Shown: piece after piece, positions 1 through 64,000 of the stretch
Position numbering within the stretch: position 1 is the first letter of the stretch
How the letters are laid out: every line of letters begins with the position of its first letter
DNA from: Saccharopolyspora gloriosae
GTDB lineage: Bacteria > Actinomycetota > Actinomycetes > Mycobacteriales > Pseudonocardiaceae
Length of the DNA stretch: 64,000 nt
Direction of reading: 5' to 3'
Assembly (NCBI RefSeq): GCF_014203325.1
Contig: NZ_JACHIV010000001.1
Coordinates: forward strand, 2,791,501 to 2,855,500
The notes under the pieces: generated by a model
What the model was told of the DNA's origin: nothing
What the model saw: only the letters and a program-made list of their open reading frames with translations
Database searches by the model: none
Program-made: the position numbers and the translations under genes

Positions 1-431
1 GGTCCTCCGCGCTGCTGGTGGCGTCCGAGCGGGCGGTGGCCGAGCACGGGTGGACGCCGCGGGCGCGGGTGCACCACCTCAGCGCGCGGGGCGACGATCC
101 GGTGTTCATGCTCTCCGCGCCGATCGAGGCCACCCGGTACGCGCTGGACCGCGCCGGGCTGTCGGCGGCGGACCTCGACGTGGTCGAGATCAACGAGGCG
201 TTCGCCAGCGTCGTGCTGGCGTGGCAGCGGGAGATCGGCGTGGATCCGGCGAAGGTGAACCCCAACGGCGGCGCGATCGCGCTGGGCCATCCGCTCGGCG
301 CGACGGGGACGAAGTTGATGACCACGTTGCTGGGCGAGCTGGAGCGCACCGGCGGGCGCTACGGCCTGCAGACCATGTGCGAGGGCGGCGGCACCGCCAA
401 CGTGACGATCGTGGAGCGGCTCGGCGGGTAG
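1..431 (+). CDS. Thiolase (acetyl-CoA C-acyltransferase), C-terminal part
   Basis: Only the last 143 or so residues are present; the gene begins before the window, in frame from base 3. The visible part carries the thiolase C-terminal signatures: NEAFA, the GGAIALGHPLGATG loop with the catalytic histidine, and QTMCEGGG with the second catalytic cysteine, ending at the usual family C-terminus. Thiolases cleave 3-ketoacyl-CoA with CoA to release acetyl- or propionyl-CoA. Its place next to kstR and the igr-type operon makes a steroid side-chain thiolase (FadA5 type) possible, but the sequence seen here does not separate that from an ordinary FadA. Confidence 0.9.
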   Translation, partial: SSALLVASERAVAEHGWTPRARVHHLSARGDDPVFMLSAPIEATRYALDRAGLSAADLDVVEINEAFASVVLAWQREIGVDPAKVNPNGGAIALGHPLGATGTKLMTTLLGELERTGGRYGLQTMCEGGGTANVTIVERLGG

Positions 432-720
432 GTGGCCCGGCGACAACTCGCCACGCCGGGCGCGGTGGGGAGGCACATCTCTCCTCCGCCCGGTGATCCA
501 CTCGTGTCCGGTTCGGGAGTGGGCCGGGCCACCTCCCGAATGTCAGGAATCCTGCCTGGTCAGCGAGTTGTCGATCTGTCAGGTGGGGTCGCGCTCGCGC
601 GCCCGCGCCCGGCCCGCGGAACCCGGTGATCCGCGGTCGCGGCGGGCGGCGCGAAGTGTGTTCTAGACCGCACGTGACCTTCTGAGGACATTTCACGTTT
701 ACCTTGCCAAGGGCGAGGTT
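432..720. other. Intergenic region, no gene seen
   Basis: There are 289 bases between the thiolase stop and the GTG of the metallo-hydrolase. I see no convincing small gene or terminator. A GTTCTA half-site at 659-664 resembles half of a KstR operator but lacks the matching left arm. Confidence 0.4.
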
Positions 721-1773
721 GTGATCCGGGAGGTTCGGTTGGTGGATGTGGACGTGGCGCGCGGGCGGCAGGAGTGGATCCGTCCTGGCGCGTTCGAAGT
801 CGCGCCGGGGGTGCATCGGATTCCGCTGCCGATGCCGGGTGACGGCCTGCGCGCGGTCAACGTGTACGCCATCGAGGACGGCGACGGCCTGGTGCTCGTG
901 GACGCGGGCTGGGCCCGGCCGGAGGCGCGGGACGCGCTGGAAGCCGCCCTCGGCGAGCTCGGGCACGGGCTCGGCGACGTGCGCCGCTTCCTGGTGACCC
1001 ACCTGCACCAGGACCACTACACGCTCGCCGTGCGGCTGCGCGCGGAGTTCGGCACCACCATCGCGCTGGGCGCGGGCGAGCGGCCGTCGCTGGAGGCGCT
1101 GCTCGCGGGCACGCACGACCGGCAGCTGTCCAAGCTGGAACGAGGCGGCGCGACCGAGCTCGCCGCGGTCGTCCGCGACGCCGTGGAAGGCGACCACGGC
1201 AAGCCCGCGGAGGACTACGAGGCGCCGGACGAGTGGCTGGCCGACGGTGCCGAGATCGAGCTCGCCGACCGGACGCTGCGGGTCGTCGAGACGCCCGGTC
1301 ACACCCGGGGGCACGTCGTGTTCGTCGACGAGCGGAACTCGTTGCTGTTCGCGGGGGATCACGTGCTGCCGCACATCACGCCGTCGATCGGCCTGGAGGC
1401 GGCGCGCACCGCGCTGCCGCTCGGGGACTACCTGGACTCGCTGCGGCTAGTCGGCGAGCTGCCCGACCTGCGGCTGCTGCCCGCGCACGGACCGGTCACC
1501 GGCAGCGCGCACGCGCGCGTGGACGAACTGCTGGCCCACCACGAGCTCCGGCTCGACCAGACCGCGGCGGCCGTCCGCGGGGGCGCGGCAACCGGGTTCG
1601 AGGTCGCCGGCGTCCTCGGGTGGACCCGCCGCGAGCGGTCCTTCGCGGACCTGGACATGTTCAACCAGATCCTGGCGGTCGGCGAGACCCTGGCGCACCT
1701 GGACGTGCTCGTGGCGCGCGGCCGGTGCGAGCGCACCACTGTGGACGGTGTCGACGGGTACCGGTCGATCTGA
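721..1773 (+). CDS. MBL-fold metallo-hydrolase (LACTB2/glyoxalase II-like)
   Basis: A 350-residue metallo-beta-lactamase-fold hydrolase. The metal ligands are visible: HLHQDH in the first half, the histidine in ETPGHTRGH, the aspartate in FAGDHVLPH, and the last histidine in LLPAHGP. The final 90 or so residues look like the winged-helix tail of LACTB2-type proteins, which supports a thioester or RNA/nucleotide hydrolase subgroup rather than a true beta-lactamase. The GTG at 721 is taken as start because the conserved fold begins about 30 residues later; a weak GGCGAGG lies just upstream. It is convergent with kstR, 41 bp away. A thioesterase role in steroid acyl-CoA metabolism is only inference from location. 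Confidence 0.85.
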   Translation: MIREVRLVDVDVARGRQEWIRPGAFEVAPGVHRIPLPMPGDGLRAVNVYAIEDGDGLVLVDAGWARPEARDALEAALGELGHGLGDVRRFLVTHLHQDHYTLAVRLRAEFGTTIALGAGERPSLEALLAGTHDRQLSKLERGGATELAAVVRDAVEGDHGKPAEDYEAPDEWLADGAEIELADRTLRVVETPGHTRGHVVFVDERNSLLFAGDHVLPHITPSIGLEAARTALPLGDYLDSLRLVGELPDLRLLPAHGPVTGSAHARVDELLAHHELRLDQTAAAVRGGAATGFEVAGVLGWTRRERSFADLDMFNQILAVGETLAHLDVLVARGRCERTTVDGVDGYRSI

Positions 1774-1814
1774 TGGCTCCCCGGTGCACCGCCCGATCGC
1801 GGCGGGTCGACGGA

Positions 1815-2447
1815 TCAGCGCAGCAGCAGGCGAACCGTGAGCTCCAGCCGGTTGGCCACGTCGGTGGCCGACGCGCGCCGGGTGACCCAGGCGACCAGGT
1901 TCGACAGCCACACGTCCGCGATGACGCGGGCGATCGCGCGCTGCTCCTCTGTGGGCTCGTCGTCACCGGTCGTCATCGCCCCGCTGAACAACGTCTCGGT
2001 GAGCGCGCCGACCGCGTCGACCTCGGTGGCCGCCGAGGTGTCGGCGAACATGAACGCGCGGGTCATCGCCTCGGTCAGCTGCGGGTTGCGCTGCATGGTG
2101 CGGGTCGTGCGGGACAGCACGAACAGCACCCGGTCGTACGGGGTGTCACCGGGGATCTTGGTGCGGTCCAGCCGGTCCAGGGAGCGTTCGAACTCCCGCG
2201 CCAGGCCGGTCACCAGCAGGTGGATCTTGGACGGGAAGTACCGGTAGAGCGTTCCCAGGGCCACGTCGGCCTTTTCGGCGACCGCACGCATCTGGACGGC
2301 TTCGTACCCGCCCTTGCCGGCGAGCGCGATGGTGGCGTCGATGATCCGCTTGCGGCGCGCGTTCTGCGCCGCCGAGCCGCCCTGGTCCTCGGCCAGCAGA
2401 CTGGCCGCGTTGGCCGCGGCGGAACCGCGTCGAGGCATGGCGTTCAT
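1815..2447 (-). CDS. kstR: TetR-family repressor KstR of sterol catabolism
   Basis: A 210-residue TetR regulator that matches mycobacterial KstR as I recall it over its whole length: GGYEAVQMRAVAEKA, VGTLYRYFPSK-type recognition helix (here LGTLYRYFPSK, about residues 66-76), MQRNPQLTEAMTRAF, and the tail VWLSNLVAWVTRRASATD. KstR represses cholesterol ring and side-chain genes and is released by steroid-CoA intermediates. The operator-like palindrome at 2537-2552 lies between it and the divergent glycosyltransferase gene and fits autoregulation. In Mycobacterium tuberculosis kstR also neighbours fadE34, as it does here within 5 kb. The ATG at 2447 gives an N-terminal arm of the usual length; a second ATG at 2441 is equally possible. 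Confidence 0.95.
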   Translation of the reverse strand: MNAMPRRGSAAANAASLLAEDQGGSAAQNARRKRIIDATIALAGKGGYEAVQMRAVAEKADVALGTLYRYFPSKIHLLVTGLAREFERSLDRLDRTKIPGDTPYDRVLFVLSRTTRTMQRNPQLTEAMTRAFMFADTSAATEVDAVGALTETLFSGAMTTGDDEPTEEQRAIARVIADVWLSNLVAWVTRRASATDVANRLELTVRLLLR

Positions 2448-2536
2448 GAGGTCGGTCCTCTCAACGTGCGTAGGTGGTGCGGCGATGTCCCGTTGAACAC
2501 CGCCTCCGGCAGGTCTGCGCTGACCTCATGCCTTAA

Positions 2537-2552
2537 TGAGAACATGTTCCAG
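2537..2552. promoter_or_regulatory. KstR-like operator between kstR and the glycosyltransferase
   Basis: The sequence TGAGAACATGTTCCAG is a near-perfect palindrome with core GAACATGTTC. Against the published KstR motif TnnAACnnGTTnnA it matches 7 of 8 fixed positions (G instead of the first T, counted from 2538). It sits 90 bp before kstR and 42 bp before the divergent gene at 2594, so it can serve both promoters. Confidence 0.75.
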
Positions 2553-2593
2553 TCTACCCGTTGCGAGCCGCGGCGGCCCCGCGAGGTGAATAC

Positions 2594-3835
2594 GTGCGAA
2601 TAGCGCTGCTGTCGTACCGGAGCAAGCCGCACTGCGGCGGGCAAGGTGTCTACGTCCGGAACCTGAGCCGCGAGCTCGTCGAACTCGGCCACCGCGTCGA
2701 GGTCTTCTCCGGACCGCCGTACCCGGATCTCGATCCGGGCGTGGAGCTGACCGAAGTGCCCAGCCTGGACCTGTACCGGGACGAGGACCCGTTCCGCACC
2801 CCGCACTGGCGGGAGCTGCGGGACCTCACCGACGTGCTGGAGGTCGCGACCATGTGGTCGGCCGGCTTCCCGGAACCGCTGACCTTCAGCCTCCGCGCGG
2901 CGAAGCTGCTGCGCGCGCGGGCCTCGGAGTTCGACGTGGTGCACGACAACCAGTGCCTCGGGTACGGGTTGCTCGGCCTGCGGCGGGCGGGACTTCCGCT
3001 GGTGGCCACCGTGCACCACCCGATCACGCACGACCGGCGGCTGGAGCTGGACGCCGTCTCCGGCTGGCGCACGCTCGGCGTCCGCCGCTGGTACGGGTTC
3101 CTGCGGATGCAGGGCCGGGTCGCGCGGCGGATCCCGGAGCTGCTGACGGTCTCGGAGTCCTCGGCCCGCGACATCGTCGAGGACTTCGACGTCGCGCCCG
3201 AACGGCTCCGCGTGGTGCCGCTGGGCGTCGACCACGAGGTGTTCCGCCCGCCGGAGCCGCCGCGGGTGCCCGGCCGGATCGTGGCGATGGCCAGCGCGGA
3301 CACCCCGCTCAAGGGCGTCGGCACGCTGCTGGAGGCGGTGGCGAAGCTGCGCACCGAGCGGGAGGTCGAGCTTGTGCTGGTCGCCTCCCCGACGCCGGGC
3401 GGGCCGACCGACCGGCTCATCGACGAACTGGGCATCTCCGGTGCGGTGCGCACCGTCAGCGGCATCAGCGACGAGGAGCTGGCCGGGCTGGTGGGATCGG
3501 CCGAGATCGCCTGCGTGCCGTCGCTCTACGAAGGCTTCTCGCTGCCCACCGTCGAAGCGATGTCCTGCGCGACGCCGCTGGTCGCCAGCAGGGCGGGCGC
3601 CATCCCGGAGGTCGCCGGGCCGGACGGCGAGTGCGCCGACCTGGTGCCGCCGGGCGATGCGGAAGCGCTCGCCGGCGCGCTGGGCAGGCTGTTCGACGAC
3701 CCGGAGCGCAGGCGCCGGATGGGCGAGAACGGCCGGAAACGGGTGTTGGAGAAGTACAGCTGGGCGTCCGTGGCCGCGGCCACGGCCGAGTGCTATGCCG
3801 AAGCGGAGGCGGAAATGGCGGGGAACAAGTGCTGA
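2594..3835 (+). CDS. Glycosyltransferase family 4 (GT-B fold)
   Basis: A 413-residue GT4-type transferase. It starts with the typical Rossmann entry IALLSYRSKPHCGGQGVYVRNL and contains the C-domain donor-binding motif PSLYEGFSLPTVEAMSCATPLVAS with the EGFSLPxxE glutamates. The GTG at 2594 is chosen because the fold begins immediately after it; an in-frame ATG at 2561 would run into the operator region. It overlaps the following methyltransferase start by a few bases, so genes 2594-5629 form one operon. Substrate is unknown; GT4 enzymes transfer sugars from nucleotide donors to lipids, glycans or small molecules. The KstR-type site upstream suggests sterol-linked control. Confidence 0.9.
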   Translation: MRIALLSYRSKPHCGGQGVYVRNLSRELVELGHRVEVFSGPPYPDLDPGVELTEVPSLDLYRDEDPFRTPHWRELRDLTDVLEVATMWSAGFPEPLTFSLRAAKLLRARASEFDVVHDNQCLGYGLLGLRRAGLPLVATVHHPITHDRRLELDAVSGWRTLGVRRWYGFLRMQGRVARRIPELLTVSESSARDIVEDFDVAPERLRVVPLGVDHEVFRPPEPPRVPGRIVAMASADTPLKGVGTLLEAVAKLRTEREVELVLVASPTPGGPTDRLIDELGISGAVRTVSGISDEELAGLVGSAEIACVPSLYEGFSLPTVEAMSCATPLVASRAGAIPEVAGPDGECADLVPPGDAEALAGALGRLFDDPERRRRMGENGRKRVLEKYSWASVAAATAECYAEAEAEMAGNKC

Positions 3836-4554
3836 CGGTGGATTTCGACCTGCTCGGGGTGCGAGCGGGTCAGCGAGTGCTCGACCTCGGAGCGGGTGCC
3901 GGGCGGCACTCCTTCGAGTACCTGCGGCGCGGGGCGAACGTGATCGCCTTCGACCAGGACACCGAGGCGCTGGCCGAGGTCGAGACGATGTTCGGGGCGA
4001 TGGCCGCAGCCGGGGAGGTCCCGGAAGGCGCCTCGGCGACGACGGTCAGCGGTGACGCGCTCGGGCTGCCGTTCCCGGACGACCACTTCGACCAGGTGAT
4101 CGCCTCCGAGATCATGGAGCACATCCCGGAGGACGAGAAGGCCATGCGCGAGCTGGTGCGCGTGGTCAAGCCCGGCGGCCGGGTCGTGGTGACCGTGCCG
4201 CGGCAGTGGCCGGAGCGGATCTGCTGGGCGCTGTCGGACGAGTACCACCAGGTCGAGGGCGGCCACGTGCGGATCTACCGCCGCGAGCAGCTGATCGGCC
4301 GGTTGCGCGAGGCGGGCCTGCGCGAGGTCCACCACCACCACGCGCACGCGCTGCACGCGCCGTACTGGTGGCTCAAGTGCGCCGTCGGCGTCGACAACAC
4401 CGACCACCCGCTGCCGAAGCTCTACCACAAGCTCCTGGTGTGGGACCTCATGAGCAAGCCGTGGCTGACCCGGACCGCGGAGGCCGCGCTCAACCCGGTG
4501 CTGGGCAAGAGCCTGGCGGTGTACCTGTACAAACCGGAGGTCGTTGGTGCCTGA
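3829..4554 (+). CDS. Class I SAM-dependent methyltransferase
   Basis: About 241 residues. The N-terminal half is a Methyltransf_11-type domain with the SAM loop VLDLGAGAGRHSFEYLRRG, an acidic residue after strand 2 (FDQD), and SGDALGLPFPDDHFDQVIASEIMEHI followed by the V-KPGG-RVVVTVP strand. GTG at 3829 overlaps the glycosyltransferase stop by 7 bp; GTG at 3838 is an equally good alternative. Translational coupling places it in the same pathway as the upstream GT4 and the downstream toroid protein. The acceptor is unknown; the His-rich stretch VHHHHAHALHAPYWW near residue 165-180 may shape the acceptor pocket. Confidence 0.88.
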   Translation: MLTVDFDLLGVRAGQRVLDLGAGAGRHSFEYLRRGANVIAFDQDTEALAEVETMFGAMAAAGEVPEGASATTVSGDALGLPFPDDHFDQVIASEIMEHIPEDEKAMRELVRVVKPGGRVVVTVPRQWPERICWALSDEYHQVEGGHVRIYRREQLIGRLREAGLREVHHHHAHALHAPYWWLKCAVGVDNTDHPLPKLYHKLLVWDLMSKPWLTRTAEAALNPVLGKSLAVYLYKPEVVGA

Positions 4555-5629
4555 ACTGCCGGCCGTCGACGGGGTGCTCTCGTCGGCCGATGTGCTGCAG
4601 ACCGCCAGGTCGATCGCCGCGGTGCAGGAGCGCTCCGGCGCGGTGCCGTGGTTCCCCGGTGGTCACGTCGACCCGTGGGACCACGTGGAGTCGGCGATGG
4701 CCCTGTCGGCGGCCGGCCTGCTGGTCGAGGCGGAACGCGCCTACGACTGGCTGCGCACGACCCAGCGCGCGGACGGTTCCTGGCCGTTGCAGGTCCGCGC
4801 CGGGGTGGTGGAGGACGCCGCCTCGGACACGAACTTCTGCGCGTACCCGGCGGTCGGTGTCTGGCACCACTTCATGATCACCGGGGACGCGGCGTTCGCG
4901 GAGCGGATGTGGCCGGTGGTGCGCCGCGCGATCGACTTCGTGCTGCGCCTGCAGCGCGCCCGCGGCGAGATCGCGTGGGCGCGGGGCACCGGCGGCGAGG
5001 TGGGCGGTGAGGCGCTGCTGGCGGGCAGTTCGAGCATCCACCACAGCCTGGTGTGCGCGCTGGCGCTGGCCGAGCACCTCGGTTCCCCGCAGCCGGACTG
5101 GGAGGTGTCGCTGGGCCGTCTCGCGCACGCCCTGCGCCACCACCCGGAGGCGTTCGCGGAGAAGGACCGCTACGCGATGGACTGGTACTACCCGGTCCTG
5201 GGCGGTCCGCTGCGCGACGACGCGGGGTGGGACCGGATCGCGCGGCGCTGGCCGGACTTCTTCGTGGACGGCCTCGGAGTGCGCTGCGTCGACGACAACC
5301 CGTGGGTGACCGGCGCCGAGACCTGCGAGCTGGTGCTGAGCCTGGACCTGCTGGGACGGCGCGACCGGGCCGTGGAGGCGCTGGCGTCGATGCAGCACCT
5401 GCGCGAGCAGGACGGCTCGTACTGGACGGGCCTGGTCTACACCGACGGCAAGCGCTGGCCGGTGGAGCAGACCACCTGGACCGGCGCAGCGGTGGTCCTC
5501 GCCGCGGACGCCCTGTCCGGCGCCACCCCCGGCGGGGGGATCTTCCACGTCGGCGGCCTGCGCTCCGGCCTGCCCGTCGACGACGCCTGCGGCTGCGACA
5601 CCCACATCTCCGAACTGGTCGGCGAGTAG
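4547..5629 (+). CDS. Alpha/alpha-toroid protein (prenyltransferase or six-hairpin glycosidase-like)
   Basis: About 360 residues, mostly helical, with repeated motifs such as YDWLRTTQRADGSWP and LASMQHLREQDGSYWTG that are typical of alpha/alpha-barrel proteins (prenyltransferase/squalene-cyclase repeats or glucoamylase-like six-hairpin enzymes). It also holds WHHFMITGD and DYxV-type helices. GGAGG at 4536-4540 sits 6 bp before GTG 4547, which decides the start against TTG 4544. It overlaps the methyltransferase stop by 8 bp. I cannot tell whether it cyclises or prenylates an isoprenoid, trims a glycan, or only binds one. Its coupling to a GT4 and a methyltransferase suggests it works on the same product. 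Confidence 0.75.
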   Translation: MPELPAVDGVLSSADVLQTARSIAAVQERSGAVPWFPGGHVDPWDHVESAMALSAAGLLVEAERAYDWLRTTQRADGSWPLQVRAGVVEDAASDTNFCAYPAVGVWHHFMITGDAAFAERMWPVVRRAIDFVLRLQRARGEIAWARGTGGEVGGEALLAGSSSIHHSLVCALALAEHLGSPQPDWEVSLGRLAHALRHHPEAFAEKDRYAMDWYYPVLGGPLRDDAGWDRIARRWPDFFVDGLGVRCVDDNPWVTGAETCELVLSLDLLGRRDRAVEALASMQHLREQDGSYWTGLVYTDGKRWPVEQTTWTGAAVVLAADALSGATPGGGIFHVGGLRSGLPVDDACGCDTHISELVGE

Positions 5630-5667
5630 CGACAGAAGCCGGGGCCCGCGTCCTCGGCTTGTGCAGG

Positions 5668-5850
5668 GGTCGGGTGGCGGAACCTCAGTGGTTTCCTCGC
5701 TGCGCCCCTGGCCGGTGTGGCAGCTTTTTCCCGAGTGGCTCCGCCACGAGGGAAGAAGCTGTCCTCGCGAGGAAACCGCTGAGAACCCGCGGGTGGTCGG
5801 CTTGCTCAAGCTGGTCGCTGCTCAGCGGCTTCGCCGCTGACAGGACAACG
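5668..5850 (+). repeat. Multi-hairpin dispersed repeat, copy A
   Basis: First of four related non-coding elements. Outer 17-bp stem 5684-5700 with 5767-5783 (one G-T wobble), enclosing an inner imperfect hairpin 5722-5760 whose tip is GTGGC-tcc-GCCAC, followed by a third perfect hairpin CAGCGGC-ttc-GCCGCTG at 5823-5839. It lies between two convergent genes, where a bidirectional terminator would be useful. Confidence 0.85.
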
Positions 5851-5930
5851 ACGAACAACGCACCTGGGAAGCCGAGCCAGGCGGTGAGGTTTCGCCTCCC
5901 GGGTGCAGCGGTGCAGTGCAGCGGTGCCGC

Positions 5931-6674
<744 letters not shown>

Positions 6675-6679
6675 TTAGG

Positions 6680-6693
6680 TAGAACGTGTTCTA
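6680..6693. promoter_or_regulatory. KstR operator upstream of the fadE34-like gene
   Basis: TAGAACGTGTTCTA is a fully symmetric palindrome and matches all 8 fixed positions of TnnAACnnGTTnnA. It lies 34 bp before the ATG at 6727 and 60 bp before the divergent methyltransferase start at 6620. Confidence 0.9.
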
Positions 6694-6726
6694 TTATTCT
6701 GCGGTTCCGCGGACAGGGGAGGCGTC

Positions 6727-8913
6727 ATGCCGATCGCGATCACCGAAGTGCAGCGGGACCTGCGGGAGTCGGTCCGGGCCTGGGCGGAGAGCTCCGGCCC
6801 CGACGTGCGGGCGGGGGAGGAGCCCGGTGCGCGGTGGAAACCGGATCGCGCCTGGGCGGAGCTCGCCGAGCTGGGCGTGTTCGCCATCGCGGTGCCGGAG
6901 CGCGCGGGCGGCGCCGGCGGCGGTGTGGCCGACCTCGCGGCGGCGCTGGAACCGGTGGCCGAGTCGTTGCTCACAGGGCCGGTGCTGTCGACCTGCGCGG
7001 CGGGCGTGCTGCTCGGCCGGGCGGGTGGTGACGGCGAGCTGCTGCGGTCGCTGGCCGCCGGTGAGCTCCCCGTCGCGGTGGCGAGCGAGGTCGGAGATCT
7101 GTCGGCGGAGCGGGTCCCCGGCGGCGGCCTGGTCGTGTCCGGCGCGGTCGACCCGGTGCCCTCCGCGCCGGACGCCTCGCACCTGCTGCTGGGCGCGCGC
7201 GGGCCGGACGGCCGGGAACGGTGGTTCCTGGTCGACGCCGAGAGCCCGGGGCTGACCGTCGAAGCCCGCCGGGCCCTCGACTTCTCCCGTTCCCTGGGGC
7301 GCGTCGAACTCGTCGACGTCGCGATCCCGGACGACGCACTGCTGCCGGAGCTGAGCACGGCGGACGTCCGCGACGTGCTGGTGACCGCCGCCGTGGCCGA
7401 AGCCTCCGGCGTCGCCGGGTGGTGCCTGCGCACCGCAGTCGAGCACGCCCGCACCCGCGAGCAGTTCGGGCAGCTCATCGGGACCTTCCAAGCGGTCAAG
7501 CACCTGTGCGCCGAGATGCTCTGCCGGACCGAGCAGGTCGCGGCGCTCGCCTGGGACGCCGCGCGCACGCTCGACGAGGACCCCGGCCAGCACCCGCTGG
7601 CGGCGGCAGCGGCCGGAGCGGTCGCGCTGGACGCGGCGGTGGACACCGCGAAGGACTGCGTGCAGGTGCTCGGCGGCATCGGGTTCACCTGGGAGCACGA
7701 CGCGCACCTCCACCTGCGGCGGGCCCTCGCGCTGCGGCAGTGGCTCGGCGGCGGCTCCGCCTGGCGGGCTCGCGCGGCCGAGCTGGCGCTGGGCGGCGCC
7801 CGGCGGCGGCTCGGCGTCAGCGGTGAACTGCCCGCCGACGTCGCGGCCCGGCGGCCGGAGGTCCGCGCCTTCGTCGAGGAGCTCGCCGCCTCGCCCGACG
7901 AGCAGCGCCGGGAACGGCTCTACGCCTCGGGATACCTCGCCCCGCACTGGCCGGAGCCCTACGGGCTCGCGGCGGCTCCGGGGGTGCAACTGCTCATCGA
8001 CGAGGAGCTGCGCGCCGCCGGGGTCGCACGGCCCGACCTGATCATCGGCGGCTGGGCGGTGCCCACGCTGCTGGAGCACGGCACCGCCGAACAGCAGGAG
8101 CGGTTCGTGCGCCCCACAGCCCTGGGGGAGATCACCTGGTGTCAGCTGTTCAGCGAACCGGGCGCGGGGTCGGACCTCGCGGGGCTGCGCACGCGCGCGG
8201 AACGCGTGGACGGCGGCTGGCGGTTGCACGGCCAGAAGGTGTGGACGTCGATGGCCCGGCAGGCGCACTGGGCGATCTGCTTGGCCCGCACCGATCCCGA
8301 GGTGCCCAAGCACCGGGGGATCACCTACTTCCTGGTCGACATGGCCGCTGACGGCATCGAGATCCGCCCGCTGCGGGAGATCACCGGCGAGGCCGTGTTC
8401 AACGAGGTGTTCCTGGACGGCGTGTTCGTCCCCGACGAGCAGGTGGTCGGAGCGCCCGGTCAGGGCTGGCGGCTGGCGCGCACCACGCTGTCCAACGAGC
8501 GGGTCGCGATGAGCGGCGGCTCGGCGCTCGGCGAGGACGTGGAGGCGCTGCTGGCGCTGGCCCGCGAGCGCGGCGTCCGGCCGGGATCAGCGGAGCACGA
8601 ACGCCTCGGCGCACTGGTGGCGGAGGGGCTGTCGGTCTCGCTGCTGCGGTTGCGGGCGACGCTGCTGAGCCTCAACGGCCGCGATCCGGGCGCGCAGTCC
8701 AGCGTGGAGAAGCTGGTGGGCGTGCGGCACCGGCAGGACGTGGCCGAGGCAGCGCTCGACGTGCTCGGTCCGGAGGGTGCCGCCGCCGACGGCGTGGCCG
8801 CGGATCCGACGCGCGAGTTCCTGCTCACCCGCTGCTTGAGCATCGCCGGTGGCACCACGCAGATCCTGCGGACCGTTGCGGCGGAACGGATTTTGGGCCT
8901 GCCGCGCGGGTGA
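6727..8913 (+). CDS. fadE34: Fused double acyl-CoA dehydrogenase, FadE34/ChsE3-like
   Basis: A 728-residue protein made of two acyl-CoA dehydrogenase modules in tandem. Residues 1 to about 360 form the first ([35 protein letters not shown] split over the motif, VLGGIGFTWEHDAHLHLRRA). Residues about 375-728 form the second (WCQLFSEPGAGSDLAGLRT, GQKVWTSM, GTTQILRTVAAERILG). Mycobacterial FadE34 (ChsE3), an acyl-CoA dehydrogenase of the cholesterol side-chain pathway, has this same fused layout and about this length. The perfect KstR site upstream and the downstream igr-type operon support the steroid role. It would oxidise a steroid side-chain CoA ester to the alpha,beta-unsaturated form with FAD. 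Confidence 0.88.
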   Translation: MPIAITEVQRDLRESVRAWAESSGPDVRAGEEPGARWKPDRAWAELAELGVFAIAVPERAGGAGGGVADLAAALEPVAESLLTGPVLSTCAAGVLLGRAGGDGELLRSLAAGELPVAVASEVGDLSAERVPGGGLVVSGAVDPVPSAPDASHLLLGARGPDGRERWFLVDAESPGLTVEARRALDFSRSLGRVELVDVAIPDDALLPELSTADVRDVLVTAAVAEASGVAGWCLRTAVEHARTREQFGQLIGTFQAVKHLCAEMLCRTEQVAALAWDAARTLDEDPGQHPLAAAAAGAVALDAAVDTAKDCVQVLGGIGFTWEHDAHLHLRRALALRQWLGGGSAWRARAAELALGGARRRLGVSGELPADVAARRPEVRAFVEELAASPDEQRRERLYASGYLAPHWPEPYGLAAAPGVQLLIDEELRAAGVARPDLIIGGWAVPTLLEHGTAEQQERFVRPTALGEITWCQLFSEPGAGSDLAGLRTRAERVDGGWRLHGQKVWTSMARQAHWAICLARTDPEVPKHRGITYFLVDMAADGIEIRPLREITGEAVFNEVFLDGVFVPDEQVVGAPGQGWRLARTTLSNERVAMSGGSALGEDVEALLALARERGVRPGSAEHERLGALVAEGLSVSLLRLRATLLSLNGRDPGAQSSVEKLVGVRHRQDVAEAALDVLGPEGAAADGVAADPTREFLLTRCLSIAGGTTQILRTVAAERILGLPRG

Positions 8914-8980
8914 GCCCGCCCGTTTTCGCTTCCGCGGCCGGTCGTGCGGTCTTGCGGACGACGCCGATCGCGGCTAGAAC

Positions 8981-8994
8981 TAGAACAAGTTTCA
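8981..8994. promoter_or_regulatory. KstR operator upstream of the fadE28-ltp2 operon
   Basis: TAGAACAAGTTTCA matches all 8 fixed positions of the KstR motif TnnAACnnGTTnnA and lies 35 bp before the GTG of the first gene of the operon. The base before it extends a TAGAAC direct repeat (8975-8980 and 8981-8986). Confidence 0.88.
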
Positions 8995-9028
8995 TTCTTG
9001 TTCGTTCGGGACGACACGGGGAGCCGGT

Positions 9029-10123
9029 GTGGAGTTCGCGCTCGATGACACGCAGCAACCCTTGCGGGAACTGGCATCCGAGGTGCTGACCCGGGAACGG
9101 GACCGCGCGCGGAGCGCCGGCGCGGACGCGGGAGGTGGAACCGGTTCGCAGGAGGCGCTGTGGAAGGCGCTCGCGACGGCGGGGCTGCTGTCGATCGCCG
9201 TCCCGGAGCGGCTCGGCGGCGCGGGACTCGGCCCGATGGAGACCGCCGTGGTGCTGACCGAAGTGGGACGGCACGCCGCCGACGTGCCCGCGCTGGCGAC
9301 CCTGGCGTTCGGCGTGCTGCCGGTGGTGCGCCACGGCACCGCCGAGCAGCAGGACCGGCTGTTGCGCGACGTGGACTCCGGGCAGGTGCTCACCGCGGCG
9401 CTCAGCGAACCGTCGGCACCGCTGACCGCGGCACCGCGCACCTCGGCTCGCCGGGACGGCGCCGGATTCCTGGTGTCCGGCACCAAGACCGACGTCCTCC
9501 ACGCCGACCTCGCGCGGGAGATCCTCGTTCCGGTCGCGCTGGACGACGGCACGACCGCCGTCGCCCTGGTCCGCCCGGACGCGGACGGGCTCGTGGCGGA
9601 GGCCGCGCCGATGTCCGGCGGCACGGGCTGGACGCTGCGCTTCGACGCGGTGCGGGCGGAACGGCTCGGCGGCGCCGACGCGCTGCCGGACCTGCTGCGC
9701 TGCGCGCGAGCGGGGATGTGCGCGGCGGGCGACGGCGCGGTCGCGGGCGCGCTCGCGCTCACCACGGAGCACGTGCGCACCCGCACCCAGTTCGGCAGGC
9801 CGCTGGCGGCCTTCCAATCCGTCGCCGGTCAGATCGCCGACGTCTACATCGCGTCCCGGACCCTGCACCTGGCGGCGCTGTCGGCCTGCTGGCGACTGGC
9901 CGAGGGGCGCGACCCCGATGAGGACCTCGCGGTCGCGGCGCTGTGGCTGGCCGAGGAGGCACCGGCGGCGATGCACGTGTGCCACCACCTGCACGGCGGT
10001 GCGGGGCTGGACGTCACCTACCCGATGCACCGGCACTATTCGCTGGTCAAGGACCTGGCGCGGGCGCTGGGCGGGGCCGGGCACGTGCTCGACGCGCTCG
10101 CCGACCGGCTCGCGGGCCGGTGA
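9029..10123 (+). CDS. fadE28: Acyl-CoA dehydrogenase subunit FadE28-like (ChsE1)
   Basis: A 364-residue acyl-CoA dehydrogenase with the N-terminal module SIAVPERLGGAGLGPMETAVVLTEVG and the C-terminal RTRTQFGRPLAAFQSVAGQIAD region (split across codons 250-275). It is the first gene of the five-gene set FadE28-FadE29-ChsH2-ChsH1-Ltp2, the same order as the mycobacterial igr operon. In that system FadE28 and FadE29 form an alpha2beta2 dehydrogenase acting on the three-carbon steroid side chain (3-oxo-4-pregnene-20-carboxyl-CoA), neither subunit being a complete enzyme. The GTG at 9029 follows a GGGGAG 7 bp upstream. Confidence 0.88.
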   Translation: MEFALDDTQQPLRELASEVLTRERDRARSAGADAGGGTGSQEALWKALATAGLLSIAVPERLGGAGLGPMETAVVLTEVGRHAADVPALATLAFGVLPVVRHGTAEQQDRLLRDVDSGQVLTAALSEPSAPLTAAPRTSARRDGAGFLVSGTKTDVLHADLAREILVPVALDDGTTAVALVRPDADGLVAEAAPMSGGTGWTLRFDAVRAERLGGADALPDLLRCARAGMCAAGDGAVAGALALTTEHVRTRTQFGRPLAAFQSVAGQIADVYIASRTLHLAALSACWRLAEGRDPDEDLAVAALWLAEEAPAAMHVCHHLHGGAGLDVTYPMHRHYSLVKDLARALGGAGHVLDALADRLAGR

Positions 10124-10132
10124 GGAGCGCGG

Positions 10133-11302
10133 ATGTTCATCGACTGCACCGAACGGCAGCAGGCACTGCGGGCCGAGCTGCGCGAGTACTTCAGCGGCCT
10201 GATCTCCCCGGCGGAGCGCGAAGCGATGGCCACCGACCGGCACAACGCCGCCTTCCGCGAAGTCGTGCGCCGGATGGGGCGGGACGGGTGGCTCGGCGTC
10301 GGCTGGCCCGTCGAGTACGGCGGTCGCGGCTTCGGCCCGCTGGAGCAGCACATCTTCGCCAGCGAAGCGGCGCGCGCCGACGTCCAGCTGCCGTCGGTCA
10401 CGCTGCAGACCGTGGGGCCGACGCTGCTGGCCTACGGCACGCAGCAGCAGAAGGACTTCTTCCTGCCGAAGATCCTCGCCGGGGAGATCCACTTCGCGAT
10501 CGGCTACACCGAGCCGGAAGCGGGCACCGACCTGGCGGCGCTGCGCACCTCCGCCGTGCGCGACGGCGACTCGTACGTGGTGAACGGGCAGAAGATCTTC
10601 ACCACCGGCGCCCACGACGCCGACTACATCTGGCTGGCCTGCCGCACGAACCCGGACGCACCCCGGCACAAGGGGATCTCGATCCTCGTCGTGGACACCT
10701 CGGCCCCGGGGTTCTCCTGGACGCCGATCATCACCTGCGACGGCGCGCACCACGTGAACGCGACCTACTTCAGCGACGTGCGGGTGCCGGAGTGGCTGCT
10801 GGTGGGCGAGCAGGACCGGGGCTGGAAGCTGATCACCACCCAGCTCAACCACGAGCGGGTCATGCTCGGCCCGTCCGGGCGGATCGACGGGATGGCCGAG
10901 CGGGTCCGGGAGTGGGCAAGGCGGCGAACCGACCCGGACGGTACCCCGTTGCCGGAGCTGCCGGACGTGCGGCGGGCGCTGGCCCGCGCGCACGCCTGCA
11001 CTCGCGTGAACGAGCTGTTGAACTGGCAGGTCGCCGCGGCGGCGGACGGGCCGGTGGAAGTCGCCGACGCCTCCGCGACGAAGGTGTTCACCTCCGAGCG
11101 CACCCAGTCGCTGGGCCGGCTGCTCGAAGAGGTCGTCGCCCGCCACGGCGACCCCGCCGACCCCGAGACCGCGGATCTGCTGCGCTGGCTCGACGTGCTG
11201 GCCAAGCGCAACCTGGTGCTCACCTTCGGCGGCGGCGTCAACGAGATCCAGCGGGAACTGATCGCCACGGCCGGGCTCGGGCTGCCCCGAGTGCCCCGCT
11301 GA
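10133..11302 (+). CDS. fadE29: Acyl-CoA dehydrogenase subunit FadE29-like (ChsE2)
   Basis: A 389-residue acyl-CoA dehydrogenase starting 9 bp after fadE28. Visible signatures are GWPVEYGGRGFGPLEQHIF, the FAD/substrate motif IGYTEPEAGTDLAALRT, GQKIFTTGAHDADYIWLA and the C-terminal GGVNEIQRELIATAGLGLP. It is the partner subunit of FadE28 in the C17 side-chain dehydrogenase. Gene order, the tight spacing and the KstR site upstream of the operon support this assignment more strongly than similarity alone. Confidence 0.9.
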   Translation: MFIDCTERQQALRAELREYFSGLISPAEREAMATDRHNAAFREVVRRMGRDGWLGVGWPVEYGGRGFGPLEQHIFASEAARADVQLPSVTLQTVGPTLLAYGTQQQKDFFLPKILAGEIHFAIGYTEPEAGTDLAALRTSAVRDGDSYVVNGQKIFTTGAHDADYIWLACRTNPDAPRHKGISILVVDTSAPGFSWTPIITCDGAHHVNATYFSDVRVPEWLLVGEQDRGWKLITTQLNHERVMLGPSGRIDGMAERVREWARRRTDPDGTPLPELPDVRRALARAHACTRVNELLNWQVAAAADGPVEVADASATKVFTSERTQSLGRLLEEVVARHGDPADPETADLLRWLDVLAKRNLVLTFGGGVNEIQRELIATAGLGLPRVPR

Positions 11303-11323
11303 CCGGAGGGAGCACGACGAGCC

Positions 11324-12319
11324 ATGACCGTCGAGACCGACGAAGCGCGCGACACCGACCAGGCGATCCCGGCGATCGCGGAGCGGATCAAGGCGGCGGG
11401 GGAGTCCGGCCCCCGGCTCGCCCGCGACCCGGTGAACCAGCCGATGATCAACAACTGGGTGGAGGCGTTGCGCGACGGCAACCCCGTCTACACCTCTCCC
11501 GAGGCCGCCGCCGAATCCGCGCACGGCGCACTCGTCGCGCCACCCGCGATGGCGCAGGTGTGGACGATGCCGGGCCTGCACCCCGACTACGAGACCGACG
11601 ATCCGCTGCACGCCATGATGTCCGCGCTCGACGAGTTCGGCTTCGGGTCCGTCGTGGCGACCAACTGCGAGCAGACCTACCACCGGTACCTGCGCCACGG
11701 GGAACGCGTCGCGGTCACCACCCGGCTCGAATCCGTCGTCGGCCCGAAGCGCACCGGACTCGGCGAAGGCTGGTTCGTCACCACCCGCAACGTCTGGTAC
11801 GTCGGAGCGGAGCCGGTCGCCGAGATGATGTTCCGGGTGCTGAAGTTCCGCCCGCCGTCGCGGGAAGCACCGCCCGAACCGGCACCGGAACCGGCGGCGG
11901 CCCCGGCGGCGGCCCCGGCGATCCTGCCCGCGATCAACCGGGACACCGCGTACTTCTGGGAGGGCACCGCCGCCGGTGAGCTGCGCATCCAGCGCTGCGG
12001 GCAGTGCGGCCTGCTGCGCCACCCGCCGGGGCCGATGTGCCCGGAGTGCGGCGCCACCGCGCCGACGCACCTGGTCGCGGCCGGGCACGGCGAGGTCTAC
12101 AGCTACGTCGTGCACCACCACCCGCCGCTGCCCGGCAAGGAGCTGCCGCTGGTGATCGCGCTGGTCGAACTCGACGAGGGCGTGCGGATGCTCGGCGAAC
12201 TGCACGACGTCGACCCCGACGAGGTGTCGGTGGGGTTGCGCGTCGAAGTGGACTTCCGCCACGGCGACCAGGTCAGCATGCCGTTCTGGCGGCCACGACA
12301 GCGAAGGAGTGCGCGATGA
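11324..12319 (+). CDS. chsH2: ChsH2-like protein: MaoC-type fold plus DUF35 domain
   Basis: A 331-residue two-domain protein. Residues 1 to about 180 are a hot-dog/MaoC-like domain without the Asp/His hydratase motif. A Pro/Ala/Glu linker follows, then a DUF35 domain with a zinc ribbon (CGQC then CPEC, 12 residues apart) and an OB-fold (GEVYSYVVHHHPPLPGKE). In mycobacteria ChsH2 pairs with ChsH1 to hydrate the 17(20)-ene steroid CoA, while its DUF35 domain binds Ltp2 to form the retro-aldolase. The same fusion is retained here, so both partnerships are expected. It overlaps the next start by 4 bp. Confidence 0.92.
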   Translation: MTVETDEARDTDQAIPAIAERIKAAGESGPRLARDPVNQPMINNWVEALRDGNPVYTSPEAAAESAHGALVAPPAMAQVWTMPGLHPDYETDDPLHAMMSALDEFGFGSVVATNCEQTYHRYLRHGERVAVTTRLESVVGPKRTGLGEGWFVTTRNVWYVGAEPVAEMMFRVLKFRPPSREAPPEPAPEPAAAPAAAPAILPAINRDTAYFWEGTAAGELRIQRCGQCGLLRHPPGPMCPECGATAPTHLVAAGHGEVYSYVVHHHPPLPGKELPLVIALVELDEGVRMLGELHDVDPDEVSVGLRVEVDFRHGDQVSMPFWRPRQRRSAR

Positions 12320-12756
12320 ACGCGCTGCCACGGACCAGGACGTCCGCCGAAGTGCGGGTGGGCGCGGCCCTGCCGGAGGAACGCATCGAGATGACCCCGA
12401 CCTACATCGTGAGCACCGCGCTGGCCACGAGGGACTTCCAGGACGTCCACCACGATCGCGATCTGGCGCAGGCCAAGGGATCGAAGGACATCTTCGTCAA
12501 CATCCTCACCAGCACCGGGATCGCGCAGCGCTACGTCACCGACTGGGCGGGCCCGGAGGCGCTGGTGCGCTCGGTGTCGGTCAAGCTCGGCGTGCCGTGC
12601 TACGCCCACGACACGCTGACGCTGTTCGGCCAAGTGCTCGACAGCTCCACGGCCGAGGGGGAGACCCGGTTCGAGGTGGAGGTGCTCGGGCGCAACGGGC
12701 TCGGCGAGCACATGCGCGGGACCGTCGTGGTGGCGCTGCCGGAGGTGGTGGCATGA
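12316..12756 (+). CDS. chsH1: ChsH1-like MaoC hydratase subunit
   Basis: A 146-residue single hot-dog domain. It carries the catalytic hydratase-2 style pair in ATRDFQDVHHDRDLA (Asp then His five residues later), which the MaoC domain of the upstream ChsH2 lacks. That matches the known ChsH1-ChsH2 division of labour in 3-oxo-4,17-pregnadiene-20-carboxyl-CoA hydration. The ATG at 12316 overlaps the chsH2 stop (ATGA), and a GAAGGAG lies upstream. Confidence 0.92.
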   Translation: MNALPRTRTSAEVRVGAALPEERIEMTPTYIVSTALATRDFQDVHHDRDLAQAKGSKDIFVNILTSTGIAQRYVTDWAGPEALVRSVSVKLGVPCYAHDTLTLFGQVLDSSTAEGETRFEVEVLGRNGLGEHMRGTVVVALPEVVA

Positions 12757-13922
12757 GCTTCGCGGACAAGACCGCCATCGCGGGCATCGGGGCGACGGAG
12801 TTCTCCAAGGACTCGGGCCGCAGCGAACTCCAGCTCGCCGCCGAAGCGTCCCGCGCCGCACTGGCCGACGCCGGATTGGAACCGTCCGATGTGGATGGTC
12901 TGGTCACGTTCACCATGGACGACAACACCGAGATCGCCCTCGCGCGCGAACTCGGCGTGCCGGAGCTGAGCTTCTTCAGCCGCGTGCACTACGGCGGCGG
13001 TGCCGCCTGCGCCACGGTGCAGCAGGCCGCGCTCGCGGTCTCCAGCGGTGTCGCCGACGTCGTCGTCTGCTACCGGGCGTTCAACGAGCGCTCCGGGCAG
13101 CGGTTCGGCCAGGTGCAGGCCGCCGCCGCTGCCGCGCCCACGTCGTCCGGAGTGGACAACAGCTGGAGCTACCCGGTGGGACTGGGCACCCCGGGCGCGC
13201 AGGTCGCCATGTTCGCCCGGCGCTACATGCACGAGTACGGCGCCACCAGCGAGGACTTCGGCCGCGTCGCCGTCGTCGACCGGCAGCACGCGGCCACCAA
13301 CCCGAACGCCTGGTTCTACGGTCGCCCGATCACCCTGGCGGATCACCAGGCCTCCCGGTGGATCACCGAGCCGCTGCACCTGCTCGACTGCTGCCAGGAG
13401 AGCGACGGCGGCGTGGCCGTCGTGGTCGTCAGCGCCGAACGGGCCGCGGACCTGCCGAACCAGCCGGCGCTGGTCCGGGCCGCCGCGCAGGGCAGCGGAC
13501 CGGACCAGTTCACCATGACCAGCTACTACCGCGACGAGCTCGGCGCGCTGCCCGAGATGGGACTGGTGGCCCGGCAGCTGTGGAGCCAAGCCGGACTCGG
13601 GCCGTCCGACGTGCGGATGGCGATCCTCTACGACCACTTCACGCCGTTCGTGCTGGTGCAGCTGGAAGAACTCGGTTTCTGCGCACGCGGCGAGGCCCGG
13701 CACTTCATCGCCGACGGCGGCATCGGCCTCGACGGGGCGCTGCCCGTCAACACCCACGGCGGGCAGCTCGGCGAGGCCTACATCCACGGCATGAACGGCA
13801 TCGCCGAAGCGGTGCGCCAGATCCGCGGCACGGCGGTGAACCAGCTCGACGACGTGGACAACGTGCTGGTCACCGCCGGAACAGGAGTACCCACCAGCGG
13901 ACTGGTGCTGGCAGCGGGGTGA
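12753..13922 (+). CDS. ltp2: Ltp2-like thiolase-fold retro-aldolase
   Basis: A 389-residue thiolase-superfamily lipid-transfer-like protein (IAGIGATEFSKDSGRSELQLAAEASRAAL in pieces at the N-terminus; DGALPVNTHGGQLGEAYIHGMNG near the end). It lacks a thiolase cysteine pair, as Ltp2 does. Ltp2 with the ChsH2 DUF35 domain cleaves 17-hydroxy-3-oxo-4-pregnene-20-carboxyl-CoA to androstenedione and propionyl-CoA. It is the last gene of the operon and overlaps chsH1 by 4 bp. The genes converge with the downstream peptidase across repeat copy B. Confidence 0.92.
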   Translation: MSFADKTAIAGIGATEFSKDSGRSELQLAAEASRAALADAGLEPSDVDGLVTFTMDDNTEIALARELGVPELSFFSRVHYGGGAACATVQQAALAVSSGVADVVVCYRAFNERSGQRFGQVQAAAAAAPTSSGVDNSWSYPVGLGTPGAQVAMFARRYMHEYGATSEDFGRVAVVDRQHAATNPNAWFYGRPITLADHQASRWITEPLHLLDCCQESDGGVAVVVVSAERAADLPNQPALVRAAAQGSGPDQFTMTSYYRDELGALPEMGLVARQLWSQAGLGPSDVRMAILYDHFTPFVLVQLEELGFCARGEARHFIADGGIGLDGALPVNTHGGQLGEAYIHGMNGIAEAVRQIRGTAVNQLDDVDNVLVTAGTGVPTSGLVLAAG

Positions 13923-13980
13923 GAGCTCGTTTCGCAGTGTGCCCGGGTAGCGGAACTTCTCCGCCTGTAGCCGTCTGCGT

Positions 13981-14136
13981 CTTGTCAGCGGCGAAGCCGC
14001 TGAGCAGTGACCACCAGAGCAGGCCGACCACCGGCGGGTTCTCAGCGGTTTCCTCGCGAGGACGGCTTTTTCCCTCGTGGCGGAGCCACTCGGAAAAAAG
14101 ATCCCGCAGCGAGGAAACCGCTGAGGTTCCGCTACC
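13981..14136 (-). repeat. Multi-hairpin dispersed repeat, copy B (inverted)
   Basis: Same element as at 5668 but in reverse orientation: the short hairpin at 13986-14002 comes first, then the outer stem 14041-14057 with 14109-14125 (17 of 17 paired), enclosing an inner hairpin with the GTGGC-ggag-GCCAC-type tip. It lies between convergent ltp2 and the S9 peptidase, ending 10 bp from the peptidase stop. Confidence 0.88.
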
Positions 14137-14145
14137 GACGACCGA

Positions 14146-16047
<1,902 letters not shown>

Positions 16048-16197
16048 CGGAGTCCTTTCATCGGGCTGGTGAGGCGCTGCAACCAGCACACGCCGTGCCG
16101 TCGCGGCACGGTCAACCCGACGTGTCGGGCATCACCTCGCGCCTCGGCCGGTGAAATTCGGTTGCTCGGTCGTGGTGGGGGCGGGCAGGGTTCCGGT

Positions 16198-17088
16198 GTG
16201 GTCGAGGGGGCTCGGGACGGGCGTGCGGGGATCGATGCGGAGCTGGTCGGGCGCTTGGTCGCGACCCGGTTCCCGCGGTGGGGCGGGCTGCCGGTGACGC
16301 CCGTGGAGGTCGACGGGTGGGACAACCGGACCTATCGGCTCGGCGAGCGGATGACGGTGCGGCTGCCGACGGCGCCCGAGTACGAGGCGGCGATCCACAA
16401 GGAGCACCACTGGCTCCCGCTGCTCGCGCCGTCGCTGCCCGTGGCGATCCCGGAGCCGCTGGCCAAAGGCGAGCCTGGGTGCGGTTTTCCGCGCAGCTGG
16501 TCGATCCGGCGCTGGCTGGACGGCGCGACCGCCGCGCCGGGGCGCATCGCGGATCTGACCTCCTTCGCCGTGTCGGTCGCGGAGTTCCTGTCGGCCCTGC
16601 ACCGGATCGACGCGTCCGGCGGCCCGCCACCGGGGGCGCACAACTTCCACCGGGGAGCGCCGCCCGCGCACTACGACGGTGAGACCCGGGCCGCGCTGGC
16701 GGAGCTCGACGGCCGGATCGACGTGGACGCGGTCGCCGCGGTGTGGGACGCGGCGCTCGACTCGACCTGGGGCGGCGACCCGGTGTGGTTCCACGGCGAC
16801 GTCGCCGTGGGGAACCTGCTGGTGCGCGACGGCCGGCTCAGCGCGGTCATCGACTTCGGGTCCTGCGGAGTCGGGGACCCCGCCTGCGACCTGGTGATCG
16901 CGTGGACGTTGTTCACCGGCGCGAGCCGGGACGCGTTCCGCGCGGCCGTCGGACTGGACGACGCGACGTGGGCGCGCGCTCGCGGCTGGGCGTTGTGGAA
17001 AGCGCTGATCACGCTCGCCGCCGACCCGCTCGGAGAGTCCGCCGTCGCGCAGCACCGGGTGCTCGACGCAGTTCTCGCCGAGGTGTGA
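16198..17088 (+). CDS. Aminoglycoside phosphotransferase (APH)-like kinase
   Basis: A 296-residue APH-family kinase-like protein. It shows an ATP-lobe with DNRTYRLGERMTVRLP, a catalytic loop VWFHGDVAVGNLL (Brenner motif HGDxxxxN) and IDFGSCGVGDPACDL for metal binding. Such genes are common in actinomycetes; substrates range from aminoglycosides to small metabolites and the resistance function cannot be assumed. GTG at 16198 is chosen because the conserved fold begins about 20 residues in; the frame extends upstream without a good start. It converges with pptT with only 12 bp between stops. Confidence 0.85.
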   Translation: MVEGARDGRAGIDAELVGRLVATRFPRWGGLPVTPVEVDGWDNRTYRLGERMTVRLPTAPEYEAAIHKEHHWLPLLAPSLPVAIPEPLAKGEPGCGFPRSWSIRRWLDGATAAPGRIADLTSFAVSVAEFLSALHRIDASGGPPPGAHNFHRGAPPAHYDGETRAALAELDGRIDVDAVAAVWDAALDSTWGGDPVWFHGDVAVGNLLVRDGRLSAVIDFGSCGVGDPACDLVIAWTLFTGASRDAFRAAVGLDDATWARARGWALWKALITLAADPLGESAVAQHRVLDAVLAEV

Positions 17089-17100
17089 GGACCGGGCGGG

Positions 17101-17763
17101 TCAGCGGGTCCGGGGCAGGCGTGCGATGGCGGTGATGATGAGGCCGTCGTCGGCCAGCCAGCGGCCGGTGAACGAGGTGAGCGGGGCCCCCTCCACTTCG
17201 GGGCCGGTCTTGAGCAGCCGCGCGGAGAAGGTGCCGCCGGGGTCGATGGTGAGGTCGGCGTCCTCGAAGCCCAGCCACTCGCCGGTGATCGGGAACCACG
17301 CCTTGTAGACGGATTCCTTGGCGCTGAACAGAATCCGGTCCCAGTGCACCGAAGGGTCCTCGGCGGACAGCGCCTCGATCCGCGGGCGCTCGGCGGGGAG
17401 GGTCACGGCGTTGAGGACGCCGTCCGGCAGCACGTCGTGCGGTTCCGCGTCGATGCCGACGGTGAGCACCGAGCTCTCCAGGCCGACGACGGCGGCCCGG
17501 TAACCGGCGCAGTGCGTCATGCTGCCCACGACCCCGGCGGGCCAGCCGGGCGCGCCGCGTTCGCCGGGCAGCAGCGGTGCGGCCGGCACACCGACCTTCG
17601 CCAGCGCGGCTCGGGCGCAGTGGCGGACCGTGGTGAACTCGCGGCGGCGCTTGTCCACCGCGCGCGCGATCACCGCGGCCTCCTCGTCGAACAGCCAGGC
17701 GTCCGGCGGGTCGGTGCGGGTCTCCTCCCAGGCGAGCTCGCCGGGCAGCAGGCGTTCGATCAC
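17101..17763 (-). CDS. pptT: 4'-phosphopantetheinyl transferase (PptT/Sfp type)
   Basis: A 220-residue Sfp-type transferase, with magnesium-binding VGIDAEPHD and FSAKESVYKAWFP. It moves 4'-phosphopantetheine from CoA to carrier proteins of polyketide, peptide and fatty-acid synthases. GTG 17763 overlaps the stop of the upstream metallophosphoesterase by 4 bp. The same gene pair, in the same order, is Rv2795c-Rv2794c (pptH-pptT) in M. tuberculosis, so the orthology is well supported by both sequence and context. Confidence 0.93.
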   Translation of the reverse strand: MIERLLPGELAWEETRTDPPDAWLFDEEAAVIARAVDKRRREFTTVRHCARAALAKVGVPAAPLLPGERGAPGWPAGVVGSMTHCAGYRAAVVGLESSVLTVGIDAEPHDVLPDGVLNAVTLPAERPRIEALSAEDPSVHWDRILFSAKESVYKAWFPITGEWLGFEDADLTIDPGGTFSARLLKTGPEVEGAPLTSFTGRWLADDGLIITAIARLPRTR

Positions 17764-18605
17764 GACGTCTCCTCGGGGAACACCAGGCGCAGCGGGTCGT
17801 CGGGCAGGCCGCGGCGCTTCCACTCGCGCGGGTAGCCGACCGACACCTCCTGGAACCGCACGCCGTCGTGCCAGGTGGTGCGGGGGATGTGCAGGTGCCC
17901 GTAGATCACGGCCGCGGCCCGGTGGCGCAGGTGCCAGTCGGCGGTGTGCACGGTGCCGCACCACTGCGCGAACTGCGGGTACCAGAGCACGTCGGTGGGT
18001 TCGCGCACCAGCGGGTAGTGGTTCACCAGCACCGTCGGCAGCTCCGGATCGCACTCGGCGAGCCGCTTCTCGCTGTAGGCGAGCCGCGCCCGGCACCAGT
18101 CGTCGCGGGTCGCGTACGGATCCGGGTGCAGCAGGAACTCGTCGCTGCACACCACGCCGGACTCGTGCGCCACGGCCAGCGCCTCCTCCTTCGTGGAGGT
18201 CCCGGCGGGGCGGAAGGTGTAGTCGTAGAGCACGAACAGCGGCGCGATGGTCACCGGGCCGCCGCGCCCGGTCCACACCGGGAACTCGTCCTCCGGGGTG
18301 ACCACGCCGAGCTCGCGGCAGCGGCGCACCAGCTCCAGGTAACGGGCTTCACCGCGCAGCTGCAGCGAATCCTGCTTCGGCGTCCACAGCTCGTGGTTGC
18401 CGGGCACCCAGATGACCTTCGCGAACCGCTCCGCGAGCATGCCCAGCGCCCAGGAGATCTCGTCGGCGAGCTCGCCCACGTCGCCCGCGACGATCAGCCA
18501 GTCGTGCTCGGTGCGCGGACGCAGGGCGCGCGCGATGTCCTTGTTCTCGGCCATCGCGACGTGCAGGTCGCTGACGGCCAGCAGTTCGCCGGAAGTGGAG
18601 CTCAT
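17760..18605 (-). CDS. pptH: Metallophosphoesterase, PptH-like phosphopantetheinyl hydrolase
   Basis: A 281-residue calcineurin-like phosphoesterase with the full metal-ligand series: SDLHVA, AGDVGE, VPGNHELW, NHYPLV and YGHLHIP. It is translationally coupled to pptT. In M. tuberculosis the neighbouring phosphoesterase PptH removes 4'-phosphopantetheine from holo carrier proteins, opposing PptT. Conservation of the overlapping pair supports the same antagonistic role here, but the reaction is inferred, not shown. Confidence 0.85.
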   Translation of the reverse strand: MSSTSGELLAVSDLHVAMAENKDIARALRPRTEHDWLIVAGDVGELADEISWALGMLAERFAKVIWVPGNHELWTPKQDSLQLRGEARYLELVRRCRELGVVTPEDEFPVWTGRGGPVTIAPLFVLYDYTFRPAGTSTKEEALAVAHESGVVCSDEFLLHPDPYATRDDWCRARLAYSEKRLAECDPELPTVLVNHYPLVREPTDVLWYPQFAQWCGTVHTADWHLRHRAAAVIYGHLHIPRTTWHDGVRFQEVSVGYPREWKRRGLPDDPLRLVFPEETS

Positions 18606-18659
18606 GATGCCGCGATCGTATCCGAACGAATGCCGGTGCTCGGCCGGTTCGCGCGGTTT

Positions 18660-19862
18660 CTAGGGGTTCCCCGGGCCGTGGCGCCGCACCGGCCGCCGGG
18701 GGCGGGGCGTCAGGCCGTGAACGATCGGATCGGCTGTGCCTTGCACTGCCTGGAGGCGATCGGTCACGGGCTCCACCCGCGGGATCGGCACGGTGTCCTG
18801 CTCCAGCGGATCGGGTCCGGTCAGCCAGCCGATGCCGGTTCCGCGCAGGTGCCGGTACTCGACGAACGCCAGTGCCAGCGTGGTCACCAGCCCGCACAGG
18901 TTCAGCGCGTACGAGAGTTCATCGGGTACGGGGTCCTGCGCGGTGGTCCACCGGCCGACGAACTCGATCCCGGTCATCGTGACGGCCAGCGCCGCCGAGA
19001 TGACCGGCGCGAGCAGCGGGTGCACGTCGCTCGTCCACATCGCCGTCCGCGCCGCCCAGTACACGAAGCACAGCGCGTACCCCGCGAGCCAGCCGACGAA
19101 CAGGAATGCGGTGAGTCCGACCGCGTACTGCCATCCCTCGGTGATCACCTGGGTCTCCTCGCCGTCCGAACCGGCCCAGAGCGCCACGATGCATCCGACG
19201 GCCACCGCGACCGGGATGACGACGGTGCCCAAGCCAGCCAGGAGCCGTCCTCCCAGGCGGGAGAACCCCGCCCCGAACCGGCCGCGGAACCGCCGGTGGG
19301 TGGCGAAGAACAGCAGCGGCAGCACCACCGGGACGACGCACAGCGCGAGCAGGGCGGTCCAGAACGTCTTCTCGGAGGCCTCCGTGAGGTTCTCCAGCAC
19401 CGACTTCTGGTACAGCCCCGTCGCGATGCTGACGGTCAGCAGACCGCTCGCCGAACGCCAGAACGCGACCCGCTCCAGCGTCCGGGTCTCCTTGTCCACG
19501 GCGTACGGCCGGAACAGCGCGCGGGCCAGCTGCCACGGCAGCACGATGCTGATCCCGTGGGCGGGGCGGACGCGCACCGGAACGCCGTTGCGCTCGGAGA
19601 TCAGCTCGCCCAGGTACCGGTGGCGCCGGTCGGCGACCGCCAGCACGACTCGCAGGCCGATGCCGAGCGGGATCGTGATCGCGAGCACCGGCCACAACAG
19701 CCACTGCACCGAGAAGCCCAGCGCGCCGAACACCGCCGCGATCAGCAAGGCCGCGATCAGCACGCCCTCGGTCGTCCACACACCCAGGCGCAGCCGCCAT
19801 CGGTCCTGCGCCGCGCGCTGGAACCGGTTTTCGAGCGGGTCGAGCGGGAGTGGTCGGATCAT
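18660..19862 (-). CDS. Polytopic membrane protein of unknown function
   Basis: About 400 residues. I see around eight hydrophobic segments, for example GVLIAALLIAAVFGALGF, LLWPVLAITIPLGIGL, FWTALLALCVVPVVLPLLFF, VVIPVAVAVGCIVAL, AVGLTAFLFVGWLAGYALCF, and VISAALAVTMTGIEFVG. The basic C-terminus (PRPRRPVRRHG) is probably cytosolic. No family motif is recognised. ATG at 19862 is used; an open frame continues to 20021 but without membrane-protein character. Only 54 bp separate it from pptH, both on the same strand. Confidence 0.7.
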   Translation of the reverse strand: MIRPLPLDPLENRFQRAAQDRWRLRLGVWTTEGVLIAALLIAAVFGALGFSVQWLLWPVLAITIPLGIGLRVVLAVADRRHRYLGELISERNGVPVRVRPAHGISIVLPWQLARALFRPYAVDKETRTLERVAFWRSASGLLTVSIATGLYQKSVLENLTEASEKTFWTALLALCVVPVVLPLLFFATHRRFRGRFGAGFSRLGGRLLAGLGTVVIPVAVAVGCIVALWAGSDGEETQVITEGWQYAVGLTAFLFVGWLAGYALCFVYWAARTAMWTSDVHPLLAPVISAALAVTMTGIEFVGRWTTAQDPVPDELSYALNLCGLVTTLALAFVEYRHLRGTGIGWLTGPDPLEQDTVPIPRVEPVTDRLQAVQGTADPIVHGLTPRPRRPVRRHGPGNP

Positions 19863-20043
19863 GCCATCGACGCTATGAAGACGGCGGATCCCGCGTTCCC
19901 GGATTTCCGGGGCTCCGCGAAGTTCGCCGGTCGCTCGGGTGACGGCGGATTCCGGCGCTCCCCGGCGATGGAAGGGCCCTCCGCACCCCGGCACGACGAA
20001 CTCCCACACTGTGAGAGGCACAATCTTGGTCTGGTGGGTTGGG

Positions 20044-20073
20044 TTTACATCCGCTGGGCGGCGTGGCTACCGT
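20044..20073 (+). promoter_or_regulatory. Predicted promoter of the organosulfur operon
   Basis: TTTACA (20044-20049), an 18-bp spacer and TACCGT (20068-20073) resemble a housekeeping -35/-10 pair. Initiation 7 bp downstream would fall on the A of the leader-peptide ATG at 20080, giving a leaderless transcript, the usual arrangement for actinobacterial cysteine leader peptides. Confidence 0.5.
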
Positions 20074-20079
20074 GATCGC

Positions 20080-20157
20080 ATGGCCCGGACGGCGACGCTC
20101 ACCACGCGCGAATACGTGGACAACGCACGGGTGTCCTCCGCGCTCTGTAGCGCCTGA
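20080..20157 (+). CDS. Cysteine-type leader peptide, 25 aa
   Basis: A 25-codon reading frame with the pattern LTTREYVDNARVSSALC followed by SA and stop. This resembles the short leader peptides found ahead of sulfur-assimilation and sulfonate-transport genes in many actinomycetes (general form T-R-x-x-V-D-x-x-R-V-x-S-x-L-C). Ribosome progress at the cysteine codon near the end is thought to report cysteine supply and control the downstream genes by attenuation. It lies 191 bp before the ABC permease. An inverted repeat (20180-20186 with 20195-20201) follows 22 bp after its stop and could be part of the attenuator. Confidence 0.7.
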   Translation: MARTATLTTREYVDNARVSSALCSA

Positions 20158-20179
20158 GCCCTTCCTTCCGCACTGCCGT

Positions 20180-20201
20180 GGCCGAGCCGGACCGCTCGGC
20201 C
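20180..20201 (+). promoter_or_regulatory. Stem-loop after the leader peptide
   Basis: GGCCGAG at 20180-20186 pairs perfectly with CTCGGCC at 20195-20201 across an 8-nt loop. Its place just after the leader-peptide stop and far before the permease start makes it a candidate attenuator element. No long U-run follows, so Rho-dependent or translational control is as likely as intrinsic termination. Confidence 0.45.
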
Positions 20202-20348
20202 GAGTCGGCACTGCCGCCCCCGCTGACCGACCTTCTCCGGTGACACCGCACGCCTGATGCGAGTCGGTGCGGCGCCCCGTTCTTCGGCGGCACCGGTCGC
20301 GAACCAGTGCCGTCCTCCGCAGATCCTTGTCGCCAGTGGAGCGTGACG

Positions 20349-21203
20349 ATGACTTCGCCCGCGGCGCCTCCGAGCGCCCGATCCGACACCGGCGGCATCG
20401 CCGTCACAACGGTGCGGACCAGCCGATCCAAAGGGGAGCAGCGCGTTCCCCGCTGGCTGGTCAAGACCTTCAGCCCGATCGCGCTGATCGCGCTGTGGCA
20501 ACTGCTCAGCTCGATCGGCGTGCTCGACGACGACACGCTCGCCTCGCCGGCGACGGTCGCCGCCACCGCCTGGGAGATGTGGCAGGAGGGCAGGCTGCAG
20601 GACGCGGTGCTGGCCTCCGTGCAGCGCGTGGCGATCGGGCTGGTCTTCGGCCTGATCGCGGCGGTCGTGCTGGCCACGATCTCCGGGTTGTTCCGGCGCG
20701 GTGAGGACATCGCCGACGCGCCGATGCAGATGCTGCGCACGGTGCCCGTGATCGGCCTGATCCCGCTGCTGATCATCTGGTTCGGCATCGGGGAGACGCC
20801 GAAGATCGTGCTCATCGCGCTCGCGGTGACCTTCCCGCTGTACATGAACATCTTCGGCGGCATCCGCAACGTGGACGCGGGCCTGGTGGAGGCCGCCAAG
20901 ACCCTCGGTCTCGGCTGGTTCGCCCAGGTGCGGCACGTGATCCTGCCCGCGGCGATGCCGAACGCGCTGGTGGGGCTGCGGTTCTCGCTCGGCTCGGCGT
21001 GGCTGGCGCTGGTGTTCGGCGAAACGATCAACGCGAACGCGGGCATCGGCTACGAGATGAACATGGCCCGCGAGTTCTTCCAGACCGACGTCATCGTGGT
21101 CTGCCTGGTGCTCTACGCCCTGCTCGGCCTGGTGGCCGACTTCATCGTTCGACTTCTCGAAAGGACCGTGCTGGCATGGCGACCGGCTTTCCGCGGAGCG
21201 TGA
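20349..21203 (+). CDS. ssuC: ABC transporter permease, SsuC/TauC-like
   Basis: A 284-residue inner-membrane permease of the sulfonate/nitrate/taurine type. It has about six hydrophobic helices, and the EAA loop EAAKTLGLGWFAQVRHVILP that contacts the ATPase. An Ala/Pro/Ser-rich 40-residue cytosolic head precedes the first helix. ATG 20349 has GGAG about 10 bp upstream. It is the first structural gene after the cysteine leader peptide and overlaps the ATPase gene by 28 bp. The symbol is by family resemblance; the transported compound is unknown. Confidence 0.85.
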   Translation: MTSPAAPPSARSDTGGIAVTTVRTSRSKGEQRVPRWLVKTFSPIALIALWQLLSSIGVLDDDTLASPATVAATAWEMWQEGRLQDAVLASVQRVAIGLVFGLIAAVVLATISGLFRRGEDIADAPMQMLRTVPVIGLIPLLIIWFGIGETPKIVLIALAVTFPLYMNIFGGIRNVDAGLVEAAKTLGLGWFAQVRHVILPAAMPNALVGLRFSLGSAWLALVFGETINANAGIGYEMNMAREFFQTDVIVVCLVLYALLGLVADFIVRLLERTVLAWRPAFRGA

Positions 21204-22045
21204 CGGAATCCGCCCCCGAGACCGCGGCCCCCGAGACCGCGGCCCCCGAGGCCGCCCCCGACGAGCACGTCGACGCGGCCACCACCGGTCCGGGCGGGGC
21301 CACCACCGACCCGGGCGGTGCGCCGGAGACCGCCACCGAGTCCGCGTCGAAGGGCGCGCTGCCCGCCACGGTGCGCGGCCTCACGAAGAGCTTCGGCGAC
21401 CACACCGTCATCGACGGTCTCGACCTGGACATCGAACCGGGCCAGTTCGTGGCGCTGCTCGGCCCCAGCGGGTGCGGCAAGAGCACCCTGCTGCGCATCC
21501 TCGCCGACCTCGACCGCGAGATCACCGGCGAGGTCCAGGTGGCGCAGCGGCGCGCGGTGGCGTTCCAAGCGCCGCGGCTGCTGCCGTGGAAGCGGGTGTG
21601 GCGCAACGTGGTCCTCGGCCTGCGCGGCAAGCCGAACCGGGCGAAGGCCGTCGCCGCGCTGGAGGAGGTCGGCCTCGGGCACCGGGTGGACGTGTGGCCG
21701 AAGGTGCTCTCCGGCGGTGAGGCGCAGCGCGCCTCGCTGGCCCGCGCGCTGGTGCGCGAACCGGACCTGCTGCTGCTGGACGAGCCGTTCTCCGCGCTCG
21801 ACGCCCTCACCCGGCTGAAGGTGCAGGCGCTGGTCGGGGAGCTGTGGCAGCGCCACGGCTGCGCGATCCTGCTCGTCACCCACGACGTCGAGGAGGCGCT
21901 GCTGCTCGCGGATCGGGTGCTGGTGATGGACGGCGGCGGCATCGTGCACGACCAGCTCGTCGAACACCCCCGCCCGCGCGACGTGTCCGCACCGGCGTTC
22001 GTGGCGCAGCGCTCCGAGCTCCTCTCCTGGCTGGGAGTGCACTGA
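21176..22045 (+). CDS. ssuB: ABC transporter ATPase, SsuB-like
   Basis: A 289-residue ATPase with Walker A GPSGCGKST, Q-loop AFQAPRLLPW, signature LSGGEAQRASLARAL, Walker B LLLLDEPFSALD and H-loop THDVEEA. The first 60 residues are an unusual low-complexity Glu/Thr/Ala/Pro tail with a short tandem repeat (ETAAP twice). ATG 21176 is preceded by GAAAGGA and lies inside the permease 3' end. It drives the permease at 20349 with the lipoprotein at 24160. Confidence 0.9.
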   Translation: MATGFPRSVTESAPETAAPETAAPEAAPDEHVDAATTGPGGATTDPGGAPETATESASKGALPATVRGLTKSFGDHTVIDGLDLDIEPGQFVALLGPSGCGKSTLLRILADLDREITGEVQVAQRRAVAFQAPRLLPWKRVWRNVVLGLRGKPNRAKAVAALEEVGLGHRVDVWPKVLSGGEAQRASLARALVREPDLLLLDEPFSALDALTRLKVQALVGELWQRHGCAILLVTHDVEEALLLADRVLVMDGGGIVHDQLVEHPRPRDVSAPAFVAQRSELLSWLGVH

Positions 22046-22173
22046 GCACGACTTCTCCATAGCGGCGCAACGACATTCGCCGCACGGACGCGCGATCACC
22101 ACCGCGGCTCCACCGGAGCCGGGGCGAGCCGACGCGTCCGCTCGCGGATCAGGACCGAACAGGAAGTGTTGTC

Positions 22174-23316
22174 ATGAGTGTGGAAATCGTCGGCATGATC
22201 GGCCCCCAGCACGTCTCGGAGATCCACCGAGCAGAAGGGCCCGCGATCGACCCGGAGTTCCTGCGGCGTTTCGCCCGCGCCCACGAGGACGGCGGGTTCG
22301 ACCGCGTGCTCATCGGCCACGGCTCCGGCTCACCGGACGGCACCCAGATCGCCGCGCACGTCGCCGCGCACACCGACCGGCTCGGGTTCCTGGTGGCGCA
22401 CCGGCCGGGCTTCGTGTCGCCGACGCTGGCGGCGCGCACCTTCTCGACGCTGGACACCCTCGCGGGCGGCCGGATCGCGGTGCACATCATCACCGGCGGC
22501 AGCGACTCCGAGCAGCGCCGCGACGGCGACTACCTGGACAAGGAGCAGCGCTACGCCCGCACCGACGAATACCTCGACGTCCTGAAGCGGGCGTGGACCG
22601 AGGACGGCCCGATCAGCCACGACGGCCCGAACTACCGCTTCGAGGACTTCCAGACCGCGGTGAAACCCGTTCAGCGGCCCCGGATTCCGCTGTACTTCGG
22701 CGGTTCCTCCGAGGCCGCATACCGGGTCGGCGGCAAGCACGCCGACGTGTTCGCGCTGTGGGGCGAACCGCTGGCCGAGACCGCCGAGCAGATCGCCTCG
22801 GTGCGCGCCGCCGCCCGCGCGGCCGGGCGCACCGACACCCCCGGAATCAGCGTGTCGTTCCGGCCGATCCTCGGCGCCACCGAGGAGCTCGCCTGGGAAC
22901 GCGCGCATTCCGTGCTGGACCGGATCCACGCCGCCCGCGGCGGGTTCGGCTCGTTCACCGGGCCGAAGACCCTCGGCAAGGGCACCGAGGTCGCCAACGT
23001 CGGCTCGCAGCGCCTGCTCGCCGCCGCCGCGAAGGGCGAGCTGCACGACCGCGCGCTGTGGACCCCGACCTCGCAGGCCACGAACGCGGCGGGCAACTCC
23101 ACCGCGCTCGTCGGCACCGCCGAGACCGTGGCGAAGGCGCTGGCCGACTACGTCGACATCGGCGTGACCACGTTGCTGATCCGCGGTTACGACCCGCTCG
23201 ACGACGCCATCGACTACGGCCGCGAACTCCTCCCGGCCGTCCGCGAAGAAGTCGCCCGCCGCGCCCGCGCGGGCGCGACCACCGAGCAGGACCAGAGCGA
23301 AAGGACCCCGGCATGA
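22174..23316 (+). CDS. FMN-dependent monooxygenase, SsuD-like (luciferase family)
   Basis: A 380-residue bacterial-luciferase-like (LLM) monooxygenase: GGFDRVLIGHGSGSPDG, DTLAGGRIAVHIITGG and PRIPLYFGGSSEAAY are the typical flavin-pocket segments of SsuD-type alkanesulfonate monooxygenases. SsuD uses reduced FMN and oxygen to split sulfonates to sulfite and an aldehyde. ABC genes, the cysteine leader and a class II aldolase around it support organosulfur use. No flavin reductase is encoded nearby, so FMNH2 must come from elsewhere. It starts 128 bp after ssuB and its stop overlaps the next start. Confidence 0.85.
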   Translation: MSVEIVGMIGPQHVSEIHRAEGPAIDPEFLRRFARAHEDGGFDRVLIGHGSGSPDGTQIAAHVAAHTDRLGFLVAHRPGFVSPTLAARTFSTLDTLAGGRIAVHIITGGSDSEQRRDGDYLDKEQRYARTDEYLDVLKRAWTEDGPISHDGPNYRFEDFQTAVKPVQRPRIPLYFGGSSEAAYRVGGKHADVFALWGEPLAETAEQIASVRAAARAAGRTDTPGISVSFRPILGATEELAWERAHSVLDRIHAARGGFGSFTGPKTLGKGTEVANVGSQRLLAAAAKGELHDRALWTPTSQATNAAGNSTALVGTAETVAKALADYVDIGVTTLLIRGYDPLDDAIDYGRELLPAVREEVARRARAGATTEQDQSERTPA

Positions 23317-24131
23317 CCGCCACCGCACCTTCCTCGCAACTCTCGGAATTCGCCCGGAACCTGCGGCCCCGCACCAACACCTTCCCGCCGCGGCCGAAGT
23401 TCGACTCCGTGGAGGACGAGCGGCTCTTCCGCAAGCAGCGCCTCGTCGCCGGGTTCCGGATCTTCGGCAAGCTCGGCTACAACGAGGGCGCAGCCGGGCA
23501 CATCACCGTGCGCGACCCGGAACTGACCGACCACTTCTGGGTCAACCCCTTGGGCCGCGCGTTCAGCCGCATCAAGGCCTCCGATCTGCTGCTGGTCAAC
23601 CACGACGGCGAGATCGTGCACGGCGACCACCCGGTCAACCAGGCCGCTTTCGCGATCCACTCGCAGATCCACCGCGCCCACCCGCACCTGGACGCGGCCG
23701 CGCACAGCCACTCCATCTGGGGCAAGGCGCTGGCCGCGCTGGGCACCGAGCTGCTGCCGATCTCGCAGGACGGCGCGCAGTTCTACGGCGACAACGTGAT
23801 CGTGCCGGACTTCTCCGGTGTGGTGCTGGACCTGGAAGAGGGCCGCCGCATCGCCGAAACCCTGGGACAGCGGCGGGTGGCGATCCTCGCGAACCACGGC
23901 CTGCTCACCGTCGGGCGGTCGGTGGAGGAGGCGGTGTCGCTGTACGTGGCCGCCGAGCGCAACGCGAAGACGCAGATCCTCGCCTCGTCGGCGGGCGAGC
24001 CGCAGCTGATCCCCGACGACATCGCCCGCCACACCCACGAGCAGTACAGCAGGCACGCCGACCCGGGCTGGGTCACGTTCGCGCCGCTGTACGAGGAGAT
24101 CGTGCACGAACAGCCCGACCTGCTGGACTGA
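23313..24131 (+). CDS. Class II aldolase/adducin-family protein
   Basis: A 272-residue class II aldolase-fold protein. The zinc-ligand pattern is seen in HPHLDAAAHSHSIWGKALAALG (HSHS) and in ANHGLLTVG (third histidine), with NEGAAGHITVRDPE at the N-terminal phosphate or substrate loop. It starts inside the stop of the monooxygenase (ATGA). Class II aldolases cleave or epimerise sugar phosphates, but this subgroup includes many uncharacterised catabolic proteins. It could act on the aldehyde or hydroxy-acid left after desulfonation; this is inference from the operon. Confidence 0.85.
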   Translation: MTATAPSSQLSEFARNLRPRTNTFPPRPKFDSVEDERLFRKQRLVAGFRIFGKLGYNEGAAGHITVRDPELTDHFWVNPLGRAFSRIKASDLLLVNHDGEIVHGDHPVNQAAFAIHSQIHRAHPHLDAAAHSHSIWGKALAALGTELLPISQDGAQFYGDNVIVPDFSGVVLDLEEGRRIAETLGQRRVAILANHGLLTVGRSVEEAVSLYVAAERNAKTQILASSAGEPQLIPDDIARHTHEQYSRHADPGWVTFAPLYEEIVHEQPDLLD

Positions 24132-24159
24132 CCGTCCTAAACGGACATGAGGAGTGATC

Positions 24160-25131
24160 GTGGCTCGACATCGCACGGCGGTGGTGGCGGTGGTGCTAGC
24201 GCTGCTCTCGGTGCTGGCAGGCTGCGGCGGCGGACGACCCGCGGACCGGCTCTCGGACGTGACCCTGGTGCTCGGTGACCAAGCCGGCGGCACCCGGGCG
24301 CGGGCCGAGGCGGCGAAGGCGTTCGAGGACGCGCCGTACCGGGTGCGGTGGGCCAATTTCCAAGGCGCCGCGCCGCTGTTCGAGGCGGTGCGTTCCGGCG
24401 AAGTGGACACCGCCGTCGCCGGGGACACCCCCACCTTGCAGGCGCTGGCCGGGGGAGTGCCGATCCGCCCGGCCGTCGCCACCGCCGCCGCGCAGTCGTC
24501 CACGGCGATCGTGGTGCCGCCGGACTCGCCGATCCGCACCGTGGCCGACCTGCGCGGCAAGCACATCGTGATCTCCTCGGCCGCGGGCAGCATCTCGCAG
24601 CTCACCGTGCTCGGAGCACTGGAGGAGGCGGGCTTGGACCCGCGCGATGTGGAGATCACCTTCAGCCTGCCCACCGACGCTCAAGCCGGTTTCCGCGCCG
24701 GCCACATCGAGGCGTGGGCGACGTTCGACCCGTACCTCGCCATCGCGCAGGACGCGGGAGCGCGGGTGCTCCGCGACGGCACCGGCATCAACGGCCACAA
24801 CGGATTCATATCCGTCGCCGAGTCCTCCCTGGCGGACCCGCTGAAGCGGGAGGCGTTGGCCGACGCCATGCGCCGATTCGCCCGAGCCTGGCAGTGGAGC
24901 GACGAGAACCAAGCCGAATACCAGCGGGTCTACTCGGACCTGACGTCCCTGGAACCCCAGGTGGCCCGCAACATCCTCACCCGGACCCGGCAAGAGATCC
25001 GGCCGCTGAGCCCGGAGGTGCTCGCCGAGTTGCAGCGCACCGCCGACCGGTTCCGCGCCGCCGGGGTGATCCGGGAGCCGATCGACGTCGCGGCATCCAG
25101 CGTGCCCGACCTGTACTCCGGCGGGGCATGA
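24160..25131 (+). CDS. ssuA: ABC substrate-binding lipoprotein, SsuA-like
   Basis: A 323-residue lipoprotein. The N-terminus has a basic start, a hydrophobic core VVAVVLALLSV and the lipobox LAGC (cysteine near residue 22). The periplasmic-binding-type body contains GEVDTAVAGDTPTLQALAGG and DLRGKHIVISSAAGSISQL, the NMT1/SsuA pattern for sulfonates and related anions. GTG 24160 is preferred over GTG 24154 because GGAG at 24151-24154 would abut the latter. It captures substrate outside the membrane for the permease/ATPase at 20349-22045. Confidence 0.87.
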   Translation: MARHRTAVVAVVLALLSVLAGCGGGRPADRLSDVTLVLGDQAGGTRARAEAAKAFEDAPYRVRWANFQGAAPLFEAVRSGEVDTAVAGDTPTLQALAGGVPIRPAVATAAAQSSTAIVVPPDSPIRTVADLRGKHIVISSAAGSISQLTVLGALEEAGLDPRDVEITFSLPTDAQAGFRAGHIEAWATFDPYLAIAQDAGARVLRDGTGINGHNGFISVAESSLADPLKREALADAMRRFARAWQWSDENQAEYQRVYSDLTSLEPQVARNILTRTRQEIRPLSPEVLAELQRTADRFRAAGVIREPIDVAASSVPDLYSGGA

Positions 25132-25159
25132 TGCCGGGGATGGAACGAATGGAGTCGAC

Positions 25160-26233
25160 ATGACGCGCACGTGGGTGCCCGACAGCGCTTCGCGGGGCCA
25201 CGTCGTAGTGCTGCACGGCAGGGGCGAACATCCCGGTGTGTACGAGCGGTTCGGGCGCAGGCTCGCCGTCGACGGCTACACGGTGGTCGTACCGGACCTG
25301 GCCGCGGAGCCGGGTGAGCCCGCGGCGTGGTTCGCCGACGCGGGCGACACGGCCCGCATCCTCGTCGGGACCGACACCGGGGCGCTGCGAGCCTGGGAGG
25401 CGGCGCTGAGCTCGTCCGTCGACGGCCTGGTGCTGGCGGGCACGCCGCTGTCGGCGGCGACGGAGGCGCCCGCGGGCCGTGACGAAGAGATCTCCGCGCG
25501 CACGTCCTGCCCGATCCACCGGGAACGCCTCGACGCCGACCCCGACTTCAGGTGGGGCGAGCTCGACGCGGGCACTTCGGTGCCGCCGCGAGGTCTCCCG
25601 GAGATCCCGGTGCTGCTGCTGCACGGCGACGGCGACGCCATCGCGCCGGTGGACCCGGTGACGCGGCTCGGCGCCGCGCATCCGCAGGCCACCGCGGCGG
25701 TGTTCAAGGACGGCGTGCACGACATCCTCAACGACAAGGTGCACCGCAGCGTCGCCGCCCGGATCGTGCTGTTCTGCGAGGAGATCGCCAAGGGAGCCGT
25801 GGTGCTGCCCGAGGTCACCGCCGCGAAGAGCTCGCGGGTGCGCCGCGCCGCGCCCGTGCACATCTCGGCGCGGGTGGACTACTCGGTGCGGGCGCTCACC
25901 GAACTCGCCCGCAGCGGCAGGCAGCAGACCTGCGAGTCGATGGCCCGCACCCAGGGAATTCCGCTGAACTCCCTGGTGAACCTGATGGTGGAGCTGCGCC
26001 GCGGCCGCCTCGTCAACAGCCAGCGCGGCTGCGAAGGCGGCTACTGGCCGGCGAAACCGGCCGAGGAGATCACTCTCGCGGAGGTGATCCGCGTCGTGGA
26101 GGGCTCGGTGACCTCCCGCCACGACGACGCGCCGCAGGACGGCGTGTGGGCGCGGCTGGGCGGCACGGTCGCCGAGTTCCTCGACCACGTCACCATCGCC
26201 GACCTCGCCGCCGACCGAACCCCGGTGGCCTGA
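25160..26233 (+). CDS. Alpha/beta-hydrolase fused to an Rrf2-type DNA-binding domain
   Basis: A 357-residue fusion. Residues 1-215 form a dienelactone-hydrolase-like alpha/beta fold (VVVLHGRGEHPGVYE; acid D159 in HGDGDAIAP; H187 in KDGVHDIL). The nucleophile elbow reads G70-T-D-T-G74, so aspartate replaces the usual Ser or Cys. Residues about 234-357 are a complete Rrf2 winged-helix domain (ISARVDYSVRALTELA, IPLNSLVNLMVELRRGRLV, GGYWPAKPAEEITLAEVIRVVEG, VTIADLA) without the three-cysteine cluster of IscR, as in the cysteine regulator CymR. It probably senses a pathway metabolite or cysteine status and controls the sulfur operon. Whether the hydrolase half is active is open. Confidence 0.85.
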   Translation: MTRTWVPDSASRGHVVVLHGRGEHPGVYERFGRRLAVDGYTVVVPDLAAEPGEPAAWFADAGDTARILVGTDTGALRAWEAALSSSVDGLVLAGTPLSAATEAPAGRDEEISARTSCPIHRERLDADPDFRWGELDAGTSVPPRGLPEIPVLLLHGDGDAIAPVDPVTRLGAAHPQATAAVFKDGVHDILNDKVHRSVAARIVLFCEEIAKGAVVLPEVTAAKSSRVRRAAPVHISARVDYSVRALTELARSGRQQTCESMARTQGIPLNSLVNLMVELRRGRLVNSQRGCEGGYWPAKPAEEITLAEVIRVVEGSVTSRHDDAPQDGVWARLGGTVAEFLDHVTIADLAADRTPVA

Positions 26234-26248
26234 CCCGCCCGACCGCCC

Positions 26249-26280
26249 GGGTCGCGAGGAACCCCGAGCCGGGGCGACCC
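26249..26280 (+). terminator. Hairpin after the Rrf2 fusion gene
   Basis: GGGTCG (26249-26254) pairs with CGACCC (26275-26280), with inner CCCC/GGGG pairing. It lies between the fusion gene and the cupin gene and could reduce read-through into the latter. There is no U-tract. Confidence 0.45.
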
Positions 26281-26313
26281 TCGCCGTGAACCACGCGCAG
26301 AACGGAGCTCGAC

Positions 26314-26775
26314 ATGTCCGACGCCTTCCACCCCGACTTCAGCTCGCAGGACGCACCCGCGGACGACCGGCCGCTGCGGGCACGGCTGCACCACATCCGT
26401 GGTGATTCGCTGGACCGCAACACCGCGCAGACCGAGGGGATGCAGCGGCTCGCCGCGATCAGCGGGGACACCGTCGGCTCCGAGCGGATCTGGACCGGCG
26501 AGACGCACGTCGCCCCGTCCACCTCCTCCGACAACCACCACCACGGCGAGTCCGAGACGGCGATCTACGTCGCGAGCGGCAACCCCGAGTTCGTCTTCCA
26601 CGACGGCACCGAAGAGGTCCGCATCAAGACCGAACCGGGCGACTACATCTTCGTCCCGCCCTACGTCCCGCACCGCGAGGAGAACCCCGACCCGGACAAC
26701 AAGGCCGTCGTCGTCATCTCCCGCAGCACCCAGGAGGCGATCGTCGTGAACCTCCCGGAGCTCTACGCGCTCTGA
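26314..26775 (+). CDS. Cupin-domain protein
   Basis: A 153-residue single cupin. The first motif contains the histidine-rich metal site DNHHHGESETAIYV, and the second GDYIFVPPYVPHREENP supplies the last histidine. Such small cupins bind iron, manganese or zinc and serve as dioxygenases, isomerases or sensors. It follows the sulfur operon, 80 bp after the fusion gene and past a hairpin. A role in sulfur compound oxidation is possible (several thiol dioxygenases are cupins), but the sequence does not decide it. Confidence 0.82.
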   Translation: MSDAFHPDFSSQDAPADDRPLRARLHHIRGDSLDRNTAQTEGMQRLAAISGDTVGSERIWTGETHVAPSTSSDNHHHGESETAIYVASGNPEFVFHDGTEEVRIKTEPGDYIFVPPYVPHREENPDPDNKAVVVISRSTQEAIVVNLPELYAL

Positions 26776-27094
26776 CGCCGCCTTCTCGCCACGGGGTCGA
26801 TTTCTGGCGTTCGTCCGATTGCTGATTCCGGGAGCGGGCTGCCGGGAACCCGTCCCCGTGGTGGGGCGCCTTGGTGGCCGCTGCGCGGCGGCTCCGCCGC
26901 CGACGAGGGAAGCGGGGACGCCCGCTGGGCCGACGGGGACGGCGGCCACCCGCCCCGCCCGCGGACCGCCTCGAAGCCCTTGTGGCAGGGTTGGATAGAG
27001 TTTCGTGCCTGCATTCAGGTGCACCCCGCGGCCGGATGCTCCTCGTCGGGGATCGGGCAGTCGATGCTGGTGGCCGCGCGACGGAAGGATCTCG
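26776..27094. other. Intergenic region with nested GC hairpins
   Basis: No gene seen in 319 bp. GTCCCCG at 26852-26858 pairs with CGGGGAC at 26913-26919, and a perfect CGGCGGC-tcc-GCCGCCG... hairpin (26886-26892 with 26896-26902) lies inside. This probably ends transcription from the cupin gene. Confidence 0.4.
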
Positions 27095-28423
27095 TTGGCC
27101 ACCCCGCTGCACCCTGACTTATCGGGCACGTCCGGCCCGCCTGAGCAGACCGGATTCCGCTCGGCCCTCGCTTCGCACCTCGCCACCGCGCAGCGGTGGA
27201 CGGAGCTCTTGCGCGCCCAGGTGCTCGCACGGCCGCGTTCCGTGATCGCCGTCGGAGCGGCCGCGCTGGTGGTCTCGACGGTGGCGATGTTCCTGATGCG
27301 CCGCGCCGGGCTCGGGCACGACGCGGGCATCGACTACCAGGTCTACCGGTGGGCGGTGCACACCTGGCTCAGCGGCGGGGACATCACGGTCGGCGGGCCG
27401 ATGACCAGCGCGGATCGCATCCTGCCGTGGGTGTACCCGCCGTTCGCGCTGCTCCCGCTGTCGGTGCCCGCGCTGCTGCCGCACGTCGTCGGCCTGTGGC
27501 TGATCTACCTGACGGACCTGGCCGCCATCGGGGTGGTGCTGTACCTCGTGGCGCGGCGGATGTGGCCGCTGGCCGGGCGGGAGAGCGCGCTGGCGGTGGC
27601 CGCGCTCGCGCTGCCGGGAACGCTGCTGCTGGAACCGGTGTACGCGTCGTTCGGACTGGGCCAGATCAACATCCTGCTGATGGCGCTGGTGGCCGTCGAC
27701 TGCCTCGCCGAGAGCCCTCGGTGGCCGCGCGGTCTGCTGGTCGGCCTCGCCGCCGCGATCAAGCTCACGCCCGCCGCGTTCCTGCTGTTCTTCCTGGTGC
27801 GCAAGGACTACCGGGCCGCCGCCGTCGCGGCGGTCACCGCCACGGCCGGAACCTGCTTCGGCTTCGTGCTCAACCGGTCGGCCTCGATGGACTACTGGTT
27901 CGGCAGCGGCCCCGCGGCCGGGGTGAGTGGTTCCGCGTTCCACACCAACCAATCGGTCATGGGCGGGCTCGCCAGGTTGGACCTGCCCACGTTGACCCAG
28001 TACTCGCTGTGGGCGCTGTTCGCGCTGGTGCTGACGCTGGTGACGGTCCGCGTGCTGCGGTCGGCGGAGGTCGGGCATGCGCTGCTGGGGACCGCGCTGC
28101 TGGCCCTGCTGATCTCGCCGACGTCCTGGTCGGACCACTGGGTGTGGGTGGCGCCGGGCCTGCTCGTCGTGGCCGGTACCGCCCTGCGCAGGCGCAGCAC
28201 GGGCTGGCTCGCCGCCGGAGCGGTCATCATCGTCGCCGCGTTCGCGGCCACGTTCCGGATGCTGCCCGCGAGCGGCGACTGGAATGCCGTACAGCACGTG
28301 ATCGGCGATTCCTATCTGCTGATCGGTATCGCAATGCTTTTGCTGCTGTCGCGTTATGCGGCGCGTCCGGGTCGGTTGCCCGAACCGCCGGGAGTGCTCA
28401 CCGGTCGCCTCCCGCGCGATTGA
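27095..28423 (+). CDS. GT87-family (DUF2029) membrane glycosyltransferase
   Basis: About 442 residues with ten or so hydrophobic helices. It has the DUF2029/GT87 features DYQVYRWAVHTWLSGGD after the first helix (the acidic loop that carries the catalytic aspartate in GT-C enzymes), PWVYPPFALLPLSVPA, GQINILLMALVAVD and LLVGLAAAIKLTPAAFLLFFLVRKD in pieces. Relatives such as PimE are polyprenyl-phosphate-mannose-dependent alpha-1,2-mannosyltransferases working on the outer face of the membrane. The TTG at 27095 is chosen because GGAAGGA ends 5 bp before it; the frame is open to 27005 but with no site. Its acceptor here is not known. Confidence 0.85.
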   Translation: MATPLHPDLSGTSGPPEQTGFRSALASHLATAQRWTELLRAQVLARPRSVIAVGAAALVVSTVAMFLMRRAGLGHDAGIDYQVYRWAVHTWLSGGDITVGGPMTSADRILPWVYPPFALLPLSVPALLPHVVGLWLIYLTDLAAIGVVLYLVARRMWPLAGRESALAVAALALPGTLLLEPVYASFGLGQINILLMALVAVDCLAESPRWPRGLLVGLAAAIKLTPAAFLLFFLVRKDYRAAAVAAVTATAGTCFGFVLNRSASMDYWFGSGPAAGVSGSAFHTNQSVMGGLARLDLPTLTQYSLWALFALVLTLVTVRVLRSAEVGHALLGTALLALLISPTSWSDHWVWVAPGLLVVAGTALRRRSTGWLAAGAVIIVAAFAATFRMLPASGDWNAVQHVIGDSYLLIGIAMLLLLSRYAARPGRLPEPPGVLTGRLPRD

Positions 28424-29195
28424 TCGGAGCGGGCGGGAATCTGCTGTGACGGTGTGAAATCGTCCGATTCCGCTCCGCTTCGCAGCATTCCCGATAATCG
28501 ATCAAGAATGGTCTTCTCGGCGGTTCGCTCAGCGTGGCAGCGGAATTGCGCAGCGTGCCGGTGCGGCCTTTCCGGAGTGGACCGGTTCCGCGGTGGGCGA
28601 CCGGGCGCGGCAGCCGTGGTGCCCGATCGGTGCTGGTCAGGGAGGTGTCCGACCTGGTTCAGGGCCGTCTGTGTGCGGCTGGGCGGGTCGGTGCGCTCGC
28701 GTTCCCGCGCATAGCGGGAAAGGCGACCGCGCGGGTTGCGGCATCCGTGTGAACTTCGCCCCGTCGCCGGAGAATCGGCCATTCCACAGGGGACGGTGCG
28801 GCGGAAAGCCGCTGCGCGCAAGGGTTCCTATGCTGTGGCCTACATCACCAGTAACGCGGGCTGGACCGAAAAAGCCGCTCTGAGCTGGGAAGACGACTCT
28901 CGGTGGCGCGCTGCGGGCCGCCGCTCGCCGGAAGTGGCGGGCACGGGCGGTTGATCGAACGTGACCTGCGGTGGAAGTGCCCGAAGGGGATCGTCGCGGT
29001 CGGCGGGAAGGCGCCATGTGATTTTTACCCGCGTTACTCAGGCGTAGCCTTGAGCGGCATCGGTCTGTACAGTGCCTCAAACTGACCGACGATGCAACGG
29101 CGCATCCTTTTGTCAGTGCCCGATAGGTTTTCGCGGATCGATGGCGAGTGCTCACAATTCCCTCGCTCGATCCGGGCCTGGCGACGGGAGGATCG
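28424..29195. other. Long intergenic region upstream of gltB
   Basis: Over 770 bp I find no credible gene. The last 150 bases are clearly AT-richer than the surroundings and probably hold the gltB promoter. GTAACGCGGG at 28851-28860 recurs as the exact inverse CCCGCGTTAC at 29028-29037. I see no GlnR-type repeat of GTnAC/GAAAC. Confidence 0.4.
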
Positions 29196-33753
<4,558 letters not shown>

Positions 33754-33761
<8 letters not shown>

Positions 33762-35205
33762 CCCGAAGGGATTCATCACCACGGCGCGCCAAACGCCCCA
33801 GCGCCGCCCCGTGGACATCAGGATCAAGGACTGGCGCGAGGTCTACCTGGACTTCGAGCCGGGCCGGGTCAAGGAGCAGGCAGGGCGCTGCATGGATTGC
33901 GGCATCCCCTTCTGTCACAACGGTTGTCCGCTGGGCAACCTGATCCCGGAGTGGAACGACCTCACCTGGCGCGGCGACTGGAGCGACGCGGTCGAGCGCC
34001 TGCACGCCACGAACAACTTCCCGGAGTTCACCGGGACGTTGTGCCCCGCCCCGTGCGAGGCGGCGTGCGTGGTCGGCATCAACTCCGACCCGGTGACGAT
34101 CAAGCAGGTCGAGATCGAGATCATCGACAAGGCCTGGGACGAGGGCTGGGTGACCCCGCAGGCGCCCGCGGCGAAGACCGGCAAGAAGGTCGCGGTGATC
34201 GGTTCCGGCCCGTCCGGGCTGGCCGCCGCCCAGCAGTTGACCCGCGCGGGCCACGACGTCGTGGTCTACGAGCGGGCCGACCGCATCGGCGGGCTGCTGC
34301 GCTACGGCATTCCCGAGTTCAAGATGGAGAAGCGCCGGCTGGACCGGCGGCTCGGGCAGATGCGGGCCGAGGGCACCGAGTTCCGCGCCGGCGTCAACGT
34401 CGGCGTGGACGTGACGGTGGAGCAGCTGAAGGCGGACTACGACGCGGTGGTCCTCTCCGGCGGCGCGACCGCGGCCCGCGACCTGCCGATCACCGGCCGC
34501 GAGGCCGTCGGTGTCCACCAGGCGATGGAGTACCTGCCGCTGTCGAACCGGGTGCAGGAGGGCGACCTCCAGTCCTCGCCGATCGACGCCGCGGGCAAGG
34601 ACGTCGTCGTGATCGGCGGCGGTGACACCGGTGCCGACTGCGTCGGCACCGCGCACCGCCAGGGCGCTGCGTCGGTGACCCAGCTGGAGATCATGCCGAC
34701 GCCGCCGTCCGAGCGGCCCGACAGCCAGCCGTGGCCGACGTACCCGATGACGTTCAAGGTGACCTCGGCGCACGAGGAGGGCGGGGAGCGGCTGTTCTCC
34801 GTCAACACCCAGGAGTTCCTCAAGGACGAGGCTGGGAACCTGCGTGCGCTGCGCCTCGCGGAAGTGCGTCGGGAGGACGGCCGCTTCGTGCCGGTCGAGG
34901 GCACCGAGCGGGAACTGCCCTGCCAGCTGGCGTTCCTGGCGATGGGCTTCGTCGGCCCGGAGAAGGAAGGTCTGCTCACCGACCTCGGCGTGGAGCTCGA
35001 CGAGCGCGGCAACGTCGCCCGCGACTCGGACTTCATGACCACTGTGGACGGTGTGTTCACGGCGGGCGACATGGGCCGCGGCCAGTCGCTGATCGTGTGG
35101 GCGATCTCGGAGGGCCGTTCGGCCGCCGCCGGGGTCGACCGCTACCTGACGGGCCGGGACGTGCTCCCCGCCCCGATCGCACCGACGGACCGCCCGATGG
35201 TCTGA
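33754..35205 (+). CDS. gltD: Glutamate synthase, small subunit
   Basis: A 483-residue NADPH-oxidising beta subunit. N-terminal cysteines CMDC-x4-CHNGCPLGN and [14 protein letters not shown] bind the two 4Fe-4S clusters. [13 protein letters not shown] binds FAD and [11 protein letters not shown] binds NADPH. It passes electrons from NADPH to the large subunit. ATG 33754 lies inside the end of gltB, so the two are translationally coupled and made in equal amounts. A terminator hairpin follows at 35220. Confidence 0.98.
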
Positions 35206-35219
35206 TCGGTCGACGTCAC

Positions 35220-35254
35220 GAGCGCCCCGGGATCCGCGCGATCTCGGGGCGCTC
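35220..35254 (+). terminator. Terminator hairpin after gltD
   Basis: GAGCGCCCCG (35220-35229) pairs perfectly with CGGGGCGCTC (35245-35254) around a 15-nt loop, 15 bp after the gltD stop. Confidence 0.8.
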
Positions 35255-35315
35255 CGTCGTTTCCGGTCGTCTCCGGCCGGGTCGTTCCCGACGGGACGTC
35301 GCTGCCCGCCGAGCT

Positions 35316-35334
35316 GACCGATTGGTCGGTCTTG
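35316..35334. promoter_or_regulatory. TetR-type operator before the macrolide glycosyltransferase
   Basis: GACCGA-TTGG-TCGGTC is a perfect 6-4-6 palindrome (35316-35331). Its right side, GGTCGGTCTTG (35324-35334), is identical over 11 bp to the site in front of the TetR gene at 37411-37421. It lies about 195 bp before the gene at 35528. Confidence 0.65.
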
Positions 35335-35527
35335 TTCCATCCCGACGCGTATCACACACGAACCTGATCGCATGGATTCCCGCTGCTCATCAGGCGTGCG
35401 GACGAGGTGGAGACCGGTTCGCGTCGCGGAAAACACCTTTGCCGTGCGTGGCGTTCGGAGGAACATGGGCGCCGTCATCCGGGTGCGGCGATGCGGCCGA
35501 CCGGGCAAGGGGCATCCCGAGGGGAAC

Positions 35528-36721
35528 ATGAGCAAGCACTTCGCGTTCGTCAGCATGACCGCGCACGGGCACGTCAATCCGACCTTGCCGCTGGTGGAGG
35601 AGCTCGTCCGGCGCGGGCACCGCGTCACCTACGCCATCGGCCCCGAATTCCACGCCGCCGTCCAGGCGGTCGGTGCGGGGCTGCTCGACACCGGCACCGT
35701 GATGCCCGAGATGCCCACGAACTTCACGAAGTTCACGCCCGAAGCCATGGCCCCGCTGCTCGAATTCCGGTTGAAGGACGTCCGGGAGTCCTTCCCGAAG
35801 CTGCTGGCGCACTTCGAGCAGGACCGGCCGGACGCGGTGTGCTTCGACCAGGGCGAGCTCACCGGCCGGATGCTCGCCGAGAAGCTCGGCGTGCCGGAAG
35901 TCGCGCTGGTGCCGCACTTCGCGGGCAACGAGGAGTTCTCGCTGCGCGACATCATGACGAACGAGGACGAGGACGCGTTCGACCCGAGCCACCCGGTCCT
36001 GCAGGATTTCATGGCTCGGCTCAAGGAGATCACCACCGAGTTCGGGGTGAGCTTCGACCCGGCCGCGTTCGGCCAGGCGCCGCCGTCGCCGCTGAACCTG
36101 GTGTTCCTGCCGAAGAAGTTCCAGCTGCGCCCGGAGACCTTCGACGACCGGTTCGAGTTCATCGGCCCGTCGGTCGGTCAGCGCGGCATCGTCGACTGGA
36201 AGCCGGCGCACCCCGAGTCGCCGCTGCTGTTCATCTCGCTGGGCACCGTGTTCAACCAGCGCCCGGACTTCTTCCAGCTGTGCATCGAGGCGTTCCGGGA
36301 CTCCGGCTGGCAGGTCGCGATGTCCATCGGCAAGGTCGTCGACGTCGCGGACCTGGGCGAGATCCCGGAGAACTTCGACGTGCGCCCGAGCTTCCCGCAG
36401 CCCGCGGTGCTCCAGCACGCCGCCGCGTTCCTCACCCACACCGGCATGAACTCGACGATGGAGACGCTGTACTACGGCGTGCCGCCGATCGCCGTTCCGC
36501 AGATGCCGGAGCAGGAGGCCAACGCCGACCGCGCCGAAGAGCTCGGCCTCGGCAAGCGCTTGCAGGCCGCGGACCTCACGCCGGAGCTGCTGCGCACGAC
36601 CGTGGACGAGGTCGCAGCGGACGAGCGGATCCGCGCCAACCTGGCCGAGATGCGCGAGGCCGTCCTCGCCGGGGGCGGAGCCTCCGCCGGAGCCGACGCC
36701 CTGGAGAAGTTCCTGGGCTGA
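35528..36721 (+). CDS. MGT-family macrolide-type UDP-glycosyltransferase
   Basis: A 397-residue GT1 enzyme of the OleD/Mgt group. The N-domain begins HFAFVSMTAHGHVNPTLPLVEELVRRGHRV in segments with the catalytic-type histidine in AHGHVNP. The C-domain holds LFISLGTVFNQRP and the donor signature FLTHTGMNSTMETLYYGVPPIAVPQMPEQ in pieces (HTGxNS, PQxxEQ). Such enzymes inactivate macrolides and other aglycones by glucosylation, often as self-protection. ATG 35528 follows GAGGGGA; a longer frame to 35372 has no site. It is followed by a bidirectional terminator and a convergent TetR gene that shares its operator motif. Confidence 0.9.
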   Translation: MSKHFAFVSMTAHGHVNPTLPLVEELVRRGHRVTYAIGPEFHAAVQAVGAGLLDTGTVMPEMPTNFTKFTPEAMAPLLEFRLKDVRESFPKLLAHFEQDRPDAVCFDQGELTGRMLAEKLGVPEVALVPHFAGNEEFSLRDIMTNEDEDAFDPSHPVLQDFMARLKEITTEFGVSFDPAAFGQAPPSPLNLVFLPKKFQLRPETFDDRFEFIGPSVGQRGIVDWKPAHPESPLLFISLGTVFNQRPDFFQLCIEAFRDSGWQVAMSIGKVVDVADLGEIPENFDVRPSFPQPAVLQHAAAFLTHTGMNSTMETLYYGVPPIAVPQMPEQEANADRAEELGLGKRLQAADLTPELLRTTVDEVAADERIRANLAEMREAVLAGGGASAGADALEKFLG

Positions 36722-36731
36722 CCGCCGCACC

Positions 36732-36773
36732 CGAACGGCCCGTCCTCCCTTCGCCGGGAGGGCGGGCCGTTCG
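36732..36773. terminator. Bidirectional terminator between glycosyltransferase and TetR gene
   Basis: CGAACGGCCCG pairs with CGGGCCGTTCG (36763-36773) and the inner CCTCCC pairs with GGGAGG across TTCGCC, a long, nearly perfect stem between two convergent stops. Confidence 0.82.
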
Positions 36774-36785
36774 CGCGCGTTCAGG

Positions 36786-37358
36786 TCAGGATTCGGGCTC
36801 CGCGCGGCTGCGGAAGGTGAGCAGCCCCTCGACTCCGCGCGTGAACGTGTCGCACACGGGTTGCGGGTCGGTCAGGCAGCCCGCGGCCATCGCGCCGTCG
36901 CGCAGCATCACGAAGTGCCGGGCGGCGGGGGCCGGGTCGATCTTCCCGATGCCGGTGAACAGGTCGACCATCGTCGCCAGGTACCACTGCCGGTGCGCCT
37001 GGACTGCCTGGTGGACGGGGTGTTCCGGGTCGGGGTACTCGGCGGCGGCGTTGAGGAACGCGCAGCCCCGGAATCCCGGTCCCCGGATGTCGTCGGTGAC
37101 GGCTCGGCCGACGGCTCGCACGACGTCGTCCGGATCGGTGCCGGTGGCGCGCGCCTGCTCCGTCCGCGCCCGGATGGCCTCGTCGGCGCGGGACAGGTAT
37201 GCGACGAGCAGGTCGTCCTTGCTGGGGAAGTGCCGGTAGAGCGTGGCGCGCGTGACCTGCGCTCGGGCGATGACGCGATCGACCCCCACGGAGTGCAGGC
37301 CTTCGGCGTAGAAGAGCTCCGTCGCCGCGTCGAGCAGGCGAGCCCGTGCCTCCGACAT
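36786..37358 (-). CDS. TetR-family regulator
   Basis: A 190-residue TetR protein. Helix-turn-helix residues about 25-47: VGVDRVIARAQVTRATLYRHFPSK in segments. The C-terminal ligand domain includes GPGFRGCAFLNAAAEYPDPEHPVH, the FRGCAFLNA stretch shared with the TetR at 38191. Its promoter carries AGAACGGTCGGTCTT, and the same motif faces the divergent DUF308 gene and the glycosyltransferase at 35528, so it probably represses all three. An antibiotic-like ligand is plausible because of the macrolide-type enzyme; this is inference. Confidence 0.9.
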   Translation of the reverse strand: MSEARARLLDAATELFYAEGLHSVGVDRVIARAQVTRATLYRHFPSKDDLLVAYLSRADEAIRARTEQARATGTDPDDVVRAVGRAVTDDIRGPGFRGCAFLNAAAEYPDPEHPVHQAVQAHRQWYLATMVDLFTGIGKIDPAPAARHFVMLRDGAMAAGCLTDPQPVCDTFTRGVEGLLTFRSRAEPES

Positions 37359-37402
37359 CCGTCCTCCGTTCGTTTCGCTGGAGTGCCGCCGCGAGGTTAG
37401 CA

Positions 37403-37468
37403 GATAGAACGGTCGGTCTTGACGCGGCGCGACGGGTGATGCAGGCCAAGTGTACCGACCGTTCTATC
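37403..37468. promoter_or_regulatory. Paired inverted operators between TetR and DUF308 genes
   Basis: GATAGAACGGTCGGT (37403-37417) and its exact inverse complement ACCGACCGTTCTATC (37454-37468) are separated by 36 bp. Each arm resembles a TetR operator and each lies next to one of the two divergent genes (starts at 37358 and 37509). Confidence 0.75.
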
Positions 37469-37508
37469 TCCCTGATGGAACGGAACACCGCACCCTGGGA
37501 GGGCTCCG

Positions 37509-38093
37509 ATGTCCAGCTCCGCAACAGCCGCCCGAGCCGACGGCACCGGCACGGCCGCCGCCGAGGCCACCAAGTCGCTGCGCGCGCTGTACTACGTCCG
37601 GTTCGGATTCGCGCTGGTCTGGGCAGCGCTGATGGCGGTGCTGGCCGGGACCCTCGGCCCGGCGGTCATCGTCCTGCTGGTGCTCTACCCGCTGTTCGAC
37701 ATGGCGGCGGCGGTGCTCGACTTCCGCTCGTCGGGCGCCGGCCGACCGAAGGCGCCGCTCTACGTCAACATGGGGCTGAGCCTGCTCACCGCGGCAGGTC
37801 TGGTCGTCGCGATCCCCGTCGGCATCCCCGGCGTGCTGCGGGTGTGGGGGGCGTGGGCGATCACCGCGGGCCTCGTGCAGCTGCTCGTCGCGATCCTGCG
37901 CTACCGGCTCGGCGGCCAGTGGCCGATGATCCTCAGCGGGGGCATCTCCACGATCGCGGGCGCCGGCTTCGTCCTGATGGCCGACGGGCCGGACGCCTCG
38001 CTCGGCTCCATCGCCGGTTATGCGCTGCTGGGCGGCATCTTCTTCCTGCTGTCCGCGCTCCGGCTGCACCGCCTGGCAGTCCGGGCGAGCTGA
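37509..38093 (+). CDS. DUF308/HdeD-like small membrane protein
   Basis: A 194-residue protein with about six hydrophobic helices, including FGFALVWAALMAVLAGTLG, VIVLLVLYPLFDMAAAVL, LLTAAGLVVAIPVG, WAITAGLVQLLVAIL and YALLGGIFFLLSAL. This is the DUF308 (HdeD-like) pattern; HdeD is linked to acid resistance in E. coli, but the general function is unknown. It is divergent from the TetR gene with a duplicated operator between them, so it is likely to be induced together with the glycosyltransferase. Confidence 0.82.
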   Translation: MSSSATAARADGTGTAAAEATKSLRALYYVRFGFALVWAALMAVLAGTLGPAVIVLLVLYPLFDMAAAVLDFRSSGAGRPKAPLYVNMGLSLLTAAGLVVAIPVGIPGVLRVWGAWAITAGLVQLLVAILRYRLGGQWPMILSGGISTIAGAGFVLMADGPDASLGSIAGYALLGGIFFLLSALRLHRLAVRAS

Positions 38094-38190
38094 CCGCTGT
38101 CCGCCGCCGGTCCGGTGGGGCCGGTGACTCCGCGAGAACGCGAGGTGCGACGGCGACCGGGACGATGCGTGCCCGGTCGCCGCCGGTGCG

Positions 38191-38760
38191 TCAGCGCGAG
38201 GTGTCCGAGCGGACCAGGACGCGCGCGAGCTCGATGGCGTCCGCGAGGGTGTCGAGGGGGAGTGGCTGCATCGCCAGCGCGCCCTCGTGCAGGAGGAGGA
38301 GCCGGGTGGCGAGGGTGCCGGGGTCCGGGCAGCCGGCGGCGGTGGCGAGCTCCTCGAAGAGGTCCCGCAACCAGGACTTCTGGTCCGCGATGATGCCGTG
38401 CGCCGGGTGCGCGGGGTCCGGGATCTCGGCCAGCGCGTTGGTGAACGCGCAGCCGCGGGCGTGGGTCGCGCTCCAGGTCCGCAGCGCTTCGAAGGGCGCG
38501 GTGACGGCCTCGGCGGGATCTTCGCAGGCGTCCGCGGTGGCGCGCACCAGCGACCGCCAGCGCTCGCCGCGTTGCGCCAGGTAGATCGCGACGAGCCGGT
38601 CCTTGGACCCGAACTGGTTGTAGAGGGTTCGCTTGGTGACGCCGGAGCGTTCGGCGATCAGGTCAACGCCGACCGCGGTGATCCCGTTGGCGTAGAACAG
38701 TTCCTCGGCGGCCGTCGCGATGCGGCTCCCGGCCGCTGTCAGGGGGCGTGCTTCCTGCAT
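38191..38760 (-). CDS. TetR-family regulator
   Basis: About 189 residues. HTH near residues 25-50: VGVDLIAERSGVTKRTLYNQFGSKDRL in pieces. The ligand domain has ARGCAFTNALAEIPDPAHPAH, similar to the TetR at 36786, so the two are paralogues. ATG 38760 has GAAGTGAG upstream; GTG 38769 is the alternative start. It is divergent from the oxidoreductase gene at 38831 with a 70-bp shared control region. Confidence 0.88.
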   Translation of the reverse strand: MQEARPLTAAGSRIATAAEELFYANGITAVGVDLIAERSGVTKRTLYNQFGSKDRLVAIYLAQRGERWRSLVRATADACEDPAEAVTAPFEALRTWSATHARGCAFTNALAEIPDPAHPAHGIIADQKSWLRDLFEELATAAGCPDPGTLATRLLLLHEGALAMQPLPLDTLADAIELARVLVRSDTSR

Positions 38761-38801
38761 CGAGCTCACTTCACAGGTCGGTGTACCGTGGGCGGAGGTT
38801 C

Positions 38802-38811
38802 ACCGATCAGT
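38802..38811. promoter_or_regulatory. Candidate TetR operator before the oxidoreductase
   Basis: ACCGATCAGT is an 8-of-10 palindrome centred on GATC, flanked by TCGGTG (38778-38783) and CACCGA (38801-38806) as a wider inverted repeat. It lies 20 bp before the ATG at 38831, a good place for a repressor. Confidence 0.45.
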
Positions 38812-38830
38812 ATACCTAGGGAGGTTCACG

Positions 38831-39880
38831 ATGGGCATGCCCGAGACCATGCGCGCGGTCCGGATCACGATGCACGGGGGACCGGAGGTTCTCGAACCGG
38901 TGGAAGCGGCAGTGCCCGCCGCGGGCGAAGGGGAAGTGCTGGTGCGGGTCGCTTCGGTGGCGTTGAACAACACTGACCTGTGGACCAGGGGCGGTGCCTA
39001 CGGCCGTCCGGACGACCCCGAGGCGCTGTCGGGCTGGCGCGGCCCCATCGACTTCCCGCGGATCCAGGGCGCCGACGTGGCGGGGCGGATCGTCGCGGTC
39101 GGCGCGGGCGTGGCCGACGACCTCGTCGGCCGCCGAGTGGTCGTCGACCCGGCGATCTACGACGCCGACGGCCCGGACGCGAACCCGGTCGGGCTGATGG
39201 GCAGCGAACGCGACGGCGGCTACGCCGAGTACGTGACCGCACCGGCGCGGCGGGTCCACGACGTCACCGACTCCCCGCTCACCGACGACCAGATCGCGGC
39301 GCTGCCGACCGCGTACGGCACCGCGCTGGGCATGATCGAGCGGGGCCGGGTGCGGGCGGGCGAGACGGTGCTGGTCTCCGGCGCCTCCGGCGGCGTCGGC
39401 ATCGCGCTGGTGCAGCTCGCCCGTGCTCGCGGGGCGACGGTCCTCGCGATCAGCAGCGGATCCAAGATCCGGGCGGTGCGGGAGGCGGGCGCGCACGCCG
39501 TCGTCGACCGCGCGGGCGACGTCGTCGACCAGCTCCGCGCCGCCGCGCCCGGTGGCGTCGACGTCGCGCTCGACGTCGTGGCGGGAGACCTGGTGAGCGA
39601 AGGGGTTGCGCTGCTGCGGGAAGGCGGCCGGTGGGTGATCGCGGGCGCGCTCGGCGGATACCGCACGACCCTGGACGTGCGCCGCCTCTACCTGCACAAC
39701 GCGCAGGTGATCGGCTCCGCGATGCACACGCCCGCCCACTTCGACCTGCTCGTGGGACTCGCCCGCCGGGCCGAGGTCCAGCCCGTGATCGCCGCGACGT
39801 TCGCGCTGGAGCAAGCCGCCCGGGCACAGGAGGAACTGGCCCGCCGCAACCACGTCGGCAAGCTCGTCCTGCACCCGTGA
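38831..39880 (+). CDS. Quinone oxidoreductase-like MDR dehydrogenase
   Basis: A 349-residue medium-chain dehydrogenase/reductase without structural or catalytic zinc cysteines. It has the GroES-like N-domain (ALNNTDLWTRGG, RIQGADVAGRIVAVG), an NADPH-binding loop SGASGGVGIALVQLARARG and the C-terminal AAFALEQAARAQEEL-type motif (here ATFALEQAARAQEE). Zeta-crystallin-like members reduce quinones or activated double bonds. GGGAGG precedes ATG 38831; the open frame upstream is ignored. Probably repressed by the divergent TetR, and so a xenobiotic or stress-response reductase. Confidence 0.9.
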   Translation: MGMPETMRAVRITMHGGPEVLEPVEAAVPAAGEGEVLVRVASVALNNTDLWTRGGAYGRPDDPEALSGWRGPIDFPRIQGADVAGRIVAVGAGVADDLVGRRVVVDPAIYDADGPDANPVGLMGSERDGGYAEYVTAPARRVHDVTDSPLTDDQIAALPTAYGTALGMIERGRVRAGETVLVSGASGGVGIALVQLARARGATVLAISSGSKIRAVREAGAHAVVDRAGDVVDQLRAAAPGGVDVALDVVAGDLVSEGVALLREGGRWVIAGALGGYRTTLDVRRLYLHNAQVIGSAMHTPAHFDLLVGLARRAEVQPVIAATFALEQAARAQEELARRNHVGKLVLHP

Positions 39881-40033
39881 ACCGGTCGAACCGCTCGCTC
39901 GTCGCTTCGGCGACGCGCGATTTCGCGGAATCGGAGAACGGGTGACCGGAATCAGAGGAAGCGCCTTCGTTCCGCGCGCGTGCGGAGCTTTTCAGGGACG
40001 CATTCCCATCCGGTGATTCGCCCTGGAATTGTC

Positions 40034-40083
40034 GCCGGAGCGGGGAACCGTTCGCACGGTGGCCGACGGTTCCCCGCTCCGGC
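40034..40083. terminator. Strong bidirectional terminator hairpin
   Basis: GCCGGAGCGGGGAACCGT (40034-40051) pairs without mismatch to its complement at 40066-40083 around a 14-nt loop. It lies 15 bp beyond the LPMO stop (minus strand) and after the oxidoreductase (plus strand). Confidence 0.85.
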
Positions 40084-40098
40084 CGTGCGGATTCCTCG

Positions 40099-40707
40099 TC
40101 AGCCGAGGTCGACGTCGGAGCAGCTGTAGAAAGCGTTGTCGGTGTCGGCGATCTCCCACGCCGCGAAGATCACGTGCCTGCCCTGCTTGCCCTCGGGCAG
40201 CCGCACGTCGTGGGCTTCGACGTCACCGGGCGTCCGGCCGCCGTAATCCACCGTGCCGAAGGGGGCGGGTTCGAGCTGATCCCTGGTCAGCGGCTTGGCC
40301 GGGTCCCATCCGTCCTTGGTGATGAAGTACCGGTAGACCTCGGTCGGGTGCGAAGCGGTGTTCTTCCAGTGGAATCGCACGTTCTGCCCGGACTGGAGGT
40401 CCGTGGCCGGCCAGCCGCCGCCGCGCGGGTCGTCGAGCTGCTGGAACGACGGATTGTCGGCGCTGCACAGGTGCCCGTCGGCCGGGCCCTGCTCCGGGAA
40501 GCTCCCGGGGCCCTCCACGCTTTGCGGCTCCCACTGGATCGGGCCGCACTCGCCCGCCGAACCGGCGGCGCACGCGGCCTGGCGGCTCGGCGGGTTCTCG
40601 GTGAACCCGTGCGCCTGGGCGGTGCCGGTGGTGATCGCGGGTGCCAGCACCGTGCTCACGCCGAGCAGGGAAATGCCGAGCGAGCGTGCCGCGCGCTTGG
40701 TGGTCAT
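40099..40707 (-). CDS. Secreted AA10 lytic polysaccharide monooxygenase
   Basis: A 202-residue secreted LPMO. The signal peptide runs to TAQA, giving a mature N-terminal H33, which with H120 (TASHPTEVYRYF) makes the copper histidine brace. The axial aromatic lies in NAFYSCSDVDLG at the C-terminus, as in AA10 enzymes. It has no carbohydrate-binding module. Members oxidatively cut chitin or cellulose outside the cell. The 280-bp upstream region is AT-richer than average; I find no clear DasR-type site in it. Confidence 0.95.
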   Translation of the reverse strand: MTTKRAARSLGISLLGVSTVLAPAITTGTAQAHGFTENPPSRQAACAAGSAGECGPIQWEPQSVEGPGSFPEQGPADGHLCSADNPSFQQLDDPRGGGWPATDLQSGQNVRFHWKNTASHPTEVYRYFITKDGWDPAKPLTRDQLEPAPFGTVDYGGRTPGDVEAHDVRLPEGKQGRHVIFAAWEIADTDNAFYSCSDVDLG

Positions 40708-40987
40708 GCAACTCCTTTTCGGGGTTCCTCGCGGAAGGGTGGATCGTTTTCTTCCCCTTCTGGGGCGAGGACTCTAGTAGCCCGAAAAGAGCCCACAAGA
40801 CTTGATCGAGATGATTACCGTCACGTAACGCCCTGATGAAGTCGAATCCGGATGTTCATGTGCGCAGCGTGCTCAAGATGCGACTGGCGGTTTATTGTTT
40901 TCCGGGTAATTGATTTGCGCGTTGCTTGTTTTCATGGAAATCGCGTCGGTCGCTGGAGAAGGCGCGTGCCGGATGAGGCGATCTGCC

Positions 40988-41908
40988 TCAACGGCCGATG
41001 ATGTCGCCGTGCTTGGTCGTGATCGCGTTGAGCGAGGCGAGGGTCGCCTCGTCGAGGGTGATCGCACCCGCGGCGATGTTCTCCTCGAGGTGCCGGAGGG
41101 TCGCGGTGCCCGGGATGAGCAGCACGTTCGGGGCGCGGTGCAGCAGCCAGGCGAGGCCGATCTGCGAAGGCGTGCTGCCCGAAGCGCGCGCGGCGGCGAT
41201 GACGGCGGGTTCGTCGGTCACCTTCGGCATGCCGGGGAAGGCGCTGCCCAGCGGGAAGAACGGAACCCAGGCGATGTCCTGCGCCTCGCAGAGCCGCAAG
41301 AGTTCCTCGTCGTTGCGGGCCACCAGGCTGTAAGCGTTCTGCACGCAGGCGATGCCCGCCGGGAGCGCGCGGCGCAGATCGTCGAGGGTGACGTTGCTGA
41401 GGCCGATCGCGCCGATCTTGCCCTCGTCGCGCATCGCGGTGAGCGCCGCGAGCTGGTCGTCGATGCCGACCCGCTGGTCGCCGTCGGCGATCAGTCCGGG
41501 GCCGACGTCCGCGCGCCGCAGGTTGACCAGGGGAATCCGGTCGAGCCCGAGGCTCGCGAGGTTGGCTTCGAGATCCGCGCGCAGTTCTTCCGGACGCTGC
41601 GCGAGGCGCAGGGGCAGCGGGCCGCCGGAGTCGGGGGTGGCGCCGAGCTTGCTGGCGACGAGCACGCCGTCGCGGGCGGCCTCGCGGATGACGTCGTTGG
41701 CGAAGCCGTCCCCGTAGAACTGCGCGGTGTCGATGTGGTCGACGCCGAGTTCGAGGGCGCGGCGCAGGATCGCGAGACCTGCCGGGCGGTCGCCGCGCAG
41801 TCGTTCGAGCTGCATCGCTCCGTAGCCGATCCGCGCCACGGTGCGGCCCGCGAGGTGGCCGACACCGCCGGGCCGTGCCGCGCCAGAGGAAGAGGTGGGT
41901 GAAGTCAT
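40988..41908 (-). CDS. Aldo/keto reductase
   Basis: A 306-residue TIM-barrel oxidoreductase. D60 and Y65 (DHIDTAQFYGDG) and K87 (VASKLG) of the catalytic tetrad are present, but the usual histidine is replaced: the strand reads IPLVNLRRAD, putting R131 there. The NADPH-binding end (IPGTATLRHLEENIAA) is intact. The gene is divergent from a TetR regulator, with two GGAGG-type palindromes between them. Probable substrate-inducible reductase of carbonyl compounds; the missing histidine may limit it to special substrates. Confidence 0.88.
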   Translation of the reverse strand: MTSPTSSSGAARPGGVGHLAGRTVARIGYGAMQLERLRGDRPAGLAILRRALELGVDHIDTAQFYGDGFANDVIREAARDGVLVASKLGATPDSGGPLPLRLAQRPEELRADLEANLASLGLDRIPLVNLRRADVGPGLIADGDQRVGIDDQLAALTAMRDEGKIGAIGLSNVTLDDLRRALPAGIACVQNAYSLVARNDEELLRLCEAQDIAWVPFFPLGSAFPGMPKVTDEPAVIAAARASGSTPSQIGLAWLLHRAPNVLLIPGTATLRHLEENIAAGAITLDEATLASLNAITTKHGDIIGR

Positions 41909-41945
41909 GGTCGGTCCTCACAGGTGAGATGATGGGAGAAGGAGG

Positions 41946-41959
41946 CGGAGGCGCCTCCG
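41946..41959. promoter_or_regulatory. Palindromic operator CGGAGGCGCCTCCG
   Basis: A perfect 14-bp palindrome 38 bp before the aldo/keto reductase start and 39 bp before the TetR start, matched by a second copy at 41983-41994. Confidence 0.65.
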
Positions 41960-41982
41960 GTAATGGCGACCGTAGCACAGAC

Positions 41983-41994
41983 GGAGGGTCCTCC
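41983..41994. promoter_or_regulatory. Second operator GGAGGGTCCTCC
   Basis: A palindrome with the same GGAGG/CCTCC arms and two central bases, 36 bp (three and a half turns) from the first and directly before the TTG start of the TetR gene. It may also act as its ribosome-binding site. Confidence 0.6.
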
Positions 41995-41997
41995 ATT

Positions 41998-42582
41998 TTG
42001 ACCGAGCCTGACCCGGCGCACACCCGTCCAGCCCGCGCCGACGCGCGCCGCAACCGCGAGAAGGTCCTCGCCGCCGCATGCGCCGCGTTCACCGACGCCG
42101 AGGGCACCGTCTCGCTGGAGGCCGTCGCTCGCGACGCGGGCGTCGGCATCGGCACCCTCTACCGCCACTTCCCGACCCGCGAAGCGCTCGTCGAGGCCGT
42201 CTACGCGGCCGAGCTCGACGACGTGGTCGCCAGCGCCACCGCCCTGCTCGACGAACTGCCGCCCGACGCGGCGCTGCGCGCGTGGATGGAGCGGTATGCG
42301 GCCTTCGTCGCCACGAAGCGCGGGATGCTCGACACGCTCCGCGCCGGGTGGGAATCCGGCAGCATGGCCGCACCCGCCACGAGGGAGCGGATCACCACCG
42401 CGATCGAGTCGATCCTCGCGGCCGGGGTGCGCGCCGGTTCGCTGCGCGCCGACGTGGCGGCCGACGACGTCGTCGCCCTGCTGCTCGGGGTGTTCTTCTC
42501 CGCCGCGGCCGAGGCCGCCCCGGAGAAGACGGCCCGGCGGCTCGACCTCATCCTCGACGCGGTCCGCGCTCACTGCGGCTGA
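41998..42582 (+). CDS. TetR-family regulator
   Basis: About 194 residues with the TetR HTH VSLEAVARDAGVGIGTLYRHFPTREAL (residues about 40-66, in pieces). The TTG at 41998 is chosen: the conserved N-terminus (ADARRNREKVLAAA) starts about 15 residues later, and GGAGGG at 41983 serves as binding site. The frame is open farther upstream but would overlap the reductase gene. It is divergent from the aldo/keto reductase and probably represses both genes through the GGAGG palindromes. Confidence 0.87.
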   Translation: MTEPDPAHTRPARADARRNREKVLAAACAAFTDAEGTVSLEAVARDAGVGIGTLYRHFPTREALVEAVYAAELDDVVASATALLDELPPDAALRAWMERYAAFVATKRGMLDTLRAGWESGSMAAPATRERITTAIESILAAGVRAGSLRADVAADDVVALLLGVFFSAAAEAAPEKTARRLDLILDAVRAHCG

Positions 42583-42595
42583 ACGGTCCCGCGCG

Positions 42596-43201
42596 CTAGT
42601 GGCCGACGCGCACCAGCGCGGGCCGGATCAAGTGGCCGTGCACCTGGTAGCCGGGCCGGAGCACTTCGGTGATCACCGCGCCCGGGCCGATCTCCTCGCG
42701 GTGCAGCGGGATCACGGCACGCGGCTCGGAGCGCTCGGGCGGTACCGCCTCGTGCTCGGCCGGGTCGAACGGTTCGCCGAGCGGGTCGATGCGGTGCAGG
42801 CCTTCGGCGGCGAGAGTCTGCTGCAACTGCGAGTGCACGGCGCTCAGCGCCTCCGGGTTGTGCGCAGCGCCGATCTCGACGGCGTCGAGCACCGGCAGCA
42901 GGTCCCGCAGCAGGCCTTCGGCCGCGCGGTCCAAGTGCGCGGTCTGCTCCCGCAGCATCCGCTTGCGGTAGTTGTCGAACTCCGCCGTCACCCGGCGCAA
43001 CGTCTCCAAGTGGGCGTCGCGCTCCCCGCGCAGCCTGCTGATCTGCTCGTCGGGTTCAGCCGAGCCGCCGCCTTCGGCGGGGGGAGTCGTCCCCGGAGGT
43101 TCGGTCCTGGGCGAAGTCACGACGTGCGGCCTGCCGGGGCGATGTTCCGCGGGCACCGGCAACGAGTTCCGGCGCGGGCCGTCGGGGCGATCGTCGTCCA
43201 T
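42596..43201 (-). CDS. grpE: Nucleotide-exchange factor GrpE
   Basis: A 201-residue GrpE: a disordered Pro-rich N-terminus to about residue 45, a helical coiled coil (ISRLRGERDAHLETLRRVTAEFDNYRKRM in segments) and a C-terminal beta-wing with VITEVLRPGYQVHGHLIRPALVRVG, the family signature. It accelerates ADP release from DnaK. It starts 3 bp after the dnaK stop. No dnaJ or hspR follows; the next gene is convergent. Confidence 0.95.
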   Translation of the reverse strand: MDDDRPDGPRRNSLPVPAEHRPGRPHVVTSPRTEPPGTTPPAEGGGSAEPDEQISRLRGERDAHLETLRRVTAEFDNYRKRMLREQTAHLDRAAEGLLRDLLPVLDAVEIGAAHNPEALSAVHSQLQQTLAAEGLHRIDPLGEPFDPAEHEAVPPERSEPRAVIPLHREEIGPGAVITEVLRPGYQVHGHLIRPALVRVGH

Positions 43202-43204
43202 CGC

Positions 43205-45070
<1,866 letters not shown>

Positions 45071-45229
45071 TGCGCCTCCTCGCCTCGGCCACACCGCAGC
45101 CCGGCCGTGCGGCGTCACCACGTGGCTCCTGCTTCCAGGCTCGGAGGTCGGCGCGGCACATCGGTAGGGGACAACGTCCTTGCCGGACGGCGGCGCGCCG
45201 TGGTCCCGCGACGCGCCGGAACGGGACGG

Positions 45230-45763
45230 TCAGGAGTTCGCGAGCTCCAGCAGCCGGGTCACCGTGGTCCAGTTGCGTGCCGTGGCGCGCACGCCGAGCC
45301 GGCGTTCCCACCAGGACTGCGGGACCCGCGAGTTCCGCACTCCTTCCGGGCACCAGACGTAGACCTCGCGCTCGCCGAACCGCACCTCGTCCGGCGCGAA
45401 GGCCGCCGGGTCGAGCTCGGCGAGCACCGCCGGATCGGGGCGCGCGGACAGGAAGATGACCAGGTACTGCGCCGGAACCGCGGCGATCTCGGCCAGCGGG
45501 TCGGCGGCCACCACCGCGGCCAGCTCGTCGCGGGTCCGGACCACCACGGGCACGTCCAGCCCGAACTCCTCGGCGATGCCCGCCGAGATCACCCGTTCCG
45601 ACTCCGCGGCGGAGATGTCGGCGGAGAACACGGCGTTGCCGCTCTGCAGGTGCGTCCCGGCCTCGTCGAAGCCGAGCCGAGCCAGCAGCTCCCGCAATCC
45701 CGCCATCGGAATCCTGTTGTGCTTGCCCAGGTTGATCCCGCGAAGCAACGCGACCTGCCGCAC
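45230..45763 (-). CDS. DUF1697 protein
   Basis: A 177-residue DUF1697 protein: QVALLRGINLGKHNRIPMAGLRELL at the N-terminus in pieces, THLQSGNAVFSAD and NWTTVTRLLEL at the C-terminus are its signatures. The function of the family is not known. GTG 45763 has AGGAGG 6 bp upstream, which decides the start. It lies 159 bp upstream of dnaK on the same strand, without clear linkage. Confidence 0.9.
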   Translation of the reverse strand: MRQVALLRGINLGKHNRIPMAGLRELLARLGFDEAGTHLQSGNAVFSADISAAESERVISAGIAEEFGLDVPVVVRTRDELAAVVAADPLAEIAAVPAQYLVIFLSARPDPAVLAELDPAAFAPDEVRFGEREVYVWCPEGVRNSRVPQSWWERRLGVRATARNWTTVTRLLELANS

Positions 45764-45939
45764 CCGACACCTCCTGCCCCTCGCCGCTCCCCAAACGGAA
45801 AGCCCCCGCAGCATCCCTCCCGCCCCCGACACTCCACTTCGCGCACCGTGCCCGGAGGGTCGGTCGCCGTCCCGGTCGGCGGGTCGTCGGGCGGGGTGGA
45901 TGAGAAGATCGCCAGGTGGGTCCCGGTATCGACCTGGAA

Positions 45940-45977
45940 CGGTCTGACTTGACTGTTTTTCCGGGGGCGGGTAACAC
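45940..45977 (+). promoter_or_regulatory. Promoter with overlapping 16-bp operator before the enoyl-CoA hydratase
   Basis: CGGTCT-GACT-TGACTG (45940-45955) is an imperfect copy of CAGTCA-N4-TGACTG (right arm exact, left arm 4 of 6). Its right arm overlaps a -35 TTGACT (45949-45954), followed after 17 bp by TAACAC (45972-45977). A repressor there would block RNA polymerase. Confidence 0.6.
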
Positions 45978-46058
45978 TCGAAGTCCGGCAGCGCTCCGCA
46001 GCGGGACGAACCACCGGCGAGGCGGCCGATTCCCTCAGCGAACAGAGGAGAACAGCAC

Positions 46059-46823
46059 GTGAGCGACAGCGTCCGCACCGAATTCGGCGACGGCATCGCC
46101 GTGATCACCATCGACCGGCCCGAGGCGCGCAACGCCGTCGACAAGTCGGTCGCCGAAGGCATCGCCGCCGCCATCGACGAGTTCGAATCCCGCAGCGACC
46201 TGGTCATCGGCATCCTCACCGGAGCGGGTGGCACGTTCTGCGCGGGCATGGACCTCAAGGCGTTCACCCGAGGAGAGCGGCCCGCGCTGCCAGGCCGCGG
46301 TTTCGGCGGGCTCACCGAACAGCCGCCGCAGAAGCCGCTCATCGCCGCCGTCGAAGGCTGGGCGCTGGCCGGAGGGTGCGAGCTGGCGCTGTCGGCGGAC
46401 CTCGTCGTCGCCTCGCGGGAGGCGAAGTTCGGGCTGCCCGAGGTCAAGCGCGGACTGGTCGCCGCCGCAGGAGGGCTGCTGCGGCTGCCGAAGGCGCTGC
46501 CCTACCAGCTGGCGATGGAGATCGCGCTCACCGGCGACCCGCTGACCGCGGAGAAGGCGCACGCTCACGGCCTGATCAACACCCTCACCGAACCGGGCGG
46601 CGCGCTCGACGGCGCGAAGGAGCTCGCGGCGCGCGTCGCCGCCAACGGGCCGCTCGCGGTGCGCGCCACCAAGCAGATCGTCTCCGGCGCGGTGCGCTGG
46701 ACCGACGCCGAGGCGTTCGCCGCGCAGGCCGACCTCGTGGGGCCGGTGTTCGCGTCGGCCGACGCCCAGGAAGGCGCCCGCGCGTTCGCCGAGAAGCGCG
46801 CCCCCGTCTGGCGCGGCGAGTGA
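46059..46823 (+). CDS. Enoyl-CoA hydratase/isomerase (crotonase family)
   Basis: A 254-residue crotonase. The oxyanion-hole segments GTFCAGMDLKAF and EGWALAGGCELALSADLVVAS (in pieces) and the catalytic glutamate in FGLPEVKRGLVAAAGG are present; the second acidic residue common in EchA hydratases is not obvious, so an isomerase or a hydratase with other substrate is possible. GTG 46059 has GAGGAGA upstream. Its stop overlaps the thioesterase start, so both form an operon under the operator at 45940. Confidence 0.9.
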   Translation: MSDSVRTEFGDGIAVITIDRPEARNAVDKSVAEGIAAAIDEFESRSDLVIGILTGAGGTFCAGMDLKAFTRGERPALPGRGFGGLTEQPPQKPLIAAVEGWALAGGCELALSADLVVASREAKFGLPEVKRGLVAAAGGLLRLPKALPYQLAMEIALTGDPLTAEKAHAHGLINTLTEPGGALDGAKELAARVAANGPLAVRATKQIVSGAVRWTDAEAFAAQADLVGPVFASADAQEGARAFAEKRAPVWRGE

Positions 46824-47578
46824 CCGAACCGCACCCGCCTCGTACGACCAGCAAGGAGAGCACCGCCATCGCCCCGTACCGCCAGTCCGACGCCGAGACC
46901 GACCCCGAAGGCTCCGGCGAGGACCGAGACCAGGACCGAGCCCGCGCGGCGCGCGAACTCGGCGACGCGCTGCGCGCGCTCACCGCCGCCGCCACCAGCA
47001 CGGAGGTGGACGCCGCGACCTTGCGCAAGATCGCCGATCAGGCGCGGGACCTGACCGGGCCGCTGAGCGCGGCCTCCCGCACCCGGCACACGGCGCCGTC
47101 CATCGACGACGCCAAGCCGGGCAGGCGGATGTACAACCCCGCGGTCGGGCCGGGAAACCCGATCGCACCGCCGATGCGCGTCGAGGTCGGCGACGGCGTC
47201 GTCGTCGGCACCTGCACGCTCGGGCTCGCCTACGAAGGGCCGCACAGCTACACCCACGGCGGGGTGAGCGCGATGCTCATCGACCAGATCCTCGGGCACG
47301 CGCACGCCGCCCTCGGGCGGCCCGGCATGACCGTGGCGCTGTCGCTGCGCTACCGGAGGCCCGTTCCGCTGGAGACGCCGCTGCGGCTGACCGCGTGGGT
47401 TCCGGAGGAGTCCATCACCGACCGCCGCACCGGCCCGCAGGCCACCATCGCCACCCAGGACGAACCGGATCGGGTGCTGGTGGAGGCGTCCGGGGTGTTC
47501 GTCGTGCCCAGCGCCGAGCAGGCCAGCCGGATCTTCGGCGACTCCCGCCTTCCGAGCTGGCAGCGCGACCGGTACTGA
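46820..47578 (+). CDS. PaaI-type hot-dog thioesterase with N-terminal extension
   Basis: About 252 residues. The C-terminal 150 form a 4HBT domain (YEGPHSYTHGGVSAMLIDQILGHAHAA in pieces; HGG with the acidic D is the usual active-site set). The first 100 are charged and helical and unlike the usual compact PaaI proteins. GTG 46820 overlaps the hydratase stop by 4 bp. AAGGAG at 46854 stands before a point with no standard start codon, so a shorter form cannot be proven. It would release acids from stalled CoA esters of the pathway. Confidence 0.82.
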   Translation: MTEPHPPRTTSKESTAIAPYRQSDAETDPEGSGEDRDQDRARAARELGDALRALTAAATSTEVDAATLRKIADQARDLTGPLSAASRTRHTAPSIDDAKPGRRMYNPAVGPGNPIAPPMRVEVGDGVVVGTCTLGLAYEGPHSYTHGGVSAMLIDQILGHAHAALGRPGMTVALSLRYRRPVPLETPLRLTAWVPEESITDRRTGPQATIATQDEPDRVLVEASGVFVVPSAEQASRIFGDSRLPSWQRDRY

Positions 47579-47584
47579 CCGGCG

Positions 47585-47622
47585 GCCGATCGTGGTCCGC
47601 CGCCGCGCGGAGCACGATCGGC
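47585..47622. terminator. Bidirectional terminator
   Basis: GCCGATCGTG (47585-47594) pairs with CACGATCGGC (47613-47622), and inner TCCGC with GCGGA. It lies between the convergent stops at 47578 and 47629. Confidence 0.8.
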
Positions 47623-47628
47623 GGCCCC

Positions 47629-49212
47629 TCACGCGTCGGGGAGGTCGCCCGCTTCGCGATCGGCCCGGAGGCGGGTCTTGAGGACCTTCCCGCTCGGATT
47701 CCGGGGCAGTTCCGGCAGGATCGTGACGTGGCGCGGTCGCTTGTAGCCGGCCAGGTGCTCGCGGCAGTACCGCTCGACGTCCTGCGGCGTCGGCGGGTCC
47801 GCCGGGTCACGGGCCACGAGCACCGCCAGCGGCGTCTCGCCCCACTTCTCGTCCGGCACGCCGATCAGCGCGACCTCGGCGACCTTCGGGTGCCCGGCGA
47901 GCACGTCCTCCACCTCGGCGCAGTAGATGTTCTCCCCGCCCGAGATGATCATGTCCTTCTTCCGGTCGACCACGTAGTAGTAGCCGTCCTCGTCCTCGCG
48001 CACCAGGTCGCCGGAGTGGAACCAGCCGCCTTCGAACGCGTCCGCGGTCTCGGCGGGCTTGCCCCAGTACTCCCGCATCACCGTCGGGCCGCGGTAGACG
48101 ATCTCGCCGACCTCGCCGCGCGGGACGTCGTTCATCGCCACGTCCACCACGCGGACCTCGACGTTGAGCATCGGCGTGCCGACGGAGCCGATCTTGCGCA
48201 ACGCGTCCTCACCGCGCAGCAACGTGGTGACCGGGCTGCACTCGGTCTGGCCGAACGAGGTCACCACTTGGGCCTGCGGGAACGTGTCGATCATCGTGCG
48301 CAGCAGCGTGGTGGACGCGGGGGCGGCGCCCCAGGAGATCCGGTGCAGCGCGGAGAGGTCGCGCTCGGCGACGCCCGGCACCGCGCAGATCGCCTGCCAC
48401 TGCGCGGGAACGAAGAAGCAGTCCGAGACGCGCTCGCGCTCCAGCACGTCCACGATCTCCGCCGGGTCGAACCGCCCGGAGCGCGAGAGCACCGTCTTCC
48501 CGCCCAGCAGCAGGTTCGGCAGCATGCCGGAGACCCCGGCGATGTGGAACAGCGGAGCGCCGGAGATCCCGACGCGCTCCCCGACGGGCGTGCCCAGGTG
48601 CGCCATCATGCTGAACGAGTGCAGCAGCAGGTTGTGGTGGGTGAGCACCGCGCCCTTGGGGCGGCCGGTGGTCCCGGAGGTGTACATGATGTACGCCGGT
48701 GAGCGTTCGTCCACGTCGATGCCGGGGTGTTCCGGACCGGCCGCGGCGAGCACGTCCTCGTAGCGCTCCGCGCCCGGCCCGGCTGCGGTGGCGTCCTCGC
48801 CGACGACCAGGCAGGTCCGCACGTCGGCCTGCTCGCGGGCCTTGCCCAGCACGGGCGCGAGCGGCGCGTCGACGACGACCGCGGCGGCTCCGCTGTCGGT
48901 GAGCGCGTAGGCGACCTCGTCGGCGACCAGGCGGAAGTTGATCGGCACGCAGATCGCCCCGATCCGCCCGCAGGCGTGGTAGGCCTCCGCGACCTCGAGT
49001 CCGTTGAGCCCGAGCACCGCGACCCGGTCTCCCGGCCGCACCCCGCGCGCCAGCAGCGCGTTCGCGAGCCTGCTGAGCCGCTCGTCGAGCTCGCGGTAGG
49101 TGCGGCCGTCCTCGCCGAAGCGCAGCGCGACCGCGTCGGGGATCTTGCGCGCGTGCCGGGCGACCTGGTCGCTGCTGGTCATGCCGGTACCTGCGGACTG
49201 GGGCGTGTGCAT
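47629..49212 (-). CDS. AMP-forming acyl-CoA synthetase (FadD-like)
   Basis: A 527-residue adenylate-forming ligase: P-loop-like [60 protein letters not shown] (in pieces) and the C-terminal catalytic lysine in NPSGKVLKTRL. It activates a carboxylic acid to its CoA ester with ATP. It is divergent from the SDR gene at 49516, with two CAGTCA-type operators between them. An alternative start is the in-frame ATG at 49182. Substrate unknown; chain-length motifs do not decide it. Confidence 0.93.
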   Translation of the reverse strand: MHTPQSAGTGMTSSDQVARHARKIPDAVALRFGEDGRTYRELDERLSRLANALLARGVRPGDRVAVLGLNGLEVAEAYHACGRIGAICVPINFRLVADEVAYALTDSGAAAVVVDAPLAPVLGKAREQADVRTCLVVGEDATAAGPGAERYEDVLAAAGPEHPGIDVDERSPAYIMYTSGTTGRPKGAVLTHHNLLLHSFSMMAHLGTPVGERVGISGAPLFHIAGVSGMLPNLLLGGKTVLSRSGRFDPAEIVDVLERERVSDCFFVPAQWQAICAVPGVAERDLSALHRISWGAAPASTTLLRTMIDTFPQAQVVTSFGQTECSPVTTLLRGEDALRKIGSVGTPMLNVEVRVVDVAMNDVPRGEVGEIVYRGPTVMREYWGKPAETADAFEGGWFHSGDLVREDEDGYYYVVDRKKDMIISGGENIYCAEVEDVLAGHPKVAEVALIGVPDEKWGETPLAVLVARDPADPPTPQDVERYCREHLAGYKRPRHVTILPELPRNPSGKVLKTRLRADREAGDLPDA

Positions 49213-49399
49213 CGGCGTTCCTCGGCGTTGAGGGGCGGATGGGGCGGCGAAATCCGGTGACGTCAGGACAACGAGGCAGGGGGCCGTGGCGTGTCGGCGA
49301 TGGGGTGTTGCGAGCCGGGGGAACCGTTCGGCGGCCGGTCGTCGAGGGTGCGGACCGCTTGCGTCGTCCGGTGTCCATGGTGCGATCGTCGACCTGTGG

Positions 49400-49415
49400 C
49401 GGTCAACCCTGACTG
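49400..49415. promoter_or_regulatory. Operator CGGTCA-ACCC-TGACTG
   Basis: Matches CAGTCA-N4-TGACTG at 11 of 12 arm positions. On the minus strand it contains TTGACC, a -35-like element pointing to the acyl-CoA synthetase at 49212. Confidence 0.72.
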
Positions 49416-49458
49416 CTCAGGGGGTTCTTGCCCTCCGCGCCCCGCGTGCCGTAGAAAA

Positions 49459-49474
49459 CAGTCATCACTGACTG
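49459..49474. promoter_or_regulatory. Operator CAGTCA-TCAC-TGACTG
   Basis: A perfect copy of the 16-bp palindrome, 41 bp before the SDR start. It immediately follows a possible -10 TAGAAA (49452-49457) with TTGCCC 18 bp upstream. Confidence 0.78.
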
Positions 49475-49515
49475 GCTGGGGCCTCGGTCGGCCCCGTCGG
49501 GGCGAGGAGGAACGC

Positions 49516-50280
49516 ATGGACATCGCGGGTGGCGTCGCCGTCATCACCGGGGGAGCGTCCGGGCTCGGACTGGCCACCGCCAAGCGGCTGGTGGCGGCGG
49601 GCGGCAGCGTCGTGCTGCTGGACCTGCCGACGTCCCAGGGCGAGCAGGTCGCGGCCGAACTCGGCTCCGCCGCGCGGTTCGCGGCAGCCGACGTCACCGA
49701 CGAGACCCAGGTCGCCGCCGCGCTCGACGTGGCCGACGAGCTCGGGCCGCTGCGCGCGGTCGTCAACTGCGCCGGCCTCGGCAACGCGCTGCGGGTCGTG
49801 AGCCGCAAGCGCGGCCCGTTCCCGCTGGAGGCGTTCACGAAGATCATCAACATCAACCTGATCGGCACGTTCAACGTGCTGCGCCTCGGGGCGGAGCGGA
49901 TGATCGCGCACGAACCGGTCGGGGAGGAGCGCGGCGTCATCATCAACACCGCCTCCGCCGCCGCCTTCGACGGCCAGGTCGGGCAGGCCGCCTACTCCGC
50001 CTCCAAGGGCGGCGTGGTCGGCATGACGCTGCCGATCGCCCGCGACCTCGCCGAACACCTGATCCGGGTCGTCACCATCGCACCCGGCCTGTTCAACACC
50101 CCGCTGCTGGCGGGTGCGTCCGAGGAGGTCAAGGCCTCCCTCGGCGAGCAGGTCCCGCACCCCTCGCGGCTCGGCGAACCCGACGAATTCGGCGCTCTGG
50201 CCGAACACATCGTCGCCAACCCGATGCTCAACGGCGAGGTCATCCGCCTCGACGGCTCCATCCGCATGGCACCCCGCTGA
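49516..50280 (+). CDS. Short-chain dehydrogenase, HSD10-like 3-hydroxyacyl-CoA dehydrogenase
   Basis: A 254-residue SDR. NAD loop [12 protein letters not shown], acidic LLDLP after strand 2 (NAD preference), NCAG, catalytic S ([10 protein letters not shown]), Y and K in YSASKGG, and [10 protein letters not shown]. The pattern closely follows type-2 (HSD10-like) 3-hydroxyacyl-CoA dehydrogenases, which oxidise 3-hydroxyacyl- or 2-methyl-3-hydroxyacyl-CoA and sometimes hydroxysteroids. It supplies the third step of beta-oxidation for this cluster. GAGGAGG precedes ATG 49516. Confidence 0.92.
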
Positions 50281-50288
50281 CCCGCGGA

Positions 50289-50703
50289 GTGAACGGACCG
50301 TTCGTCCAACGGGATTGGGCGAACGGGCCGTTCACCTCACCTCCGGGTTCCGGCCGAGGCCCGCGATCGCGGAGTGAACGGACCGTTCGTCCAACGGGAT
50401 TGGGCGAACGGGCCGTTCACCTCACCTCCGGGTTCCGGCCGAGACCTGCGATCGCGGAGTGAACGGACTGTTCGTCCAACGAGATGGGACGAACGGTCCG
50501 TTCACTCGGGAAAGCCCGTGCGCCATGCGGAGATTCGTCGCATGGCGCGATGAGCAGTGCATCAGTGCGGCTGTGGTTCGGAGTGAACGGCCTGTTCGTC
50601 CAACGGGATTGGACGAACAGGCCGTTCACTCATCGGCGGAGTCGGGTGGTCGGTGGGTGAACGGACCGCTTGTCCAACGGGATTGGACGAACGGTCCGTT
50701 CAC
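50289..50703. repeat. Array of five 47-nt palindromic hairpin repeats
   Basis: Units at 50289-50335, 50374-50420, 50459-50505, 50583-50629 and 50657-50703. Each begins GTGAACGG and ends CCGTTCAC, and the two 20-nt arms pair around a loop ACGGGAT or similar. The first three lie in 85-bp direct repeats with a common 38-nt spacer. Unit 4 has paired changes that keep the stem (CCTGTT with AACAGG). No protein frame is conserved across them. Confidence 0.93.
50521..50547. repeat. Separate hairpin between repeat units 3 and 4
   Basis: CGCCATGCG pairs exactly with CGCATGGCG 9 nt later. It is unrelated in sequence to the 47-nt units. Confidence 0.6.
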
Positions 50704-50884
50704 TCCGGACAGGGTTGCGGCTCTCGGGGTGGCGGAGCGATGAGGGCGTGCTCGGCTGTCGCGCGGCGGCCATCGCGGCGCGGTGCTTTCGAAGATCATC
50801 ATGAGGTCGTTCAGGATCTGCCGGAACTCACGGGCGAACGCACCCACCGAGCTGGTGCCGCACGCGCCAGGGCGCCGAACCCGC

Positions 50885-51544
50885 TCACTCCTGGTCGAAC
50901 AGCAGCCTGCGGGCCAATCCCTTCCACAGCGCCAAGTGCGGGTCGGTGGCGGGGGAGCGGTCTTCGAAGGCGTAGGGCATCGCGGCGCCGCGCATGCTGG
51001 TGAACAGCAGCTCGCGGAGCAGTTCGTACTGCGGGTGTTCGCGCACGGCCGGTCCCCAGATGCCGTCGGTGACGTCGCGGATCGCGGCGCGCAGCCCGCG
51101 TTCCTCGGGGCGCAGCGCGGCGCCGAGCGCGGGGTTGGTGCGGGCGGCGGTCCACAGTTCGATCGCGGCCCAGAAGTGCGGTTCCTGGAAGGTCTCCCAC
51201 AGCAGTTCGATGCAGCGGTCGACGCGCGCCGGGCCCTCGGGTTCTTCGGCGAGCTTGTGCTGGGCGTGCACCTGGGTCTGCGCGAGCCGGGTGTTCGCCA
51301 GGTGCTGCGCGGCGGCGACCAGCAGCCCGTCGCGCGAGGGGAAGTGGTGCAGCAGCCGCCCTCGGGACACTCCGGCCTTCGCCTGGATCACGAGGGTGGA
51401 GGCGCCGGCGTAGCCGTGCTCGATGAGGCAGTCCACGGCGGCGTCGAGGATGAGCGCTCGGCTGTCGGCGGTGCGTTCCTCGCGCGTGCGGGGTGCGCCG
51501 CCGGAGCTCGGGGTGCGTGCGTTCGCCGTTTCGGACTCGACCAC
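50885..51544 (-). CDS. TetR-family regulator of the acyl-CoA island (predicted)
   Basis: About 219 residues. HTH around residues 35-62 ([29 protein letters not shown] in pieces), unusual in having SRGRLLHHF where most have TLYRHF. C-terminal ligand domain with [20 protein letters not shown] and PYAFEDR. GTG 51544 is taken as start; the frame is open far upstream but antisense to the CoA ligase. A CAGTCG-GCAT-TGACCG site lies 43 bp before it, shared with the divergent ligase gene. Because four more copies of this palindrome precede neighbouring acyl-CoA genes, this protein is the best candidate to bind them. Confidence 0.88.
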
Positions 51545-51586
51545 CGGGACAGCGTACCCGCTGGTGGACTGAACATGACCCGGAAG

Positions 51587-51602
51587 CAGTCGGCATTGAC
51601 CG
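51587..51602. promoter_or_regulatory. Operator CAGTCG-GCAT-TGACCG
   Basis: Matches CAGTCA-N4-TGACTG at 10 of 12 arm positions and keeps internal symmetry (CGGTCA on the reverse). It lies between the TetR gene and the divergent CoA ligase; its right arm forms TTGACC, -35-like for the ligase. Confidence 0.65.
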
Positions 51603-51754
51603 CCGCCGTGCGGCGGTGCCAGGCTCGGTTGGTCCGGGGCGCCCGAGCCGGGTGCCGCCGGGCCGCGGTGGCCTCCGCCGCGTCGCCGGGCGGCGGAGGC
51701 CCGCGGCGTGGGCGGCCGGGCGCGCGGCGAGGTCGAGGTTCGAGGAGGAACCGC

Positions 51755-53296
51755 ATGTATCCAGGTGCCCATGCCGCGACCGCCCCGGACCGGCCCGCCG
51801 TGATCATGGCGGGTTCCGGGGATCGGCTCACCTACGGCGAGCTGGAGGAGCGGTCGGTCCGGCTGGCGCACTCGCTGCGCGAAGCGGGCTTGGAGCGCGG
51901 CGACGTGGTGGCGCTGCTGACCGACAACGCGCTGCCGGCCTTCGAGGTGTACTGGGCCGCCGTGCGGTCCGGTCTCTACGTCACCGCGGTCAACAGCCAC
52001 CTCACCCCGGCCGAGATCTCCTACATCGTCGGCGATTCCGGAGCCGCGGCGCTGATCGCGTCCGCCGCGCTCGCCGATGCGGCGTCCGAAGTGGCCGCGT
52101 CCGCGCCGGACGTGCGGGTCCGGTTGGCCTTCGGCGGCGAGGTCGACGGCTACGGCGACTACGAGGCGGCGCTGGCGGAGTCCTCGCCGGTGCCGCCCGC
52201 GGACCAGCCGCGGGGCGCGGACATGCTGTACTCGTCGGGAACCACGGGGCGCCCCAAGGGGATTCGCCCGGAACTCCCGGATCGCCAGGTCGGCGAGGAG
52301 GGCGACATCCTCACGGTGGTCGCCTCGCAGCTGTACGGGATCGACTCGGGTTCGGTGTACCTCTCGCCCGCGCCGATCTACCACGCGGCGCCGCTGCGCT
52401 ACTGCGCCTCGACGCACGCGCTGGGCGGCACGGTGGTGCTGATGGAGAAGTTCGAACCGGAGCAGGCGCTGCGGGCGATCGAGCGCTACGGCGCCACGCA
52501 CAGCCAGTGGGTGCCGACGATGTTCATCCGGATGTTGAAGCTGCCCGAGCAGGTCCGGAACCGCTACGACCTCTCCAGCCACCGGGTCGCGGTGCACGCC
52601 GCGGCTCCGTGTCCGGCGGAGGTGAAGCAGGCGATGATCGACTGGTGGGGGCCGGTGCTCTACGAGTACTACTCCTCGACCGAGGGCATCGGCATGACGT
52701 TCATCGATTCGCAGCAGTGGCAGCGGAAACCGGGCTCGGTGGGGAAATCGGTGCTCGGCACGGTGCGGATCTGCGACGACGACGGGGTCGAGCTCCCGGT
52801 CGGCCAGGTCGGCACGGTCTACTTCGACCGCGAGGAGCAGGCGTTCGAGTACTGGGGCGATGCGGACAAGACCCGCGCGGCCCGGCATCCGGAGCACGAG
52901 AACTGGGCGACGGTCGGGGACGTGGGCTACCTGGACGACGAGGACTTCCTGTTCCTCACCGACCGGAAGGCGTTCATGATCATCTCCGGTGGGGTGAACA
53001 TCTACCCGCAGGAGATCGAGGATCTGCTCGCGCTGCACCCGCGGATCGCGGACGTGGCGGTCATCGGCGTCCCGGATCCGGAGATGGGCGAGGCGGTGAA
53101 GGCGGTGGTGCAGCCCGCGCCCGGCGTCGAGTCCGGGCCGGAGCTGGAGCGGGAGCTGCTGGAGTTCGTGCGCGCCCGGATCGCGCACTACAAGGTGCCG
53201 CGCAGCGTGGACTTCCTCGACGAGTTGCCGCGCACGCCGACGGGCAAGCTCGTCAAGGGCGTGCTGAAAGCCAGGTACGCGGCCGAACCGGTGTGA
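51755..53296 (+). CDS. AMP-forming acyl-CoA synthetase
   Basis: A 513-residue ligase with [57 protein letters not shown] (in pieces) and the C-terminal lysine in TPTGKLVKG. The [10 protein letters not shown] form of the hinge is shared with FadD4- and crotonobetaine-type ligases. GAGGAGG lies before ATG 51755. The 210-bp leader contains the regulator's operator. Together with thiolase and dehydrogenases downstream it opens the plus-strand half of the pathway. Substrate unknown. Confidence 0.92.
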
Positions 53297-53340
53297 ACCG
53301 CGCTCGTTCGGCGTAACGCCGGACGGCGCCACCTCGTTTA

Positions 53341-53356
53341 CAGTCAGAGTTGACTG
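53341..53356. promoter_or_regulatory. Operator CAGTCA-GAGT-TGACTG
   Basis: A perfect copy of the 16-bp palindrome, 24 bp before the thiolase ATG. TACAGT (53339-53344) overlapping its left arm could be the -10. Confidence 0.78.
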
Positions 53357-53379
53357 CTTATCTCGGTGGGAGGAACGCC

Positions 53380-54525
53380 ATGCGCGACGCGGTGATCGTG
53401 GAGGCAGTGCGCACCCCGGTCGGCAAGCGGAACGGAGCGCTGTCCGGAGTGCACCCGGTCGACCTGTCGGCCCAAGTGCTGGACGCGCTCGTGGACCGGA
53501 CCGGCATCGACCCCGGTGTCGTCGACGACGTCGTGTGGGGCTGCGTCGGCCAAGGCGGCGAGCAGACCCTGGACATCGCCCGCAACGCGGTGCTCGCGGC
53601 GGGCTGGCCGGACACGGTGACCGGCGTGACGGTGGACCGCCAGTGCGGCTCCTCGCAGCAATCGGTGCACTTCGCCGCGGCCGGGCTCGTCGCCGGGCAC
53701 TACGACGTGGTCGTGGCGGGCGGCATCGAGTCGATGAGCCGGGTGCCGATGGGCAGCACCGTCAACGGTGCAGACCCGTTCGGCACGCGGCTGATGCAGC
53801 GCTACGGCGGCACACCGCCGAACCAGGGCATCGGCGCGGAGATGATCGCGCAGCGCTGGGGCCTCAGCCGCGCTCGGCTCGACGAGTTCAGCATCGGCTC
53901 GCACGAGAAGGCCGCCGCCGCGCAGGATTCCGGAGCCTTCGACGCGCAGATCGCACCGATCGCGCTGCCCGACGGCACCGTCGTCGACAAGGACGAGGGC
54001 ATCCGCCGTGGCGGGACCGTCGAGAAGCTCGGCGGGCTCAAGCCCGCGTTCCGCGAGGACGGCGTGATCACCGCGGCGAACAGTTCGCAGATCAGCGACG
54101 GCTCGGCGGCGCTGCTGATGATGACCGGGGAGAAGGCCGCGCAGCTGGGCCTGCGCCCGCTGGCGCGCGTGCACACCGCCGTGCTCGCCGGGGACGATCC
54201 GGTGATCATGCTGACCGCGCCGATCCCCGCGACGAAGAAGGCGTTGCGCCGCAGCGGGTTGTCGGTGGACCGAATCGGTGCCTTCGAGGTGAACGAGGCG
54301 TTCGCGCCGGTGCCGCTGGCCTGGCTCGCCGAGATCGGTGCCGACGTCAAGTCGCTCAACCCGCTGGGCGGTGCCATCGCGCTCGGCCATCCGCTGGGCG
54401 CGAGCGGGGCGCGCATCATGACGACCCTGGTGCACCACTTGCGCGACAGCGGCGCGGAGTTCGGCCTGCAGACCATGTGCGAGGGCGGCGGCCAGGCCAA
54501 CGCGACGATCTTGGAACGGCTCTGA
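53380..54525 (+). CDS. Acetyl-CoA C-acyltransferase (thiolase)
   Basis: A 381-residue thiolase with all catalytic residues: C89 (VDRQCGSSQQ), the histidine of GGAIALGHPLGASG, and the second cysteine of QTMCEGGGQAN. It closes the beta-oxidation round by cleaving 3-ketoacyl-CoA. ATG 53380 follows GGGAGG. The upstream perfect palindrome suggests TetR control. It is similar to the partial thiolase at the window start, so the region has at least two. Confidence 0.96.
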   Translation: MRDAVIVEAVRTPVGKRNGALSGVHPVDLSAQVLDALVDRTGIDPGVVDDVVWGCVGQGGEQTLDIARNAVLAAGWPDTVTGVTVDRQCGSSQQSVHFAAAGLVAGHYDVVVAGGIESMSRVPMGSTVNGADPFGTRLMQRYGGTPPNQGIGAEMIAQRWGLSRARLDEFSIGSHEKAAAAQDSGAFDAQIAPIALPDGTVVDKDEGIRRGGTVEKLGGLKPAFREDGVITAANSSQISDGSAALLMMTGEKAAQLGLRPLARVHTAVLAGDDPVIMLTAPIPATKKALRRSGLSVDRIGAFEVNEAFAPVPLAWLAEIGADVKSLNPLGGAIALGHPLGASGARIMTTLVHHLRDSGAEFGLQTMCEGGGQANATILERL

Positions 54526-54661
54526 CCGAGTCGTTCCCGGCGGACTTGCCCGGTGGGGCGCTCCGAGGAAGCGCAGCCGGTGGTGGACCTGGTCAAGCAG
54601 CGGTTCCGCCGCTGACGAGCACAGCGGAAAGAACGTTCCGCACGGACTTCGGACAGGGACG

Positions 54662-55912
54662 GTGGCGCAGATGACGGAGCCGACCGGATCCGGCGCGGCG
54701 GCCGAGGCCGCTTCGCTCGGCGAATTCTCCCGGAGGGCCGGGGAATTCCTGGACTCGGCGATACCCGCGAACTGGTCGGAGCTGGAGCCGGCCGAGCTGA
54801 TCCCGGTCGCGCGGGAATTCCAGGCCGCGCTCTACGATGCCGGTTTCGCCGGCATCACCTGGCCCGCCGAGTACGGCGGCCAAGGCGCCACCGCCGCCCA
54901 CGAGCAGGCGTTCCGGGAGCAGGCCGCCGGGCACGACCTGCCGACCGGGCCGTTCGTGATCGGCCTCGGGATGTGCGGGCCGACGCTGGTCGACCTCGGC
55001 ACCGACCGGCAGCGGGAGCGCTACGTCCGGCCGCTGCTGCGCGGTGAGGAGATCTGGTGCCAGTTGTTCTCCGAACCCGACGCCGGATCGGACGTGGCGA
55101 GCCTGCGGACGAAGGCCGTGCGCGACGGCGAGGACTGGATCGTCACGGGCCAGAAGGTGTGGACCTCCGGCGCGCGGCACGCCGACTTCGGCGCGCTGCT
55201 GGCCCGCACCGACCCGGACGTGCCCAAGCACGCGGGCTTGACGATGTTCATCGTGGACATGCGCGCCCCGGGCGTCGCGGTGCGCCCGTTGCGGGACATG
55301 ACCGGCCGGAGCCCGTTCAACGAGGTGCACTTCGACCAGGTGCGGCTGCCCGCGGACGCGGTGCTCGGCGAGGTCGGCGCGGGCTGGCGCGCGGCGGTGA
55401 CGATGCTCGGCCACGAGCGGGTCTCGCTGGGCGGCGCCACCCGGCGCCGCGACGAGCCGCTGGGTGCGGCGAACCTGGCGCGGCTGGCGCGTGAGAACGG
55501 CACCGCGGCCGTCCCGCAGGTGCGCGCCGAACTCGCCGGTCTGCACGCGGCGGAGCGGGCGCTGGAGCTGTTCAGCGTCCGGCTGCGCCAGGAAGCGGAG
55601 TCCGGGACCCCACCCGGCGCGCGCGGCTCGGTGGGCAAGCTCGGCGGCGCCATGCTGCTGTGGCAGGCCCTGCACGCCGCCGGGGAGATCGCCGGTACCG
55701 ACGCGGTGGCCTGGGAACCCGGTGACGAGGCGGCGGAGGAACTGGCGGTGGCGATCAACGCGGTGCCCGCCTCCAGCATCGCCGGTGGCACGAACAACGT
55801 GCAGCGCAACATCATCGGCGAGCGGATCCTCGGCCTGCCCAAGGAACCCCAGGTCGATCGGGACGTGCCGTTCCGCGACCTCCGCGTCGGCACGCAACGC
55901 GAAACCACCTGA
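54662..55912 (+). CDS. Acyl-CoA dehydrogenase, large partner subunit
   Basis: A 416-residue dehydrogenase with GITWPAEYGGQGAT, the flavin/substrate motif WCQLFSEPDAGSDVASLRT, GQKVWTSGARHADFG and C-terminal TNNVQRNIIGERILGLP. It is followed at once by a second, shorter dehydrogenase, the layout of alpha2beta2 enzymes described for steroid and related bulky CoA esters (FadE26/27, FadE28/29). GTG 54662 follows a GGGACG; ATG 54671 is the alternative. It introduces the first double bond into the CoA ester. Confidence 0.93.
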   Translation: MAQMTEPTGSGAAAEAASLGEFSRRAGEFLDSAIPANWSELEPAELIPVAREFQAALYDAGFAGITWPAEYGGQGATAAHEQAFREQAAGHDLPTGPFVIGLGMCGPTLVDLGTDRQRERYVRPLLRGEEIWCQLFSEPDAGSDVASLRTKAVRDGEDWIVTGQKVWTSGARHADFGALLARTDPDVPKHAGLTMFIVDMRAPGVAVRPLRDMTGRSPFNEVHFDQVRLPADAVLGEVGAGWRAAVTMLGHERVSLGGATRRRDEPLGAANLARLARENGTAAVPQVRAELAGLHAAERALELFSVRLRQEAESGTPPGARGSVGKLGGAMLLWQALHAAGEIAGTDAVAWEPGDEAAEELAVAINAVPASSIAGGTNNVQRNIIGERILGLPKEPQVDRDVPFRDLRVGTQRETT

Positions 55913-55928
55913 ACCCGGGAGTGCGCAC

Positions 55929-57005
55929 ATGCGATTGGTGTTGACCGGACAGCAGGAGGACCTGCGCACGGCGGTGCGCGACTTCCTCGCCGACCAGGCC
56001 GGGCCTGAGCGGGTCCGGGACGTGCTGGAGACCGCCGACGGGTTCGACCGGGTGCTGTGGCGACGTGCCGGCGCGGAGCTCGGCGTGCTCGGGCTCGTCG
56101 TCGCCGAGGAGCACGGCGGAGCGGGCGCGGGGCACGTCGAGCGGTCCGTCGTGGCGGAGGAACTCGGCGCCACGCTGGTGCCGTCCCCGTTCCTCGCCTC
56201 GGCGGTGCTGGCGGTCGACGTGCTCAACGCCGTCGACGACGTCGGGATGCGGGAGCGGTACCTGCCGCCGCTGGCGGCGGGGGAGCTCATCGGCACCGTC
56301 GCGCACGGCGCCGAGGCCGCCGAACGCGACGGTGGCTGGCGGTTGGACGGCAGGCTCGCACCGGTGATCTCCGGTGACGTGGCCGATGTGGTGCTGGTGC
56401 ACGCCGCGACGCCGGACGGCACCGGCTGGTTCGCCCTCGACACGACGGCGTCCGGAGTGCACCGCACGACCTTGCGCGCCCTCGACCCGACCCGGCGGCT
56501 CGCCCGGCTCGACCTCTCGGGCGCTCGCGCGACGCGACTGGACACGGCCGACCCGGACGCGGTGCGGTCAAGCGTGGACGACCTGGCCGCGGTGGCGCTG
56601 GCCGCCGAGCAGGTGGGCGGGATGCGCCGCGTGCTGGAGATGACCACCGAGTACGCGAAGGTCCGGGTGCAGTTCGGCAGGCGGATCGGCTCCTACCAGG
56701 GCGTGAAGCACGCGCTGGCGGACCTCCACGGCTCCTGGGAGCAGGCGGTCTCCGTGCTGCGCCACGCCGCGTGGGCCGCCGACGAGGACCCGGACGAGCT
56801 GCCGATCGCCGCCGCCGTCGCGCAGGTCTTCTGCGCTCCGGCCGCGTTCCGGGCGGCGGCCGACGGTGTCGTGCTGCACGGCGGCATCGGCTACACCTGG
56901 GAGCACGACGCGCACCTGTACTACAAGCGCGCCAAGACCTCCGAGGTCCTTTTCGGCTCGGAACGGGACCGGCGGCTGCGGCTGGCGGACCTGATGGGCG
57001 TGTAG
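55929..57005 (+). CDS. Acyl-CoA dehydrogenase, small partner subunit
   Basis: A 358-residue dehydrogenase 16 bp after its partner. Visible segments are LGLVVAEEHGGAGAGHVERSVVAEELG in pieces, VRVQFGRRIGSYQGVKH and LHGGIGYTWEHDAHLYYKRA. It resembles the N-terminal half of the fused protein at 6727, while the gene before it resembles the C-terminal half, so the pair is a split version of the same architecture. Confidence 0.92.
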   Translation: MRLVLTGQQEDLRTAVRDFLADQAGPERVRDVLETADGFDRVLWRRAGAELGVLGLVVAEEHGGAGAGHVERSVVAEELGATLVPSPFLASAVLAVDVLNAVDDVGMRERYLPPLAAGELIGTVAHGAEAAERDGGWRLDGRLAPVISGDVADVVLVHAATPDGTGWFALDTTASGVHRTTLRALDPTRRLARLDLSGARATRLDTADPDAVRSSVDDLAAVALAAEQVGGMRRVLEMTTEYAKVRVQFGRRIGSYQGVKHALADLHGSWEQAVSVLRHAAWAADEDPDELPIAAAVAQVFCAPAAFRAAADGVVLHGGIGYTWEHDAHLYYKRAKTSEVLFGSERDRRLRLADLMGV

Positions 57006-57142
57006 TCCCCGCACGACTCCGGCGGCAGCCTTGGCGGGCGTGGTGGACGGACGAGCACCGCCGAGCGGTCCTCGTCGTCCGGATCAGCAGGGTTCCGCAA
57101 GAAATTCCCGTTGAACGCTCCGTCGCGGATGTGAGGTGTGGG

Positions 57143-58006
57143 TTGACCTACCAGCAGATTTCCTACGAGGTGCACGAGCAGGTCGCCACGATCACGTTGA
57201 ACCGCCCCGAGAAGCTCAACGCGTTCACCGACGTGATGCGCCGCGAACTGCTCGGCGCCTTCGACGCCACCGACGCCGACGACGAGGTGCGCGCGGTGAT
57301 CCTCACCGGCGCGGGACGGGCGTTCTGCGCCGGCGCCGACCTCAGCAGCGGCGCGGGCACGTTCGACTACGACTCCCGAGACCCGGAGTCGCGGGCGACG
57401 GGCCTGACCGAGGACGGCGTGCCGCGCGACGGCGGCGGCACCTGCTCGCTGCGCATCGCGGCATCGAAGAAACCGGTGATCGCCGCCGTCAACGGCGCCG
57501 CGGTCGGGGTGGGCGCGACGATGCTGCTGCCCGCCGACATCCGCCTCGCAGGTGCGGCCGCCCGGTTCGGGTTCGTGTTCGCCCGCCGCGGACTGGTGCC
57601 GGAGGCGGCCTCCACGTGGTTCCTGCCGCGCCTGGTCGGCATCTCGCAGGCGATGGAGTGGGCCGCGACCGGCCGCATCTTCGACGCGACCGAGGCGAAG
57701 TCCGGCGGCCTGGTCTCCCGCGTGGTCCCGGCCGCGGACCTGCTCGCCACCGCGCGGGAGCTCGCGGCGGAGATCGTGCACAACACCGCTCCGGTGTCGG
57801 TCGCCGCGACCAGGCGGTTGATGTGGAGCATGCTCAGCGCGGACAACCCCTTCGAGGCGCACCGCCTCGATTCCCGCGCCATCCACGGCCTCGGCGCGAG
57901 CCCGGACGCGGCCGAAGGCGTGTCCTCGTTCCTGGAGAAGCGCCCCGCCGACTTCCCAGGCAGGGTCACCACCGACTTCCCGGACTACCTCCCGCCTTGG
58001 CCGTGA
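57143..58006 (+). CDS. Enoyl-CoA hydratase (crotonase family)
   Basis: A 287-residue crotonase: ITLNRPEKLNAF, GAGRAFCAGADLS, AAVNGAAVGVGATMLLPADIRLA in pieces and the catalytic glutamate in RGLVPEAASTW. The insert GTFDYDSRDPESRATG between the first two blocks is longer than in typical hydratases. TTG 57143 is preferred because GAGG lies 6 bp upstream; GTG 57131 is the alternative. It would hydrate the product of the dehydrogenase pair before it. Confidence 0.9.
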   Translation: MTYQQISYEVHEQVATITLNRPEKLNAFTDVMRRELLGAFDATDADDEVRAVILTGAGRAFCAGADLSSGAGTFDYDSRDPESRATGLTEDGVPRDGGGTCSLRIAASKKPVIAAVNGAAVGVGATMLLPADIRLAGAAARFGFVFARRGLVPEAASTWFLPRLVGISQAMEWAATGRIFDATEAKSGGLVSRVVPAADLLATARELAAEIVHNTAPVSVAATRRLMWSMLSADNPFEAHRLDSRAIHGLGASPDAAEGVSSFLEKRPADFPGRVTTDFPDYLPPWP

Positions 58007-58030
58007 GAGGTTGTCCCTGGCCTGGGTAGG

Positions 58031-58200
58031 GGTCAGGTGGCGGAACCTCAGTGGCTTCCTCGCTGCGGGATCTTTTTCCCAAGTGGCTCCGCCACGAGGG
58101 AAAAAGCTGTCCTCGCGAGGAAGCCACTGAGAACCCGCGGGTGGTCTTTTTGCTTTGGTGGTCACTGCTCAGCGGCTTCGCCGCTGACAAGACAAGGAAC
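58031..58200 (+). repeat. Multi-hairpin dispersed repeat, copy C
   Basis: Same orientation as copy A. Outer stem 58047-58063 with 58115-58131 (17 of 17 paired), inner hairpin with GTGGC-tcc-GCCAC tip, and third hairpin 58170-58186. It lies between two plus-strand genes, so its role is not restricted to convergent pairs. Confidence 0.88.
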
Positions 58201-58398
58201 CAACGCCGCTCACCTGGGATGACCACAAGGTGGCTCTGAGCCGGCCGGTTCCGGTGAGTCTTCGGGTGTGCTCGTGATCCGCGGTTCGGTGTGGAAGGGA
58301 TGCGGCGGTTCGGGGGCTGTTTCGGGGGAGGTTCGTGTCGCAGACTGGGGATGATCGTGGTGCCGGCCGGTCGACGCGGACCGGGGAGGAGTCGCTGC

Positions 58399-60054
58399 AT
58401 GCTGGATCGGGAACGTCTGCTGGCGGAGTTCACCGGGCCGGGCGGGGAGTTCGAACTGGTTCCGCGCGAGGTGCGCGGCATCCCGATGCGGATCTACGCC
58501 ACCGGCCCGCAGACCTTGCGCGACGTGCTGCTCAGCACCGCGGTGCACGGCGACGCCGACTACCTCGTGTTCGGCGAGCAGCGGTGGACGTTCACCGAGC
58601 ACCTGCGGGTCGCGACCGGGCTGGCGGCGACCTTGCTGACCGATTTCGGGCTCAGCCAAGGGGATCGGGTCGCGATCGCCATGCGCAACTACCCGGAGTG
58701 GGCGCCGATCTTCTGGGCGGTGCAGGCCGCCGGGCTCGTGGCGGTACCGCTCAACGCGTGGTGGACCGGGCCGGAACTGCGCTTCGCGCTGGAGGACTCC
58801 GGTGCGCGGGTGCTGTTCGCGGACGCCGAGCGTGTCGGCAGGCTCGCACCGGACTTCGGCGAACTCGACGTCGTGCAGGTCCGCGGCGACAGCCCGCAGG
58901 AAGGCGTGCGCTGCTGGGACGAACTGCTCACCGGGCTGGACCCGGACGCGGCGCTGCCGGACGTGGTCGTCGATCCGGACGACGACGCCACCATCATGTA
59001 CACCTCCGGCACCACGGGACGACCGAAGGGCGCCGTGGCCAGCCACCGCAACCACTGCACGAACCTGTGGAACATGGCGTTGGGGCGGCGGCTGCTGCAG
59101 GCCGCGGCGGGCGTGGAACCCGACCCGGACACCCGACCTTCGGTGCTGCTCACGTTCCCGATCTTCCACATCGCGGGCCTGTCCGGGTTGTGCTCGACGA
59201 CGTTGGCGGGCGGGAAGCTGGCGACGATGTACCGCTGGGAACCGGACGAGGCGATCCGCCTGGTGCGCGAGGAACGGGTCAACACCATCGCCGGAGTGCC
59301 CACCGTGCTGCGCGAACTCGTCCGCCACGCCGAGGGCGATCTGTCCACTGTGGAAGCGGTGAACATGGGCGGTGCGCCGATCCCGCCGGACCTGGTCGGG
59401 CTGGTGCACACCTCGTTCACCGCGAACGTCGCGCCCGGCAACGGCTACGGGCTCACCGAGACCACGTCGGCCGTCGTGAACAACGGCGGCCCCGAGTACG
59501 TCGCCCACCCCGACAGCGTGGGCCGCTGCGTGCCCGGCGCCGACCTGCGCGTCGTCGACCCCGCGACGGAGGAGGACGTGCCAGCGGGGGAGATCGGTGA
59601 GCTCTGGTTCCGCGGCCCCAACGTCGTGCGCGGCTACTGGAACGACCCGACGGCCACCGCGGCGGCGTTCGTCGACGGCTGGTTCCGCACCGGCGACCTC
59701 GGCTACGTCACCGACGGGCTTGTGCGGGTGGTGGACCGGCTCAAGGACATCGTGATCCGCGGCGGCGAGAACGTCTACTGCGCCGAAGTGGAGGCCGCGC
59801 TGTTCGAGCACCCGGACGTCGCCGACGCGGCCGTGGTCGGCGTGCCGCACCAGGACCTCGGCGAGCAGGTCGCCGCGATCGTGCAGGTCCGCGACGGCGC
59901 CGACCTCGATCCCGACGACCTGCGCCGGCACGTCGCGCAACGTTTGGCCGCGTTCAAGGTCCCGGACCAGGTCTCGCTGCGGACCGGCGAGATCCCCCGC
60001 ACCAGCACCGGAAAAGTCCTCAAACGAGACCTCCGCCGCGAACTGACCCCCTGA
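58399..60054 (+). CDS. AMP-forming acyl-CoA synthetase
   Basis: A 551-residue ligase with [55 protein letters not shown] and the C-terminal lysine in TSTGKVLKRDL. Third CoA ligase of the island. ATG 58399 has GGGGAGGA upstream. The 392 bp before it contain repeat copy C and no copy of the 16-bp operator, so it may be controlled differently from the ligases at 47629 and 51755. Confidence 0.93.
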   Translation: MLDRERLLAEFTGPGGEFELVPREVRGIPMRIYATGPQTLRDVLLSTAVHGDADYLVFGEQRWTFTEHLRVATGLAATLLTDFGLSQGDRVAIAMRNYPEWAPIFWAVQAAGLVAVPLNAWWTGPELRFALEDSGARVLFADAERVGRLAPDFGELDVVQVRGDSPQEGVRCWDELLTGLDPDAALPDVVVDPDDDATIMYTSGTTGRPKGAVASHRNHCTNLWNMALGRRLLQAAAGVEPDPDTRPSVLLTFPIFHIAGLSGLCSTTLAGGKLATMYRWEPDEAIRLVREERVNTIAGVPTVLRELVRHAEGDLSTVEAVNMGGAPIPPDLVGLVHTSFTANVAPGNGYGLTETTSAVVNNGGPEYVAHPDSVGRCVPGADLRVVDPATEEDVPAGEIGELWFRGPNVVRGYWNDPTATAAAFVDGWFRTGDLGYVTDGLVRVVDRLKDIVIRGGENVYCAEVEAALFEHPDVADAAVVGVPHQDLGEQVAAIVQVRDGADLDPDDLRRHVAQRLAAFKVPDQVSLRTGEIPRTSTGKVLKRDLRRELTP

Positions 60055-60089
60055 ACCTCTTGCCTTGCCTGTTTTTGATCTGCGTGGGT

Positions 60090-60272
60090 GGTCGGGTGGC
60101 GGGTTCTCAGCGTTCTTCTCGCTGCGCCCCTGGCCGGTGTGGCAGTTTTTTCCTAGTGGCTCCGCCACGAGGGAAAAAGCTGTCCTCGCGAGAAGAACGC
60201 TGAGAACCCGCGGGTGGTCGGCCTGCTTTGGTGGGCGCTGCTCAGCGGCTTCGCCGCTGACAAGACAAGAAC
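60090..60272 (+). repeat. Multi-hairpin dispersed repeat, copy D
   Basis: Outer stem 60106-60122 with 60188-60204, fully paired although seven-base core GTTCTTC replaces GGTTTCC of copies A and B. Inner hairpin keeps the GTGGC-tcc-GCCAC tip, third hairpin 60243-60259 is unchanged. Located between convergent genes. Confidence 0.88.
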
Positions 60273-60361
60273 CAAGGGCGCCGCTCACCTGGAAATGCAA
60301 GATCAAAGACAGGTTGTGAGGTCCCGCCACCCGACCCCCACGTAGGTGAGCCGAAAAGGGG

Positions 60362-61336
60362 TCAGCCGGTGAGGTGGTCCCACAGTTCGTCTTCGGTTGC
60401 GGTGGCGGTTGTGCGGCCGAGCCAGGTGGACCAGGCGCGTTCCGTGCCGTGCTCGTCGCGCCAGGCCCACAGCTTGCGGGTGACGTGGTGCAGCGAGTGC
60501 TCCCGGGTCACGCCCATCGCGCCGTGCAGCTGGTGCGCGCCGCGCGCGATCGAGGTCGCCGCCCGCGCCGCGCGGATCTTCGCCGCCGCGGTCGCGGGGC
60601 GTGCTCGGGTCGGATCGTCGGTGTGGGCGGCGCAGGCCCGGTCCAGCGCCGCCTGGGCGGACACGAGCTCGGCGCGCATCCCGGCGAGCGACTGCGCGAC
60701 CGCCTTCAGCGCGATCAGCGGGCGGCCGAACTGCTCGCGCCGCGTCACGTGCAGGCGGGTGATCTCGTGCGCTCCCCGCGCCGCCCCGCTGATCGCGGCG
60801 GCGTTGAGCAGCGCGGCGCGGTCCACCGACGCTGAACGGGAGGGTGCGTCCGGCAGCGGGGTGCGGGCGTCGGCGCCCACCACGACGGTGTCCCTCGGTT
60901 CCGCGGCGAGGTTCGTGCCGCAGAAGACGCGCGCGGTGGCCAGGTCGGCCAGGTACGGCGCACCGGTGCGCGGCCACACGACCAGGTTCCGCGCGTGCCG
61001 CGCCCAGGCGGCGCCGCGCGGCACGCCGGTGTCGTCCTCCCACGCGGGCAGCACCAGCCCCGGCAGGTCCGGGCGCCCGGCGGCGGCCACCGCCCAGCGG
61101 GCGAGCGCGGCCTCCGCCAGCGGCGCGCTCAGCCCGTGCTCGGCCACCGCGCCGACCAGCGCCAGCAGGTCCGCGAGGCGCCCGCCCGCGCCGCCGGAGC
61201 TCTCCGGGATCGACACCAGCGGCCACTCCAGTTCGGCCATCGTCGCCCACACCTCGGGCAGTCGATCACCGGCGTCCTGCGGGGTGGCGGAGCCGAGCAC
61301 GTCGGCGGCGACCTCCGCGAGCAGCGCGTCGTTCAC
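60362..61336 (-). CDS. Acyl-CoA dehydrogenase, small partner subunit
   Basis: A 324-residue acyl-CoA dehydrogenase-like protein: LVSIPESSGGAGGRLADLLAL, HVTRREQFGRPLIALKAVAQSLAGM (in pieces) and LHGAMGVTREHSLHHVTRKLWAW. It is the counterpart of the small subunits at 9029 and 55929. GTG 61336 overlaps the stop of the large partner by 4 bp, and it is the last gene of a coupled four-gene minus-strand operon. Confidence 0.9.
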   Translation of the reverse strand: MNDALLAEVAADVLGSATPQDAGDRLPEVWATMAELEWPLVSIPESSGGAGGRLADLLALVGAVAEHGLSAPLAEAALARWAVAAAGRPDLPGLVLPAWEDDTGVPRGAAWARHARNLVVWPRTGAPYLADLATARVFCGTNLAAEPRDTVVVGADARTPLPDAPSRSASVDRAALLNAAAISGAARGAHEITRLHVTRREQFGRPLIALKAVAQSLAGMRAELVSAQAALDRACAAHTDDPTRARPATAAAKIRAARAATSIARGAHQLHGAMGVTREHSLHHVTRKLWAWRDEHGTERAWSTWLGRTTATATEDELWDHLTG

Positions 61337-62427
61337 AGCGCCTCCTGCTTGGCGAGGATGGACAGCAGCACCTCGGAGGAGCCGCCGCGGATGCTGAACC
61401 CCGGCGCGGCGAGGATCGCCTCGCCCAGCGGGTCGTCCGGTGCGAGCACCCCGGGAACCGCCGCGCCGCGCGCGAATTCGAGCACGTCGCGTTCGAACTC
61501 GGTGCCCAGGTACTTGAGCGTCGCGGCCTCCCGGATCGGCGAGGTGCCGGTGTCGAGCGCTTCGGCGACTCGCACGCACATCGCCCGCAGCGTGCCCAGC
61601 CGGGCGACGAGCTCGCCGAGCTCCACCAGCAGGCCCTCGTCCCACTCGGCATTCGCGGTGAGCAGCCCGGCGAGCACCGGATACGTCGAGAGCACCCGCT
61701 CCGGCCCGCCGCGCTCGTGGGCGAGCTGCTCGGTGACCTGCCGCCAGCCCTGGCCCGCCACGCCGATGACCCGGCCGGCGGGCACGAACACGTCCTCGAA
61801 CACCACCTCGTTGAAGTGGTGCGAACCCGCCATGTCCACGATCGGCGTGACGGTGATGCCCGGTGAGTCCATGTCCACCAGGAACTCGGTGAGGCCGTCG
61901 TGCTTGCGCTCGGTGCGCTCCGTGCGCGCGAGCAGGTAGGAGTGCGTGGCGCGGTGCGCGTGGCTCGTCCAGATCTTGCGGCCGTCGACCCGCCAGCCGC
62001 CCGCGGTGGGCCGGGCGGTGGTGCGCACGGCGGCGAGGTCGGAACCGGCCTCGGGTTCGCTCATGCCCAGGCAGAGCACGTGATCGCCGGAGGCGATGCC
62101 GGGCAGGATCTCCCGCTGCAGCTCGGGCGTCCCGTGCCGCAGGATCGACGGGCCGATCTGGCGGTCACCGATCCAGTGCGCCGCGACCGGTGCCCCGGCC
62201 CGCAGCAGCTCCTCGGTGACGACCAATCGGTCCACATTGGACCGCTCGGCGCCGCCGACGCGGCGCGGCCACGTCATGCCGATCCAGCCGTGCCGGGCCA
62301 GCTCTCGGGAGAATTCCAGGTCGAACGAGCGCAACCACGCGTCCGCGCGCGGCCGGTAACGTCCCTCGTCCCGCCGGCTGCGGCACAGGTCGCGCACCTG
62401 ACGGCGCAGTTCGGTGCGTTCGGTCAT
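61333..62427 (-). CDS. Acyl-CoA dehydrogenase, large partner subunit
   Basis: A 364-residue dehydrogenase with HGWIGMTWPRRVGGAERS, LGMSEPEAGSDLAAVRT, DGRKIWTSHAHRA and C-terminal GGSSEVLLSILAKQE, where the usual GT(T/N)-NI-Q segment is replaced by GGSSEV. Its ATG overlaps the transporter stop by 4 bp. With the gene at 60362 it should form a heteromeric enzyme acting on the CoA ester made by the ligase at the start of the operon. Confidence 0.92.
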   Translation of the reverse strand: MTERTELRRQVRDLCRSRRDEGRYRPRADAWLRSFDLEFSRELARHGWIGMTWPRRVGGAERSNVDRLVVTEELLRAGAPVAAHWIGDRQIGPSILRHGTPELQREILPGIASGDHVLCLGMSEPEAGSDLAAVRTTARPTAGGWRVDGRKIWTSHAHRATHSYLLARTERTERKHDGLTEFLVDMDSPGITVTPIVDMAGSHHFNEVVFEDVFVPAGRVIGVAGQGWRQVTEQLAHERGGPERVLSTYPVLAGLLTANAEWDEGLLVELGELVARLGTLRAMCVRVAEALDTGTSPIREAATLKYLGTEFERDVLEFARGAAVPGVLAPDDPLGEAILAAPGFSIRGGSSEVLLSILAKQEAL

Positions 62428-63740
62428 GCCACCCGCTCCTCGTCCGCGTCGAGTTCGGTCCTGCTCAGCGCCGCGGTCCGCGTCTCGGGCATCGCCAGGT
62501 ACACGACGAGCGAGAACAGCGCGCATCCCGAGACGTAGAAGAAGAAGTAGTGCTCGTGGCCCGCGTCGCGGAACGCCAGCGCGATGTACTCGGCGGTGCC
62601 GCCGAACAGCGCCTGCGCCAGCGAATACGGGATCGCCACGCCGACCGTGCGCACGCTGGTGGGGAACAGCTCCGCCTTCACGCACGCGTTCACCGAGGAG
62701 TAGCCGCACACGACGGTCAGCGCCAGCATCGTCAGCGCCAGCGCGACACCGACCGACGGCCAGCGCTGCATCGCGGTGAGGATCGGATAGGTGCCCAGCG
62801 TGGTGCCGACGCCGAAGAAGATCAGCACCGGCCGGCGCCCGACCCGGTCCGACAGCGCCCCGCCCACCGGCAGCAGCACGGTGAACAGGCACAGCGCGCA
62901 GAACATCACCAGCGTCGCGTCCGATTTGGACAGACCGACGGAGTTCGCCAGGTACTTCGTCAGGTAGGTCGTGTAGGTGTAGAACGCGACGCTGCCGCCG
63001 ATGGTCAGCGCGAACACCAGCAGCGCCGCCCGCCGGTGCCGCCACACCTCCCGCATCGTGCCGCGCCGTTCGGTGTCGTCGTGCGCCGCTTCCTCCCGGT
63101 AGGCGTCGGTCTCGTGCAGGCCGCGGCGCAGGTAGAACACCACGACCGCGGCGACCGCCCCGATGATGAACGGGATCCGCCAGCCCCACGCCGTCAGCTC
63201 CGCCTCGGTCAGCGTCGCCTGCAGCACCATGAGCACGGCCAGCCCCAGCAGCTGGCCCAGCGTCACCGACACGTACTGGAAGCTGGAACCGAGCCCGCGA
63301 TGCCCGCGAAGCGAGGCCTCCGTGAGGTAGGAGGCGCTGGCCGCGTACTCGCCGCCGACGCTCAGGCCCTGCAGCACGCGGGCGACGAGCAGGACGACGG
63401 CGCCGAGGTATCCGGCGCGGTCGTGGGTGGGCGCGACGGCGATCATCAGCGCGCTCACCGACATCATGCTCACCGACAAGGTGAGCCCGAACTTCCGGCC
63501 TCGCCGGTCGGCGACTCGGCCCAGCAGCCACCCGCCGAGCGGGCGGGCCAGGAAACCGACCGCGAACACCGCCGCCGTGTTCATCAACTGCGCCGTCGCG
63601 TCGCCCTCCGGGAAGAACCGCCCGGCGAAGTACAGCGCGAAGCTGGCGTAGACGAACCAGTCGTACCACTCGACCAGGTTGCCGATCGAGCCGCCGATCA
63701 CCGCCCGCACGTGGGGTCGTCGTTGCTGTTTCGTGCTCAT
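62424..63740 (-). CDS. MHS-family (MFS) carboxylate transporter
   Basis: A 438-residue, twelve-helix permease. The N-terminal IGNLVEWYDWFVYAS and GGWLLGRVADRRGRKFGL (loop 2-3 motif) and ARVLQGLSVGGEYAAS are characteristic of metabolite:H+ symporters such as KgtP and ShiA. It probably imports the organic acid that the island degrades. ATG 63740 overlaps the upstream ligase stop by 4 bp; an open frame upstream is ignored. Confidence 0.93.
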   Translation of the reverse strand: MSTKQQRRPHVRAVIGGSIGNLVEWYDWFVYASFALYFAGRFFPEGDATAQLMNTAAVFAVGFLARPLGGWLLGRVADRRGRKFGLTLSVSMMSVSALMIAVAPTHDRAGYLGAVVLLVARVLQGLSVGGEYAASASYLTEASLRGHRGLGSSFQYVSVTLGQLLGLAVLMVLQATLTEAELTAWGWRIPFIIGAVAAVVVFYLRRGLHETDAYREEAAHDDTERRGTMREVWRHRRAALLVFALTIGGSVAFYTYTTYLTKYLANSVGLSKSDATLVMFCALCLFTVLLPVGGALSDRVGRRPVLIFFGVGTTLGTYPILTAMQRWPSVGVALALTMLALTVVCGYSSVNACVKAELFPTSVRTVGVAIPYSLAQALFGGTAEYIALAFRDAGHEHYFFFYVSGCALFSLVVYLAMPETRTAALSRTELDADEERVA

Positions 63741-64000
63741 CCGCGGTCCTTCGGCGTGCCGGTGAGCAGCAGGTCCACCGCGGTGGCGCCCTCGGTGTGC
63801 ACGATCAGCGGGTTGATCTCCAATTCGGCGAAGCGGTCGCCCCACACGGCCGCGGCCTGCGAGAGCGCCGCGATCGCCGCCGCCGCCGCCCGCAGGTCGA
63901 CGGGCGGGCTACCCCGGAAGCCGGTGAGCAGCGGAGCCCCGCGCAACGCGCGCAGCATCCGCTCGGCACCCGCCACGTCGACCGGCGCGAGCGCGGTGAC
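63737..64000 (-). CDS. ATP-grasp acyl-CoA synthetase (ADP-forming type), C-terminal fragment
   Basis: The last 87 or so residues of a gene that begins beyond the window. LLTGFRGSPPVDL and FAELEINPLIVHTEGATAVDLLLT form the end of the ATP-grasp domain of acetate--CoA ligase (ADP-forming)/acyl-CoA synthetase proteins. It is the first visible gene of the coupled operon with the transporter and two dehydrogenase subunits, and would supply the CoA ester. Confidence 0.85.
   Translation of the reverse strand, partial: VTALAPVDVAGAERMLRALRGAPLLTGFRGSPPVDLRAAAAAIAALSQAAAVWGDRFAELEINPLIVHTEGATAVDLLLTGTPKDRG

Follow-up and report, generated by a model that had tools for sequence, protein, structure and literature searches.

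The stretch of 64,000 nucleotides from Saccharopolyspora gloriosae analysed here (the window) contains genes for a SsuABC-like transporter, a luciferase-like (LLM) flavin monooxygenase, an aldolase family protein, an alpha/beta-hydrolase fused to an Rrf2 regulator and a small cupin, preceded by a putative promoter with a short leader peptide (Table 1). Judged from its gene content the operon is of the sulfonate type; several of the genes stay under the curated Ssu cut-offs.

Table 1. Genes, promoter elements and key residues at the fusion locus (positions counted from the first nucleotide of the window)
Feature	Position	Strand	Basis
Candidate operator: dyad AATCCCAAC-N7-GTTGGGATT, degenerate (6 mismatches, five in the left half)	20022..20046	.	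promoter alignment
Putative -10 element TACCGT, 6 nt before the leader ATG	20068..20073	+	inferred from orthologous promoters
Leader peptide MARTATLTTREYVDNARVSSALCSA, Cys-leader (cis_reg_atten) type	20080..20157	+	NCBIfam NF042934, 20.2 bits, cut-off 27
SsuC-like ABC transporter permease	20307..21203	+	Pfam BPD_transp_1; NCBIfam SsuC model E 2.7e-73, below its cut-off
SsuB-like ABC transporter ATPase	21176..22045	+	profile matches; start estimated
Luciferase-like (LLM) flavin monooxygenase, SsuD-related	22174..23316	+	Pfam Bac_luciferase E 3.9e-72; SsuD model 217 bits of 510 needed
Class II aldolase/adducin family protein (PRK06208)	23313..24131	+	374 bits, cut-off 255
SsuA-like substrate-binding protein	24154..25131	+	TIGR01728 149.6 bits, cut-off 163.5
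Alpha/beta-hydrolase (residues 1-215) - linker - Rrf2 (235-351) fusion	25160..26233	+	frame translation, Pfam
D72, nucleophile-elbow Asp (GTDTG)	25373..25375	+	D in 81/81 distinct relatives with letters there
D159, triad acid	25634..25636	+	D in 81/81
H187, triad base	25718..25720	+	H in 81/81
C258, invariant Cys in the Rrf2 half	25931..25933	+	37/37 fused, 9/9 split
C291, invariant Cys in the wing (RGCEGGY)	26030..26032	+	37/37 fused, 9/9 split
Small cupin, conserved partner gene	26314..26775	+	Cupin_2 E 2.2e-10

Translation of the fusion gene gave a single uninterrupted frame of 357 residues and a stop codon. Its hydrolase half matches Pfam Hydrolase_4 with an E-value of 9.2e-12 (45.2 bits, cut-off 27), and residues 1-215 also match Abhydrolase_1. 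The Rrf2 half, residues 235-351, has an E-value of 1.5e-22 (80.6 bits, cut-off 30) and covers positions 1-131 of the 132 of profile PF02082, which places it in the Rrf2 family by score. With both Pfam domains above their cut-offs in one frame of 357 codons, and with the same arrangement in 38 of 390 genomes of the family Pseudonocardiaceae, the fusion put forward in the original prediction is real. The enzyme domain had been described as dienelactone-hydrolase-like, which did not hold: dienelactone hydrolase entries match only weakly, and in Pfam, profile and fold comparison Hydrolase_4 and the monoacylglycerol lipases (MGL) are nearer, so that dienelactone hydrolase was rejected as the parent. 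Among the matches listed, the nearest solved structures of the hydrolase half are MGLs (6eic, 7l4u), with a TM-score of 0.77 to 6eic_B over the query, and the GxGE motif and the positions of the acid and the His align with them. For the Rrf2 half the closest solved structure is CymR (2y75), which is also its best phmmer match.

An AlphaFold2 model of the hydrolase half alone (pLDDT 76.8, pTM 0.79) places D72 in the expected strand-turn-helix elbow (strand 65-71, helix 73-84), D159 in the loop after strand 151-156 and H187 after strand 177-182. The model of the full-length fusion is weak (pLDDT 68.3, linker below 50), and contacts between the halves are not readable from it. An internal start giving a free Rrf2 product was considered at V233, which is a GTG codon in the window but Leu in the Pseudonocardia row; a conserved start at this place is thus unlikely.

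Within the 390 genomes of the family, the match over both halves is nearly full-length in 37 of the 38 fusion genomes, and in the remaining one (G271, locus L045) it runs from residue 60 on, a frame break having left the N-terminal part in another frame. Altogether 91 of the 390 genomes gave a match, 53 of them with one half only or with both halves apart; few candidates (5 to 8) were scored per genome, here and in the searches at order and phylum level, and misses are possible. The fusion is also encoded in eight named records, seven from Saccharopolyspora and one from Pseudonocardia, and among the matches listed for 397 genomes at the order level there were seven full-length ones, all from the family of the window. 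The alignment of fused proteins comprises 37 of the 38 genomes (G281, whose match scores are identical to those of G280, was left out). Several findings speak against a sequencing or assembly error that joined two genes: both halves lie within one match in all these genomes and records, the fused rows form one clade and none of the 37 aligned rows has an inner stop. We rule out an error as the source of the fusion and give this explanation practically no chance.

In a split form, the two halves are encoded by adjacent genes at nine loci, in nine genomes opened, and at one of these loci (L072) the two genes overlap by 4 nt. A tree of 85 hydrolase domains, from which duplicates and pieces shorter than 150 residues were left out, groups the 37 fused rows in one clade (100/100), which spans five genus labels, and the nine split rows in a separate clade (99/98). 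There are also standalone hydrolases, and at 31 of their 32 loci no Rrf2 match was found in the flanks searched (at least about 5 kb per side). At the other one (L097 in G496) a match with 35% identity lies at 2545-2955, about 2 kb upstream of the hydrolase at 5013, and this is perhaps another linked pair.

The elbow of the hydrolase half reads G70-T-D72-T-G74, and D159 and H187 are at the acid and base places of MGL-type triads, in agreement with the original prediction of an elbow Asp next to an otherwise complete triad. The three residues were found throughout a first alignment of 37 fused and 17 unfused rows, and in all 81 distinct relatives with letters at these columns, unfused ones included. 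This count covers three loci (L095, L104 and L111) that were unreadable at the motif columns in one alignment; the 82nd relative is a fragment, the row of L045 kept with its broken N-terminal part, and the only one without letters there. Most members of the Asp family also carry the motif RTxCPxHR, with its Cys in 80 of 81. The nearest outgroup, represented by four rows, has a Ser nucleophile in the elbow GHS[FL]G and retains the acid and the His, and in the tree the Asp family stands apart from it (100/100). Of 346 genomes sampled from the phylum, eight matched, namely the four Ser rows and four family members including the genome of the window itself. Since the unfused members have the same Asp, Asp and His and the outgroup has Ser, the Asp predates the fusion and, as judged from these alignments, marks a whole family of Asp-elbow enzymes. 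A dead sensor created by the fusion was rejected as the origin of the Asp, which the unfused members have too.

A family that keeps the acid and the His after the exchange of Ser for Asp would most simply consist of Asp-nucleophile enzymes. According to the part of PMC7034887 available, haloalkane dehalogenases and epoxide hydrolases use an Asp as nucleophile (D124 in 1B6G, D192 in 1QO7). With these enzymes the hydrolase half shares the elbow Asp, the acid and the His, and a nucleophilic role of D72 is suggested by this likeness. No structure of either group was found among the PDB matches listed, which were the best 60 by profile and the best 50 by fold, and the residue following the Asp, which is Trp in haloalkane dehalogenases (W125 in 1BE0), is T73 in the fusion and T, V, S, A, D, C, R or L in its relatives. 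Of the two options offered by the original prediction, the Asp-nucleophile enzyme in the manner of haloalkane dehalogenases has thus gained as far as the nucleophile is concerned, and by sequence it is not a haloalkane dehalogenase. The catalytically dead ligand sensor has lost ground.

The Asp-elbow hydrolase domain also occurs in another fusion. In L104:3306-5723 it stands behind an FAD-dependent monooxygenase of the aromatic-ring type, according to Pfam, in a protein of 805 residues, whose gene is flanked by genes for an NtaA-type monooxygenase and a cupin. A similarly long frame in L095 is perhaps a fusion with an FAD monooxygenase as well, which we presume from the frame length only.

The gene neighbourhood of the hydrolases is also conserved in part. 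The cupin gene adjoins the hydrolase-Rrf2 unit at 35 of 37 fused and nine of nine split loci, and of the 17 fused loci (among 37) that have wide flanks, five include the aldolase gene. An LLM monooxygenase is encoded within 5 kb at each of these 17 fused loci, at all four split loci with wide flanks (of nine) and at 23 of 32 standalone loci, in 15 of these 23 on the same strand, as found with a search model derived from eight LLM monooxygenases, the majority of which come from these same loci. For comparison, 40 LLM Pfam matches in the own 6.83-Mb genome correspond to a background of about 0.06 per stretch of that size. One standalone hydrolase (L109) lies beside a SsuD-like enzyme and an FMN reductase, and those of L104, L106 and L108 lie near NtaA/DmoA-type monooxygenases and dipeptide-type transporters. 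These partners (SsuD-like and NtaA/DmoA-like enzymes, the FAD monooxygenase fusion, DUF1684, dipeptide-type ABC transporters and the cupin) point to organosulfur chemistry or to other flavin-monooxygenase chemistry only. The DUF1684 gene was seen in L108:6075-11125, where the standalone hydrolase lies directly 3' of it, among three luciferase-like monooxygenase genes; this arrangement hints at a role of DUF1684 in the same chemistry as the hydrolase.

Fe-S-sensing Rrf2 regulators of the IscR, NsrR and RsrR type have a triad of cluster-ligating cysteines after the helix-turn-helix. Such a triad was not found in the fusion: C258 and C291 are the only Cys columns of the Rrf2 half in the 37 fused rows, and Fe-S sensing is disfavoured. 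The Rrf2 half does not reach the cut-off of the IscR equivalog and scores 61.1 bits with the CymR equivalog NF047409, which has a cut-off of 195. The recognition helix reads PLNSLVN in all 37 fused rows and PARFIKAV in all nine split rows (in one count of fused rows eight of 37 were lost to a motif filter, and the Cys and helix counts were redone on all 37). A profile search of the own genome gave no clear Rrf2 protein besides the fusion (82.4 bits); the next match is partial, with 58 of 132 positions and 30.5 bits at a cut-off of 30.

A promoter had been predicted at position 20044. This position falls in a putative promoter with dyad and leader peptide, to which we correct the prediction, at about 20022-20080. 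Dyad, hexamer and leader ORF make up a block that is conserved among the aligned promoters. The 25-bp dyad is carried by the orthologous promoters with 1-5 mismatches, and its stretch GTTGGGTTTACA occurs once in the whole own genome at up to one mismatch. At the -10 place the orthologous promoters with a leader have the hexamer TACCGT, TAGCGT or TACGGT, with TAATGT in L065, and the position of this hexamer would suit a leaderless transcript. In 17 of the 21 promoters scanned, the dyad is followed at a distance of 27-33 nt by a leader ORF ending in RVSSALC or a similar sequence. The four exceptions are L065, with a leader that the pattern missed, L006, which starts too near the contig end, and L068 and L070, in which the dyad is further upstream than the stretch scanned for the spacing. 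Four leader peptides were scored with NF042934; two pass the cut-off, both from the genus of Pseudonocardia kujensis (34.5 bits in L009 and 34.8 in L064), and the peptide of the window and that of L004 (22.9 bits) remain below it. In mycobacteria, short Cys-rich ORFs are predicted to put the genes that follow them under the control of cysteine supply, as stated in the accessible part of PMC9094748. The one fold computed for 20080-20306 was no better than shuffled sequences as an attenuator (z -0.24). The pattern search gave no leader peptide next to the dyad at the operon of G279 (L139) or next to those of G220, G341, G353, G366 and G381.

At up to 2 mismatches the dyad occurs in 30 of the 390 family genomes, once in each, of which 25 belong to the 38 fusion genomes and five to the 352 others. 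In 22 of the 25 it lies at the operon, 2.7-5.2 kb upstream of the fusion gene. In G307 and G363 it is on another contig than the fusion gene and is followed by a leader peptide, and in G353 it is far from the operon; 13 fusion genomes have no dyad at this threshold. One of the five other genomes (G293) has the dyad and a Cys leader on a short contig, and no fusion was found in it. Fisher's test gives p = 3.7e-25 for the association of dyad and fusion, a value that is overstated, since the motif was drawn from these orthologous promoters, which makes the enrichment partly circular, and the genomes are related. As controls, the reversed pattern matches four of the 390 genomes, none of them among the 38, and of five shuffled half-sites one gave a single match at up to 2 mismatches against 14 for the real one, in searched loci that overlap, so that copies were counted more than once. 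Five other dyad sites were opened; two fall within predicted genes, and the remaining three are intergenic, among genes of other kinds.

In the own genome the dyad pattern is found at two places when 3 mismatches are allowed. One of them precedes a second operon (C1:2654506 onward; L123:5007-7605), in which the dyad, with 3 mismatches, ends 33 nt before the ATG of the Cys leader MPQRPMLTTRDHVDLSRVSSALCHR (32.2 bits, cut-off 27). After the leader, this operon encodes a SsuA, which scores 186.8 bits (cut-off 163.5), as well as a monooxygenase of the NtaA/DmoA type, which scores 509 bits (cut-off 279.7). The dyad was built from other genomes, so this match is a check outside the training set and is less circular evidence for the dyad than the genome counts. 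From its sequence the second operon is likely a second target of the fusion. For 20 leader candidates of the own genome we also looked for the best-matching stretch in the 150 nt upstream, on the strand of the leader. The second operon has 3 mismatches, L185 has 4, the operon of the window and L176 have 6, and the other 16 have 7-10. By score alone the dyad of the window is not above the background in its own genome, where it ties with the unrelated leader L176. At L185 (C1:4223206) a leader candidate ends in VVAQGC and the dyad with 4 mismatches lies 87 nt upstream of the model match; this is a possible third target.

The split operons have other promoters. The dyad is absent from them at up to 5 mismatches, no Cys leader was found by search, and they share another sequence. 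Upstream of the monooxygenase gene, the split loci L046, L047, L049-L051 and L072-L075 have the block CCA-C-AAATGGACACC...CCAATTGACA, with small variations, which may be the operator of the split Rrf2 protein, whose recognition helix is a different one. Recognition helix and promoter sequence differ together between the fused and split forms.

Based on these observations, we propose that the fusion is a one-component trigger enzyme, i.e. a local repressor of the organosulfur operon with a ligand-reading enzyme built in, and we give this proposal an even chance of being correct. The Rrf2 half would bind the dyad just upstream of the probably leaderless promoter of the operon and thus repress it. 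The hydrolase half would be an Asp-elbow enzyme of the organosulfur pathway, as its conserved triad suggests. With the active site occupied by the substrate, or possibly by an ester on D72, the winged-helix dimer to which the hydrolase is attached would leave the DNA. The operon would then be on only if an organosulfur compound is present, as read by the fusion, and if Cys-tRNA is short, as read by a leader attenuator that we propose from the peptide family. The fusion may descend from the adjacent gene pair, which is observed in the split form, or may stand beside it. Originally the enzyme was thought to be directly wired to transcription; that the protein is linked to the transcription of its own operon has indirect support from the distribution of the dyad, from the second operon and from the fusion being the sole clear Rrf2 protein. 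In our proposal the hydrolase half would alter DNA binding. It is tempting to go further and to suppose that the repressor is gated by a covalent catalytic intermediate, in which case the lifetime of the D72 ester would set DNA binding and the protein would be a direct flux sensor. This sensor, which we hold to be unlikely, would build on a separate origin of the Asp nucleophile in the alpha/beta-hydrolase fold, suggested by the Ser of the outgroup.

The trigger-enzyme proposal has to face several observations. The dyad of the window is poor, no better by score than that of L176, and another factor could bind the dyad. A good dyad is missing in 13 of the 38 fusion genomes, the copy in G353 is far from the operon, those in G307 and G363 are on another contig than the fusion gene, and G293 has the dyad and the Cys leader without a fusion found. 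The poor dyad in the window, the 13 genomes and G293, together with the absence of the dyad from the split operons, would fit a dyad that belongs to another regulator, with the Rrf2 half acting elsewhere or as an activator. This does not go well with the lack of another clear Rrf2 protein in the own genome, with a dyad nearly confined to fusion genomes and with the second site in front of a like operon, and we consider it rather improbable. The standalone hydrolases without an Rrf2 neighbour indicate in addition that the enzyme needs no regulator, and the full-length model, from which domain contacts would have to be read, is weak.

It is possible, although doubtful in our view, that the halves are tethered but independent: the hydrolase would be a pathway enzyme, Rrf2 a local repressor with its own signal, for example thiol oxidation at C258 and C291, and the fusion would only equalize their amounts. 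In line with this, both cysteines are invariant in the 37 fused and nine split rows, split and fused forms coexist, and standalone hydrolases exist near monooxygenase genes. The maintenance of the fusion in a clade with five genus labels fits a functional tie of the halves, yet it is also expected if they are independent. A hydrolase half that only binds a ligand after the elbow Asp has abolished catalysis is very unlikely. It would agree with the replacement of the Ser nucleophile relative to the nearest outgroup and with GabR, the enzyme activity of which is not essential for regulation according to the available text of PMC6522883. However, it leaves unexplained the conservation of all three residues in 81 of 81 relatives, which include standalone members and the two proteins taken as FAD-monooxygenase fusions (L104 and L095).

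Among known regulators, CymR and the fusion are alike in lacking the Fe-S cysteine triad and in their sulfur context. The activity of CymR is under control of CysK, a separate enzyme (PMC6522883, in the part available), and this control by an enzyme, which we propose for the fusion too, is taken as a further likeness. In the fusion, the enzyme is covalently joined and is a hydrolase rather than a cysteine synthase, and the low NF047409 score also sets it apart from CymR. The DNA of Rhodococcus qingshengii IGTS8 encodes a CymR/Rrf2-type regulator (peg394), which was detected only in dibenzothiophene culture (PMC8557817, as far as its available text goes). By description, both proteins are of the Rrf2 family and linked to organosulfur use in actinomycetes, and the available part of that paper mentions no hydrolase domain for peg394.

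Like GabR and other MocR-type proteins, the fusion joins an enzyme-fold domain to a DNA-binding domain, and judged by conservation its active site is intact. The DNA-binding domain of GabR is of the GntR type; the fusion differs in the enzyme fold, in the DNA-binding family and in the opposite domain order. In GabR, an aminotransferase fold is fused to the DNA-binding domain for local control of the pathway operon, and the signal is given by a ligand adduct that occupies the active site (PMC6522883, available part). With this precedent, the original claim that an enzyme-fold sensor would be new was too broad, and it stands for Rrf2 proteins: we found no report of an Rrf2-hydrolase fusion in the open-access literature, and as far as our searches of it reach the novelty is limited to this family. 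SsuD/SsuABC and NtaA/DmoA operons with NF042934 Cys leaders have the same kinds of genes and leader peptides as the operon described here, which differs in its proposed local control by the Rrf2-hydrolase protein and in a leader and a monooxygenase that score under the curated cut-offs.

The locus is of interest for several reasons. Enzyme and Rrf2 repressor are one chain here and two adjacent genes in another genus, which makes the step from enzyme to sensor testable. The hydrolase family has a lipase-like scaffold, in which the Ser of the GxSxG motif of MGLs is replaced by Asp in every member seen and found only in the four outgroup rows. Its members are often located beside flavin monooxygenases of the kinds that break C-S bonds, and their reaction would fill a gap in organosulfur assimilation. 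Last, the predicted repressor is cheap to test because the prediction specifies two promoters, a dyad and a catalytic residue.

Near one gene, presumably ftsZ, dyad-like AATCCCGAC repeats recur in G353 (L126) and in the own genome (L128); they are probably unrelated to the operator proposed for the fusion. The Cys-leader model gave 23 matches in the own genome at E-values up to 10 (L171-L190 and three more places), 11 of which are over the cut-off, and no match in any of 14 control genomes passes it. This suggests that many operons of this genome may be under leader-peptide control.
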